The notes under the pieces are model-generated. The model was not told the origin of the DNA. It was given only the letters and a program-made list of their open reading frames with translations, and did no database searches. The translations under genes and the position numbers were made by a program. Positions 1 to 57,523 of a DNA stretch of 57,523 nucleotides are shown here, piece by piece; the stretch's first letter is position 1; each line of letters starts with the position of its first letter. This stretch comes from Candidatus Dietzia intestinipullorum (GTDB taxonomy: Bacteria; Actinomycetota; Actinomycetes; Mycobacteriales; Mycobacteriaceae), in NCBI GenBank assembly GCA_019119635.1, contig DWWP01000024.1, forward strand, positions 1 through 57,523, written 5' to 3'.

Positions 1-66
1 GGACTCGCCGACGCCGTAGGCGCGTTTGTGGGCGTCGATGAGCTCGACCAGGCGAGGGGTCTCCAT
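1..66 (-). CDS. 5' end of an HTH-type regulator-like protein (partial)
   Basis: The first 22 codons are visible; the rest lies left of the window. They read METPRLVELIDAHKR followed by AYGVGES, the amphipathic first-helix style of short XRE/Cro-like DNA-binding proteins. The family call rests only on that and on an inverted repeat about 45-65 bp upstream, placed as an operator would be. A TTGACG hexamer lies upstream on the same strand and could be a -35 element. No further domain can be judged. Confidence 0.5.
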   Translation of the reverse strand, partial: METPRLVELIDAHKRAYGVGES

Positions 67-109
67 GCTCTGAGTGTCCGCGTGCGCCACGGGTACCGTC
101 AAGGGGTAG

Positions 110-132
110 TTAACCGTTCCGGCAAGGGTTAA
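110..132. promoter_or_regulatory. Inverted repeat TTAACC-N11-GGTTAA (possible operator)
   Basis: TTAACC at 110-115 and GGTTAA at 127-132 are perfect inverted arms separated by 11 bp. The repeat lies upstream of the minus-strand gene ending the left edge and at the boundary of a lower-GC region. The AT-rich arms stand out in this GC-rich sequence. An operator for the adjacent HTH-type gene is the simplest reading, but it is inference. Confidence 0.4.
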
Positions 133-670
133 TGATCACGTGCCGGGTTTCGAGGTGTCGAGTTCCAAGCGCGGGCGGGGTCCAGGATGCTACGGCGCGC
201 CCAGTTCACCTACGCCAGCCCTGGGAGAAGGTCTGGCTGCGCGTTCCGAGCCATCGCCTAGCGCTTCGCGGAATGCGCGAAAGAGTCGCAGGAAATGCGA
301 ATCCCGACGAACGATCGCAGGTAAGAGCAGTAGTCACCATGCCGTCAGTGGCCTGAGTTCGACATCCAATATGCGGTGGATCAACGACTCGATGTCCTCC
401 TATTCGCAGGTCACGTGCGGCCCGAACTCGAACGAGTTGCGGGCAACTCGGGGAGTGTCGAGTTCGCGAGATGGACAACTCGGCACCGTTTGGTGGAAGC
501 TCTGCGTATCAGCTCCGTGCGTATCCGCGCCTTCCCGCTGGAAGCCGACGGAGAACCCCGCCGCCATACAGGCTGCGCGACAATTGCTGGTCGGACCATC
601 CGTACTGCATCAGCTAGAAGCGCCAGCTGATGGCGCCGCAGTCGGCACGGTTTGAACTACGTCGTCCTGG
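133..670. other. Lower-GC stretch without a convincing gene
   Basis: Base composition is visibly less GC-rich than the rest of the window, and open frames on either strand are short with no recognisable family. One plus-strand frame at about 376-630, starting GTG, reads like ordinary protein for about 50 codons and then degrades; it could be the remnant of a decayed gene. I see no RNA gene, transposase or clear terminator here. Confidence 0.4.
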
Positions 671-949
671 TCAGAGTGATCCAGCTGCATTGGAAACCAC
701 CGAAAAGACCGTCTCATCTAATGAATCAATGATGCAACTGACGAGTCTGTCCGGTAGTCCGCGCAGGTCAACGACATGCCGAGGATCGCTTTCCGGGCCG
801 CCTAGAGGCACGACGTCCGGGTCGAGACACCTCCATGCGCCATCCTGGGTTGGGTTATTACGCAGGTCGGGGAGGGTCTCGAATCCGCGCACGAGTGGAG
901 GGTTCAAGGTCCGGGGATGGTTCATCTGATGCAATACGCAGACATCCAC
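671..949 (-). CDS. Small hypothetical protein (weak call)
   Basis: A 92-codon frame starts at ATG and encodes a protein with normal residue balance, ending in a hydrophobic stretch around LPDRLVSCIIDSLDE. I do not recognise a family. Support is the start position 3 nt downstream of an AT-rich palindrome that could hold a promoter, and composition unlike the frameshift shadows nearby. Against it are the less GC-rich codon use compared with neighbours, the lack of a clear ribosome binding site and the lack of a domain. If real, it is probably an acquired or lineage-restricted gene. Confidence 0.3.
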   Translation of the reverse strand: MDVCVLHQMNHPRTLNPPLVRGFETLPDLRNNPTQDGAWRCLDPDVVPLGGPESDPRHVVDLRGLPDRLVSCIIDSLDETVFSVVSNAAGSL

Positions 950-951
950 TT

Positions 952-962
952 TACATAATGTA
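952..962. promoter_or_regulatory. AT-rich near-palindrome upstream of the small ORF
   Basis: TACATAATGTA is a near-perfect 11-bp palindrome directly upstream of the ATG at 949 on the minus strand. Read on minus it supplies TACATT and TATGTA hexamers resembling -10 elements. It may be a promoter, an operator, or both. No matching second copy was seen nearby. Confidence 0.3.
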
Positions 963-974
963 GATTATCGGCAC

Positions 975-1271
975 TGTGGAACGGACTGCGCTCGGGCGAT
1001 TGCGGCGCGGCGACCCGGCGGCCGCCTGTATGGCCGGTCGTCCGGCTCCGCCGGTGGGCGCTCTGCGTGGCCCGGACCCGGATGGGTCGCACGCCCGCCG
1101 GGTGCGCTGTCGGCCGGCCCGGCCGTGCGGGTGCGCCCCGGGCGTCAGTGGGCGCCGAGTCGAGATGCCCCGCGGTGCACTGTGGCTGCCGGTTCCCCGC
1201 CTCCACCTCCGGGCGGCCATTGAACGTCACAGTGACGATATGAAGGGGTGTCCCCGGGTCGGGCCTGTACG
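975..1271. other. Intergenic region, no gene seen
   Basis: This GC-rich stretch lies downstream of the thioesterase on minus. Open frames on both strands are arginine/proline/glycine-rich and look like out-of-frame composition rather than protein. No RNA gene or terminator with a U-run is evident. Confidence 0.4.
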
Positions 1272-1682
1272 TCAGGCGCCTTCCGGTCTGGGGGTGTTCT
1301 GCAGCCGGAGTTGCCCGCGAGCGAGGACCTTTCCGGAGTCCTGCTGGCTGATCACGACGTCCCAGAGTTGTTGGCTGCGCCCCTGGAACAATGCCTCCGC
1401 GATCACGTCCACGCGGCCACCGGTCGAGGCCCTGAGGAAATCCGTGCCGTTGTGCACGCCCACGGCGATCTGGTCCCGGCCCGAGACGGCGTGCTCGGCC
1501 CCTGCGCCACCGGCGCTCTCGACCAGGCTCGCGTAGACACCGCCGTGCACCGTGCCCCATGCCGTGTGGTGTTGCTCACCGAGGTCGGCGTGCCCCCGTA
1601 GCGACGTGGCCGAGACCTCGTCGATGACGAGCCCGGTCGTTGCCACGAAGCTGGTCGCCGGTCTCGGATCGGGTTCTGCCAC
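1272..1682 (-). CDS. PaaI-family hotdog-fold thioesterase
   Basis: The 136-residue protein has the size and core of the PaaI/YbgC-type hotdog thioesterases that hydrolyse acyl- or aryl-CoA. The family motif is visible as WGTVHGGVYASLVESAG around residues 42-58, where HGG begins the central helix and the acidic residue that follows is the usual catalytic position. The start is GTG with GGGAG 8 nt upstream. It lies downstream of the ABC-F gene on the same strand but is separated from it by a strong hairpin, so it is probably its own unit. The substrate cannot be inferred. Confidence 0.85.
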   Translation of the reverse strand: MAEPDPRPATSFVATTGLVIDEVSATSLRGHADLGEQHHTAWGTVHGGVYASLVESAGGAGAEHAVSGRDQIAVGVHNGTDFLRASTGGRVDVIAEALFQGRSQQLWDVVISQQDSGKVLARGQLRLQNTPRPEGA

Positions 1683-1716
1683 GTCTCTGCTCCCTCGTCT
1701 CGTGTCGGCGTCGGAA

Positions 1717-1747
1717 CCGGTGGTCCGATGTGCTGTCGGACCACCGG
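1717..1747 (-). terminator. Perfect 12-bp stem hairpin between ABC-F and thioesterase genes
   Basis: CCGGTGGTCCGA at 1717-1728 pairs perfectly with 1736-1747 around a 7-nt loop. It lies 53 bp after the ABC-F stop codon and 35 bp before the thioesterase start. No U-tract follows, which is common for actinobacterial intrinsic terminators, so termination is likely but not proven. Confidence 0.6.
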
Positions 1748-1799
1748 CGCGACACCCGTAGAGGCCGCCCGTCGAAGACTGCGGTGACGGGCCGCGGCC

Positions 1800-3452
1800 T
1801 CAGTGCTCCCCGTTACTCCCCGAGCGTATCGGCAGGCGGGTCAGGTCGACCGTCGGCCAGCCGGCCAGGTCGCGAAGCAGTTGCCGATCGTGCGTGGACA
1901 CCACGACCGCACACGACGCCGACCCCAGGCCGTCGGTGAGTGCGTCCACCAGTGCGAACGACAGGTGGTTGGTGGGCTCGTCGAGGATCAGCAGGTCGGG
2001 CTGTTCGGCCAGGCACAGGGCCAGGTGCAGACGCCGCTGCTGCCCCTGTGACATGCGTCCGACCCTCGTTCCTGCGGCTCCGGAGGCGAGCAAGCCGGTC
2101 GTGGCCAGGCCGGGAGCGTGCCCGTTTCCCAGTCTGTCCACGTGCTCCCGGTAGATCTCGACGCCCGTCCGTCGACCGTCCCAGTCCGGGATCTCCTGCG
2201 ACAGAGTAGAGATCCGGATCCCCGGGTGACGATCTATCCGGCCGGAATCGGGCTCCAGCCCTCCCGCCATCAGCGCGAGTAGCGTCGACTTCCCCGAGCC
2301 GTTGGGTCCGGTGAGCAGGAGCCTGTCCCCGGTGTCGATCGTGACCGAGACCGGGGTCTGCAGACGACCGGCCACCGTGGGGTCGTGACAGACGAGCACC
2401 TGCCGACCGGCGGGCACGTCCCACTCCGGCCACCGGAACTGCGCGGGGGGCTCCGGGACGGTGACACGATGCCGCTCGAGTTCCTCGCTACGCCGGTTGA
2501 ACGCCTGGACGGTGCCGGCCGCGCGGGTGGCCCGCTCGTGTCGACCGTGCCCCTTCCCCGGGCGCCACGAATCCCGCAGCTTCCCGCGAGCGGCCTCTGC
2601 GGCCCGCGTGAGCCGCTCGTGCTCGAGTCGTTGATCGGCGTGCGCCTGCTCCCACCGGGCGCGGACGGCGCGACGCCCCTCGATCCATCCGTCGTAACCG
2701 TCGCCGTAGACCTGGGGTCGGCCGCTCTGACTGGGGTCGAGATCAATGAACTGGGTGGTCACGTCCCGCAGCAGTGCCCGGTCGTGGCTGGCCACCACCA
2801 GGCCACCGGGGTGCTGGCGCAGCTGCGTGGTGAGGAACTCGAGTCCGGAGGCATCGAGGTGGTTGGTGGGCTCGTCCAACAGCAACAGGTCGGGCCGGGC
2901 GCCGAGCACGCACGCGAGCCGCACCCGGTACCGCTGCCCCACCGAGAGCGTGGCCAGTGACCTGCTCCGGTCCGGGCAGGCCGCCAGCCCGGCGAGCGCG
3001 ATGTCCACGCGCCGGTCCGCGTCCCACGCGTCGAGCGTCGTCGCGCGATCGAGTGCGGCCGCGTAGTCGTCGTCGGCGCCCGGTCGTCCGTCGGCCAGGG
3101 CCTCGCCCGCCCGGTCCAACTCCCGCAACGCGCGGAGGCTGTCCGTTATCGCCACCGCGACGGCGTCCCCGACGGTCCTGGAGTCGGAGACGTCGAGGTC
3201 CTGTTCCACCGTCCCCACGGTGCCGAGACGCGTGACGGACCCCGAGTCCGGCGTCCTCGCCCCGGCCATGACATCCAGAAGGGTGGTCTTTCCGCGACCG
3301 TTCTCCCCCACCAGGGCCATCGCGGAGCCGGCGGCGAGCGTGAGGTCGACCCCGGTGAGGACGGGGCGGTCGCCGAGCGTCACGTGGACGTCGGACAGTC
3401 GGATATGAGCGCGGGATCCCGCGTGTAGATGATGATTCCGGGTGTCGTGCAC
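1800..3452 (-). CDS. ABC-F family ATPase (possible ribosome-protection protein)
   Basis: The 550-residue protein has two fused ABC domains and no membrane segments, the hallmark of ABC-F proteins that act in the ribosomal E site. Domain 1 has Walker [10 protein letters not shown] near residue 50, signature LSVGQ and Walker [13 protein letters not shown]. Domain 2 has GPNGSGKST, a variant signature MSQGQ and [12 protein letters not shown] charged linker with many Arg and Glu joins them, as in antibiotic-resistance and housekeeping members alike. The start is GTG with AGAGGG upstream. A short leader ORF and hairpin precede the gene on the same strand, as is typical of drug-inducible ABC-F resistance genes, so a ribosome-protection role is plausible. 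The drug class cannot be read from sequence. Confidence 0.88.
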
Positions 3453-3497
3453 AGTGCCCTCTTCGGCTCGTCATGGAGCCGGACGCACGCTGAATCG

Positions 3498-3523
3498 GCC
3501 GTCCGGCGAGTGCCGTGGACGGC
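3498..3523 (-). promoter_or_regulatory. Leader hairpin between uORF and ABC-F gene
   Basis: GCCGTCC and GGACGGC form a 7-bp stem with a 12-nt loop in the ABC-F leader. Just upstream on minus, at 3528-3538, CTTCCTCCTCT could pair with the gene's AGAGGG ribosome binding site with one wobble. Together with the leader ORF this resembles an attenuator or a switch that exposes the binding site when the ribosome stalls. Confidence 0.45.
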
Positions 3524-3561
3524 GTGCAGAGGAGGAAGATGAAGTGGCTACCCTGCCGCCG

Positions 3562-3606
3562 TCAGCGGAGGGTCCAGGGCTTCATGGTGATGGCACCGGA
3601 ATACAT
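3562..3606 (-). CDS. 14-residue leader peptide upstream of the ABC-F gene
   Basis: A short ORF encodes MYSGAITMKPWTLR and stops at TGA, 109 nt before the ABC-F start on the same strand. Its ATG lies 7 nt after a TAGTAT -10 hexamer that has TGGACA 18 nt upstream, so the mRNA would begin at or next to the ATG and be leaderless. A hairpin and an anti-ribosome-binding-site sequence follow. This arrangement is that of ribosome-stalling leaders controlling drug-resistance genes. I do not recognise the peptide from a known system, and translation is inferred. Confidence 0.5.
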   Translation of the reverse strand: MYSGAITMKPWTLR

Positions 3607-3613
3607 GGGCGGC

Positions 3614-3643
3614 ATACTACTTTAAGCGCCCGCCTAATGTCCA
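3614..3643 (-). promoter_or_regulatory. Predicted promoter of the ABC-F leader
   Basis: On the minus strand TGGACA (3638-3643) and TAGTAT (3614-3619) are 18 nt apart, close to the vegetative TTGACA/TANNNT consensus. The hexamer ends 7 nt before the leader ATG. The -35 overlaps the 3' end of the neighbouring PPOX gene. Confidence 0.55.
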
Positions 3644-4218
3644 CGGAGATCGTCGATCTCGCGCCGGTAGACGGCGGTGAGCTCGTCGATGTACTCGCGG
3701 TCCCACCGGGGCGTGATGTGCTTGCTGCAGTTCGCGTCCGACGCCACCACGTCCACGAGGATCGCGCGCTCCACGTGTCCCGTATACGTCTTCTCCCCCA
3801 TCGTGCGCAGGCGCTCGATCAGGGCCGGGTCCTGGTCCGGCTCCACCACCCGGGCGTGCCCGAACACCTTGAGACGTGTCCTGGTGGGATAGTCGACGAA
3901 GAACAGGCATGCGCGCCCGTCGTGGTCGAGGTTGCCCGTGGAGACGAATTGCCGGTTCCCCCGGAACTCGAGCCAGGCGAGCCGGGTGGAGGCGTGGACG
4001 TGGACGAAGCCCGCGGGCCCGCCGCGGTGCTGTACATACGGCCACCCCGTCTCGGTGACGGTGGAGAGGAAGAAGTGATCGGCGCGCCGGATCAGCGCGA
4101 CGTCCGTGGTCTCGAGTTCGAACTCGCCGGCCTCGGTGGGCCTGGTCACCCCGACGCTCTCCTGTCGGGCACGGACGGACGGACCGAACGCGATGTCCGT
4201 GTAGCGGTTGGCGGGCAT
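3634..4218 (-). CDS. Pyridoxamine 5'-phosphate oxidase family (split-barrel flavoprotein)
   Basis: The 194-residue protein belongs to the FMN-binding split-barrel group annotated as pyridoxamine 5'-phosphate oxidase-like. Family features are an N-terminal sensor-like region, then FFLSTVTETGWPYVQHRGG near residues 50-70 and LFFVDYPTRTRLKVFGHARV near 110-130. I chose the ATG at 4218 (MPANRYTDIAFG): a TAGGGT -10 hexamer lies 7 nt upstream, and longer frames run into the palindromes. It is divergent from the HTH/FUSC pair and shares their operator-like region, so it may be co-regulated. The substrate is unknown. Confidence 0.85.
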   Translation of the reverse strand: MPANRYTDIAFGPSVRARQESVGVTRPTEAGEFELETTDVALIRRADHFFLSTVTETGWPYVQHRGGPAGFVHVHASTRLAWLEFRGNRQFVSTGNLDHDGRACLFFVDYPTRTRLKVFGHARVVEPDQDPALIERLRTMGEKTYTGHVERAILVDVVASDANCSKHITPRWDREYIDELTAVYRREIDDLRGH

Positions 4219-4225
4219 GGCGTCG

Positions 4226-4231
4226 ACCCTA
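4226..4231 (-). promoter_or_regulatory. -10 element of the PPOX gene (leaderless)
   Basis: TAGGGT on minus ends 7 nt before the ATG at 4218. This spacing predicts that transcription starts at or within a base or two of the start codon. The nearer palindrome (4249-4264) would cover the -35 region. Confidence 0.5.
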
Positions 4232-4248
4232 ACCCGCCACCGGCACTC

Positions 4249-4264
4249 GTCAATCAAAGTTGAC
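4249..4264. promoter_or_regulatory. Operator-like palindrome 1, GTCAA-N6-TTGAC
   Basis: Perfect inverted arms GTCAA and TTGAC are separated by 6 bp. It is one of two copies with identical arms and spacing in the 66-bp divergent region between the PPOX and HTH genes. The position fits repression or activation of both promoters. Confidence 0.6.
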
Positions 4265-4268
4265 GGAC

Positions 4269-4274
4269 TAGCCT
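4269..4274 (+). promoter_or_regulatory. -10 element of the HTH gene
   Basis: TAGCCT ends 10 nt before the ATG at 4285, so the transcript would start at or near the start codon. The hexamer lies between the two palindromes. Confidence 0.4.
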
Positions 4275-4276
4275 GG

Positions 4277-4292
4277 GTCAACGTATGTTGAC
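4277..4292. promoter_or_regulatory. Operator-like palindrome 2, GTCAA-N6-TTGAC
   Basis: The second copy can be read as GTCAAC-GTAT-GTTGAC and overlaps the ATG of the HTH gene. Its centre is 28 bp from the centre of copy 1. A protein bound here would block the predicted transcription start. Confidence 0.6.
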
Positions 4293-4515
4293 GCCCGAGG
4301 TGACAGACGTGGAGACGACATTCGATTTGGGCGACGACGACTCGGTACCGGTCGCTCGGCTGGCCGCGATCGCCCGGGCCAGGGCAGCCCTCGCGCGGGA
4401 GGAGTCCGCTGCGGTCCGGCACGCCCGGATGCACGGGATGAGCTGGGCGGAGATCGGCCGTGTGTTGGGCGTGAGCAAACAGGCGCTACACAAACGTTTC
4501 GGAAAGGCGGGCTGA
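4285..4515 (+). CDS. Small helix-turn-helix protein
   Basis: The 76-residue protein ends in a clear HTH: MSWAEIGRVLGVSKQALHKR around residues 52-71, the sigma-region-4-like form in which the recognition helix begins at VSKQA. The N-terminal half is acidic and then alanine/arginine-rich, ARLAAIARARAALAREE, likely helical. It is too short for a ligand domain. Its TGA stop is followed without frame change by the FUSC coding region. It may regulate its own promoter through the twin palindromes that flank and overlap its start, but this is inferred from position only. Confidence 0.75.
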   Translation: MLTPEVTDVETTFDLGDDDSVPVARLAAIARARAALAREESAAVRHARMHGMSWAEIGRVLGVSKQALHKRFGKAG

Positions 4516-4617
4516 CCACTGGCATCCCTGCACCGGCAACTCGAACGACTCCGCCCGCTCGTCACCCTCGCGCCGAGCCCGCCCCGGCTGCGCCCCGCGG
4601 TCAAGGCGGCACTCACC

Positions 4618-6297
4618 GTGTTGCTGTGTCTGGGGGCGGGGACGCTCGCCGGGCGCCAGGACCTGGGGCTGCTGTGCGTCACCGGCACGTTCGCCGTCCT
4701 GTACGCGCCCGCGGCGCCGATCCGACGACGGTTCGCCACAGTGCTGGGGGTGGGGCTCGCGTTGATCGTCTCCACGGCGCTCGGTGCCTTCACCGCCGGC
4801 TCGACACCGGCCTTCGCCGTCACCGCGGTCCTGCTGGCGATGACCACCGCCGGGGTCTGCCTGGCGCTGCGCGTCGGCCCTCCGGGATCGTATTTCCTCG
4901 TGCTGTGCGCGGGGATCGCGCACTTCCTGGCCGGCGCCCACGGGACGGCTCCCGCGACGATCGCCGGGATGACGGCCGTGGGTGCCGCGGTGGCGTTGAC
5001 GGTCACCATGGCGGAAATGCTCCCCGACCCCAGGCGGCCCGAACGAAGGGCCGTCGACGCCGCGGTCCGCGCGGTCCGCGACTACGCCGACTCGACGCCG
5101 GGCCCGGACAGTCGCCCGCTCCACCGCGCCGCCGCACACGCTCTCGCCGCCGCCGAGGAGGCGATGGTCGAAGGGTACTGGCGGCCGCACCCCGCCCTCA
5201 CCGACCGACTCACCACCGCCCGACGCGACTACGACCGCCGGGCCCGTCGGGCCACCGAGTATTTCCTGCCGGCCGAGGACCTGGCCTGGGACCCCCACAA
5301 CCCCGACGCGGGCCGCTGGCTCGACGAATCCGAGGAGCCGGCGGGGGTCGACATGCCCTCGGCGCCCGCCGCCGAACGAGCGGGCCGGGCCATCGCGGCC
5401 GACGAGCGGCGCCACGTCGCGTCGCTGCGCAGGCGGCTGGCGGACGGCCTGCGCTATCCCGGCGAGCCGTGGTCGGTGGCCCTCTCTGTGGGGGTGGCGA
5501 CCACGGCGTCGATCCTGCTCGTGCTGGTCGTGCTGGGCACCGACCAGACGCACCTGTACTGGGTCATCGCCTTCTCCGCACTCGTTCTCCACCAGGGCGG
5601 CCCGCGGGCGGCGCGCACCTATCGGGCGGTCCACCGGATGATCGGGACCGTCGCGGGCCTCGGGGTGTTCCTCGCCGTCTCGTACCTCCAGCCGACCGGC
5701 TGGTGGATCGTCGCCCTGATCGTCGTCCTCCAGTTCACCATCGAACTCCTGGTGACCCGGAACTACGGTCTCGCGGTCACGCTCATCACGCCGCTCGCCC
5801 TCACCGTGGCCACCGGCGGGCGGTACGCCGACGACCCGTGGGCGCTCGTCACGGAACGGCTGCTCGACACCGTCATCGGGGTGCTGGTGGCGCTGGTCGT
5901 CCTGTGGGTCGTCGGGCGCCGGGCACATCACCGAGCGGTCCGCGGCGACACCAGGCGGGTGTTGCGGGAGCTCGCCGAGTACGCGGGCGGGCACGAGCAG
6001 TCGCCCACCGAACCGACGCTGGCCTCTGCCCTGCGCGATCTCCACACCAGTACCGCCCTGCTGTCGGCGGACGGACACCGGGACTCCCCCGAGGTCCGGA
6101 CCGCCGAGGCACTCATCCATGCAGGCTTCCTGGGGCTCGGAGCCGACGACCGACGCACTGTGGCGCGAGGGGCGTCCCGGTGGGCAGAGCTCGCGGACGC
6201 CGACCTGCCCTCCGGACTGCGGCCGGTCGGCGAGGGCCACCCCGTCGACGAGAGGATCCGCGAGCAGTGCGAGCGGATGGGGGCGACGCCGGACTGA
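4618..6297 (+). CDS. FUSC-family membrane protein (aromatic acid exporter-like)
   Basis: The protein has two hydrophobic blocks of about five to six membrane segments each, one at the N terminus and one starting near TTASILLVLVVLG, with a large polar cytoplasmic region between and after them. This is the fusaric-acid-resistance/YccS/AaeB layout, usually linked to efflux of aromatic acids or similar small molecules. The annotated GTG start is conventional but has no ribosome binding site and cuts into segment 1. The same frame is open upstream to the TGA of the HTH gene and reads LRPAVKAAL just before, which looks like real FUSC sequence. True translation may start at CTG 4519 or follow readthrough of that TGA. 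Confidence 0.8.
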   Translation: MLLCLGAGTLAGRQDLGLLCVTGTFAVLYAPAAPIRRRFATVLGVGLALIVSTALGAFTAGSTPAFAVTAVLLAMTTAGVCLALRVGPPGSYFLVLCAGIAHFLAGAHGTAPATIAGMTAVGAAVALTVTMAEMLPDPRRPERRAVDAAVRAVRDYADSTPGPDSRPLHRAAAHALAAAEEAMVEGYWRPHPALTDRLTTARRDYDRRARRATEYFLPAEDLAWDPHNPDAGRWLDESEEPAGVDMPSAPAAERAGRAIAADERRHVASLRRRLADGLRYPGEPWSVALSVGVATTASILLVLVVLGTDQTHLYWVIAFSALVLHQGGPRAARTYRAVHRMIGTVAGLGVFLAVSYLQPTGWWIVALIVVLQFTIELLVTRNYGLAVTLITPLALTVATGGRYADDPWALVTERLLDTVIGVLVALVVLWVVGRRAHHRAVRGDTRRVLRELAEYAGGHEQSPTEPTLASALRDLHTSTALLSADGHRDSPEVRTAEALIHAGFLGLGADDRRTVARGASRWAELADADLPSGLRPVGEGHPVDERIREQCERMGATPD

Positions 6298-6313
6298 GCC
6301 ACCGCCCCGGTCG

Positions 6314-8659
<2,346 letters not shown>

Positions 8660-8713
8660 GGGCTGCTCCCTGGTCTGCTGGTCCACGGCAACACTAGGCG
8701 GTCGCCGGCCCCG

Positions 8714-10435
8714 CTACCCGCGATCCTGCTGCTCCATGGCGGTGGCGTGCAGATCGGCGAATCGCTCGGCCTCGTCGTCGTCCCATCCTTCCCGCCCCGT
8801 CGCGGCGGCCCACCCGTCGAGGATCTGGGTGTCGTACAGGTGCCCGAAGCCCTGGGAGCCACCGACGGCGTTGCCGAGATCCGTGGTGACCTGGAAGAAC
8901 GTGAGTACGGGCATGTACATCATGCCGGGGTGTCGGCCCTTGCCCGGCGGCTCGGACAGCCACGCGGGACGGTTGAACAGCAGGTCCGAGTCCCACCAGA
9001 CCACGGGGTCGGTGGCGTGCTGCACGTAGAGGATGTGGGGAGGGATCCACGGGTCGCCCGGGCCGCCGGCCCCCCGCAACGTCGCGGGGTCCTCGGCGAA
9101 GCGCACGAGGAGGCCGTCGGCGTAGACGGGATCGGTGACGGTGCTGCCCGGGTCCCGGCGCTCGACCAGCGCCCGCCAGATCCGGTTGGAGTTGGGCGGG
9201 CCCACCCACAGCACGCCGTCCACGGTCTGCCGGATGTCCCGGATCCCGGAGAACGCCGCCTCGCCGGCCTGCGTGCTCAGGCTCTCGCCGTAGACGTAGA
9301 GGTCGGGCCGTGGCAGCTCCGGCGGGAGCGAGTCGCGCCATGCCACCACGGCGTCGATGAGGGCCTTGCCCGCCGCCTCCGCCTTCTCCCGGTCGGCGAG
9401 GAAGGAGATCCAGCTGGGCAGGAACGAGTACTGGGTGCCGACGATCGCGGTGTCGCCCGCGCCCATCAGCTCGATGGCCTGCGCGGCGTTGGGGTTGATC
9501 CACCCCGTCCCGGTGGTCGGCGCCACCACCACCTGCTCGCGCTCCCAGGCGCGCGTCCGGTCGAGCTCGTCCACCACCAACTGCGAGCGTTGCTCGTCGG
9601 TCTCCGCCGATTCGAGACCGGCGTAGGCGCGGATCGGTTCCTTCGCCCGGGCCCCCAGCAGTTCGGAGAGCTCCTCCCCGCCCAGGCCGCCGTCGACGAA
9701 GCGACGGCCCTGCATCCCCAGGTCGTCGAAGTCCACCAGGGAGCCGGGGCCGCCGGAGCGCTCGGCGTGGGACGGGCGGGCCACCCCGTCGACCGGCTCG
9801 CCGTTCTGCACACTGAAGATCAGGTTGGCGCCCTCGAAGAACAATCGCGGCACCACGCCCTCGGCGACGCCGATCAGGAGCGCGGCCACCACCACGACGC
9901 CGGCGATCTTGGACGTGTACTCCCCCAGCCCGAGTCGCCGTCGGGTGGCGCGTGCGATCAACCGGGTGCCGCGCCGGATCATGCGGCAGACGATGAGCAG
10001 ACCCAGGAAGACCGCGAGTGCGACCCACGGGATCCGCATATAGTCCGCCCACGTCGGCCGGGGCGCATGCACCAGGTCCGACACCTGGTCCTGCCACCGG
10101 ACGGCCGTCGCGGTGGCGGTGATGAGGTAGACCACCAGGATGTAGGGGGCGGCCATCCGCGACACGCGCAGGAGGCCGTCGCCGATCGAGGCCACCGTGC
10201 TGTTCAGCGCGATTCGGGGCGCGATGAAGCGTTTCCAGACCGTCCGCAGCAGGACGCCGATGCCGTATCCGAGCAGCATCGACACACCGGTGACGAGCCC
10301 CTGGTAGTACCAGGCGCGCGGGAGCAGCGACGGCATGAGCGAGACCCAGGCCGCCAGGGCGGCGACGACGAGTCCGGTGACCGACAGCAGCCAGCGCTCC
10401 CACCAGGTCTTCAGCGTGTCGAGTGCGGTGCTCAC
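8714..10435 (-). CDS. Membrane-anchored alpha/beta hydrolase (Abhydrolase_9 type)
   Basis: The first 200 residues of this 573-residue protein hold about five hydrophobic segments. The rest is a soluble hydrolase domain with the nucleophile elbow GESLST near residue 383 and conserved-looking blocks ending in DLGNAVGGSQGFGHLY. This matches the actinobacterial family of membrane alpha/beta hydrolases of unknown substrate. The GTG start overlaps the TGA of the upstream zinc-finger-like gene (GTGA), so the two are translationally coupled. The catalytic Ser is visible; Asp and His partners are not assigned. Confidence 0.85.
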   Translation of the reverse strand: MSTALDTLKTWWERWLLSVTGLVVAALAAWVSLMPSLLPRAWYYQGLVTGVSMLLGYGIGVLLRTVWKRFIAPRIALNSTVASIGDGLLRVSRMAAPYILVVYLITATATAVRWQDQVSDLVHAPRPTWADYMRIPWVALAVFLGLLIVCRMIRRGTRLIARATRRRLGLGEYTSKIAGVVVVAALLIGVAEGVVPRLFFEGANLIFSVQNGEPVDGVARPSHAERSGGPGSLVDFDDLGMQGRRFVDGGLGGEELSELLGARAKEPIRAYAGLESAETDEQRSQLVVDELDRTRAWEREQVVVAPTTGTGWINPNAAQAIELMGAGDTAIVGTQYSFLPSWISFLADREKAEAAGKALIDAVVAWRDSLPPELPRPDLYVYGESLSTQAGEAAFSGIRDIRQTVDGVLWVGPPNSNRIWRALVERRDPGSTVTDPVYADGLLVRFAEDPATLRGAGGPGDPWIPPHILYVQHATDPVVWWDSDLLFNRPAWLSEPPGKGRHPGMMYMPVLTFFQVTTDLGNAVGGSQGFGHLYDTQILDGWAAATGREGWDDDEAERFADLHATAMEQQDRG

Positions 10436-10848
10436 CGCAGTCGCTCGGCGCGTCGGGCGGCGGCCACCAGCTCGTCGGACATGCGCCGGAGCTCGGCGGT
10501 GTCCTCCTCCTCTGTGATCGCGATGTGGAGGTCTTCGCAGGCGCAGCGGAGCTGGAACATCCGGTCCATGAGGTCGGCGGACTCGGCTTCCGACAGCACC
10601 ACGGTGCCCTCCGGCAACTCCCGGGCGCGAAGGGACTGACGCTGCTCATAGGCGCGTTGCCGGCACGAGCGGCGACAGTAGCGGCGACGGCGCCCGCTGG
10701 AGCCCTCGTCGACGGGGCGACCGCACCACGCGCACGACGTCTCCCCCCGCCTGGGCGGGGTCGGAGGGGTCGAAGGGGCCGGGTCCACGAGGGTCAGGGT
10801 ACCCACCGCGACCGTGGTTGGCTCCCGGGCGTCGATTCGTGGGAACAT
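10432..10848 (-). CDS. Zinc-finger-like small protein
   Basis: The protein has CAWCGRPV, then a basic run RRRRYCRRSCRQRAYEQR, giving a C-x2-C...C-x3-C pattern like a treble-clef zinc site, followed by an acidic helical tail with LRCACEDLHIAITEEED. The ATG at 10848 is preferred because GGAGGG lies 8 nt upstream; GTG codons at 10806 and 10788 are alternatives. With the ATG, the gene start overlaps the rbpA promoter on the other strand. It is coupled by a 4-bp overlap to the hydrolase. No function is known to me; nucleic-acid binding is plausible from the basic cluster. Confidence 0.7.
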   Translation of the reverse strand: MFPRIDAREPTTVAVGTLTLVDPAPSTPPTPPRRGETSCAWCGRPVDEGSSGRRRRYCRRSCRQRAYEQRQSLRARELPEGTVVLSEAESADLMDRMFQLRCACEDLHIAITEEEDTAELRRMSDELVAAARRAERLR

Positions 10849-10870
10849 CCCCGGGCCCTCCGGCGTTATA
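10841..10870 (+). promoter_or_regulatory. SigH/SigR-type promoter of rbpA
   Basis: GGGAAC (10841-10846) and GTTATA (10865-10870) are separated by exactly 18 nt, matching the GGGAAY-N18-GTT consensus of SigR/SigH, the thiol-stress ECF sigma factors of actinobacteria. RbpA belongs to the SigR regulon in Streptomyces. The predicted transcript has a leader of about 25 nt containing AAGGAG. Confidence 0.7.
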
Positions 10871-10900
10871 CAGTCAGCACCCACGGCAGAAGGAGTTCGC

Positions 10901-11245
10901 ATGGCAGATCGAGTCCTCAGGGGCAGCCGCCTCGGTGCGGTGAGCTACGAGACCGACCGGGACACCGACCTCGCACCCCGGCGGCTGGCCAAGTACCAGA
11001 CGGCCAGCGGGGACGTCTACGAGGTGCCGTTCGCTGACGACGCCGAGATCCCCGGCACCTGGATGTGCAAGAACGGCCAGGAGGGTCAGCTCATCGACGG
11101 ACCGGCGACCGAGACCAAGAAGGTCAAGCCGCCGCGTACCCACTGGGACATGCTGCTCGAGCGTCGCTCGCTCGAGGATCTGGACGAGTTGCTCAAGGAG
11201 CGGATGGACCTGCTCAAGAAGCGCCGGCGCGCCGGCGCACGCTGA
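10901..11245 (+). CDS. rbpA: RNA polymerase-binding protein RbpA
   Basis: The 114-residue protein matches RbpA, the actinobacterial transcription activator that binds the principal sigma factor and RNA polymerase and stabilises open complexes. Visible hallmarks are N-terminal MADRVLRGSRLGAVSYE, a central core with a single Cys at MCKNGQEG, and the C-terminal sigma-interaction domain beginning at PPRTHWDMLLERRS and ending in a lysine/arginine tail. ATG 10901 is chosen for its AAGGAG and for homology. A SigH-type promoter lies directly upstream and a terminator hairpin follows. Confidence 0.95.
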   Translation: MADRVLRGSRLGAVSYETDRDTDLAPRRLAKYQTASGDVYEVPFADDAEIPGTWMCKNGQEGQLIDGPATETKKVKPPRTHWDMLLERRSLEDLDELLKERMDLLKKRRRAGAR

Positions 11246-11267
11246 GCCCCCACACAACGACACGACC

Positions 11268-11294
11268 ACGCCTCGGCCCACAGGGCCGGGGCGT
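11268..11294 (+). terminator. Terminator hairpin after rbpA
   Basis: A 12-bp stem (one T-G wobble), 11268-11279 with 11283-11294, closes a 3-nt loop 23 nt after the rbpA stop. The sequence TTCTCGT follows. It also faces the 3' end of ppm on minus and may serve both directions. Confidence 0.65.
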
Positions 11295-11332
11295 TCTCGT
11301 GTGTGCGGCCCCGCTCGGGTCGGGGCGCCCGG

Positions 11333-12112
11333 TCAGCGGCCGATCAGAGAGCGCAGGCGGCGCCGGCGCCCCTCCCAACCCCACCTGGCCACGTTGACCG
11401 CGGCCTCCCGGAAGATCGACTCGCTCATCTTGGACTGCCCGACGGTGCGTTCGGTGAACGTGATGGGCACCTCCCGGACCGTGCGTCCGTTGCCGAGCAT
11501 CCGCCACGTCATGTCGATCTGGAAGCAGTAGCCCTTGGACTCGATCGCATCCAGATCCATCTCGCGCAGTGCGTCGGCACGGTAGGCCCGGTAGCCGGCG
11601 GTGATGTCCTTGATGTCCACCCCCAGCATGATCCGTGAGTAGACGTTGCCGCCCCGGGAGATGACGTGTCGTTGCCACGGCCAGTTGACCACGCTGCCGC
11701 CGGGAACATAGCGCGAGCCGATCACCAGGTCGGCCCCGGCGTCGATCGCGTCGAGCATCGCCGGCAGGCGCTCGGGCGGGTGGCTGCCGTCGGCGTCCAT
11801 CTCCACGAGGACCGCGTACCCGCGGTCGAGCCCCCACCGGAACCCGGCGATGTAGGCGGCCCCCAGACCTTCCTTGCCCGCGCGGTGCAGGACACTGATC
11901 CGACCGCGGGGGTCCTCGGCCGCGAGGCGATCGGCGACCTCGCCGGTCCCGTCGGGACTGTTGTCGTCCGCCACGAGTACGGACACGTCCGGGGCGGCGG
12001 CGAGCAGCCGTTCCACCACCGCGGGGAGGTTCTCCCGCTCGTCGTAGGTCGGGATGATCACCAGCGTCCGGCCGGACGGAGTGCCGTCACCGGGCACGTT
12101 CGGGTCGGTCAC
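11333..12112 (-). CDS. ppm1: Polyprenol monophosphomannose synthase (Ppm1/Dpm1)
   Basis: The GT2 glycosyltransferase of 259 residues transfers mannose from GDP-mannose to polyprenyl phosphate, the donor for lipomannan, lipoarabinomannan and protein mannosylation. Seen are [15 protein letters not shown] near residue 15, [14 protein letters not shown], the DXD-like [11 protein letters not shown], and the C-terminal Dpm1 region [20 protein letters not shown]. No C-terminal membrane segments are present. GTG at 12112 starts directly after the lnt stop, with GAGGAG upstream. In M. tuberculosis this domain is fused to Lnt in one protein; here the two are separate neighbours, as in Corynebacterium. 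Confidence 0.93.
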
Positions 12113-13708
12113 TTACATCTCCTCGTGGTCGTTCCCGGGTCGCGCCCGGCTGCGGATCAGTGCCCATGCCAGCGTCGTGAACCCGATGAGACAGGTCAGG
12201 AACTGCGGCATGCCGCCGAGCCGGGTTGCCATCGTACCGGCCCCCGCGGCGTCCACCGTGGTCGTCAACACCGCGGGTTCGAAGATCCCGGTCTCCTGCT
12301 GCACGTGTCCGTCCGGGGCGATGACAGCGCTCACCCCGCTGGTCGCCGAGATGAGGACGGGGATCCGGTGCTCCACGGCCCGCACCCGGGACATGGCCAG
12401 CTGCTGGTACGTCATCGGTGACCGGCCGAATGTGGCGTTGTTGGTGGGGACCGCGAGGATCTGCGCGCCGTGGCTCACGGGCTCGCGCGCGGCGGCGTCG
12501 AAGGCGATCTCGAAGCAGATGGCCACACCGACCCCCACGCCGGCGGCGTCGACCAGGCCGTTGCCGTCCCCGGGGACGAAATGCCCCGCCGTCCGGGCGA
12601 CAGGGAACAGCGCCTCCAATGGTTCGCGCAGCGGCAACCATTCGCCGAAGGGCTGGATGTAGCGCTTGTCGTGGCGGTCGACCACCGGGTCATCGGCCGC
12701 ACCGTCCCACACGAGGTACGAGTTGGTCGCCTCGCGCCCTTCGCCGGTGGGCAGGACGGTCCCCACGAGGATCGGGGCCCCGACCCGCCGCGACAGCTCG
12801 GAGATCTGCACTCCGGCACGCCGGTCGTGCAGGGGTGAGATGTCGGACGCGTTCTCAGGCCACAGCACCAGATCGGGGCGGTCGCGTTCCCCCTCGTCGA
12901 TCGAGTCCGCGAGGTCCGCGGTCACCGACAGGTGGTTGTCGAGGACCGCGCGGCGCTGCGCGTTGTAGTCCAGTCCGAGGCGCGGGACGTTCCCCTGGAC
13001 CACCGCCACGTCGACGGGGTCGCCCGCGTCGCCGTCGGCCGGCGCCGCCGCGGGCTCGATGCCGGCGGCGGCGACCAGGCCGGCCGTCACGACCGGCACC
13101 GCGAGCAGCGCCGCCACGCCGCGGACGGGGCGGTCGCGCCGGGAGAGGAGCAGCCCGGCGACCGCGAGGGCCGCGCCGGCCGCGGCGACGGCGAACCCGA
13201 GCAGCGGTGTCCCCCCGAGCGAGGCCAGCGGGAGCAGCGGTCCGTCGGCCTGACCGAAGGCGAGCCGGCCCCACGGGAATCCGCCCCACGGCCACGAGGA
13301 TCGGATCCACTCCCAGGCCGACCACCACCCGGCCACACCGGCCACCGCGCCGAGCGCGCGGGGGCCGGTCCGCGACCCGGGGGCCACGCCCCACGCCAGG
13401 ATCACCACCGCCCCGGCGCCGAAGGCCGCCACGTACAACGCCTCGACCACGGCGAGGCCCCACGCGGCGTAGGCGCCGACGTACAGGCCGACCCACGGCA
13501 CCAGGATGAGGAAGAACACCAGGCCCGCGACGAACCCGAGGAGAGCGCCCGTGCGGGCCCGCAGTGGTCGGCGCAGAGGAGACAGGACGACGACGAGAAG
13601 TGCGATCCCCAGCAGTGAGGCCCACCACAGGCCCACAGGGGGGAACGAGACCGCCAGCAGCGCGCCCGCGCCGGCGGCGCCAGCCAACCGCGTCAGCAGG
13701 CCTCTCAC
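12113..13708 (-). CDS. lnt: Apolipoprotein N-acyltransferase
   Basis: The 531-residue protein has an N-terminal membrane domain of several hydrophobic segments and a C-terminal nitrilase domain, the Lnt layout. Nitrilase landmarks are a catalytic Glu in PFGEWLPLRE, Lys in HDKRYIQPFGE and Cys in VGVAICFEIAFD. It acylates the N-terminal Cys of lipoproteins at the membrane. The GTG start overlaps the stop of the amidohydrolase-like gene by 4 bp, and the stop abuts ppm1, so the three form an operon. The separate Lnt/Ppm pair is known to interact in Corynebacterium. Confidence 0.93.
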   Translation of the reverse strand: MRGLLTRLAGAAGAGALLAVSFPPVGLWWASLLGIALLVVVLSPLRRPLRARTGALLGFVAGLVFFLILVPWVGLYVGAYAAWGLAVVEALYVAAFGAGAVVILAWGVAPGSRTGPRALGAVAGVAGWWSAWEWIRSSWPWGGFPWGRLAFGQADGPLLPLASLGGTPLLGFAVAAAGAALAVAGLLLSRRDRPVRGVAALLAVPVVTAGLVAAAGIEPAAAPADGDAGDPVDVAVVQGNVPRLGLDYNAQRRAVLDNHLSVTADLADSIDEGERDRPDLVLWPENASDISPLHDRRAGVQISELSRRVGAPILVGTVLPTGEGREATNSYLVWDGAADDPVVDRHDKRYIQPFGEWLPLREPLEALFPVARTAGHFVPGDGNGLVDAAGVGVGVAICFEIAFDAAAREPVSHGAQILAVPTNNATFGRSPMTYQQLAMSRVRAVEHRIPVLISATSGVSAVIAPDGHVQQETGIFEPAVLTTTVDAAGAGTMATRLGGMPQFLTCLIGFTTLAWALIRSRARPGNDHEEM

Positions 13709-14601
13709 GCGGTGTGCGCCCGCGGGTGCCCGTCGACCACCAGGCCCCGTAGCCCGGGGGGCGGGCCCGAGAGGTCCGGCATCGGCGGAACCCCGGAGCG
13801 CGGGTCGGTGGACCAGCGCTGGACCGCGTCGTCGGCCGCGACCATGACCAACTCGCCCGTGCGCCACCGGGCGTACGTCGCGGGCGCTCCGGGGGAGAGT
13901 GTGCCCGCGGCGCCGTCGCGGGCACCGGCGGCCCGCCGTGCTCCCCGGGTGGCGGAGGTGAAGGCCGCGCGCGGCGACAGCCCCCTCCCGCCGTCGATAT
14001 CGGTGACCGCGCGCACCGCCTCCCAGGGGCGCACCTCGGCACCGAGTCGGGACGAGGTCGCCAGCGTGATCCCGGCCGCCGCCAACCGGACCAGGTCCGT
14101 CCCGGTGAGGTCGTCGACGAGCGGGCGCAGTACCAGGGCTGCGCCGACGGCCGCCAGCGCGGCGAGCACGTCGTCCGGGAGATCGGCGGTCCCGATCAGC
14201 GTCGGCGTGCAGCGGGCCACCGCGGGACCGCCGAGCTCGTCGGCGAGCCGGGAGAGCTCGGTGGCGAGCGCCGCCGGGTCCTCGCCCTCGTCGACCACCA
14301 CCCGTTCTCCCCTCGCGACGCGTGCGGCCACCGCGTCGAGGCCGTGCGGGGCGGGCAGGCCCGCGGGGACGACGCCGCGGGCCGCCGCGTGACCGGCGTC
14401 CAGCCCGCCGGCGAGGCACTCGGCAAAGGCGGGGGCCACCCAGTCCCCGTCCAGGTCGGTGTGTGCGGCATCGGGGAACAGGGTCGGGGCCGGGGCGTCC
14501 GACCCGACCCACACGACGATCCCGTCCTCGTGGGCGAGGGCGGTGGCGTCGCGCGACGCCGGGCTGAGGACGCGGCCTCCGGTCGCGAGGGATGCGGTCA
14601 T
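13705..14601 (-). CDS. Amidohydrolase-like protein lacking the metal-binding HxH
   Basis: The 298-residue protein has the layout of imidazolonepropionase-like amidohydrolases: an N-terminal beta-sandwich piece (GGRVLSPASRDATALAHED), a barrel, and a C-terminal beta-sandwich return (LSPGAPATYARWRTGELV). At the place where these enzymes carry HxH after strand 1 the sequence is WVAPAFAECLAGG, and other His ligands are not apparent, so metal-dependent hydrolysis is doubtful. ATG 14601 begins MTASLATGG. It is translationally coupled to lnt. The function is unknown; it may be a degenerate or regulatory family member. Confidence 0.65.
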   Translation of the reverse strand: MTASLATGGRVLSPASRDATALAHEDGIVVWVGSDAPAPTLFPDAAHTDLDGDWVAPAFAECLAGGLDAGHAAARGVVPAGLPAPHGLDAVAARVARGERVVVDEGEDPAALATELSRLADELGGPAVARCTPTLIGTADLPDDVLAALAAVGAALVLRPLVDDLTGTDLVRLAAAGITLATSSRLGAEVRPWEAVRAVTDIDGGRGLSPRAAFTSATRGARRAAGARDGAAGTLSPGAPATYARWRTGELVMVAADDAVQRWSTDPRSGVPPMPDLSGPPPGLRGLVVDGHPRAHTA

Positions 14602-14636
14602 GCCCACGAGTATCCCTGAGCGCTCCCCCGCCCCGG

Positions 14637-17600
14637 CTACCTGTCCTCCAACTCCCCCTCGGCCTCGAGGAAGGCCGCGCGCAGTCCGTCCAGGGTGGCG
14701 GGGTCGGGCGACTCCCACAGACCGCGGTCGGCGGCCTCGAGGAGCCGCTCGCTCATGCCGTGCAGTGCCCACGGATTGGACTCGTCGAGGAACGCGCGGT
14801 TGTCGGGATCGAGGACGTAGGACTGCGAGACCTGCTCGTACATCCAGTCATCCACCACGCCCGTGGTGGCGTCCCAGCCGAAGAGGTAGTCGACCGTCGC
14901 GGCCATCTCGAACGCGCCCTTGTAGCCGTGCCGGCGCATGGCGTCGATCCACCGCGGATTGACCACGCGGGCGCGGACGATCCGGCCGGTCTCCTCGGTG
15001 AGCGTCCGGGTGCGGATCCGGTCGGGGGCGGTGGAGTCGCCGACGTACGCCCTCGGGTCCTCGCCGGTGAGCGCGCGGACCGTGGCCACCATCCCGCCGT
15101 GGTACTGGTAATAGTCGTCCGAGTCGAGCACGTCGTGTTCGACCGAGTCGATGTTCTTGGCCGCCACCTCGATCCGGCGGTAGGCGCGGCGCATGTCGTC
15201 CCCGGCGGGGACCCCGTCCAGCCCCCGGCCGTAGGCGTATCCGCCCCACTCGGTGTAGACGGCGGCCAGATCGGCGTCGTCGCGCCACGAGCCCGAGTCG
15301 ACCAGCTGCAGCAGTCCGGCCCCGTACGTCCCCGGTTTGGAGCCGAACACCCGGGCGGAGGCGCCCCAGCGCTCGGCCCCGTCGGCCACGTCCTGCTCGA
15401 CGTGGGCCCGGACGAAGTTCTGCTCGGCCGGCTCGTCGAGTCCGGCGACCAGCTGCACCGCGTCATCGAGCAGGCCGAGGACGTGGGGGAAGGCGTCGCG
15501 GAAGAAGCCCGAGATGCGGACGGTCACGTCGATCCGTGGGCGGCCGAGCTCGGCGAGGTCGACGGGCCGCAGGTCCACGATGCGGCGGCTCGCGTCGTCC
15601 CAGACCGGACGGACGCCGAGCAGGGCGAACACCTCGGCGATGTCGTCACCGGAGGTCCGCATTGCCGAGGTGCCCCAGACCGACAGGCCCACCGAGCGCG
15701 GGTACTCGCCGGTCTCGTCGAGGTGGCGTCGTAGGAGGGACTCCGCCATGTCCTGCCCGGTCTCCCAGGCCAGCTGGGTGGGCAACGCCCGCGGGTCGAC
15801 GGAGTAGAAGTTCCGGCCCGTGGGCAGGACGTTGACCAGACCGCGCAGGGGCGATCCCGAGGGCCCGGCCGGCACGTATCCGCCCCGCAGGGCGTGCAGG
15901 GTGCGCGGGACCTCCTCGCTCGTGGCCAACAGACGCGGGACCACCTCGCGGCAGGCGAAGTCCGCGATGAGCCGGACCGTGGCGCGATCGGCGGTGTCCG
16001 GGAGCAGCGCGCCGGCGACCGCGTCATCGACGGATCCGGGGTCCCAGTCGGCCTCGGCGAGGCGGCCCACGAGGCCGCGTGCGAGCGTCTCGGCGGCGTC
16101 GACCTCCGCCCGGAGGCCGTCGGACTCGTCGAGCCCGAGGGCCTCGCGCAGCCCGGGGACGGTCCGCTCGCCGCCCCACAGCTGGCGGGCGCGGAGCATG
16201 GCGGTGACCAGGTCGACCAGGTGCTCGCCCTCGGGGGCCCGGGAGAGCACGTGCAGACCGTCGCGGATCTGCACGTCCTTGATCTCGCAGAGCCAGCCGT
16301 CGACGTGCATCAGCTGGTCGTCGAAGGTCTCCTCGTCGGGGCGCTCCTCCCACCCCAGTTCGCGGTCCATACGGGCCGCGCTGATCAGCGTCCAGATCTG
16401 CTGCCGCAGCGCGGGCAGCTTGGCCGGGTCCATGGACGAGACGTTCTGGTGCTCGTCGAGCAGTTGCTCGAGGCGGGCGATGTCCCCGTAGGATTCGGCG
16501 CGCGCCATCGGGGGCACGAGGTGGTCCACGAGCACGGCGTGGGCGCGGCGCTTGGCCTGCGTCCCCTCCCCCGGGTCGTTGACGAGGAACGGGTAGACCA
16601 TCGGCAGGTCCCCGATCGCGGCGTCGGGCCCGCATGCGGCAGACAGGCCCACGTTGTTGCCCGGGAGCCACTCCATGTTGCCGTGCTTGCCCACGTGGCA
16701 GATCGCGTGGGCGCCGAAGCCGCCCTGCGAGCGGGGCTCACGAAGCCACCGGTAGGCGGCCAGATAGTGGTGGCTGGGCGCCAGGTCCGGGTCGTGGTAG
16801 ATGGCCACCGGGTTGTCACCGAAGCCGCGCGGGGGCTGGACCATGACCAGGACGTTGCCGAAGCGCAGGGCGGCCACGCAGATCTCGCCCTCGGGATCGC
16901 GCGCGAGGGCCTCGGGGGCGCGGTCCACATAGAGTTCGCCCGGCGCGGGGCCCCACGTCTCCTCGACGGCGTCCCGCAGCGCCGGGTCCAGGTCTCGCGA
17001 CCAGCGGCGCCACGTGGCGGCCGGGATCCGGTGCGGGTTGGCGGCCATCTGGGCCTCGGTGAGCCAGTCCGGATCCTGCCCGCCGGCGGCGATGAGGGCG
17101 TGGATGAGGTCGTCCGGGTGGTCGGTGTCGAGGCCGGGTACCTGCTCGGCGCCGAGGTCGTACCCGTCGTCGCGCATCCCGCGCAGGATCTCCACCACCG
17201 ACGCGGAGGTGTCCAGCCCGACGGCGTTGCCGATGCGGGCGTGCTTGGTGGGATACGCGGACAGCATCACGCAGACCCTCTTGTCGCGGGCCGGTGTGTG
17301 TCGCAGGCGGGCGTGCCGAACCGCGATGGAGGCGACCCGCGCACACCGCTCAGCATCCGGCACGTACCGCGCCAGCCCGTCGGAGTCGAAGTGCTTGAAG
17401 GAGAACGGGACCGTGATGACGCGGCCGTCGAACTCGGGGACCGCGACCTGCGTGGCCACGTCCAACGGGAGCATCCCCTCGTCGGACTCCTCCCAGGCCT
17501 CGCGGTCGAAGGTCAGGCACAGGCCCTGCAGGATCGGGATGTCGAGCTCCGCCAGGTGGCCGACGTTCCACGAGTCGTCGTCGCCTCCCGCGGACGCTGT

Positions 17601-18278
17601 GGCCGGGGTCGCGCCACCGGCGGCCAGCACGGTGACCACGGCCGCGTCCACGCCGCGGAGCTCGTCGATGAGGCCGTCCTCCGGGCGGCGCAGCGACGCG
17701 CAGTAGAGGGGGACGGCGGTCGCCCCGGCCGCGACGACCGCTCGACTGAGTTCCTCGACGTAGTGGGTGTTGCCGGCCAGGTGCTGGGCCCGGTAGTAGA
17801 CCACGGCGATCCGGGGTGCCGGACGCCCGTCCTCGTCGTCGGGCGCTTCCCAGTCACCCTCCAGGTGGCCCCAGGCGGGCAGCTCGCGCGGAGGGGCGAA
17901 CCCGTGGCCACTCAACGTGAGGGTGTCGGCGAGGAAGGCCCACAGTTGTCCCAGGTTCCCGGGACCACCGAAGGCGAGGTAGTCGTGCGTCTGCCGGGCC
18001 ACGCCCGCGGGCACGGTCGACGCGCTCATCAGGTCGGCGTCCGGCGCCTGCTCGCCGGAGACCACGACGAGCGGCACCCCGCTCGCGGTGATGACGTCGA
18101 GATGGTCGGCGATCGCGTGTCGGCTGCCCAGCTGGCGGTACACCACCGCGTCTGACCCTTCGACGAGGACGCGCAGGGCGTCGGCGTCGAGGAAGCGTGG
18201 GTTGCCGAGGCGGAAGTCGGCGCCGCTGGCGCGGGCGGAGAGCAGGTCGGTGTCCGACGTGGACAGCAGCGTGATCAT
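14637..18278 (-). CDS. cobN: Cobaltochelatase subunit CobN
   Basis: The 1213-residue protein is the large subunit of the ATP-dependent cobalt chelatase that inserts Co(II) into hydrogenobyrinic acid a,c-diamide in the aerobic cobalamin pathway. Length and blocks such as CVMLSAYPTKHARIGNAVGLDTSAS, ICHVGKHGNMEWLPG and LSVWGTSAMRTSGDDIAEV are typical of CobN/BchH. The ATG at 18278 overlaps by one base the stop of a 13-codon leader ORF (TGATG). A cobalamin riboswitch precedes it on the same strand. The small subunits (CobS/CobT or ChlD-like) are not in this window. Confidence 0.95.
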   Translation of the reverse strand: MITLLSTSDTDLLSARASGADFRLGNPRFLDADALRVLVEGSDAVVYRQLGSRHAIADHLDVITASGVPLVVVSGEQAPDADLMSASTVPAGVARQTHDYLAFGGPGNLGQLWAFLADTLTLSGHGFAPPRELPAWGHLEGDWEAPDDEDGRPAPRIAVVYYRAQHLAGNTHYVEELSRAVVAAGATAVPLYCASLRRPEDGLIDELRGVDAAVVTVLAAGGATPATASAGGDDDSWNVGHLAELDIPILQGLCLTFDREAWEESDEGMLPLDVATQVAVPEFDGRVITVPFSFKHFDSDGLARYVPDAERCARVASIAVRHARLRHTPARDKRVCVMLSAYPTKHARIGNAVGLDTSASVVEILRGMRDDGYDLGAEQVPGLDTDHPDDLIHALIAAGGQDPDWLTEAQMAANPHRIPAATWRRWSRDLDPALRDAVEETWGPAPGELYVDRAPEALARDPEGEICVAALRFGNVLVMVQPPRGFGDNPVAIYHDPDLAPSHHYLAAYRWLREPRSQGGFGAHAICHVGKHGNMEWLPGNNVGLSAACGPDAAIGDLPMVYPFLVNDPGEGTQAKRRAHAVLVDHLVPPMARAESYGDIARLEQLLDEHQNVSSMDPAKLPALRQQIWTLISAARMDRELGWEERPDEETFDDQLMHVDGWLCEIKDVQIRDGLHVLSRAPEGEHLVDLVTAMLRARQLWGGERTVPGLREALGLDESDGLRAEVDAAETLARGLVGRLAEADWDPGSVDDAVAGALLPDTADRATVRLIADFACREVVPRLLATSEEVPRTLHALRGGYVPAGPSGSPLRGLVNVLPTGRNFYSVDPRALPTQLAWETGQDMAESLLRRHLDETGEYPRSVGLSVWGTSAMRTSGDDIAEVFALLGVRPVWDDASRRIVDLRPVDLAELGRPRIDVTVRISGFFRDAFPHVLGLLDDAVQLVAGLDEPAEQNFVRAHVEQDVADGAERWGASARVFGSKPGTYGAGLLQLVDSGSWRDDADLAAVYTEWGGYAYGRGLDGVPAGDDMRRAYRRIEVAAKNIDSVEHDVLDSDDYYQYHGGMVATVRALTGEDPRAYVGDSTAPDRIRTRTLTEETGRIVRARVVNPRWIDAMRRHGYKGAFEMAATVDYLFGWDATTGVVDDWMYEQVSQSYVLDPDNRAFLDESNPWALHGMSERLLEAADRGLWESPDPATLDGLRAAFLEAEGELEDR

Positions 18279-18319
18279 CAGGGTGCGGTGACCTTCCCGG
18301 GATTGCGCGTCCCGCTCAT
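18278..18319 (-). CDS. 13-residue leader ORF coupled to cobN
   Basis: An ORF encoding MSGTRNPGKVTAP ends in TGA whose last A is the first base of cobN's ATG. The only purine-rich site, GGGAAGG, is 13 nt before cobN, rather far, so coupling to this ORF could help cobN initiation. A stem of CGGGA with TCCCG lies inside it. The ORF has no clear ribosome binding site of its own, so translation is uncertain. Confidence 0.3.
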   Translation of the reverse strand: MSGTRNPGKVTAP

Positions 18320-18329
18320 GGTGGGCGCC

Positions 18330-18458
18330 GGGCGTGTGCACGTCCGGCGTCGGTGGAGGGCCCCGGCGAGGTCCGACTCGTCCCGCTCGCAGGTGAGCGG
18401 GCATCACTGGTGGCGCGACCGTGCCGGGTTCCCACCGGCTTCCCGATCCCGGGCCCTG
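18330..18458 (-). promoter_or_regulatory. Cobalamin (AdoCbl) riboswitch controlling cobN
   Basis: On minus the element shows GGGAAGCC at 18437-18444, then GGTGGGAACCCGGCACGG and GCGCCACCAGTGA, matching the conserved cobalamin core, and a B12 box AGTCGGACCTCGCCGG at 18363-18378. It sits between a predicted promoter and cobN. Binding of adenosylcobalamin would be expected to lower cobN expression. The remaining 50 nt up to cobN contains two further stems that could form the expression platform. Confidence 0.85.
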
Positions 18459-18464
18459 GCGACG

Positions 18465-18470
18465 AGCATA
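18465..18470 (-). promoter_or_regulatory. -10 element for the riboswitch-cobN transcript
   Basis: TATGCT on minus lies just upstream of the riboswitch core and would place the transcript start near 18458. No good -35 was found. Confidence 0.4.
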
Positions 18471-18595
18471 GATGTTCACCGGCCCGGAAACGGCCGGCAG
18501 GGCCGTCGCCTCCGCCATCGACACGCGTGTTGTGCGCGCCTGCGTCTCGGGAAACGTGCGCGGGACGCCCTTCGCGGGCGACGACGGCGAGGAGG

Positions 18596-19492
18596 TCAGC
18601 CGGCGGCGAGCCCGTCGAACCCCGCGCGGACATCCAGATCCGGTCGCTGCGCCTGGAGCCGGATGGTCAGGGCCACGCCGATCGCCCGCCACTGACCCCG
18701 ATCGAAGTCGTCGTCCTGCTGCTCCCACAGCCGTGCCCACTGTCCGAGCTCGCGGACCAGCGAATCCGAGAGACCGAGGGTCGCCGTGTCCACGAGCCCC
18801 GCATCACCCGGCTCGGACAGTGGTGGCCCCGCCCACAGGGGCGTCGCCACCCCGGGCTCGGGCCGCACGACGACCTGCGGCTTCGGTCGAGGGCTGGTGG
18901 CCTGGTCCTCGGCAGCGCTGCTCCGCCGGCCCCCGGCCCCCGAGTTCGCGCGCTGCAGCAGGCTCCGCGTGCGAAGCGGGAGGTCCAGGGCCTCGTTCGC
19001 CAAGTGGCTCTCATTGGCCGCCGTCGGGATCGGCGGCCGCGGGGGTGGCGCCGCCCTGCCCCGGGTGAAGAGTGCCGCGGGCATCGCGTAGCTGCCCAGC
19101 AGTACCCGGTGTTCGAACTCCTGCACGGCCCACATGTCGCGGAAGCGGTCCGGGGGGCCGACCGGATAGCCCGCGGGCCCGCGTTCATAGCCGGCGTCCG
19201 CCCAGTCGCTGAGGATCGTGCCGGTGATCTCGTGTGTGCCGTGCGCCGGGTGCGAACAGAGGAAGCCGTACCGGAATCGCCGCATCCGGCCGACCCCGTC
19301 CGGAAGGACCAGTTCCCCGCTGAGCGGCCAGCCGAGTACCCCGTCCTCTCCTCCGAGCTCATGCCACCTGTCGGCGATGGATTCGGCAGGAGCGGTGTCC
19401 GTGGGGTGCGCACCGTCCGGCGGCGGGGGCGGCTGCTCGAAATGCAGTGAATCGATGTACTCGTCGCCGCCCGGCTGCCTGTGTGGGGGCAC
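18596..19492 (-). CDS. LGFP-repeat protein
   Basis: The 298-residue protein carries two LGFP-like repeats between about residues 38 and 140: HELGGEDGVLGWPLSGE, then an aromatic/Gly pattern, and GPAGYPVGPPD followed by VQEFEHRVLLG. LGFP repeats occur in actinobacterial cell-envelope proteins such as mycolyltransferases. The C-terminal half is a proline-rich linker and a helical region (LVRELGQWARLWEQQDDDFDRG). No signal peptide is visible at the GTG start 19492, which has GGAGG 12 nt upstream. It lies upstream of the cobN riboswitch on the same strand, but the riboswitch has its own predicted promoter. Function unknown. Confidence 0.6.
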   Translation of the reverse strand: MPPHRQPGGDEYIDSLHFEQPPPPPDGAHPTDTAPAESIADRWHELGGEDGVLGWPLSGELVLPDGVGRMRRFRYGFLCSHPAHGTHEITGTILSDWADAGYERGPAGYPVGPPDRFRDMWAVQEFEHRVLLGSYAMPAALFTRGRAAPPPRPPIPTAANESHLANEALDLPLRTRSLLQRANSGAGGRRSSAAEDQATSPRPKPQVVVRPEPGVATPLWAGPPLSEPGDAGLVDTATLGLSDSLVRELGQWARLWEQQDDDFDRGQWRAIGVALTIRLQAQRPDLDVRAGFDGLAAG

Positions 19493-19532
19493 TGTGAACG
19501 ACCACCTCCGTGCTGTCGGTCCGGTGCACAAG

Positions 19533-19538
19533 ACCCTA
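19533..19538 (-). promoter_or_regulatory. -10 element of the LGFP gene
   Basis: TAGGGT on minus, 40 nt before the GTG start, leaves a leader that includes GGAGG. It lies in the 126-bp divergent region shared with cobG. Confidence 0.35.
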
Positions 19539-19603
19539 CTGCGCACGCGGGGTCCCGCGTCCGATCCACGGCAGCGGACCAGGAGGGTCGCCGCCGGCTC
19601 GAT

Positions 19604-19609
19604 TACGCT
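19604..19609 (+). promoter_or_regulatory. -10 element of cobG (leaderless)
   Basis: TACGCT ends 9 nt before the cobG ATG, so transcription is predicted to begin at the start codon. There is no ribosome binding site between them. Confidence 0.5.
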
Positions 19610-19618
19610 GGGCACGTC

Positions 19619-20806
19619 ATGACCTCCCACCATCGTGAGCCCGCTCCCGCTCCCGGCCCCGGCGATCGCTGCCCCGGCGTGCTGCGGACGTTCCCCGCCG
19701 CCGACGGCGGGATCGCCCGCCTGCGCTTTCCCGGCGGACGTCTGCGCCCCGGGGACTGGGCCGCGCTGGCCGGGATCGCTACGGACCACGGCGGCGACGT
19801 CCACCTCACCTCCCGCGGCAATGTCCAGATCCGCGGCATCCGGGACGAGCCCCTCCTGCAGGAGCGCGTCGGGACGGCGGGCCTGTTGCCCAGCCCCGAC
19901 CACGACCGGGTCCGCAACATCATCGCCTCGCCCCTGGCCGGCCGCCTCGACGGGCACCACGACCTCGGCGACCTGCCGGAGCAGGTCGACGCGGCGCTCC
20001 TGGCATCCCGGGACGCCACCGGGCTGAGCGGGCGCTTCCTCTTCGGGCTGGACGACGGGTCGGGCGACGTCCTCGCGCACTCCCCCGATCTCACCGCCGT
20101 GGCCGGTGCCGGAGCGGCCCGGGGCGCGCTGCGTGTGCACGTCGCAGGACGCGACGCCGGGGTGGACGTCCCCGCACGTGACATCGCCACCGTGCTCGTC
20201 GACGTGGCGGCGGAGTTCGCCCGACGCTCGGGCGGGGCGTGGCGGATACCGGGGTCCGGCGGGGTGCACGACCTCGTCGTCGTCGCCCTGGCCGACCATC
20301 CGCACAGCGCGCCGGGCCCGCCCGGCACCGCCCCGGGTCCCGGGACGGGCGTGGGGCCGCGGGTGGGCTGGATCGACACCGCCGACGGACTCGTGACCCT
20401 GCTCGGGGTGGTCCCGTTCGGCGTGGTGTCGGCCCGACTGGCGGAATTCCTGGGTGCGGTCGATCGGCCGAGCACGATCTCCGCCGACAGGGTGATCGGA
20501 CTCCACGGGCTCACCGAGGGCATGGCTGAGCAGGTGGTCCGGGTCCTGGCCCCCATGGGGATGGTCTTCGACGCGGCCTCCCCCTGGGTCGAGGTGACCG
20601 CCTGCACCGGGCTGCCGGGCTGTTCCCGATCGCTGACCGACGTCCGATACGATGCCGCCGACGCCGTGCGCACCGGCACCCTCCCCGTCGCCGGGCCCCA
20701 GCACTGGGTGGGATGCGACCGCGCCTGCGGTGACACCGGCCGCGGCGAGCGGGTCACCGCGACGCCTGCCGGCTACCGCGTGGGCCGCCCCCGGCGTACC
20801 GACTGA
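19619..20806 (+). CDS. cobG: Precorrin-3B synthase CobG
   Basis: The 395-residue protein belongs to the nitrite/sulfite reductase superfamily and has the CobG signature: half-domains around [11 protein letters not shown] and a C-terminal cluster-binding pattern [10 protein letters not shown]...CDRACG. The four Cys would hold the 4Fe-4S cluster. CobG uses O2 to hydroxylate C20 of precorrin-3A and form the gamma-lactone, the step that defines the aerobic pathway. It starts a plus-strand operon cobG-cobH-cobIJ with gaps of 14 bp and -4 bp. A second site, a non-haem iron, cannot be located from sequence. Confidence 0.9.
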
Positions 20807-20820
20807 GCAACGAGGATGCG

Positions 20821-21456
20821 ATGAGCTACGAGTACGTCACCGACGGCCCAGAGATCTACCGGCAGTCCTTCGCCACCATCCGCGCCGAGGCCGAGCTCGA
20901 CCGCTTCCCGGACGACGTCTCGCGGGTGGTCGTCCGGATGATCCACGCCTGCGGGCAGGTCGACCTCGCCGGCGACGTGGCGTACTCCCCCGGCGTGGTG
21001 ACCGCGGCGCGGACGGCGCTGGCCGCCGGCGCGCCGATCCTCGCCGACGCCCACATGGTGGCCTCCGGCGTCACGCGGACGCGGCTGCCCGCGGACAACC
21101 CGGTGCGGTGCACTCTGCGCGACGAGAACACCCCCGCGCTGGCGGCCGAACTGGGCACCACGCGCTCGGCAGCGGCGCTCGAACTGTGGCGCGAGCGGCT
21201 GGACGGCGCCGTGGTGGCGATCGGCAACGCCCCGACCGCGCTGTTCCACCTGCTGGAGATGATCGCCGCCGGGGCGCCGAGACCGGCAGCCGTGGTGGGC
21301 TGTCCGGTGGGGTTCATCGGCGCCTGCGAATCCAAGCAGGCGCTCGCCGACGACGCCGCTACCCTGGGGCTGGAGTTCCTCACGGTGCACGGCCGACGCG
21401 GCGGCTCGGCCATCACCGCCGCCGCCGTCAACGCGCTCGCGAGCACCGCCGAATGA
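20821..21456 (+). CDS. cobH: Precorrin-8X methylmutase CobH
   Basis: The 211-residue protein shows CobH/CbiC features: [32 protein letters not shown] with the catalytic His, [13 protein letters not shown] and [17 protein letters not shown]. It shifts the methyl group from C11 to C12 of precorrin-8X to give hydrogenobyrinic acid. ATG 20821 has GAGG 5 nt upstream. The stop overlaps the cobIJ start (ATGA). Confidence 0.95.
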
Positions 21457-22970
21457 GCGGCACCCTGTACGGCGTCGGCCTCGGCCCCGGCGACCCCGAC
21501 CTGGTCACGGTCCGTGCCGCCCGCGTGATCGAAGAGGCCGACGTGGTGGCGTTCCACGCCGCGCGACACGGCCGGTCCATCGCCCGCGCCACGGCGTCGT
21601 CCTACATGAGTGACGGGCAGATCGAGGAACTACTGGTCTACCCGCTGACCGTCGAGGAGACCGACCACCCCGGCGGGTACGAGGCCGCGATCGAGGAGTT
21701 CTACGCCGAGGCCGCCGAGCGACTGGCCGCCCACCTGCGCGCCGGCCGGGACGTCGCCCTGTGTGCGGCCGGGGATCCGTTGTTCTACAGCTCGTTCATG
21801 CACATGTACATCCGTCTGGCCGACGAGTTCACGTGCGACATCGTCCCCGGTGTGACGGCGGTCTCGGCGGTGTCCGCGGCGGTGGCGCGCCCCCTGGTCG
21901 AGGGCGAGGAGGTGCTGACGGTGCTGCCCGGGACCCTCGACGAGGCCACGCTCACAGAGCGCCTGGCCGGGACGGACTCCGCGGTGGTGATGAAGCTCGG
22001 CCGCACCTTCGACAAGGTCCGACGGGCCGCCACCGCGGCAGGACGCCTCGAGGAGACCCGGTACGTGGAGAGGGCGACGTGGTCGGCGCAGAAGGTCGTC
22101 CCACTCGCCGAGGTCGAGGACGGGACCGTCCCCTATTTCTCCGCGGCCGTGATCCCCAGTCCCGAGGACGCCCGGCGCCGGGTGGCCGGTGTGCCCGGGG
22201 CGACCGCGGGGACCCCGATCGACGACGAGAGGCGACCGCAGCTCACGGTGATCGGCACCGGGCCGGGCCCGGCGGCCTGGCGCACCCCCGAGGTGGACGC
22301 GGCGCTGCGCACGGCCACCGACGTGGTGGGATATGAGACCTACACCCGCCGGATCCCTCCCCTCCCGGGGCGACGCGTGCACGCCTCCGACAACCGCGTG
22401 GAGCTCGAACGCGCGACCTTCGCGCTGGACCTGGCACGCGCCGGACGCCGGGTCGTGGTGGTCTCCGGCGGCGATCCCGGGGTGTTCGCCATGGCGGCCG
22501 CGGTATTCGAGGCGGCCGAGGCCGGCGACTATACGGATGTTGAGATCGCGGTGCTGCCGGGCGTGACCGCCGCGAGCGCGGTGGCGGCCCGGGCAGGCGC
22601 CCCTCTCGGGCACGACTTCGCGATGCTCTCCCTCTCGGACCGACTCAAGCCCTGGGATGTGGTCGAGGATCGGGTGCGCGCCCTGGTCGCGGCAGATCTC
22701 GCCGTGGCGGTCTACAACCCCGCCTCGCGCAGTCGGCGCGAGCAGGTGGTCCGTCTCCGCGAGCTCCTGCTGGACGTGGCGGGGGCGGACCGCGTGGTGG
22801 TCGTGGGCCGCGATGTGGGCGGCCCGGACGAGTCGCTCTGCGTCACCACCGCCGGGGAGTTCGACCCCTCGGTGGTGGACATGCGCACGCTGCTGGTGAT
22901 CGGGTCGTCCCGCACACGGGTCGTCGCCACGCCGGCGGGCAGGCGCGCCTACACGCCCCGCAGTTACTGA
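21453..22970 (+). CDS. cobIJ: Fused precorrin-2 C20- and precorrin-3B C17-methyltransferase CobIJ
   Basis: Two SAM-dependent tetrapyrrole methylase domains lie in one 505-residue chain. CobI spans about residues 1-245, with [18 protein letters not shown] at the start and [15 protein letters not shown]. CobJ spans about 258-505, with VIGTGPGP and [14 protein letters not shown]. They methylate C20 of precorrin-2 and C17 of precorrin-3B. The same fusion occurs in M. tuberculosis (Rv2066). It is translationally coupled to cobH. Its 3' end overlaps the convergent cobM::cobK by 7 bp. Confidence 0.95.
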
Positions 22971-24631
22971 CGGGAGCCGAATCGCTCGACCAGCCACCGC
23001 GCGGCATCGTCGACCGTGTGGACGGTCTCGGCCGGTGGCGCCTGGGGGCGGTCGACCATGACCACGGGGATCCGGAGTTCGCGCGCCGCCTCGAGCTTGG
23101 CCTCGGTCGCCTCTCCCCCGCTGTTCTTGGTCACGAGCGCGTCGATCCGGTGCCGTGACATGAGGGCGCGCTCGGAGTCCACGCCGAACGGGCCCCGGTC
23201 CAGAACGAGCAGGTAGCGGTGCGGCAAGGCCCCGGTGGGTGGCTCGACACAGCGGATGAGATAGGAGCCGCGGGTGTCCCCGGCGAACGCCGCCAGCCCC
23301 TGCCTGCCGACGGTGAGCATCGGCCGCCGGAATCTCTCACGCACGGCCTCGGCGGCCGCTGCCATGTCCGGGACGCGGATCCACTCGTCGTCCGGCTGCG
23401 GGGACCACGGGCGTCGATGGAGCCGCAGGAGGGGGACGCCGGTGTGGCCGGCGGCGCGGGCGGCCGAGTCGGAGATGGTCTCCGCGAACGGGTGGGTCGC
23501 GTCGATGACCGCGCTCACGTCGTTCTGGCGGAGCCAGTGCGCCAGACCCTCCGGGCCGCCGAATCCCCCGATCCTCACCTCCCCCCGCGGGAGCCGTGGG
23601 CGGGACACCCGGCCGGCGAGGGAGGTGACCACGTCGAGTCCGGCGGTCTCCATGAGGTCGGCCAGTTGGCGGGCCTCGTTGGTCCCGCCGAGGATGAGGA
23701 TTCGGCCCGGGCCGTCCCGGCCGTCCGACGGGGAGGGCGGGGCCTGCGGGGGTCGTGGGGCCGGCGGGGTCTGTGCCGGCCGGCGCGCGCTGTGCGGCGC
23801 CCCGCCCGCCGCGGGTGGCGCCGGCACGGGGTCTCCAGCGGGCGCCGCGGCCCCGGGTCCGCGCATGGTGCGGCCGTCGGCGTCCCGGGGGCGGTCGTCG
23901 GAGTAGAGGAAACTGCGCAGGGTGCGGTCGCCGCCCACGCGGTCGAGCACGCGGCCCACGATGATGACGGCAGTCCGCGTGATGCCCGACGCGGCGACGA
24001 GATCGGCGATATCGGCCAGCGTCCCCCTGACCGTCACCTCGTCCGGGCGGGTCGCGAACCCCACCACCGCGACCGGGCAGTCGGCCCCGTACACGGGGGT
24101 CAGCTCGCGCACCACGCGCGGGGTCTGGGCGGCGGCCAGGTGGATGACCGCGGTCGCCCCGGACGAGCAGACCGAGGGGAGGTCCTCTCCGGCTGGCATC
24201 GGGGTGGCCCGGCCGTCCACGCGGGTGAGGATCACCGACTGCGACACGTGCGGGACGGTGAGTTCCACCCCCAGTCCGGCGGCCGCGGCGGCGAACGCGG
24301 GGACGCCGGGGACGATCTCCCACCGGATGCCCTCGGCGCCGAGAGCCTGGATCTGCTCCGCGACGGCGGAATACACCGACGGGTCGCCCGAGTGCAGGCG
24401 CGCCACGTCGTCACCGCGGTCGTCGGCGTCGCGGATCTCGGCGATGATGTCGCCGAGGGGCATCCGGGCGGTGTTGACGACCCGAGCCGTGGCCGGGCTC
24501 GTCGCCAGCACCTCCGACGGGACGATGCTGCCCGCGTACAGGCAGGTGCCACAGCGTGAGACGAGCCGGGCGGCGCGGAGGGTGAGCAGGTCGGCGGCCC
24601 CCGGGCCGGCGCCGATGAAGTAGACGGTCAC
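22964..24631 (-). CDS. cobM-cobK: CobM::CobK fusion: precorrin-4 C11-methyltransferase / precorrin-6A reductase
   Basis: One uninterrupted frame encodes two enzymes. Residues 1 to about 252 are CobM, with VYFIGAGPGAADLLTLRAAR, YAGSIVPSE, RLHSGDPSVYSA and VPGVPAFAAAAA. A Pro/Ala-rich linker spans about 255-308. Residues about 310-555 are CobK, with ILILGGTNEARQLAD, VIDATHPFAETIS and VTKNSGGEATEAKLEAA. CobM methylates C11 of precorrin-4; CobK reduces precorrin-6A with NADPH. In M. tuberculosis they are separate adjacent genes. GTG 24631 overlaps the cobL stop (GTGA). An internal start giving separate CobK is possible but not needed. Confidence 0.92.
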   Translation of the reverse strand: MTVYFIGAGPGAADLLTLRAARLVSRCGTCLYAGSIVPSEVLATSPATARVVNTARMPLGDIIAEIRDADDRGDDVARLHSGDPSVYSAVAEQIQALGAEGIRWEIVPGVPAFAAAAAGLGVELTVPHVSQSVILTRVDGRATPMPAGEDLPSVCSSGATAVIHLAAAQTPRVVRELTPVYGADCPVAVVGFATRPDEVTVRGTLADIADLVAASGITRTAVIIVGRVLDRVGGDRTLRSFLYSDDRPRDADGRTMRGPGAAAPAGDPVPAPPAAGGAPHSARRPAQTPPAPRPPQAPPSPSDGRDGPGRILILGGTNEARQLADLMETAGLDVVTSLAGRVSRPRLPRGEVRIGGFGGPEGLAHWLRQNDVSAVIDATHPFAETISDSAARAAGHTGVPLLRLHRRPWSPQPDDEWIRVPDMAAAAEAVRERFRRPMLTVGRQGLAAFAGDTRGSYLIRCVEPPTGALPHRYLLVLDRGPFGVDSERALMSRHRIDALVTKNSGGEATEAKLEAARELRIPVVMVDRPQAPPAETVHTVDDAARWLVERFGSRQ

Positions 24632-25875
24632 GGTGTCGGGTCCTCCTCGGAGCCGTGGGGCTTGACGCATTCCAGGTGAACGACCGGGCGGGCGGGGTGC
24701 CAGCCGGTGAAGGTGCCGATCCGGTCGGCGGTCTCCACCCCGAGCCGGGTCAGCTCCCCGCCCCGGTGGCGGGCCCAGTCGGAAAGTACCCGCTCGGACT
24801 CGAAGGTCACCGCCGCCGCCACCAGTCGGCCGCCCGGATGCAGCGCGTCCCAGCAGTGCTCGAGCAGGCCGGGGGCGGTCACGCCTCCGCCGACGAAGAC
24901 GGCGTCGGGACGCGGGAGCCCGGGCAGGGCGTCGGGCGCGGTCCCCTCGACCACATCGAGATCGGGGACGCCCAGACGGAGCGCGTTCCGGCGGATCCGG
25001 GCGGCGCGGGCCGGGTCCTTCTCGACCGCGACCGCCCGCGCCCCCGGCGCCATCCGCATCCATTCGATGCCGATCGATCCCGAGCCGCCGCCCACGTCCC
25101 ACAGGAGTGCGCCCGGGTGGGGGTCCAGCGCCGAGACGGTCACCGCTCGGACGATCCGTTTTGTGAGCTGACCGTCCGAGGCGTACCCGGTGTCCGGCAG
25201 CCCGGGTGCGGGACCCCCGGGGATCGGGGCCGGGTGGTCGGCGGAGCGATAGACGACGGCCACGACACTGAGGTCGGACCAGGAATGTGGCGCGGCGGCC
25301 AGGTCGGCGGCAGTGCCCGGGATCGCCGATTCGGAGTCCGCCCCGAGGTCTGCCAGCACCGTCATACCGCTCGCCCCGAGACCGGCGTCGACGAGGACAC
25401 GGGCGAGCTCGACGGGTGTCGAGGCGTCGCGGGACAGCACGAGGGCGCGGCCCCCGGGGCGTGCGGTCGCCAGGACGATGTGGGGGTCCGACGTGACACA
25501 CGAGTGGACCCGCAGGTCCGCGAGCGGCCATCCGAGTCGGGCGGCCGCCAGGGAGACGGATGACGGCGCCGGGAGTACGCGGATCCGGTCCGCTCCCACG
25601 ACGCGGGCCAGCGTCGATCCGATGCCGTGGAACAGGGGGTCGCCGCTGGCCACGATCGCGCCCCCCTCGCGCGCGATCTCCTCGAAGAGATCCGGAAGCG
25701 CGGGCACGAGCGGGCTGGGCCACGGCCTGGGCGGTCGACCGAGGGACTCCACCAGCGCGAGCTGGCGCGGCGCGCCGTGGATGGCACCGGCCTCCTCGAG
25801 GACCGCCCGGGACGCCGGGGCGAGACCGGGCAGTCCGTCGGCGCCGATCCCGACGACGGGGACGCGCACGCTCAC
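24628..25875 (-). CDS. cobL: Precorrin-6Y C5,15-methyltransferase (decarboxylating) CobL
   Basis: The 415-residue protein has both CobL domains: an N-terminal CbiE-type methylase (VVGIGADGLPGLAPASR, ASGDPLFHGIGSTLAR) and a C-terminal CbiT-type Rossmann methyltransferase (LLWDVGGGSGSIGIEWMRM). It methylates C5 and C15 and decarboxylates the C12 acetate side chain. I chose GTG 25875 because it overlaps the SDR stop (GTGA) and begins directly with the CbiE strand; GTG 25893 is the longer alternative. It lies in the SDR-cobL-cobMK operon. Confidence 0.93.
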   Translation of the reverse strand: MSVRVPVVGIGADGLPGLAPASRAVLEEAGAIHGAPRQLALVESLGRPPRPWPSPLVPALPDLFEEIAREGGAIVASGDPLFHGIGSTLARVVGADRIRVLPAPSSVSLAAARLGWPLADLRVHSCVTSDPHIVLATARPGGRALVLSRDASTPVELARVLVDAGLGASGMTVLADLGADSESAIPGTAADLAAAPHSWSDLSVVAVVYRSADHPAPIPGGPAPGLPDTGYASDGQLTKRIVRAVTVSALDPHPGALLWDVGGGSGSIGIEWMRMAPGARAVAVEKDPARAARIRRNALRLGVPDLDVVEGTAPDALPGLPRPDAVFVGGGVTAPGLLEHCWDALHPGGRLVAAAVTFESERVLSDWARHRGGELTRLGVETADRIGTFTGWHPARPVVHLECVKPHGSEEDPTP

Positions 25876-26651
25876 CGCGGCATCCGCCGCCACACGGGCT
25901 GCGGGACGAGCCGCGCCACGGCGAACATGACCCGCAGTTGCCAGGGGATCCAGACGACGCCGGCGCGACGTTCGCGAACCCTGCCGGCCACGACGTCGGC
26001 CACCTGGTCCGCGGTCGAGGAGAACGGCGCGGGGGCCATCCCCTCGGTCATCCGCCCGATGACGAAGCCGGGCCTGGGGATGACCAGCGTCACCCCGGTG
26101 CCGTGGAGGGCGTCGGCCATCCCGGACGCGAACCCGTCGAGCCCCGCCTTGGCGGAGCCGTACACGTAGTTCGCCCGGCGTACCCGCTGCCCGGCGACCG
26201 AGGAAAACGCCACCAGCACCCCCCGGCGGCGGGGCTTCATCGTCTCTGCCAGTGCGGTGAGCAGCGCCGCCTGGGCCACGAAGTCGGTGTGGAGGATGCG
26301 CGCGGCGGCCGCCGGGTCGCGCTCCGCCACCTCCTGGTCGCCGAGGACACCGAAGGCGAGCACCGCGGTTCCGATCTCGCCGAACCGTGATTCGATGTCG
26401 CTCACGACCCGGGGGTGGGACCAGAGGTCGTCGGCGTCGAAGTCCACGACCTCGACCGTGGCGGCGCCCGCGTCGAGAAGGGGGCGGGTGAACTCCTCGG
26501 GGACGCCACCCGGCCTGGCGGCCAGGACGATCGTGCTGCCGCGGGCGAGGCGGTGGGCGACGGCCAGGCCGATCTCACTGCGGCCACCGAAGACCACGAC
26601 GACCTCGCCACCGGGCTCGGTGCCGGACGACGGAGAGGTGGGGGTGGGCAT
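25872..26651 (-). CDS. Short-chain dehydrogenase/reductase (Rv2073c-like)
   Basis: The 259-residue SDR has a cofactor loop VVVVFGGRSEIGLAVAHRL near residue 18, the AFGVLGD block in place of NNAG, SSVAGQRVRRANYVYGSAKAG with catalytic Ser and YxxxK, and a C-terminal hydrophobic helix VMFAVARLVPQPVW. It resembles the DprE2-like SDR subgroup of Mycobacteriales; the cob-adjacent copy corresponds to Rv2073c. It heads the cobL-cobMK operon with a 4-bp overlap, though no cobalamin step is known for it. ATG 26651 begins MPTPTS. Confidence 0.85.
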   Translation of the reverse strand: MPTPTSPSSGTEPGGEVVVVFGGRSEIGLAVAHRLARGSTIVLAARPGGVPEEFTRPLLDAGAATVEVVDFDADDLWSHPRVVSDIESRFGEIGTAVLAFGVLGDQEVAERDPAAAARILHTDFVAQAALLTALAETMKPRRRGVLVAFSSVAGQRVRRANYVYGSAKAGLDGFASGMADALHGTGVTLVIPRPGFVIGRMTEGMAPAPFSSTADQVADVVAGRVRERRAGVVWIPWQLRVMFAVARLVPQPVWRRMPR

Positions 26652-26714
26652 GGGGCCAGTCTCCCACGCGACCTGCGCCGTCCACCGTCGGCGCGCTGTG
26701 GCAGGCTCACCGCC

Positions 26715-27119
26715 ATGGCGCACACACTGGCGGAGCTGTCCGACGAGGCCCACGAGTTCCTGGCGGAATACCACCTGGGGACACTGAGCACGGTGCGCCG
26801 GGACGGCTCGCCACATGTCGTCGCGGTGGGCTTCACCGTGGACGTCGGCGGTGGACTGGCCCGCGTGATCACCCGGCGGGGGTCCCAGAAGGCGCGCAAC
26901 GCCGAACGGGGCGGCCGCGCCGCGGTCTCCCACGTCGACGGTCGGCGCTGGCTCACCTTCGAGGGGCCGGTGCGGGTGCTCACCGACGATGACGCGGTCC
27001 GCGAGGCGGAACGCCGGTACGGGCTGCGCTACCGGGTGCCCACCCCTAACCCGGAGCGGATAGTGGTCGCCATCGAGGTCGACCGCGTGCTGGGGTCGGC
27101 GCGGATGTTCATTCGCTGA
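26715..27119 (+). CDS. F420-dependent biliverdin reductase family (Rv2074-like)
   Basis: The 134-residue split-barrel protein matches the flavin/deazaflavin oxidoreductase family; M. tuberculosis Rv2074, at the same place in the gene order, is an F420H2-dependent biliverdin reductase. Seen are HEFLAEYHLGTLSTVRRDGSPHVVAVGF and ITRRGSQKARNAERGGRAAVSHVDGRRW, the second containing the cofactor-binding Lys/Arg/Asn pattern. It is divergent from the SDR. Its 3' end overlaps the convergent peptidase gene by 11 bp. Use of F420 is inferred from the relative. Confidence 0.85.
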   Translation: MAHTLAELSDEAHEFLAEYHLGTLSTVRRDGSPHVVAVGFTVDVGGGLARVITRRGSQKARNAERGGRAAVSHVDGRRWLTFEGPVRVLTDDDAVREAERRYGLRYRVPTPNPERIVVAIEVDRVLGSARMFIR

Positions 27120-28221
27120 GCAGCCGCAGGCCCCGCTCCCCGGAGTTGAGCGCGCGGTGCCCGTCGGCGGTGACCGCGACGATGTCCTCGAGCCGCGCCC
27201 CCCACTCGCCGGACCGATAGATGCCGGGCTCGACGGAGAAGCTCATCCCCTCCTCGAGGACGGTGTCCGCGCCGGCGGTGACGAACGGGGGCTCGTGGAG
27301 ACCCAGTCCGATCCCGTGACCCGTGCGGTGGATGAACAGCTCGCCCAGCCCCGCCGCGGTCAGATGGTCACGGGCCGCGGCGTCCACCTCGCCGATCGCG
27401 ACGCCCGGGCGGACCGCCTCGCGCGCCAGCCGTTGGGCCTCCTCGAGGACCGCGTAGGCCTCCACGAACCCCGGATCCGCCTCCCCCATCGCGTAGGTGC
27501 GGGTGCAGTCCGAGTGATAGCCGGTGTCCAGTGGCCCTCCGATGTCGACGACGACGATGTCGCCGCGTCCGATCTGCCGGTCGGAGAGGTCGTGGTGCGG
27601 ATCGGCGCCGTTGGGGCCGGAGCCCACGATGACGAACTCCGCGTGCGTGAGTCCCTCCTCGGTGATCGCGGCGGTGATGCGCTCCCCGACCTGGGCCTCG
27701 GTCCGGCCGGCCCGGAGGAACTCCCCCATGCGGGCGTGGACGGCGTCGATGCGGCGCCCCGCCTCGGCGAGTTGCTCGATCTCGTGGGGCGCCTTGACGG
27801 CGCGGACCGGATCGAGGATGTCCGAGGCGAGGAGCACCTCGCCGTCGACCGCCGTCTGGAGCGGGAGCAGGTGCAGCGCCGGGAGCGCGGTGGAGACGGC
27901 GACACGCCCCGACAGTGCCCCGGCCACCAGCGGGATCGGTTCGGTGCCGTCCGACCAGGGACGCAGCACGGCGCCCACGCGGTCCGCCGCCGCGCGGACC
28001 GGCCCGGTCAGCTCGAGAGCGGGGACGACGAGGAGCGGCGCACCCCCGTCGGCCGGGACCACCAGCGCGGTGAGCCGCTCGTGGGAGTCGATCCGTTCGC
28101 CGGTGAGGTAGGACATGTCCTCTCCCGAGCTGATCACCAGGTGGTCGATCCCCAGCGCGCGGGCGCGGTCGCGCACCGCGTCGAGACGGGTGGCGTGGAC
28201 GTCGGACGGTTTCTCACTCAT
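27109..28221 (-). CDS. pepE: Xaa-Pro dipeptidase/aminopeptidase (M24 family)
   Basis: The 370-residue M24 'pita-bread' metallopeptidase has an N-terminal creatinase-like domain and a catalytic domain with all five metal ligands visible: Asp in VVVDIGG, Asp in HSDCTRTYAMG, His in HRTGHGIGLGLHE, Glu in FSVEPGIY and Glu in ARLEDIVAV. It cleaves N-terminal residues before proline. It is the syntenic counterpart of Rv2089c. ATG 28221 is 7 nt after TAGGGT on minus, so the mRNA is probably leaderless. Confidence 0.92.
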   Translation of the reverse strand: MSEKPSDVHATRLDAVRDRARALGIDHLVISSGEDMSYLTGERIDSHERLTALVVPADGGAPLLVVPALELTGPVRAAADRVGAVLRPWSDGTEPIPLVAGALSGRVAVSTALPALHLLPLQTAVDGEVLLASDILDPVRAVKAPHEIEQLAEAGRRIDAVHARMGEFLRAGRTEAQVGERITAAITEEGLTHAEFVIVGSGPNGADPHHDLSDRQIGRGDIVVVDIGGPLDTGYHSDCTRTYAMGEADPGFVEAYAVLEEAQRLAREAVRPGVAIGEVDAAARDHLTAAGLGELFIHRTGHGIGLGLHEPPFVTAGADTVLEEGMSFSVEPGIYRSGEWGARLEDIVAVTADGHRALNSGERGLRLLSE

Positions 28222-28228
28222 GTCCGCC

Positions 28229-28234
28229 ACCCTA
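28229..28234 (-). promoter_or_regulatory. -10 element of pepE (leaderless)
   Basis: TAGGGT on minus ends 7 nt before the ATG at 28221. It is back to back with the exonuclease promoter. Confidence 0.5.
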
Positions 28235-28251
28235 TTCCCGACTGCTCGGGC

Positions 28252-28257
28252 TAGCCT
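28252..28257 (+). promoter_or_regulatory. -10 element of the 5'-3' exonuclease gene
   Basis: TAGCCT lies 46 nt before the ATG at 28304, leaving a leader that includes GGGAGG as ribosome binding site. Confidence 0.45.
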
Positions 28258-28303
28258 GGCGGAGCACGCCGTCACCCGTTCGACCACTTCCCCGGGAGGC
28301 ACG

Positions 28304-29233
28304 ATGACCCAGGGCCCGCTCATGGTCCTCGACAGTGCGGGACTGTGGTTCCGCGCCTTCCACTCGGTCCCGGAGAAGATCACCGGACCGGACGGGACCC
28401 CCGCCAACGCGGTGCGCGGGTTCTGTGACATGGTCGCCGTGCTCGTGGACGAGTACCGACCGTCGGGGCTGGTGGCCGCGCTCGACCGGAACTGGCGACC
28501 CGGCTGGCGGGTGGACCTGCTGCCCGGTTACAAGGCCCACCGCGTGGCGGCGGACGGCGGCGAGGACGCGCCGGAGTCGCTGCTGCCGCAGGTCGACGTG
28601 ATCTGCGAGCTCCTGGACGCGGCGGGACTGGCCACCGCCGGGGCCCACGAGGCCGAGGCCGACGACGTCATCGCCGCGCTGGCCGGCCACGGGCGCGAGG
28701 TTCTGGTGGTGACGGGTGACCGAGATCTGTTCCAACTGGCCTCGACCACCACCACCGTCATCTACGTGGGGGCCGGAATGCGCAAACGGCTGGCCTACAC
28801 ACCGGGCGTGGTGGCCGAGCGATTCGACCTCCCCGTCGGCCAGGACGCCGGCGTCTACGCCGACTACGCGGTCCTCGTGGGCGACGCCTCCGACGGGTTG
28901 CCCGGCGTCGCCGGTGTCGGACCCAAGACCGCGGCCACGCTGTTGCGCGAGCACGGGGGCCTGGAGGGGATCACCGCGGCCGCGGCGGACCCCGACTCGG
29001 GCCTGACGCCCCGCCAGCGCACCGCGGTCACCGACGCCGTCGACTATCTCGCGGCCGCCCGGGCCGTCGTGCGCCTCGGTGGACGGTCCTTCGATCTGGA
29101 GTTCACGGGCAACCCGGACGGCCGCCGCGGCCCGGCCGACACCGCGCGGCTGGAGGCACTCGCCGCCTCGACGGGGCAGGACCGCGCCATCCGGCGACTG
29201 GTCGAGGTGATCGGGACGCTCGAGCCCGCCTGA
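28304..29233 (+). CDS. 5'-3' exonuclease / FEN-like nuclease
   Basis: The 309-residue protein is a stand-alone relative of the DNA polymerase I 5'-nuclease domain. Conserved acidic metal ligands lie in MVLDSAGLWFRAF, HEAEADDVIAALA, VVTGDRDLFQL and YAVLVGDASDGLPGVAGVGPKTA, the last being the helix-hairpin-helix that grips duplex DNA. It likely removes flaps or RNA primers. It is the syntenic counterpart of Rv2090c. The gene converges with helY, the two stop codons only 1 nt apart. Confidence 0.9.
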   Translation: MTQGPLMVLDSAGLWFRAFHSVPEKITGPDGTPANAVRGFCDMVAVLVDEYRPSGLVAALDRNWRPGWRVDLLPGYKAHRVAADGGEDAPESLLPQVDVICELLDAAGLATAGAHEAEADDVIAALAGHGREVLVVTGDRDLFQLASTTTTVIYVGAGMRKRLAYTPGVVAERFDLPVGQDAGVYADYAVLVGDASDGLPGVAGVGPKTAATLLREHGGLEGITAAAADPDSGLTPRQRTAVTDAVDYLAAARAVVRLGGRSFDLEFTGNPDGRRGPADTARLEALAASTGQDRAIRRLVEVIGTLEPA

Positions 29234-29234
29234 G

Positions 29235-31895
29235 TCAGGACATGTGGTCGAGCACGACGCCACGGCGGAGTGACCCGACGGCCGAGCGCGCGGTCCGCGC
29301 GAGATCGGGCCCCGCCACCTGGCCGACCTGCGCCAGGACGTCCAGGACCAGCCGCGCCGAACGGACGAAGTCCCCCGCGGTGAGTTCCACCCCCTCCTGC
29401 CACGACGCGGCGAGGATCGACGACAGCGCCCCGCCCGACACCCAGTGGTGCAGCACCGGCGACAGGCCGGCGTCGAGATCGGGGGTCGTGGGCAGCTGAT
29501 GTCCGTCCTCCACTGTGGCGACGTCCACCGCCACCCGTTCCGTCTCCGCGAGCGCCGCACGGAGCGTGTCGTCCGACGGCTCGCGGACCGCCGATTCGCT
29601 GCGTGGGTGCGCGACGATCATCGCGATCACCGCGGCCAGACCGGCCGGATCGAGGCCGCGCCACACCCTGTGCCGGAGGCACTCGGCGACCAGCAGGTCC
29701 TGTGATGTGTGGACACCCGCCAGGAGGTGGCCCGCATCGGTGGCGCGGAGCGTCCCCTCGACACGGCCCAGGTAGCCCAGGTGCTCGAGGAGCTCCACGA
29801 TCCGACGGAAGCGTCGGGCCAGCGAATCCGCGTCCGCATCCACCTCCGCGGCCATCGCGTCGACATCGGCCGCGGCACGCGACCAGCGCTCGTGGAGCCG
29901 GGCCAGCTTCTCGGTCCCCGGCTCGTCGTGGAGTGGGTGCTCACGCAGGGCACGCCGGGCGGAGGCGATCCTCGGGTCCTTCCGGATGGAGCCCTTACCC
30001 GAGTTCTTGATCCTGCTCCGGGCCTTGCCCCGCAGCCCCTCCATCCGACGGACCAGGGCCTTCTTGGCGCGGCCGTCCAACTTCCGGCGCCCCTTGGGTA
30101 CGTCGACCCGGCCCACGGGCACGGGCGGGGCCGCGAAGTCGTGGCGGTGCAGCCAGCCCAGCCACCCGGTGTCGGTGAGGCAGAGCAGCGCCGGGTCGTC
30201 CGGGATGTCGGTGCGCGCCTGGAGCACGGTGGCCACCAGCCCGAAGCGCTTGCGTCCCACCGTGATCACCGAGCCGGGGGTCTGTTTGAGGATCGCGCGA
30301 CGCACGGCGTCGAGGCGGCCGTCCCGGGTCGCCTTCTCGACGCGGCGCTCCAGACGGCTGAGGTCGGCGCGTAGCGACATGTAGTCGTCCAGGTCCTCGG
30401 TGGCGCCGGCCTCGGTGAGTGAGGCCCGGAGCCGGTCGCGCTCCTCGGTCCGGCGCTCGACGGCCCGACTGCGTGAGACCAGCGTCCGGTCGGTCTGGAA
30501 CTGGGCGAAGGACCGGCCGATGAGCGAGGTCGCCTCGTCCACCCCCAGCTGCTCCACGAGGTTCACCGCCATCGAGTAGTCCGGGGTGAACGCGCTGCGC
30601 AGCGGGAACCGGGGCGTGTCCACGAGCGCGGACAGGGCATCGAGGTCGAGGTCCGGCTGGTCCAGGACCACCGCCGTGCCCTGGGTGTCGATCCCCCGTC
30701 GGCCCGCGCGTCCCGTGATCTGCGAGTACTCGGCGGAGGTGAGCATCGTGTGGGTGTCGCCGTTGAACTTGGTGGTCTTCTCCAGCACCACCGCCCGGGC
30801 CGGCATGTGGATCCCCAACGCCAGGGTCTCGGTGGCGAAGACCACCTTGATGAGCCCCTGCGTGAACAGCTCCTCGACGATCGTGCGGAACAGCGGGAGC
30901 ATCCCCGCGTGATGTGCGGCGATCCCGGCGACCAGGCCGGCCCGGAAGGCCCTGTAATCCAGAGCGTCGAGATCGTGACGGGGGACGTCCGCGCAGGCCG
31001 CGTCCACGTGCTCGGCGATGCGGCGCGATTCCTCGCCGGTGGTGAGGCGGAGCCTGGCCCTGCGCATCTGTGACACCGCTCCGTCGCATCCGGCGCGGGA
31101 GAAGACAAAATAGATGGCCGGGAGCAGTCGGTCGTCGTCGAGTCGCTCGATCACGTCCTGCCGACGTGCCCACTGCGCCCGCGGCCGTCCCGACACCCGG
31201 GCGTCGTGGTAGCCGCTCCCCCGGCGGCGGCGTTGGTCGGCCGCGGCGCGGACCGGGATGAGGTCTCCCTCGGTGTAGAGCATGTGCGCGAGCGGGACTG
31301 GTCGGACATCGGAGAGGACGACGGCGGTGTCGCCCCGCATCTCGGAGATCCAGTCGCCCAGCTCGTCGGTGTTGCTCAACGTGGCGGACAAGCCCACCAG
31401 GCGGACGGCCGGGTCGAGCGTGAGGATGATCTCCTCCCACACCACCCCGCGCGACCGGTCACCGAGGTAGTGGATCTCGTCCATCACGACGCAGTCCAGG
31501 TCCATCAGCGCTGACGATCCGGAATAGATCATGTTTCGTAGGACCTCGGTGGTCATCACCACGACCGGGGCCTCCGGCTCGATCGAGTGATCCCCGGTGA
31601 GAAGTCCCACGTTCTCCGCGCCGAATCGACGACGGAACTGCCGGAACTTCTGGTTGCTCAGCGCCTTGACCGGTGTGGTGTAGAAGCAGCGACCGCCCCC
31701 GGACAGGGAACGGAACGCCGCGTACTCGCCGACCAGGGTCTTTCCCGACCCGGTCGGCGCGGAGACCAGCAGGTTACGTCCGGCGTCCAGCGCGGCGAAG
31801 GATTCCAGCTGGAACGCGTCCGGCTGGAATCCCTCCCCCGTGAGGAACACCCCCAGAGTGCTCTGCGCGTCGGGGAACTCAGAGGACGTCGTCAT
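29235..31895 (-). CDS. helY: Superfamily 2 DEAD/DEAH-box helicase HelY
   Basis: The 886-residue protein is a Ski2/Mtr4-like helicase. Motif I is SAPTGSGKT at about 45-53, motif II VVMDEIH, motif [11 protein letters not shown], and later [15 protein letters not shown] is motif VI. A long C-terminal helical domain includes the basic [17 protein letters not shown] region. In relatives it is called HelY (Rv2092c) and is presumed to act on RNA. ATG 31895 overlaps the tatC 3' end by 17 bp, so tatA-tatC-helY may be one transcript. Confidence 0.92.
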
Positions 31896-32913
31896 ACGAT
31901 GATCCGCCGGTCGGCGCCCGGAGTGGGCCCGTGCCGTGTGCTGAGTCGGAGACCGGCTGCGCGGCGGGCACGGGGCCCGACCGCTCGACCCCACCGGATC
32001 CGCCGAGCGGTGACGCCGATTCGTCGTCGACGTCGAGCCACTCCTCGCGTTCCTTCTTCTTGCGCTTGTCGTGGAGCCGGGCGAACTGGATCGACCCCTC
32101 GACGAGGACGCAGACAGCCAATGCGAGGGCGAGCATCGAGAACGGGTCCTGGCCCGGCGAGGCGACGGCCGCGAAGACGAAGATGCCCATGATGATCCCC
32201 CGGCGCGACCGTGCCAGTGTCGCGTAGCTCAGCACGCCGGCCACGTTGAGCATGGCGATGAGCAGTGGGATCTCGAAGCTCACCCCGAAGATCAGGATGA
32301 GTTGGATGAGGAACGTGAAGTACTGCGTCCCGGACAGCGCCGTGGTCTGGACGTTGTCGCCGATCGAGAGCAGGAACTCGAGGGCGTGGACGATCACGAT
32401 GTAGGCCAGCACGGCGCCACCGATGAACAGCACGGCCGCGAGGACCGTGAAGGTGATGCCGTAGCGCTTCTCGTTCTTGTGCAGTCCCGGGGTCACGAAC
32501 GCCCACAGCTGGTAGAGCCACACGGGGCTGGCGAGGACGATGCCCGCGGTCGCCGCGACCTTGAGTCGCAGCATGAACTGCTCGAAGGGGCCGGTCGCGA
32601 GCAGGCGACATTCGTCGGTCTCGCCTCCGAGCTGCATCCGTGCGCCGGGGGGGATGTCGCAGTAGGGCCCGGTGAGGATCTCGCCGAGCGACGGGACCCC
32701 GAGGAACCCGCTGCCGTACCACCAGAACCCCACGCCGAGGGTGACGACGATCGCCGCCGAGGCGATGAGCAGGCGCGTGCGCAGCTCGTAGATGTGCTCC
32801 ATGAGCGGCATCGTGCCGTCGGGATTGCGACGCTTGCGCCTCCGCCCGGGCCGTCGCTTCGGTGAGGTCTGCTCGCCCGGGGCTTCGGTGTCCGTGTTCT
32901 GGGTGCGGGTCAT
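31879..32913 (-). CDS. tatC: Sec-independent protein translocase subunit TatC
   Basis: The 344-residue protein has six hydrophobic segments and TatC signatures: [15 protein letters not shown] near the N terminus, [34 protein letters not shown] in the cytoplasmic loop, and [10 protein letters not shown]. It is the receptor for twin-arginine signal peptides. A basic N-terminal extension and a charged, Ser/Gly-rich C-terminal tail lengthen it beyond the core. It follows tatA by 12 bp. Confidence 0.95.
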
Positions 32914-32925
32914 GGACGGTGCGGC

Positions 32926-33348
32926 CTACCGCCCCGGTGCGCCCGGATCGCCGTGGTACGGCGCCGTGGGGTCGGAGAACTGCTGCGGCTGCTGGTGCTG
33001 CGGGGCGGGCTGCTGCGGTTGCGCGGCCGGCTGCTGATAGGGCTGCTGCGGCTGTGCGGCCGGCTGCTGATAGGGCTGCTGCGGCTGTGCGGCCGACTGC
33101 TGGGGAGCCTGCTGCGGGTGCGGGTGCGGCTGGGCGTACTGTGCCGCGTTCGGCTGGGCCTCGGTGATGGCCTGGGGCTCCTCGGAGGACTCGCCCTTGT
33201 CGTCGTTCTGCATCTCCTTGATCTCGGACTTGAAGATGCGCATCGACCGCCCGAGGCCGCGTGCGGCGTCGGGCAGCTTCCTCGACCCGAAGAGCAGCAA
33301 CACCACCGCGAGGACGATGAGCCAATGCCAGATGCTCAACGCACCCAT
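32926..33348 (-). CDS. tatA: Twin-arginine translocase subunit TatA
   Basis: The 140-residue protein begins with the TatA membrane helix ([20 protein letters not shown]) and amphipathic helix ([17 protein letters not shown]). It pores the membrane for folded proteins. The C-terminal two thirds is unusual: a Gln/Pro/Ala-rich tail with tandem [11 protein letters not shown] units, encoded by 33-bp DNA repeats. The start ATG has GGAGG 7 nt upstream. Confidence 0.95.
33023..33088. repeat. Tandem 33-bp repeat in tatA
   Basis: Two identical 33-bp units (33023-33055 and 33056-33088) are followed by the first bases of a third. They encode an 11-residue Gln/Pro/Ala unit in the disordered TatA tail. 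Such repeats often vary in copy number between strains. Confidence 0.85.
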
Positions 33349-33378
33349 GTCAACCTCCGTCTGTGGGACAACACGCCC

Positions 33379-33384
33379 ATGCTA
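33379..33384 (-). promoter_or_regulatory. -10 element of tatA
   Basis: TAGCAT on minus, 30 nt before the tatA ATG, lies in the 108-bp gap after pafC and would drive tatA-tatC. Confidence 0.4.
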
Positions 33385-33456
33385 ACGCACGCCCGGAGGA
33401 CAGTGCCCCCGGTCCCCCTGCGAGAATATGCCGTGACCTGCGAGTTAGTCGGGAAT

Positions 33457-34413
33457 TTACTGCTCCGTCACGGAGCGGTCGGCCGTGTACGCCGCGAGTC
33501 CCGCGCGAGCACGTGTGTCGAGCTCCGCGACGAGAGTCGGGTCGACCGGACGCACCACGTCCGCGTGACCGAGCAGAAAGCGCAGCAGCCAGGCGCGATC
33601 GTGGTACGCGATGGTCACGTCGAGGTCGCCGTCGTGCCGACGGGCGACGTCGTGGAAGGTGAACTCATCGAGGAACCAGGCGGCGGACGCGGGCACCGTC
33701 GCCGACGCCAGGTGCGCGGGCTCCTCGCCCTCCTCCTGGGGCTCCGGCCCGAGCGCACGGCGCGGGCCCACGTCCTCGACCCCGCTCATGCGGTCGGTGC
33801 GGAACGTTCGCCATTCCCCTGATCCGCGTTCGACGCCGTGGACGTAGGACCGACCGTCCGCAACGGACAGTCGCGCCGGGTCGACGACCCTGGTGGTGGA
33901 CGAGTCCGAACTCGCCGAGTGGTAGACGAAGCGCAGCGCGAGCCCCTCGTGGACCGCGCGACGGACGATGTCGGCGTCCGGCGCCGTGGTCGTGCCGGGC
34001 CCGGGGGCCTCGGCTCGGGCGCGCACCCCGGCTGCGGCGCGCAGCGTCTCCAACAGATCCCGGAGGGCCGATTGGTCGACCACCTCGGGATGGTCGAGGA
34101 AGATGGCCAGCCCGGTCTCCAGGGTGACCGCCTCGGCCGCGGTGAGCCGGACGGGTCGGTCGATCCCCGCGGTGAACGTCACCTCGACGAACTCGGCGTC
34201 ATCGAGGTCCTCGGAGGAGAAGGCGAGATCGATGAGGTCACCCGGGCCGTAGCCGGGGAGCCCACAGGACCAGAGTTGCCACAGCGCACCACGCAGCTGC
34301 TTCTCGGTCATGCCGAGGTCATCGGCGGCGTCGGAGACGCGGACGGGACCGTGGCTGTGGAAGTACGGGACCACACTGAGCAGCGTGGCCAGTGGCACGG
34401 CGCGGGGACTCAT
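33457..34413 (-). CDS. pafC: Transcriptional regulator PafC (WYL domain)
   Basis: The 318-residue protein has an N-terminal winged-helix region (DAADDLGMTEKQLRGALWQLW) and a WYL domain with RFVYHSASSDSSTTRVVDPARL and RSYVHGVERGSGEWRTFRTDRM, followed by the WCX extension. PafC pairs with PafB; in mycobacteria PafBC activates DNA-damage genes independently of LexA. Its ATG overlaps the pafB stop (ATGA), consistent with a 1:1 complex. Confidence 0.93.
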   Translation of the reverse strand: MSPRAVPLATLLSVVPYFHSHGPVRVSDAADDLGMTEKQLRGALWQLWSCGLPGYGPGDLIDLAFSSEDLDDAEFVEVTFTAGIDRPVRLTAAEAVTLETGLAIFLDHPEVVDQSALRDLLETLRAAAGVRARAEAPGPGTTTAPDADIVRRAVHEGLALRFVYHSASSDSSTTRVVDPARLSVADGRSYVHGVERGSGEWRTFRTDRMSGVEDVGPRRALGPEPQEEGEEPAHLASATVPASAAWFLDEFTFHDVARRHDGDLDVTIAYHDRAWLLRFLLGHADVVRPVDPTLVAELDTRARAGLAAYTADRSVTEQ

Positions 34414-35378
34414 CGGCTGCTCACCTCGGCGGCGGAGAGGATCGAGACCACCCGGACGCGCAGTTCCGCCGGCCCCAACGCGACCGCGTCCGCGCCCTGG
34501 GCGGCGACCAACGAGGACAGCTCCCCGAGGGGTGCGGTCAGTTCGAGGTCCGTGCCGGTCCGACCGAAACGCGTCGCGGGCTCGCCCGGACGCGCCATGG
34601 CGCGCAACTGGGCGGCGTGCCCGTCGGCAGCCCATACCGTCGCCTCGACGACCGGGTTGACCCTGGACAGGGCGTTGTCGAGCAGGGCAAGCACCTCGGC
34701 TGTGGGAGGGACGGCCACCGTCCGCTCGGTGCGTTCCACCCGGACGTCGGAGACGCGGATCAGCCGGAACGTGCGGGGTTCGCCGCGGTCGAGATCGTGC
34801 CCGACGACGTACCAGTGCCCGTGCCGTGATCCCGTCCACCACGGCTCCACCCTCCGCCGCGTCGACTCCACCGCCCCGGGCGCGGTGTGCGCGAATCCGA
34901 GCACCCGGCCCTCGGCCATGGCCTCCGCGACGACGGCGGCGGCCGTGAGCTCGGCGGGGTCCTCCACCGACACCGTCGTCCCGGCTTCACGGACCGGGTC
35001 GATCCCGGCGGCGGTGAGTTTGGTCAGCGCCCCGTCGGCGCGGGCCGCGCGCTCGCCCTCGCGCCAGACCTCGGAGGCCACCGCCAGTACGCCGGCCTGC
35101 TCCGCGGTCAGCGTGATCTCGGGGAGTTCGTATCCGCGGGCGGGGATCCGGTACCCGGCGGGTGACCCGTAGGCCAGGGAGGCCCCCTGCTCGATCGGGA
35201 CCCCGACCTCCCGCAGCTCGCGCTTGTCACGCTCGAACATCCGCAGGAACGCGGCGTCGTTCTCGCATTCGTCGTATCCCTGCACCATCCGCCGGATCTC
35301 GTCGGCGGACAGGTACGCGTTGGTGGAACGCAGGCAGATCACGAGGTTCACCAGGCGTTGGGATTTGGAGGTTGCCAC
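34410..35378 (-). CDS. pafB: Transcriptional regulator PafB (WYL domain)
   Basis: The 322-residue protein has an N-terminal HTH (YLSADEIRRMVQGYDECENDAAFLRMFERDKRELREVGVPIE) typical of WYL regulators, followed by a WYL domain with HWYVVGHDLDRGEPRTFRLIRVS and a C-terminal WCX domain. The GTG start at 35378 is 7 nt after TAGCGT, so it is probably leaderless. It lies downstream of pafA by 10 bp. Confidence 0.93.
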   Translation of the reverse strand: MATSKSQRLVNLVICLRSTNAYLSADEIRRMVQGYDECENDAAFLRMFERDKRELREVGVPIEQGASLAYGSPAGYRIPARGYELPEITLTAEQAGVLAVASEVWREGERAARADGALTKLTAAGIDPVREAGTTVSVEDPAELTAAAVVAEAMAEGRVLGFAHTAPGAVESTRRRVEPWWTGSRHGHWYVVGHDLDRGEPRTFRLIRVSDVRVERTERTVAVPPTAEVLALLDNALSRVNPVVEATVWAADGHAAQLRAMARPGEPATRFGRTGTDLELTAPLGELSSLVAAQGADAVALGPAELRVRVVSILSAAEVSSR

Positions 35379-35385
35379 GACTGTG

Positions 35386-35391
35386 ACGCTA
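35386..35391 (-). promoter_or_regulatory. -10 element of pafBC within the pafA stop
   Basis: TAGCGT on minus includes the pafA TAG stop codon and ends 7 nt before the pafB GTG. It gives pafBC a potential promoter separate from the pup-pafA operon. Confidence 0.45.
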
Positions 35392-36795
35392 TCGTCCGAG
35401 CCCGGCGATCAGCTCGTCGACACGCGGATCCTCGGTGGTGAAGGGGTCGCCGCAGGTCACCGTCGGCAGCGTGCCGTCCGCGACCTTGAGGTGGACCCAG
35501 TCCACCGTGAAGTCGCGGCCCGCCTCGGTGGCGGCGTCGATGAAGCGGCCACGCAGGGCGGCCCGGGTGGTCTGCGGGGCGACCGTGCGAGCCTGCTCGA
35601 TCGAGTCGTCGTCGACGACCCTGGAGACCAGTCCGCGCCGCTCGAGGACCGAGTGCAGGCCCCGGCCGGGCCGGATGTCGTGATACGTCAGATCGATCTG
35701 CGCGAGCCGCGGGTGCGCGAGGTCCACCCCCGTCTTGTCCTGCACCCTGCGGATCAACCGGAGTTTGGCGGCCCAGTCGATGTCCGAGGCGACGGAGTCG
35801 TGGTCACCGGTCTCGATCGCGTCGAGCACCCGCTCCCACAGGGCCACGGCCCGCTCCACGTCGGGGCGGTCGTCCCGATCCCAGCCGCCGGCGTCCAGAT
35901 AACGGTGGACCGCGCCGAGGAACTCGCGCTGGATCTCCAGGGCCGTCATCGTGGTGCCGTCGGTGAGCGAGACCGGGCAGGTGCCCGTGAGGTCACGGCT
36001 CACCTCCCGGATGGCGCGGACCGGGTGTGTCACCGCCATCGGCCGGATCTCGATCCCGGCCTCCAGCATCTCCAGCACCAGCCGGGTGCTGGCGACCTTG
36101 AGCAGGGTGGTGGTCTCGGTCATGGTGGAATCGCCCACGATCACGTGCATGCGGCGGAAGCGGGTCGAATCCGCATGGGGCTCGTCGCGGGTGTTGATGA
36201 GCGGCCGTGACCGCGTGGTCGCGGAGGAGACCCCGTCCCACATGTGTTCGGCTCGCTGCGAGAAGCAGTAGGTCGGCTCGTCGGTGGCCATGACGCCGCT
36301 CCCGGCCGGGGTGCCGGGCAGGATTTTGCCCGCACCGCAGATGAGCTGGCGGGTCACGAGGAACGGCAGCAGCACGGTGCCGAGACTGCGGATCTGTGTC
36401 GACCGGTCCAGCAGGTAGTTCTCGTGGCACCCGTAGGAGTTCCCGGCCGAGTCCGTGTTGTTCTTGAACAGGTAGACCTTGGTGTCGATGCCTTCTGCGG
36501 CCAGCGACTCCTCGGCCCGCAGGGCCAGGTCGTCGACGATCCGCTCCCCCGCCCTGTCGTGCGCGATGAGTTGACGCAGTCCGTCGCACTCAGCGGTGGC
36601 GTACTCGGGGTGGGAGCCCACGTCCAGGTACAGACGCGCCCCGTTGGTGAGGAAGACGTTGGAGCTGCGCCAGCGGTCGACCACGGGGCGGAACAGGTAT
36701 CGGGCGATCTCATCGGCGCCGAGCGCGCGCGATCCCTCGGCGCCGACACTCGTGATGCCGAACTCCGTCTCGATTCCGACGATGCGACGGATCAT
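35389..36795 (-). CDS. pafA: Pup-protein ligase PafA
   Basis: The 468-residue glutamine-synthetase-like ligase uses ATP to phosphorylate the C-terminal Glu of Pup and join it to substrate lysines. Seen are [12 protein letters not shown] at the start (ATP/Mg site), the catalytic Asp in [17 protein letters not shown] at about residue 58, [18 protein letters not shown], and [23 protein letters not shown]. It starts 6 bp after pup, so the two are co-transcribed. Confidence 0.96.
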
Positions 36796-36801
36796 GAGGG
36801 G

Positions 36802-36978
36802 CTACTGTCCGCCCTTCTGGACGTACGACTTCACGAACTCCTCGGCGTTGGTCTCGAGGATGTCGTCGATCTCGTCGAGCAGCGAGTCCGCGGACGAGGT
36901 CTCGGCGGACCTGGCGACCTGTCCGGCCTCGTCGTCGTCTCCGTCGGAGCCTCCGGAGTTCTTCTGGATCTGGGCCAT
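36802..36978 (-). CDS. pup: Prokaryotic ubiquitin-like protein Pup
   Basis: The 58-residue protein is acidic and Gly/Ser-rich at the N terminus, with a C-terminal helix region SLLDEIDDILETNAEEFVKS that binds Mpa coiled coils and PafA. It ends in KGGQ, the Gln form that Dop must deamidate to Glu before ligation. GGAG lies 4-7 nt before the ATG. It sits between dop and pafA, with no prcB/prcA after it. Confidence 0.96.
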   Translation of the reverse strand: MAQIQKNSGGSDGDDDEAGQVARSAETSSADSLLDEIDDILETNAEEFVKSYVQKGGQ

Positions 36979-37002
36979 GGGTGTCTCCTTGTCGTGCGGG
37001 GG

Positions 37003-38514
37003 TCAGTGGACTGCGGGTCCGTCTGCAGTGAGGAAGTCGGGGCCGTCCGGGGTGAGGAAGTCGGGATGGGCCTCGCAGTACGGCTTGTTCCCGGTGAACG
37101 GATCGGTCAGGTCCACGTGCCGGGTGCGCCCCCGTGAATCGGTGACGACGACGTGGTCCCAGCCCGCCGCGACGACGCGGTCGCCGATCTCGGCGATGAA
37201 CCGGCCCCGCGCCCAGGCGCGCGTGCTCTCGGGCGGGGTGACGACGGCGTGCTCGATCTGCTCGTCGGTCGTGAGCCTGCGCATCGCGCCCTTGGAGACC
37301 AGCCGGTTGTGGAGCCCCCGGTCCGGGTCGATGTCGTGGTATTGGAAGTCGATGAGCGCCAGACGGGCGTGGCCCCACCCGAGGTCGTCGCGCGTTCGGA
37401 AGCCTTCCAGCAGCCGTAGTTTGGCCGGCCAGTCCAGTCGGTCGGCGCAGCTCATCGGATTCTCTTCGAGCGCGTCGAGGATGTCCTGCCACTCGTCGAG
37501 GACGGTCAGTGCCCACGCGGGGCCGTCCGCCCCGTCGCCGAGGAATCGGGAGACCCGCGCGAGGATCTCCCGCTGGATCCCGATCCCTGACAGCTCCCGG
37601 CCGTCCCCGAGGGCGACGCGCGCGGTGAGGCCCGGGTCGTGGCTGATGGTGTGGACCGCGGCGACGGGGTCGGCGGGGAGCAGGTCCGAGAAGTCCACGC
37701 CCGCCTCGACCGCGTCCAACACCAGGCAGGTAGTGCCGATCTTGAGGTACGTGGCGAGCTCGGACATGTTGGCGTCCCCGAGGATCACGTGGAGTCGGCG
37801 CCACGTCTCGTCGTGCGCGTGCGGCTCGTCGCGGGTGTTGATGATCCCCCGCCGCAGCGTGGTCTCCAGGCCCGTCAGGACCTCGATGTAGTCGGCGCGT
37901 TGCGAGATCTGGAAGCCGGCCTGCTCGCCGGACTGGCCGATGCCCACGCGCCCGGCCCCGCTGTAGACCTGCCGCGACAGGAAATGCGGGGCGAGGCTCA
38001 GGGTGAGGGCGTCGAAATCCACGTCCCGCCGGACCAGGTAGTTCTCGTGGGCACCGTAGGAGGCGCCCTTGCCGTCGACGTTGTTCTTGTAGAGCTTGAG
38101 TTCGGCGTTGTCGTCCGCGGCCGACGATTCCCTCCCGGCCCGGTGCATCACCACCTCCCCCGCCTTGTCCCAGATCACCGCGTCGAGCGGCGAATCGACC
38201 TCGGGGGCCGAGTACTCGGGGTGGGCGTGGTCGACGTAGAACCGGGCCCCGTTGGTCAGGACGCGATTGGTCACCCCGAATTCGCTCGGATCGTAGGCCC
38301 GGGCGGCCCCGAGATCGAAGCCGCGGGCGTCGCGGAGCGGCGACTCGGACCCGTAGCCCCACCGGACCTCGCTCCCGGCGCGGGCCTCCTCGCCGGGATC
38401 GGTGTACGCCTTGATCACCTGCGACGAGGTGACGACGGAGCTCAGCAGTGGCTGGCCCACGGCCACGATGCCGAACTCGATCTCCGTGCCGATTACACGT
38501 CCGCGGCCGGTCAC
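37003..38514 (-). CDS. dop: Pup deamidase/depupylase Dop
   Basis: The 503-residue PafA homologue converts Pup-Gln to Pup-Glu and removes Pup from targets. Seen are [10 protein letters not shown] near residue 8, the long Dop loop region near 40-80, catalytic Asp95 in [34 protein letters not shown] and [23 protein letters not shown] 38514 overlaps the mpa stop (GTGA). The C terminus carries a short duplication, PDFLTPD then PDFLTAD, from a 24-bp repeat. Confidence 0.95.
37021..37068. repeat. 24-bp direct repeat at the 3' end of dop
   Basis: Two 24-bp units at 37021-37044 and 37045-37068 share most bases, including GTGAGGAAGTCGGG. They encode HPDFLTPD and GPDFLTAD, extending the Dop tail. Confidence 0.7.
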
Positions 38515-40220
38515 CGCTCCCCCTCCCGGTCCGGCATGGACACCTCGACCACACGCTCTCCACGGACACCGCTCAGCCGGGCCCATTCCTGCGGGTTCGA
38601 GGTGTTGGGCAGGTCGGTGTTCTCGGCGAACTCCGCGTCGACGGCATCCAGGAAATCGTCGGTGGTCAGCCCGCGCCCCGTGCCGTGCACGATGTCCTTG
38701 ATGGCGAGCTTCTTGGCCCGGTCGACGATGTTGCGCAGCATCGCGCCCGAGGTCAGGTCGGCCAGATGGAGGGAGGACGTGCGGCCCGAGGCGAAGACAA
38801 GATCCACATACGCCGTCGACTCGTCACGGGTGTAGAGACGGTCGACGATCCGGCCGATGAGCTCGTCGACGTGCGTTCCCCGGCCCGCGTCGCCCACCTC
38901 GACGGGGTCGAAGCGCAGATCCTCCGTGACGTACTTGGTGAGGATGTCCGCCGCGGCGTCCCGGTCCGGCCGGTCGATGCGGATCTTCAGGTCGAGCCGG
39001 CCGGGCCGCAGGATGGCGGGGTCGATCATGTCCTCCCGGTTGGAGGCGCCGATGACGATCACGTTGCGCAGGTCCTCCACGCCGTCGATCTCGGCCAACA
39101 ACTGCGGTACGACCGTCGTCTCCATGTCCGAGGAGACACCGGAACCCCGGGTGCGGAAGATCGAGTCCATCTCGTCGAAGAACACGATCACGGGATTGCC
39201 CTCGGTGGCCTTCTCCCGCGCGCGTTCGAAGATCGAGCGGATGTGACGCTCCGTCTCGCCCACGTACTTGTTGAGGAGTTCCGGTCCCTTGACGGACAGG
39301 AAGTAGGAGTTGGGGTACCGGCCGTCCGCCACGTCGTCGCCGCGTGTCCGCGCCGCGGCCCGGGCCAGGGAGTGGGCGACGGCCTTGGCGATGAGCGTCT
39401 TGCCGTTGCCGGGCGGGCCGTAGAGCAGGACGCCCTTGGGCGGCGCCAGGTGGAACTCGCGATACAGGTCGTGGTGGACGAACGGCAGCTCGATGGCATC
39501 GCGGATCTGCTCGATCTGGGGGACCAGCCCGCCGATGTCGGAGAAATCGACGGTCGGGACCTCTTCGAGCAGGAGCTCGTCGACCTCCGCCTTGGGCACC
39601 ACCTCGTAGGCGATGGCGGCCTTGGGGTCCACGAGCACCGCGTCACCGGCGCGTACGGGCGCACTGCGCGCCTCCGTGCTCCCCCCACGCAGTCCGGAGG
39701 CCAGATGGACGATCTGCTCCTCGTCGTTTCCCAGCACGACCCGGGCCCGTCGCCCGTCCGCCAGGATGTCCCGGAGCATCGCCGTCACACCGGTGATCGG
39801 CATCCCGGCGCACACCTCTACCACCGTCATGGCCTCGTTGAGCCGCACCGTGGTGCCGGGGGTCAGCCGCGGGGCCTCGACGCCGGGGGCGAGCGTCAGC
39901 CGCATGCGCCGACCGGCGGCCATTACCTCGGCGGTCTCGTCGTCGACCGGGTCCTCCAGGACGACGCCGTAGGTGCTCGGTGGGGCGCCGAGACGCTCGA
40001 CCTCACCCTTGAGCGTCTCGAGCTCGTCCCGGGAGTCCTTGAGCAGCTCGGCGAGACGGAGGTTCCGGGCGCCCAGGGCGTCGATCTTGACGGCCTTCTC
40101 GCGGTCTGACCGGGTCTTCTGGTCGACGGCAGCGCGCAGGTCGGCGAGTTCGGACCGCTCCAGCGTCACCTGGTCCCGATCGCGTCCACCGTGGGAACGC
40201 TCCTCTGTCACCGTCAACAC
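38511..40220 (-). CDS. arc: AAA ATPase Mpa/ARC (pupylation unfoldase)
   Basis: The 569-residue protein has an N-terminal coiled coil ([19 protein letters not shown] on), an OB-domain region and one AAA domain with GPPGNGKT near residue 270, FFDEMDS near 350 and the second-region arginines in [17 protein letters not shown]. It recognises Pup through the coiled coil and threads pupylated proteins. It ends in SMPDREGER: the QYL tail by which mycobacterial Mpa docks on the 20S proteasome is absent. GTG 40220 has GAAGG just upstream; GTG 40211 is an alternative. Confidence 0.93.
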
Positions 40221-40264
40221 CTGCCCTTCCGTGTGCCGACGGCGTCGTCGCCGCCGGTGAGTCC

Positions 40265-40270
40265 AGCCTA
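40265..40270 (-). promoter_or_regulatory. -10 element upstream of mpa/arc
   Basis: TAGGCT on minus, 44 nt before the GTG start, lies in the 95-bp gap after trmI. It would drive mpa-dop-pup-pafA. Confidence 0.4.
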
Positions 40271-40315
40271 ACCTCGTGGCGGTCCGGGGGTGAGCGCGCG
40301 TCCGGAGGCCGGCGC

Positions 40316-42952
<2,637 letters not shown>

Positions 42953-43813
42953 TCAGCCCATCCGGCAGGAGCGGATGTCCGTGGCGATGACCGCCTTGGC
43001 CCCGGCCTCCGCCAGCTCGTCCATGATCGAGTTGACCCGCTTACGGGGCACCATGGAGCGCACCGCCACCCACGCCGGATCAGCCATCGGCGAGACCGTG
43101 GGCGACTCGATGCCGGGGGTGATCGCGGAGACCGACTCGAGCAGTTCCCTGGGGCAGTCGTAGTCCAACATCATGTACTGCTGTGCAAAGACCACTCCCT
43201 GGAGTCGGGCGCGCAGCTGGGACATCGCACGGGTGCTCTCCGCGCCGCGACGGGAGATCAGCACAGCGGACGAGTCGCAGAGGATGTCGCCGAACGCCTC
43301 GAGCTCATGCAGCTTGAGCGTGCGGCCCGAGCCCACCACGTCGGCGATGCAGTCCGCCACGCCCAGCTGGATCGAGATCTCCACCGCCCCGTCGAGCCGG
43401 ATGACCTCGGCCTCGATCCCCCGCTCCCGCAGGTCCCGGCGCACGATGTTCGGGTACGAGGTGGCGATCCGAGCGCCGGCCAGACGCTCCGTGCTCCACT
43501 GCTCGCCCGCCGGCCCGGCATACCGGAAGGTGGAGTGGCCGAAGCCCAGATCGAGCAGTTCGTCGATCTCCGTGCCCGAGTCGGGCGAATCGGCCGCCAG
43601 ATCACGGCCGGTGATCCCCACCTCGAGTCTCCCCGAGCCCACGTACACCGCGATGTCCTTGGGCCGGAGGAAGAAGAACTCGACGTCGTTCTCGCGATCG
43701 ATCAGCGAGAGGTCCTTACTCCCCTCGGGCCGACGCCGGTAGCCGGCTTCGGAGAGCATCCAGGAAGCGGATTCGGACAGGGCGCCCTTGTTGGGCACTG
43801 CGACGCGCAGCAT
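42953..43813 (-). CDS. hisG: ATP phosphoribosyltransferase HisG (long form)
   Basis: The 286-residue protein catalyses the first step of histidine synthesis, joining ATP and PRPP. Seen are [14 protein letters not shown] at the start, [13 protein letters not shown], the PRPP-binding region [18 protein letters not shown], and a C-terminal ACT-like domain ([19 protein letters not shown]) that binds histidine for feedback inhibition. It follows hisE by 48 bp. Confidence 0.95.
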
Positions 43814-43861
43814 GATGGCGACTCCAGGGATCGACGTGGGTGACGGAGCGAGCGATAGCGC

Positions 43862-44125
43862 TCACAGGTGGCGGTAGACGTCCTCGAGCCCGAGCCCCCG
43901 TTTGAGCATCATCACCTGCGTCCAGTACAGGAGCTGCGAGATCTCCTCGGCGAGTTCGTCGTCGGACTCGTACTCGGCGGCGATCCACACCTCGCCCGCC
44001 TCCTCGTTCACCTTCTTGCCCAGGTGGTGGACACCCTGGTCGTATGCGGCGACGGTGCCCGAACCGTCCGGGCGCGACGCGATGCGCTCGGACAACTCGG
44101 CGAACAGGGTGTCGAAGGTCTTCAC
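43862..44125 (-). CDS. hisE: Phosphoribosyl-ATP pyrophosphatase HisE
   Basis: The 87-residue MazG-like protein hydrolyses phosphoribosyl-ATP to phosphoribosyl-AMP. It has the [28 protein letters not shown] metal-binding Glu/Asp pattern. GTG 44125 overlaps the HAD-gene stop (GTGA), so HAD-hisE-hisG form an operon. Confidence 0.94.
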
Positions 44126-44838
44126 GCGCCCGATTCTCGCACAGGTTCCGGCAGGGGCACCCCCGAGGTCAGGGCGGAGAGCGCGGCGGTGTCCACGCCC
44201 GACAGGGTGTCGTGGGTATGGGCGCCCACGACGTCGGGCTGCCCCTCGGTCGACGGAACGTACAGCACCCGACATCCGGCCGCGACGGCCGCAGTCGCGC
44301 CGGTGACCGAGTCTTCGACGGCCACGGCCGAACCCGGCTCCGCCCCGAGCAGCCGGCACGCGAGCAGATACGGATCCGGCGCGGGTTTGGGGTCGTCCAC
44401 CATGTCCCCGGTCACCACGGCGTCGAAGCGGGACGAGTCGATGAACCCGAGCGGGACCCGCGCGACGTCGGTGGTGGTGTTGGTCACCAGGGCCACGGGA
44501 GTGCCCGTGGCGGCGATGTCGTCCAACAGCTCCCGGGCGCCGGGGCGCCACCGCAGGTCCTCGCGCATGAGCTCGGTGACCCGGGAGTTGAGTTGGTGCG
44601 CGAGTCGCTCGTACTCCTCGCCGCGGATGGTGTGCCCGGTGTACTCACCCAGGATGTCGAAGAATCCCTGCAGCGAGTTTCCCAGGGTGCGTTCGCGGGT
44701 CGCGTCGTCAAGGGGGCGGCCCATCTGCTCGGCGAGCTCGTAGACGGCGACGTCCCAGAGCCGTTCGGTGTCGACGAGGGTGCCGTCCATGTCGAGACAC
44801 ACGGCGGACGGGGCGCGATGCTTCGGGTAGCTGGTCAC
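44122..44838 (-). CDS. HAD-family hydrolase (phosphatase)
   Basis: The 238-residue HAD protein has motif [13 protein letters not shown] near residue 15, a helical cap, motif II ALVTNTT, the Lys in [13 protein letters not shown] and motif [19 protein letters not shown]. This is the beta-phosphoglucomutase-like subclass. The gene is coupled to hisE. A link to histidinol-phosphate phosphatase is tempting from position but the subclass differs, so the substrate is open. A weak -10-like TAGACA lies 7 nt before the GTG start. Confidence 0.88.
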
Positions 44839-44876
44839 GGCCTACTGTCTACCCGAACACCCCGGACGGGGGCGGG

Positions 44877-45416
44877 TCAGCCGCAGTCGGCGTTGTCCGG
44901 GACGAGGAACCGCTCGGTGTGCGTGTCCGACAGGAACGGCGCGACCGAGCCGGGCGCCATCGTCGGCAGCGCGGAGCGGCTCACGGTGATGCTCAGCAGT
45001 ACCTCGCCCCGTCCCGTGAACTCGGGGGCGGTCCCGACCTCGTTGCCGGTGGTGTGGACCGTCTGCGATCCCGTGAGTCCGCTGTCGAGGTTCTCCCATT
45101 CGACGGTGGCCGAGTTGAACGGGAACATCGACGCAGAGAAGTCGAACGAACCCGGGATCCGGTCCAGGTCGTACGCGTTGGCGCTGACCCGCGGGCCCCA
45201 CGAGCCGTCCTCCGACAACGAGCAGACGCTGAGCGCGCCGAACCGCATCTGGTGCTCACCGTCGAAGGGGAACGCCATCGGCGCGTCCCACGCCGGCGAG
45301 GTACGGACATCGTCGGGCAGGTCGGCGGAGGCGACCGGGGCGGCCGCGACCACCGCCGCCCCGGAGAGGAGAGCGGTCGCGCCCGCGAGCGCGACTGATC
45401 GACGGGTGATGCTCAT
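44877..45416 (-). CDS. Secreted protein, likely Tat substrate
   Basis: The 179-residue protein begins MSITRRSVALAGATALL, a twin-arginine-like n-region and hydrophobic core, followed by PVASADLP, a likely signal-peptidase site. The mature part has two Cys (SVCSLSED and NADCG) and many aromatic/beta-prone segments, and matches no family I recognise. It lies downstream of metH on the same strand with a gap of about 106 bp. Export by the TatAC system in this window is possible; a Sec route is not excluded. Confidence 0.75.
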   Translation of the reverse strand: MSITRRSVALAGATALLSGAAVVAAAPVASADLPDDVRTSPAWDAPMAFPFDGEHQMRFGALSVCSLSEDGSWGPRVSANAYDLDRIPGSFDFSASMFPFNSATVEWENLDSGLTGSQTVHTTGNEVGTAPEFTGRGEVLLSITVSRSALPTMAPGSVAPFLSDTHTERFLVPDNADCG

Positions 45417-45522
45417 GGCTGACTCCTGATCTGAGACCGGCTGTGTCAGATAGATCGGAGCCGCCGATCCCGGTGTTAGCCGCCGCCGAACGATAGTTAC
45501 CCGGTCGTTGCCCCGGGGTGCC

Positions 45523-49083
<3,561 letters not shown>

Positions 49084-49090
49084 GCGTACC

Positions 49091-49096
49091 AGTGTA
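49091..49096 (-). promoter_or_regulatory. -10 element of metH (leaderless)
   Basis: TACACT on minus ends 7 nt before the metH ATG. It is back to back with the PAC2-gene promoter in a 50-bp gap. Confidence 0.5.
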
Positions 49097-49121
49097 TGAG
49101 GAACGGGATACCGGACGAACG

Positions 49122-49127
49122 TAGGCT
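49122..49127 (+). promoter_or_regulatory. -10 element of the PAC2 gene (leaderless)
   Basis: TAGGCT ends 6 nt before the ATG at 49134, with no ribosome binding site between them. Confidence 0.5.
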
Positions 49128-49133
49128 GGGTGG

Positions 49134-50066
49134 ATGACCGTCGAATGGACTTCCGAAGGGCACCTCCACGTGGAGGACCCGGTGATGCTCGTCGCCTTCG
49201 AGGGCTGGAACGACGCCGCGGACGTGGCCACCGGCACCCTGGAACACCTGGCGCTCAACTGGGAGGCCCGGGAGATCGCGGAGATCGGCGGCGACGACTT
49301 CTTCGACTACCTTGACCAGCGCCCGATCGTGCGGCACTCGGGCGGGGTGTCGAGATCCGTGGAGTGGCCCCGCATCGTGGTCTCGGTGTGCCGACCGGAC
49401 GGATTCGCGCACGACGTGTTGTTGGTCCGCGGCCCGGAGCCGGCGCTCAGGTGGCGCCGGTTCGCGGCGGAGTTCGTCGACCTGGTGGACACGCTCGAGG
49501 TCAGTCAGGTCGTCCTCCTGGGCGCCTACCTGGCGGACGTGCCGCACACCCGTCCGGTGCCGCTGACGGGCGCGGCGTTCAACCGCCAGCGCGTGGGCGG
49601 GATGGACGTCGAGGGCTCGGACTACGAGGGACCCACCGGGATGACCGGGGTGCTTCAGCAGTTGCTCACGGAAGCGGGTGTCCCGGCCCTGAGCCTGTGG
49701 GCGGGGGTCCCCCACTACGTCGCGTCACCTCCCAATCCGCGCGGGACGGAGGCGATGCTCTCGTGGCTCTCGGAGCAGCTCGGTATGGCCGTCCCGATCG
49801 ACATGCTGCGCGCGCAGTCGCGCACCTGGACGGAGAAGGTCGACGCGGCCGCCGGTGAGGACGAGGACCTGAGCGACTACATTCGCTCGCTCGAGGAGCG
49901 GGTGGACGAGGCCGCCCCGGACATCGGTGTCGATCCCGAGCCGGACCGGGGGCGGGCGTCGGATGGTGAGACGATGCCGCTCGTCGACGGCGACGCCATC
50001 GCGGCCGAGTTCGAGAAATTCCTCCGCGGCGACCGGGGTGAGAGGGGCGACCAGGACGGCGGCTGA
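49134..50066 (+). CDS. PAC2-family protein (Rv2125-like)
   Basis: The 310-residue protein belongs to the PAC2 (proteasome assembly chaperone 2-like) family: MLVAFEGWNDAADVATGTLEHL at the start, then VSVCRPDGFAHDVLLVRGPEPALRWR and LSLWAGVPHYVASPPNPRGT. The C-terminal part is acidic and helical (DYIRSLEERVDEA). Its bacterial function is unknown, although M. tuberculosis Rv2125 occupies the same place. It converges with mshC, 24 bp apart. Confidence 0.9.
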   Translation: MTVEWTSEGHLHVEDPVMLVAFEGWNDAADVATGTLEHLALNWEAREIAEIGGDDFFDYLDQRPIVRHSGGVSRSVEWPRIVVSVCRPDGFAHDVLLVRGPEPALRWRRFAAEFVDLVDTLEVSQVVLLGAYLADVPHTRPVPLTGAAFNRQRVGGMDVEGSDYEGPTGMTGVLQQLLTEAGVPALSLWAGVPHYVASPPNPRGTEAMLSWLSEQLGMAVPIDMLRAQSRTWTEKVDAAAGEDEDLSDYIRSLEERVDEAAPDIGVDPEPDRGRASDGETMPLVDGDAIAAEFEKFLRGDRGERGDQDGG

Positions 50067-50090
50067 CCGTCGTCGGTCACCCGCCCGTGC

Positions 50091-51350
50091 TCAGCCGCGC
50101 TCGTCACCGAGCCACACCCCGAGCAGTGCGTCGACCGCCGTCGCGACGGCCTCGCCGGCCCCGGGGTCGGACTCGTCGCCGGCCAGGGTCGCGTCGGCCC
50201 AGGAATCGACGACGGCCAGAGCGCCCGGTGTGTCGAGGTCGTCCGCCAGGCGGGCACGCAGGTCGGCGACAGCGGCGGTGGCGTCGGCTCCGGCTCCCCG
50301 GTCGACCGCCCGCCGCCAGTTCCCGGCTCTCGTCCGCGCCTCGTCGAGCACGGCGTCCGACCACGACCGGTCCTGCCGGTAGTGTCCTGCGGCCAGCCCC
50401 AGCCGGATGACCGACGGCTCCACCCCCTGCGCGTGGAGCTCGCGCACGCGGACGAGGTTGCCCAGTGACTTGCTCATCTTGACGCCGTCGAGACCGATCA
50501 TGGCCGCGTGGACGTAGAAGCGGGCGAACCGCCCCTCCCCCGTCGCCGCCTCGGCGTGGGCGGCGGAGAACTCGTGGTGCGGGAACGCGAGGTCGCTCCC
50601 CCCGCCCTGGATGTCGAAGTCCATGCCCAGCCGGTTGCGCGCGATCGCCGAGCACTCGATGTGCCAGCCCGGCCGCCCGGCGCCCCACGGGGACGGCCAC
50701 GAGGGCTCCCCCGGCCGTTGGACACGCCAGAGCAGTGCGTCCAGGGGGTGCTCCTTGCCCGCCCGGTCGGGATCGCCGCCCCGCTCCGCGAACGCCTCCG
50801 CCATCTCCGCGGCGGTGTAGTTGGACTCGTACCCGAAGTCGGGGGTGGCCCGGTGCCGGTAGTACACGTCGGCGTAGCCGTCGACCGCGGGGTCCACGAC
50901 GTACGCGGTCCCGCGCTCGAGTAGTTCGCCCACCATCTCCACGACCTCGTCGATCGTCTCGGTGGCGGCCACGTAGTCACGCGGTGGCAGCACCCGCAGG
51001 GTCTCCATGTCCTCGCGGAACAGGTCGGTCTCCCGGTCCCCCAGCTCCTTCCAGTCCACACCGTCCCGTTCGGCACGCTCGAAGAGCGGGTCGTCGACGT
51101 CGGTCGTGTTCTGCACGTAGTGGACCTCGTGGCCGGCGTCCAGCAGGAGCCGGTAGACGAGGTCGAAGGTGAGGTAGGTGGCGGCGTGACCCAGGTGGGT
51201 GGTGTCGTACGGGGTGATCCCGCAGACGTACATCCGGGCGACGCGGTCCGCCGCGACCTCCGAGGTCCGACCGCTCGCGGTGTCGTGCAGACGGAGGGGG
51301 GCGGCCTCTCCGGGGACGGCGGGGACGACGGGTGAAGGCCACGAATGCAT
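50091..51350 (-). CDS. mshC: Cysteine:GlcN-Ins ligase MshC (mycothiol synthesis)
   Basis: The 419-residue paralogue of cysteinyl-tRNA synthetase ligates cysteine to glucosaminyl-inositol using ATP. It starts [14 protein letters not shown] as in actinobacterial MshC, then [19 protein letters not shown] with the zinc Cys and HIGH-like motif, [10 protein letters not shown] with a second zinc Cys, and KMSKSLGN. The anticodon-binding domain is short, as in MshC. The ATG lies 7 nt after TAGACT, within 27 bp of the upstream gene stop. Confidence 0.95.
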
Positions 51351-51357
51351 GCGGCCG

Positions 51358-51363
51358 AGTCTA
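51358..51363 (-). promoter_or_regulatory. -10 element of mshC (leaderless)
   Basis: TAGACT on minus ends 7 nt before the mshC ATG, giving the gene its own start downstream of the SCO1664-like gene. Confidence 0.5.
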
Positions 51364-51377
51364 GAGAACCCGCGAGG

Positions 51378-52160
51378 TCAGAAGAGCGGCCAGGGCAACG
51401 GGTACCCCGGTCCGGGGCCGGGGAACTCGCCGTCGTCGATGATCGACTCGACACGGGCTGCCAACGCCTCGATCTCCTCGTGGGCCAGGAGCGCGGTCAG
51501 GCGCCGGTGGAGCGCGCCGCTCCCGCTCAGGTCCGAGAGCACCGAGTCCAGTCCGGCCCGGTCCTCGTCCGGCAGCGGGGTGCCCGCCCACCCCCACAGG
51601 ACGGTGCGGAGCTTGGGCTCGGTGTGGAACGCGAGGCCGTGGTCGATCGCCCACACCTCGCCGTCGGAGTCGACAAGCAGGTGCCCGCCCTTGCGGTCGG
51701 CGTTGTTGATGACGAGGTCGAACAGGGCGGCCCGCCGGATCCTCGGGGTGACGGCGTGGGCCACCACGACCTCTTCTCCCCCGGCGCCCTCGCCGCGCAG
51801 GACCGCGACGCGATCGTCGGGAACGTCACTGAGGGGATGGACGTCCACGGGGTCGGGGCCCACGCGGACTCCCGTGGACGGCTCCTCGATCCAGCGCTGT
51901 GCCATCCCGGGCCCTCCGGGGCCGGAGGCCTCGACGGTCTCCGGCACGAGGTCCCACCCGAGCGCGGCGGACACCTCGAACGCGGCGACCTCCCGTGGGG
52001 CGAGGCTGCCGGCGGGGAAGTCGACGAGCGGTCGCTCGCCGGCGGAGGGTTTGTACACCCACGAGTCGCCCTCGGGGTCCACGCACCTGAACACGGCGTT
52101 GCTGCCGGAGGGGATCCGCTGCACGACGGTGAGCTCGGGAGGCGTCGGGCGCGCGCTCAC
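51378..52160 (-). CDS. SCO1664-family protein (kinase-like fold)
   Basis: The 260-residue protein matches the SCO1664/Rv2133c family with a PI3/4-kinase-like fold: VFRCVDPEGDSWVYKPSAGERPLVDFP as nucleotide-lysine region, and LFDLVINNADRKGGHLLVD...WAIDHGLAFH as catalytic loop and metal site. The activity is not established. Its GTG overlaps the DUF3090 stop (GTGA), and these pair throughout actinobacteria. Confidence 0.85.
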   Translation of the reverse strand: MSARPTPPELTVVQRIPSGSNAVFRCVDPEGDSWVYKPSAGERPLVDFPAGSLAPREVAAFEVSAALGWDLVPETVEASGPGGPGMAQRWIEEPSTGVRVGPDPVDVHPLSDVPDDRVAVLRGEGAGGEEVVVAHAVTPRIRRAALFDLVINNADRKGGHLLVDSDGEVWAIDHGLAFHTEPKLRTVLWGWAGTPLPDEDRAGLDSVLSDLSGSGALHRRLTALLAHEEIEALAARVESIIDDGEFPGPGPGYPLPWPLF

Positions 52161-52744
52161 GGGTCGATGAGCTCGGCCAGTGCCTCACCGGATCGGGGCA
52201 GGTACCCGTTGAGGCGCACACACAGGTGGCCGGAGCTGTCGATCGGCTCGCCGCACAACGGGCACGGCTCCCGGCCGGCCGAGACCACCTTGTCGCTTCG
52301 CAGGACGAACTGCCGGGCCCGGTGCGGTGTGAGGAAGACCCGCAGTGCGTCGGGCGCGTCCTCCGAGTCGGACAGCACCACCGACTCGTCCGTGGCGGAG
52401 GGGTCCATCGCCAGCAGCTCCACCACCACGAGCTCCTTCTCCCCGTCCCAGCCCAGGCCCATCGTCCCCACCTGGAATTCGGCGTCGACGGGCATCTCGA
52501 GCGGCTCGAGGTCGTCGACCGGCCCGGTGCCGGGCGGCACGGTCACGTCGGCCTTCGCCGCGATCTCCTCGAGGAGGTCACCCATCCGTTCGGCTAGGAT
52601 CTGGGCCTGCTGCTTCTCGCAGCGGACCGAGACGGTGCGGCCCTCGCCGACCGCCTGGACAAAGAAGACGCGTTCGCCGGGCTGGCCGACCGTGCCCACC
52701 ACGAACCGGTCCGGATCGCGGAACTCGTGCACTTCCCTGCTCAT
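52157..52744 (-). CDS. DUF3090 protein with C-terminal zinc-like motif
   Basis: The 195-residue protein belongs to the DUF3090 family (Rv2134c). It begins MSREVHEFRDPDRFVVGTVGQPGERVFFVQA and ends with EPCPLCGEPIDSSGHLC, a C-x2-C...H-x-C zinc-binding pattern. Function is unknown. It is coupled to the SCO1664-like kinase gene, and a histidine phosphatase gene lies 43 bp upstream, so phosphorylated-substrate chemistry has been suggested by context only. Confidence 0.88.
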   Translation of the reverse strand: MSREVHEFRDPDRFVVGTVGQPGERVFFVQAVGEGRTVSVRCEKQQAQILAERMGDLLEEIAAKADVTVPPGTGPVDDLEPLEMPVDAEFQVGTMGLGWDGEKELVVVELLAMDPSATDESVVLSDSEDAPDALRVFLTPHRARQFVLRSDKVVSAGREPCPLCGEPIDSSGHLCVRLNGYLPRSGEALAELIDP

Positions 52745-52787
52745 GCCGGTGCTCTCCTCGTGAGGTCTTCTGTGGTGCTGCGGTCCA

Positions 52788-53492
52788 TCAGGGTACGTTC
52801 CCGCCGGGCATCGCGTCGGAGCTGGCATCCCCGGCGGTCGGGGTGGCCACCGTCCCGGTGGGGTCAGCCCCCAGGCTCGTCAGGTCCCCTCCGGTGTCGT
52901 TGACCCTGAGCACGAAGGGGCGGTGCGGGGTGTACCGGACGACCGATACCGAGGAGGGTTCGACGACGATCCGCTGGAAGTGGTCCAGGTGCATCCCGTA
53001 TGCGTCTGCGAGGATCGCCTTGATCACATCGCCGTGGCTGCACGCCACCCAGAGCACGTCCCGCCCGGCGGCGTCCGCCAGTCGCTGGTCGTGCATCCGG
53101 ACCGCGGAGACGGCCCGGATGGCCATCTGGGCCAGCGATTCGCCGTCCGGGAACACGGCCGACGACGGGTGCTGCTGCACCACCGACCAGATCTTCTCCT
53201 CGGCCAGCTCGGAGAGGGCGCGCCCCGTCCAACTGCCGTAGTCCACCTCGACCAGCCCGTCGTCGACCTCCGCGTCGAGACCCAGCCGGTCCAGCAGGGG
53301 CTCCACGGTCTCCCTGCACCGCATCAGTGGCGAGCGGACGACGGCCTCCACCGGGAGGCCGTCGAGGCGGGTGCAGAGGGCATCGGCCTGGGCGCGGCCG
53401 ACGTCGTCCAGACCGACGCCCGGGGTTCGGCCGGCCAGGGTCCGCGACGTGTTGGCGGTCGATCGTCCGTGCCGGAGAAGGATGACGGTCAT
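52788..53492 (-). CDS. Histidine phosphatase family protein
   Basis: The 234-residue protein is a phosphoglycerate-mutase-like phosphatase with LLRHGRSTAN at the start (catalytic His near residue 8), RSPLMRCRETVEPL, Glu in LVEVDYGSWTGR and the second His in ACSHGDVIKA. The counterpart is Rv2135c. It lies in the uppP-phosphatase-DUF3090 series with a 41-bp gap to uppP. Substrate unknown. Confidence 0.92.
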   Translation of the reverse strand: MTVILLRHGRSTANTSRTLAGRTPGVGLDDVGRAQADALCTRLDGLPVEAVVRSPLMRCRETVEPLLDRLGLDAEVDDGLVEVDYGSWTGRALSELAEEKIWSVVQQHPSSAVFPDGESLAQMAIRAVSAVRMHDQRLADAAGRDVLWVACSHGDVIKAILADAYGMHLDHFQRIVVEPSSVSVVRYTPHRPFVLRVNDTGGDLTSLGADPTGTVATPTAGDASSDAMPGGNVP

Positions 53493-53533
53493 GTCCGCAG
53501 GTTACCGACGCCCGACCGCGGCGGGGGCCCGGG

Positions 53534-54418
53534 TCAGGTCGCCGGGATGGTTCCGGTCGCCAGCAGGCCCATGACCAGCAGACCCAGCAGGATCCGGTAT
53601 CCGGCGAACCAGGTGAGCGAGTGGTTCTCCACGAAGCGCAGGAACCACGCGATGGCCGCGTAGCCCACCACGAAGGCGACGGCGGCGCCGATGAGCAGCT
53701 GCATCCCGGTCACCGACTGGCCGGCCTCGGGGTCGAAGGCGTCGGGGAGGCTGAACAGGCCGGAGGCCAGGACCGCCGGGATCGCGAGGAGGAAGGAGAA
53801 CCGGGCGGCGGCCTCGCGGGACATCCCCAGGAACAGGCCCGCGGAGATGGTGCCGCCGGAGCGGCTGACGCCGGGGATGAGCGCGAGGCACTGGGCCAGC
53901 CCCATGATCACGGCGTCCTTCATGCCGAGTCCCTCGAGCGACTTGCCGTCGACCGCGCGGTCCTGCCTCCCGAGTCTCTCGGCGAGGATGAAGACGAAGG
54001 AGAACCCGATGAGCACGATCGCGGTGATCCACAGGTTGCGGGCCGCGTCGCGGATGAAGTCCTTGCCGAAGAACCCGATGAGCGCGATGGGGATCGACCC
54101 CACGATGACGTACCAGCCGAGCAGGTAGTCCGGGTCGTCGCGACGCTCGGAGTCCGCCAGGCCGCGGAACCAGGCGAGGATGATGCGGACGATGTCCTTG
54201 AAGAAGAACGCCAGGACGGCCGCCTCCGTCCCGAGCTGGACGACGGCGGTGAACGAGGCACCGGCGTCCGCGCCGAACCACCACGTGGAGAAGATCCGCA
54301 GGTGCCCCGAGGACGAGACCGGGAGGAACTCGGTCAACCCCTGGAGCACGGACAGCACGATGACCTGGATCCAGGACATGCCTTCGATGACCGGGGCGGC
54401 GAGGGCCGTCTGGCTCAC
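53534..54418 (-). CDS. uppP: Undecaprenyl-diphosphate phosphatase UppP (BacA)
   Basis: The 294-residue polytopic protein dephosphorylates undecaprenyl diphosphate so that the carrier is reused for cell-wall synthesis; overproduction gives bacitracin resistance. Seen are [15 protein letters not shown] with active-site Glu and Ser near residues 26-40, and [14 protein letters not shown] near 170, the second family motif. About eight hydrophobic segments are visible. The start is GTG. Confidence 0.95.
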
Positions 54419-54555
54419 GGGCTCTGCTTTCTCTCGTCAGTGCGTCGGGCGCCCCCGACGTGGTGGCGGCGCCGCCGCAGAGAGTAGTCGTCCGCACCTG
54501 GGCGGCAGCTGAGGACGCGCGTGGTGGACAATGGCGGTCAGTCGAAAGGAACACC

Positions 54556-55587
54556 GTGCCACTTCGCGCCCGCCGCCGTTCCGTGGTCCCCGCAGCGCTG
54601 CTCGCGCTCGTGTTGGGGCTGAGCGGTTGCTCCCAGACCGCCGACCAACCGGACCAGGAGGCCGCGGTCGAGCAGGGCCATGCCCGCCCGGCGGAGTCCC
54701 CACAGGCGGCCGGGCCCGCCGAGGGGGCCACCGTGGACACGCCGGCAACGGTCCGCACGCTGCTCGCCTCGGGCGAGCAGGTCACGGCCCAGGTGGACGA
54801 CCCGTCGCGTCTGGAGATCGGCACCGTCGAGGGGACGCGGTGGTCCTCCGAGCGCACTGTGGAACTGCCCGCCGCCGCCGGGGACGCGTCGGTAGCCCTC
54901 GACGGGACGGTGCTCGTACCGCACTCCGACGGTGTCGTCGTCGTCCCCCCGTCCGGCCCCGAGCGCGACCTCACCGGGCTCGGGCCGGTGACCACCGCGG
55001 CGATGACGCCCGACGGCCGGATCCTGACCGGCACCGCCGACGGCGAGGTGGTGGTAAGGGACGCCGACGGAGCGGAGCTGAACCGGCTCTCCGGCCTGGA
55101 ATCGATCGACCGGATCGCCGTCGCGCGGGACGGGTCCGTCACTGCTCTGAGCAGGCCGGACACCGTGCTGGCGAGCATCGACCTCGACGAGGAGCAGGCC
55201 GGGCCGCTCCTGCGCGCAGGGAAGGGTGCCGGCATGCTCAGCACGTTCTCGAGCGGGTCCGTGGTCGCGAGTGACACCGTCGGCGACACGCTGCTCGTGT
55301 ACTCGACCTCCCCGGTGCGCCTCCACCAGATGTTCCCGGTGCCCTCGGCCCCGTGGGCGGTCGCCGAGGACCCCGCCAGGGGCCTGGTGTGGGTGACCTC
55401 CACGGGCACCAACACCGTCCGGGCGTACGATCTCGGCGACGGACTCGGAGAGTCCCGCGCCGACGTGGCCACCGTGCGGCAGCCCGACGCCCTCGCGGTC
55501 ACCGATTCCGGGGCCGTGGTGGTGGGCTCGGGCGACGGCGCCGGCCTCCACGTGTTCGAGCCCGATCTGACCACCCCGACGAGATGA
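54556..55587 (+). CDS. Lipoprotein with beta-propeller (LppL-like)
   Basis: The 343-residue protein has a lipoprotein signal: RRRSVVPAALLALVLG then the lipobox LSGCS at about residue 26. The mature part repeats a pattern of Asp-Gly turns (DGRILTGTADGEVVV, ARDGSVTALSRPDTVL) like a WD/NHL beta-propeller. It corresponds to LppL (Rv2138) by position. GTG 54556 has AAAGGA 6 nt upstream. It is followed by pyrD 33 bp later. Confidence 0.88.
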   Translation: MPLRARRRSVVPAALLALVLGLSGCSQTADQPDQEAAVEQGHARPAESPQAAGPAEGATVDTPATVRTLLASGEQVTAQVDDPSRLEIGTVEGTRWSSERTVELPAAAGDASVALDGTVLVPHSDGVVVVPPSGPERDLTGLGPVTTAAMTPDGRILTGTADGEVVVRDADGAELNRLSGLESIDRIAVARDGSVTALSRPDTVLASIDLDEEQAGPLLRAGKGAGMLSTFSSGSVVASDTVGDTLLVYSTSPVRLHQMFPVPSAPWAVAEDPARGLVWVTSTGTNTVRAYDLGDGLGESRADVATVRQPDALAVTDSGAVVVGSGDGAGLHVFEPDLTTPTR

Positions 55588-55620
55588 CCCGCACCACCCG
55601 GTGTCCTACCGAGGAGGACC

Positions 55621-56688
55621 GTGTACCCGCTGATCAAGAGCGTGCTGTTCCGCTTTCCCGCGGAGCGGATCCACCATCTGGTGTTCGGTCTGCTCAAGCT
55701 GTTGACCCTGGTCCCGCCACTGGGCGCCCTCGTCCGGAGGGTTCTGGGGGTGCGCGACCCGATCCTGTCGCAGGACGTGCTCGGCCGCCGGTTCCCCGGC
55801 CCGCTGGGACTGGCGGCGGGCTTCGACAAGAACGCCGCGGCCGTGGACTCGTGGGGCGCGATCGGCTTCGGGTTCAGCGAGGTCGGCACCGTGACCGCGT
55901 CCCCCCAGCCCGGTAACCCCGCCCCGCGCCTGTTCCGGCTGGTGCGCGACAGGGCGATCCTCAACCGGATGGGCTTCAACAACCACGGTGCGGGCAACGC
56001 CGCAAACAACCTGCGGCGCCGCCGCAGCAGCGACCCCGTGGGGATCAACATCGGCAAGACCAAGGTGGTGCCCCCGGAGGACGCGGTGCGCGACTACGTC
56101 GCCTCGGCCAGCATGCTCACCGGGCTGGCCGACTACCTGGTCGTCAACGTCAGCTCCCCCAACACCCCCGGCCTGCGGGATCTCCAGGCGGTGGAGTCGC
56201 TGCGGCCGATCCTCGTGGCGGTCCGCGACGCGGCGACCATCCCGGTGCTCGTCAAGATCGCGCCCGACCTCGGTGACGAGGACGTGGACGCGGTGACCGA
56301 CCTCGTGCTGGAACTCGGACTGTCCGGGATCGTGGCCACCAACACCACCGTCTCGCGTGCGGGGCTGTCCACCCCGGCGGCCGACGTCGACGCACTGGGC
56401 GCCGGCGGTATCTCGGGGGCGCCGGTGGCCGAGCGGTCCCGCGAGGTGCTCGCCCGGATCCACGCCCGCGCCGGGGGCCGCATCGTGATCATCTCCGTCG
56501 GAGGTGTCGAGACCCCCGAGGACGTCTGGGATCGGATCACCCACGGTGCGCACCTGGTGCAGACCTACAGCGGATTCATCTTCGCCGGCACGGAGCTCAT
56601 CCGTGGTGCCAACAGGCTGGTGGCCCGCCGACTCCGGCAGGGCGGGTTCTCCTCGATCGACGAGGCGGTCGGGTCCGCGACCCGCTGA
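55621..56688 (+). CDS. pyrD: Dihydroorotate dehydrogenase (quinone), class 2
   Basis: The 355-residue FMN enzyme oxidises dihydroorotate to orotate in pyrimidine synthesis and passes electrons to quinone at the membrane. Class 2 features are the N-terminal helical extension ([19 protein letters not shown]), [31 protein letters not shown] and [11 protein letters not shown] with the catalytic Ser. GTG 55621 follows GAGGAGG. Confidence 0.95.
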
Positions 56689-56691
56689 GAA

Positions 56692-56704
56692 CCCGCCCGG
56701 CGGG
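56692..56704. terminator. Short GC hairpin between pyrD and the PEBP gene
   Basis: CCCGC-CCG-GCGGG is a 5-bp stem with a 3-nt loop, 4 nt after the pyrD stop and 3 nt before the convergent gene's stop. No U-tract; a weak bidirectional terminator at best. Confidence 0.3.
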
Positions 56705-56706
56705 GC

Positions 56707-57249
56707 CTACTGCTCGAACAACCCGGTCAGCGTGCCCCGCGCCACGCCCTCGCCGAAGAGGTTGAAGCCGACGAACGCGCACGAGGCGTCCTCGCCCACC
56801 GAGAGCTGCGCCCCCACCGCGTGGACGGCCAGGATGTAGCGGTGCGGGCCGTGTCCGGCCGGTGGGGCCGCGCCGACGAAGCCCTTGAAGCCGGCATCGT
56901 TGCGGACCACCACTGCGCCCTCGGGCATCCCCGAGGTGTCCTGCCCCGTGCACGCGCCCTCCGGCAGGGAGGTCACCGAGGCCGGGATGTTGGCCACGGA
57001 CCAGTGCCAGAATCCCGAGGCGGTCGGGGCGTCGGGGTCGAAGAGGGTGACCACATAGCTCTCGGTCCCCTCCGGCCCTGCGGACCAGGACACCTGCGGG
57101 GACCGGTCCTGGCCACCCTCGACGCCCATCACACCGCCGAGCTGCGGCGCGGACAGTGTCTCGCCCTCGGCAAACGACTCGCTGGTGACCTCCAGAGCGG
57201 GCAGGTCGGGTAGCGCGTCGTACGGGTTGGGGACACGGAAGTCGGGCAT
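56707..57249 (-). CDS. YbhB/YbcL-type PEBP-family protein
   Basis: The 180-residue protein is a Raf-kinase-inhibitor-like/PEBP-fold protein. The core is SPQVSWSAGPEGTESYVVTLFDPDAPTASGFWHWSVANIPA near residues 48-90, with the ligand-site Asp and His of the family. The counterpart is Rv2140c. No signal peptide. ATG 57249 has AAGGAGG upstream. Function unclear; PEBP proteins bind small phosphorylated or anionic ligands. Confidence 0.92.
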   Translation of the reverse strand: MPDFRVPNPYDALPDLPALEVTSESFAEGETLSAPQLGGVMGVEGGQDRSPQVSWSAGPEGTESYVVTLFDPDAPTASGFWHWSVANIPASVTSLPEGACTGQDTSGMPEGAVVVRNDAGFKGFVGAAPPAGHGPHRYILAVHAVGAQLSVGEDASCAFVGFNLFGEGVARGTLTGLFEQ

Positions 57250-57339
57250 GGCTCCTCCTTGTTCGGCTGCCCGGAGGGGTCCTCCGGCCTGTCACGTCCT
57301 TGTCTACCAGCGTGGGGTCGCCCGCGGCACGAGGGCGAT

Positions 57340-57369
57340 TTGTCCCTCGGATCGGGCATCGGCTAGTGT
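57340..57369 (+). promoter_or_regulatory. Promoter of tRNA-Leu
   Basis: TTGTCC (57340-57345) and TAGTGT (57364-57369) are 18 nt apart, ending 51 nt before the tRNA. They match the vegetative promoter consensus reasonably well. Confidence 0.5.
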
Positions 57370-57420
57370 CATTCCTCGCACGGCCACGCCGGAGTGATCC
57401 GGTGAGACCAGCAGGTGCAC

Positions 57421-57506
57421 GCGCGAGTGGCGGAATGGCAGACGCGCTAGCTTGAGGTGCTAGTGTCCTATTAACGGACGTGGGGGTTCAAGTCCCCCCT
57501 CGCGCA
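57421..57506 (+). tRNA. tRNA-Leu (anticodon GAG)
   Basis: The 86-nt class II tRNA has a 7-bp acceptor stem GCGCGAG/CTCGCGC, anticodon stem CTAGC/GCTAG, loop TTGAGGT with anticodon GAG at 57454-57456 (reads CUC and CUU), a long variable arm with a GTCC/GGAC stem, and a T-arm GGGGG-TTCAAGT-CCCCC. Discriminator A73 is at 57506. CCA is not encoded. Confidence 0.97.
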
Positions 57507-57523
57507 CACTGTGTCGAGACAGT

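Follow-up and report, generated by a model that had tools for sequence, protein, structure and literature searches.

A putative leaderless leader peptide and RNA switch upstream of an ABC-F gene in Candidatus Dietzia intestinipullorum and related Actinomycetota

Upstream of an ABC-F gene in Candidatus Dietzia intestinipullorum, a 14-codon open-reading frame and the RNA that follows it probably form a leaderless leader peptide switch that would bring about macrolide-dependent translational attenuation, as judged from sequence and RNA-folding models. The peptide, the position of its -10 hexamer, the position of a tripeptide motif, and a set of alternative RNA pairings are conserved among relatives of this locus. 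A sequence-only reading of the window (the whole 57,523-nucleotide stretch analysed here, from a 2.95 Mb assembly) had proposed a leaderless leader peptide and RNA switch at this place, and the conserved peptide, the -10 hexamer 6-7 nt from the start, and the conserved alternative pairings support that proposal. The present analysis adds that peptide and RNA are both conserved and that the conserved pairings span the leader stop codon to the ABC-F Shine-Dalgarno.

The leader locus

The features of the locus, all on the minus strand, are given in Table 1. The promoter TGGACA-N18-TAGTAT, the 7 nt between it and an ATG (3606), and the 14-codon ORF (3606-3562, MYSGAITMKPWTLR) were all located as previously described; the ORF ends with a TGA at 3564-3562, and the spacing to the ABC-F start (GTG 3452) is 109 nt. 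The 7-bp hairpin reported between the leader ORF and the ABC-F gene is likewise present (GCCGTCC/GGACGGC, 3523-3517 with 3504-3498), and a second hairpin (CGGCTC/GAGCCG, 3481-3464) also lies 5′ of the ABC-F Shine-Dalgarno. A promoter scan of positions 1-10000 returned 3 such sites, the leader promoter among them, against a shuffle mean of 0.4. The ABC-F protein scored 338 bits against NF000171 (TlrC/CarA/OleB/SrmB), its best-scoring model, where the cut-off is 800, and is not a member of that family.

Table 1 Features of the leader and ABC-F locus in the window
Feature	Position	Strand	Comment
-35-like hexamer TGGACA	3643-3638	minus	overlaps end of upstream PPOX-like gene (stop TAG 3636-3634)
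-10 hexamer TAGTAT	3619-3614	minus	N18 after TGGACA; predicted transcript start at or beside A3606
Putative leaderless leader ORF MYSGAITMKPWTLR-stop, 14 codons	3562..3606	minus	conservation and position
Codons 9-11, Lys-Pro-Trp	3574..3582	minus	candidate tripeptide for macrolide arrest, of the +X(W) and XP(W) kinds; P site would hold Pro and A site Trp; basis PMC6238534, PMC13410324
Segment A (codons 11-14)	3565..3576	minus	able to pair with segment B around stop codon
Segment B GACGGCGG, from stop codon on	3556..3563	minus	partner A or C
CU-rich segment, possible anti-Shine-Dalgarno	3524..3534	minus	weak for window alone
Segment C CGCCGTCC	3517..3524	minus	partner B or D
Segment D GCCGGACGGC	3498..3507	minus	partner C or E
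Segment E, ending GTCCGGCTC	3476..3491	minus	partner D or F
Segment F GAGCCG	3464..3469	minus	3′ arm of hairpin adjoining Shine-Dalgarno
ABC-F Shine-Dalgarno AAGAGGG	3463-3457	minus	sequence
ABC-F ATPase, GTG start (3452-3450), 550 aa	1800..3452	minus	best NCBIfam model TlrC/CarA/OleB/SrmB

Distribution of the leader and its predicted leaderless start

From two sets of ABC-F loci (30 + 57), 85 of 87 were kept after removal of L089 (partial) and L094 (distant, Pseudomonadales). A related leader was found upstream of 55 of these 85 homologues, 53 by pattern and two (L063 and L085) by covariance model. In a quick tree of 84 homologues, from which L091 was omitted as too short, the 54 carriers formed one side of a branch with an SH-aLRT of 100, and the leader was found with none of the 30 others. 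Adding the class-scan elements L096-L099 and L101 gave 58 elements, or 56 after removal of identical ones; the 54-element set used for accessibility and motif counts results from dropping L014, L038, L041, and L090. L063 and L085 carry the element and stand outside the -10, accessibility, peptide-similarity, and motif counts. The window element had no blastn match among 72,556 plasmid records, no Rfam family matched the window at the gathering score, and Rfam at relaxed thresholds gave nothing credible for window positions 3400-3700 and six relatives.

Of 56 elements, 53 have the pattern TANNNT 6-7 nt upstream of the leader's first codon, compared to a background mean of 0.09 of 56 at 56 offsets outside 5-8; the start codon of six elements (L016, L096-L099, L101) was picked with the -10 in view, and the count without them is 47 of 50. 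Both L063 and L085 have TANNNT 7 nt before the start. At least four of six -35 positions matched in 19 of the 51 TANNNT-bearing elements vs 8.4% of shuffles, and an SD-like sequence preceded the leader start in only 4 of 56. The sequence arrangement is therefore that of a leaderless gene, with a -10 5-7 nt before the start codon and no Shine-Dalgarno, and the transcript is predicted to start at the leader AUG; the published leaderless -10-to-start spacing has a mean of 6.3 nt (PMC8079986). The remark in the sequence-only reading that a leaderless stalling peptide would be unusual needs qualifying, since for actinobacteria in general a leaderless leader peptide is nothing unusual, as in the amino-acid attenuators of Streptomyces lividans (PMC8079986).

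Conservation of the peptide and a candidate arrest motif

Comparison of the leader ORF across relatives, which the sequence-only reading had put forward as a check, found the peptide conserved, so that here, as in ermC-type systems, a short ORF upstream of a putative resistance gene is kept as a peptide. Frame-0 peptide similarity among KPW-type leaders was 0.535 vs 0.362 for the null from column permutation (highest of 200 permutations, 0.506), and among eight leaders of other types it was 0.29 vs a maximum of 0.229 in 200 permutations. With all 14-codon leaders pooled, the frame-0 score was 0.225, not above the largest of 60 null values (0.241), and no third-position excess of variation was seen.

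All 54 leaders, with lengths of 9-20 codons, contain [K/R]-x-[R/W] with three codons between the motif and the stop, a motif spotted post hoc, and the same pattern occurred in none of them at six offsets farther upstream. A constant position for the tripeptide, close to the end of the leader, is what is expected of the +X+ / XP(W) class of arrest peptides. The window leader has KPW, and the third motif position is Arg in 31 of the 54. Arrest by erythromycin has been published for the motifs +X+, +X(W), and XP(W) (PMC6238534, PMC13410324), with KPW stalling shown on E. coli ribosomes, not Dietzia ones. Given KPW in the window leader, macrolides would be the expected drug class. No mention of KPWSLR or ARGIWSQK was found in the open-access library searched.

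Alternative RNA pairings and predicted opening of the Shine-Dalgarno

Four pairings (B:C, C:D, D:E, and E:F) are conserved in 48 aligned elements; they include mutually exclusive alternatives, as in ermC-type attenuators, and link the leader to the downstream Shine-Dalgarno. In the alignment, 96.6% of 766 cells show paired bases for C:D and E:F, with almost no covariation (25 of 500 shuffles reach the score and one pair has a double change), and the stop context TGA-CGGCGG is almost invariant. The covariation score of the CU:SD and D:E pairings was reached by 0 of 500 shuffles, with a register that varies by clade and relatedness not controlled. Pairing of the CU-rich segment with the ABC-F ribosome binding site, claimed by the sequence-only reading, is the weakest element of that proposal: it was better than the shuffled mean in 18 of 23 KPW/KLW-type elements, a group trend absent from the MARGIWSQK type (10 of 19) and from other elements (8 of 12). 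In the window alone 32 of 100 shuffles of the CU segment pair equally well, and this pairing is not taken as the main switch. The better-supported switching helix is that between the stop-codon region and CGCCGUC.

With the first free base at 0 relative to the stop, mean Shine-Dalgarno accessibility in 54 elements rose from 0.21 to 0.35 (up in 32, down in 0), and in the window from 0.43 to 0.80; this peak was seen in each of three leader classes. With the first free base at +6 to +24 the mean was 0.21-0.24, and it climbed again once masking exceeded about +27, the stop-edge peak thus not being the only one. Unstalled accessibility was 0.21 on average over the 54 elements but 0.43 in the window, and the anti-Shine-Dalgarno partner is weak. 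A small bump (0.25 to 0.31) persisted when the post-stop region was shuffled. When the ribosome was given a 17-nt footprint and codon n-4 was set in its P site, 25 of 58 elements gained accessibility and 10 lost it, with no gain in the window (0.43 to 0.43), where the edge needed to be about 2 nt further back. L011 and L043 had no clear peak. In 17 non-ABC-F leaders the mean rose from 0.14 to 0.225 and the median from 0.17 to 0.18, with two Shine-Dalgarno picks that look wrong. Shine-Dalgarno sequences were chosen automatically and a few picks are doubtful (e.g. L010, L043, L080); the sequences are related and the accessibility changes modest. Predicted opening with the ribosome front edge just before the leader stop fits a stall at codons 9-10.

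Proposed mechanism and alternatives

In the mechanism we propose, transcription would begin at the leader AUG, so that the ribosome would start on the 5′ end without a Shine-Dalgarno. In the absence of drug, the 14 codons would be read through, A would pair with B around the stop codon, and folding of the segments further on would leave the ABC-F ribosome-binding site partly hidden. A macrolide-type drug in the exit tunnel would stall the ribosome at Lys9-Pro10-(Trp11), covering A and leaving B free, and B:C and D:E would then pair and expose the ABC-F Shine-Dalgarno. The switch would be turned on by the drug and act on translation rather than transcription, and the ABC-F protein produced would presumably confer resistance by protecting ribosomes.

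MsrD- and TnaC-like leaders arrest at the stop codon, and a ribosome stalled there would cover A and B, allow C:D and E:F to pair, and leave the Shine-Dalgarno free. Such a stall would suit the consistent C:D and E:F pairing and the almost invariant stop context, but three codons separate the conserved tripeptide from the stop, and mean accessibility is at baseline (0.217 vs 0.215 free, 58 elements). As mean accessibility did not increase when masking extended to a ribosome on the stop codon, stop-codon stalling is kept as a rival that we regard as improbable. A comparably low probability is given to transcription attenuation, in which the choice between hairpins would determine whether RNA polymerase reads on, as reported for lmrC. 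LmrC and other ABC-F genes use this mode of control (PMC8546547, PMC12421871), but the leader has no intrinsic-terminator-like site ahead of the ABC-F gene, the sole one in 1-10000 being at 9872, and the predicted effect lands on the Shine-Dalgarno; Rho-dependent or pausing effects could still play a part.

A signal other than a macrolide (a lincosamide, a streptogramin, tryptophan or lysine starvation, or general translation stress) is unlikely, if less so than the two readings above. The element also precedes LmrA-like efflux and Lnu(F)-like genes, which are lincosamide families by name, and the window leader has a Trp codon. Set against this, the motif agrees with those published for arrest by erythromycin, and 31 of 54 leaders have Arg where the window leader has Trp, making amino-acid sensing in particular unlikely. 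It is very improbable that the leader is untranslated and the conserved stretch a ligand-binding riboswitch or a chance ORF. The nucleotides are nearly invariant, synonymous sites in codons 2-9 of MARGIWSQK-type leaders included, and the missing third-position excess and a pooled frame-0 score within the null range point the same way, but frame-0 similarity within the KPW and other types exceeds all 200 permutations, the tripeptide-to-stop distance is constant in 54 of 54 leaders of differing length, and no Rfam family matched.

The same element before other resistance genes

The covariance model matches the same element before erm, LmrA-like efflux, and Lnu(F)-like genes. Close relatives of the erm(X) leader, from genomes of a single genus (g3), align with the ABC-F model from end to end at 44-51 bits, and one of them (L138) has RPL instead of a +X+ motif. 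The covariance-model searches gave 1 + 20 further matches beyond the loci listed, and 11 of the 20 regions were retrieved. Three class-scan matches, L122 and L123 (no -10) and L120 (no leader-like context), were taken as false positives, and L100, L113, L115, and L116 have no suitable start preceded at 6-7 nt by TANNNT.

On balance, it is somewhat more likely than not that the macrolide-responsive leader proposed above belongs to a leaderless attenuator cassette that is old in Actinomycetota, is absent from Rfam, and has been placed before four or more unrelated kinds of genes for resistance to ribosome-targeting drugs (ABC-F, Erm, LmrA-like and other MFS efflux, and in one case a Lnu-type nucleotidyltransferase). 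Its arrest motif would be exchangeable, and the window's ABC-F leader would make natural use of +X(W)/XP(W), a motif known from libraries of random peptides. The -10-to-start spacing is repeated in front of each of the four kinds of genes, so the cassette design would include leaderless initiation. If true, several actinobacterial resistance genes would be tied to one RNA switch, the XP(W)/+X(W) motif for macrolide arrest would have an example in nature, and drug-dependent stalling on leaderless mRNA would have a clear case. Under this reading a drug class can also be suggested for one clade of ABC-F proteins, and the covariance model could locate more inducible resistance genes.

Comparison with known systems

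The erm(X) leader and the +X+/XP(W) arrest motifs are already known, the former by annotation and the latter from publication. The erm(X) leader of Corynebacterium/Trueperella plasmids (MLISGTAFLRLRSNR; pAP2, annotated erythromycin resistance leader peptide WP_011152926.1) has RLR and three codons before the stop, like the window family, and a -10 TATAAT 7-8 nt before its start; it differs in controlling a 23S rRNA methyltransferase and in having +X+ instead of +X(W). Nothing on an ermX leader peptide in Corynebacterium was found in the open-access library to which the search was confined. The TlrB (YxjB) and ErmDL leaders stall ribosomes in a macrolide-dependent manner at a basic-x-basic (+X+) motif, with the middle residue in the P site and the second basic residue in the A site (YxjB, PMC6851288; ErmDL, with Arg-Leu-Arg, PMC13410324). 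Both differ from the window element in RNA and peptide, and the YxjB leader additionally carries a Shine-Dalgarno of its own and a terminator (PMC6851288).

The MsrD leader is also macrolide-responsive and lies before an ABC-F gene, but it is streptococcal and no sequence relation to the window leader was seen. The ARE5 attenuators (lmrC, tiaA, are5sc) likewise belong to actinobacterial ABC-F genes induced by ribosome-bound drugs via an upstream ORF (PMC8546547, PMC12421871), but have other uORFs (MLV, MVGDDDISG), with lmrC being terminator-based, and the word "leaderless" is absent from the main texts of these two papers. A leaderless short ORF opens the transcript in the actinobacterial leuL, trpL, and ilvL (PMC8079986) and in the mycobacterial polycysteine uORFs (PMC9031893). 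The leaderless amino-acid attenuators carry codons of the regulated amino acid, whereas the window leader carries an antibiotic-arrest motif.

Promoter, leader and gene in the window

The sequence-only reading had placed a promoter and a 14-codon ORF ahead of the ABC-F gene on the minus strand, and the window sequence bears out these coordinates. The −35 hexamer overlaps the 3′ end of the upstream gene, whose product resembles FMN-dependent PPOX-type flavoproteins in a family scan (47.8 bits, below the cut-off of 170). A promoter scan of positions 1–10000 returned three promoter-like sites, the leader promoter among them, with 0.4 expected, and the 164-nt stretch beginning at the leader ATG folded at z = −2.31, with 2 of 200 shuffles equally good. 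The source assembly comprises 65 contigs totalling 2.95 Mb. The ABC-F start is preceded, 2.9 kb upstream, by a gene for a 790-aa UvrA-like protein (6317–8686, minus; 665.6 bits vs the UvrA cut-off of 729.8, and shorter than the 924-position model). A genome with the same genus code as this assembly has exactly the ABC-F sequence of Dietzia aerolata.

Features of the leader region in the window
Feature	Position	Strand	Basis and context
−35-like TGGACA	3643–3638	minus	sequence; 18 nt to −10
−10 TAGTAT	3619–3614	minus	sequence; followed by GCCGCCC, then leader ATG
Leader ORF MYSGAITMKPWTLR	ATG 3606, TGA 3564–3562	minus	sequence
ABC-F SD AAGAGGG	3463–3457	minus	sequence
ABC-F start GTG	3452	minus	preceded by AAGAGGG

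Conservation and coding character of the leader

Comparison of the leader ORF across relatives, the check proposed for the initial reading, found the peptide conserved. The ABC-F sample consisted of the closest homologues rather than a random draw, combining the best 30 matches from 251 family genomes (81 matching at 1e-60) with 57 loci from GTDB contigs. A pattern search found a TGA/TAA-CGGCG junction ending a leader in 53 of the 85 upstream regions examined, and a covariance model added two more; it found no credible element in the remaining 30 (best E 0.024, on the other strand and at another place). Peptides of the type MYxGxxxMKPW[ST]xR occur in Dietzia, other genera of its family and Micromonospora, and those of the type MARGIWSQK[VI]RSAR in Streptomyces, Micromonospora and Nonomuraea; further types exist, such as MYRGIASMKLRSAR in Micrococcus. 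In a quick maximum-likelihood tree of 84 ABC-F proteins, a branch with support 100 separates the 54 carriers from the 30 other proteins, all of them without the element. Within the window's genus the ABC-F element is patchy, with strong model matches in 8 of 22 genomes; a further two genomes (G218, G248) have the element before an erm-like gene. That the leader is conserved is held with very high confidence.

Peptide similarity among the 18 KPW-type leaders was 0.535 in frame 0 and 0.349 and 0.402 in the other frames, with a mean of 0.362 and a maximum of 0.506 over 200 joint column permutations. Eight leaders of other types gave 0.29 in frame 0 vs a permutation maximum of 0.229, and all 45 leaders pooled gave 0.225, with a null mean of 0.128 and maximum of 0.241 (60 permutations). 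The leader comparison found no concentration of variation at third codon positions. In the MARGIWSQK-type leaders (n = 19; e.g. L044, L051, L053), codons 2–9 are the same at every base except for one GGC in place of GGT. The identity extends to synonymous positions, where GCA and CGA are used although such codons are unexpected in high-GC genomes; an RNA-level role for the 5′ end of these leaders is possible.

Predicted leaderless start

The distance from the end of the −10 pattern TANNNT to the start codon is exactly 7 nt in 46 of 56 non-identical elements and 6 nt in another 7, with a background mean of 0.09 of 56 across 56 offsets outside 5–8. Six start codons were picked with the −10 in view, and without these the pattern lies at 6–7 nt in 47/50; one of the three exceptions, L057, would fit if translation began at the immediately preceding in-frame ATG. 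The −10 is an independent feature because the covariance model starts 6 nt ahead of the leader start. An SD-like stretch precedes the leader start in only four of the 56 elements. In Streptomyces lividans, passages of one study report a mean of 6.3 nt from TAnnnT to mapped starts, as well as leaderless attenuator peptides (PMC8079986). The leader start is predicted, with high confidence, to be leaderless.

A putative macrolide arrest motif

All 54 leaders retained, 9–20 codons long, carry [KR]-x-[RW], separated from the stop by exactly three codons (KPW in 18, KVR in 17, RLR in 8, others in 11); at the next six offsets upstream it is absent from every leader. Published inverse toeprinting identified the erythromycin-dependent arrest motifs +X(+), XP(X), +X(W) and XP(W) (PMC6238534; PMC13410324), with an in vivo assay of MAXP(W) (PMC6238534), and for the RYR leader of B. 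subtilis the middle residue of the motif is described as occupying the P site (PMC6851288). Given these motifs and this register, the window KPW is read as a macrolide arrest motif in which Pro10 would occupy the P site. We infer that Dietzia ribosomes stall at KPW, and confidence that macrolides are the signal is fair.

RNA pairings and accessibility of the ABC-F SD

In an alignment of 48 elements folded with RNAalifold, segment B (the stop codon and following bases) pairs with C (CGCCGUC), and D pairs with E. For the alternative pairings, C:D with E:F, 96.6% of cells are paired, with scarcely any variation. For D:E and the CU-rich:SD pairing, double changes occur at nine pairs, with a covariation score, uncorrected for kinship, reached by none of 500 shuffles.

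The 5′ part of 54 elements was masked stepwise to find the ribosome position that opens the SD. Mean accessibility was 0.21 unmasked, 0.35 with the first free base at offset −3 or 0 from the stop and 0.21–0.24 at +6 to +24, climbing again to 0.35 at +39, where masking approaches or removes C. At position 0 it rose by >0.1 in 32/54 elements and fell by that much in none, and three leader classes taken separately all have the peak. Shuffling the post-stop region left a profile within 0.25–0.32, with a small bump at the unchanged position. In the window, accessibility went from 0.43 to 0.80, then 0.34 at +3. The peak at the stop was less pronounced in 17 non-ABC-F leaders, where the mean went from 0.14 to 0.225 and the median from 0.17 to 0.18. 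The peak coincides with the front edge expected for a ribosome whose P site holds codon 9 or 10. This register is only approximate, since a strict 17-nt footprint with codon n−4 in the P site raised accessibility in 25/58 elements, lowered it in 10/58 and left the window unchanged. Confidence that the ABC-F gene would be under stall-driven control is good; confidence in the exact partner hiding the SD is low.

Related leaders before erm, efflux and other genes

Covariance-model matches occurred in 30 of 394 genomes of the class and 29 of 251 of the family, the window's own included. Of 25 non-ABC-F matches in the class scan, 24 were given as loci and 23 examined for a −10; 17 have TANNNT 6–7 nt ahead of at least one in-frame leader start. 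A family scan of ten downstream proteins placed five above the broad NCBIfam Erm methyltransferase cut-off (L100, L103, L104, L107, L117); below their respective cut-offs, three were closest to LmrA (L102, L105, L119), one was another DHA2-efflux-like protein (L124) and one was an Lnu(F)-like nucleotidyltransferase (L112), whose leader MCAIAVTDLRLS has the −10 TACCCT 7 nt upstream and the same element. More erm- or MFS-like neighbours (e.g. L108, L109, L118, L134–L138, L140, L142–L144) are named from their first residues only. TAG-type Erm leaders have R-x-R one codon nearer the stop, as in MCCFACFTRIRRS. The leader MLISGTAFLRLRTNR precedes an erm gene in L135 and L136. Stretches in 15 plasmid records, for the most part Corynebacterium erm(X), match L135 DNA at 90–100% identity, and in one record the peptide bears the annotation "erythromycin resistance leader peptide"; a branch of the family was thus already recognised as a leader peptide.

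Leaders before LmrA-like or related MFS genes (L102, L105, L110, L114, L119, L144) are Ala/Ser-rich, e.g. MSASSAAACAAVTRALR, and their Ala/Ser run may point to another drug context. Two loci from the window's family, L139 (G164) and L141 (G194), share the leader MCSDLWSQKVRSAR, with TACGGT 7 nt upstream and the junction TGACGGCGGCGCC; the element has diverged and the downstream gene encodes a predicted secreted protein, with no NCBIfam match at 1e-5 for that of L139. We read this leader as orphan or repurposed.

Comparison with known systems

Drug-stalled attenuators are a classic kind of control, and both such attenuation and the annotated erm(X) leader are already known. No Rfam family matched the window at gathering score, or positions 3400–3700 and six relatives at relaxed thresholds. 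The element was not recognised in the titles, abstract beginnings and passages searched in an open-access library, nor was a natural KPW motif found there, or a leaderless design common to ABC-F, erm, efflux and Lnu-like genes. The actinobacterial ABC-F genes described in published passages use other uORFs, namely MLV, MVGDDDISG and lmrC uORF2 (PMC8546547, PMC12421871).
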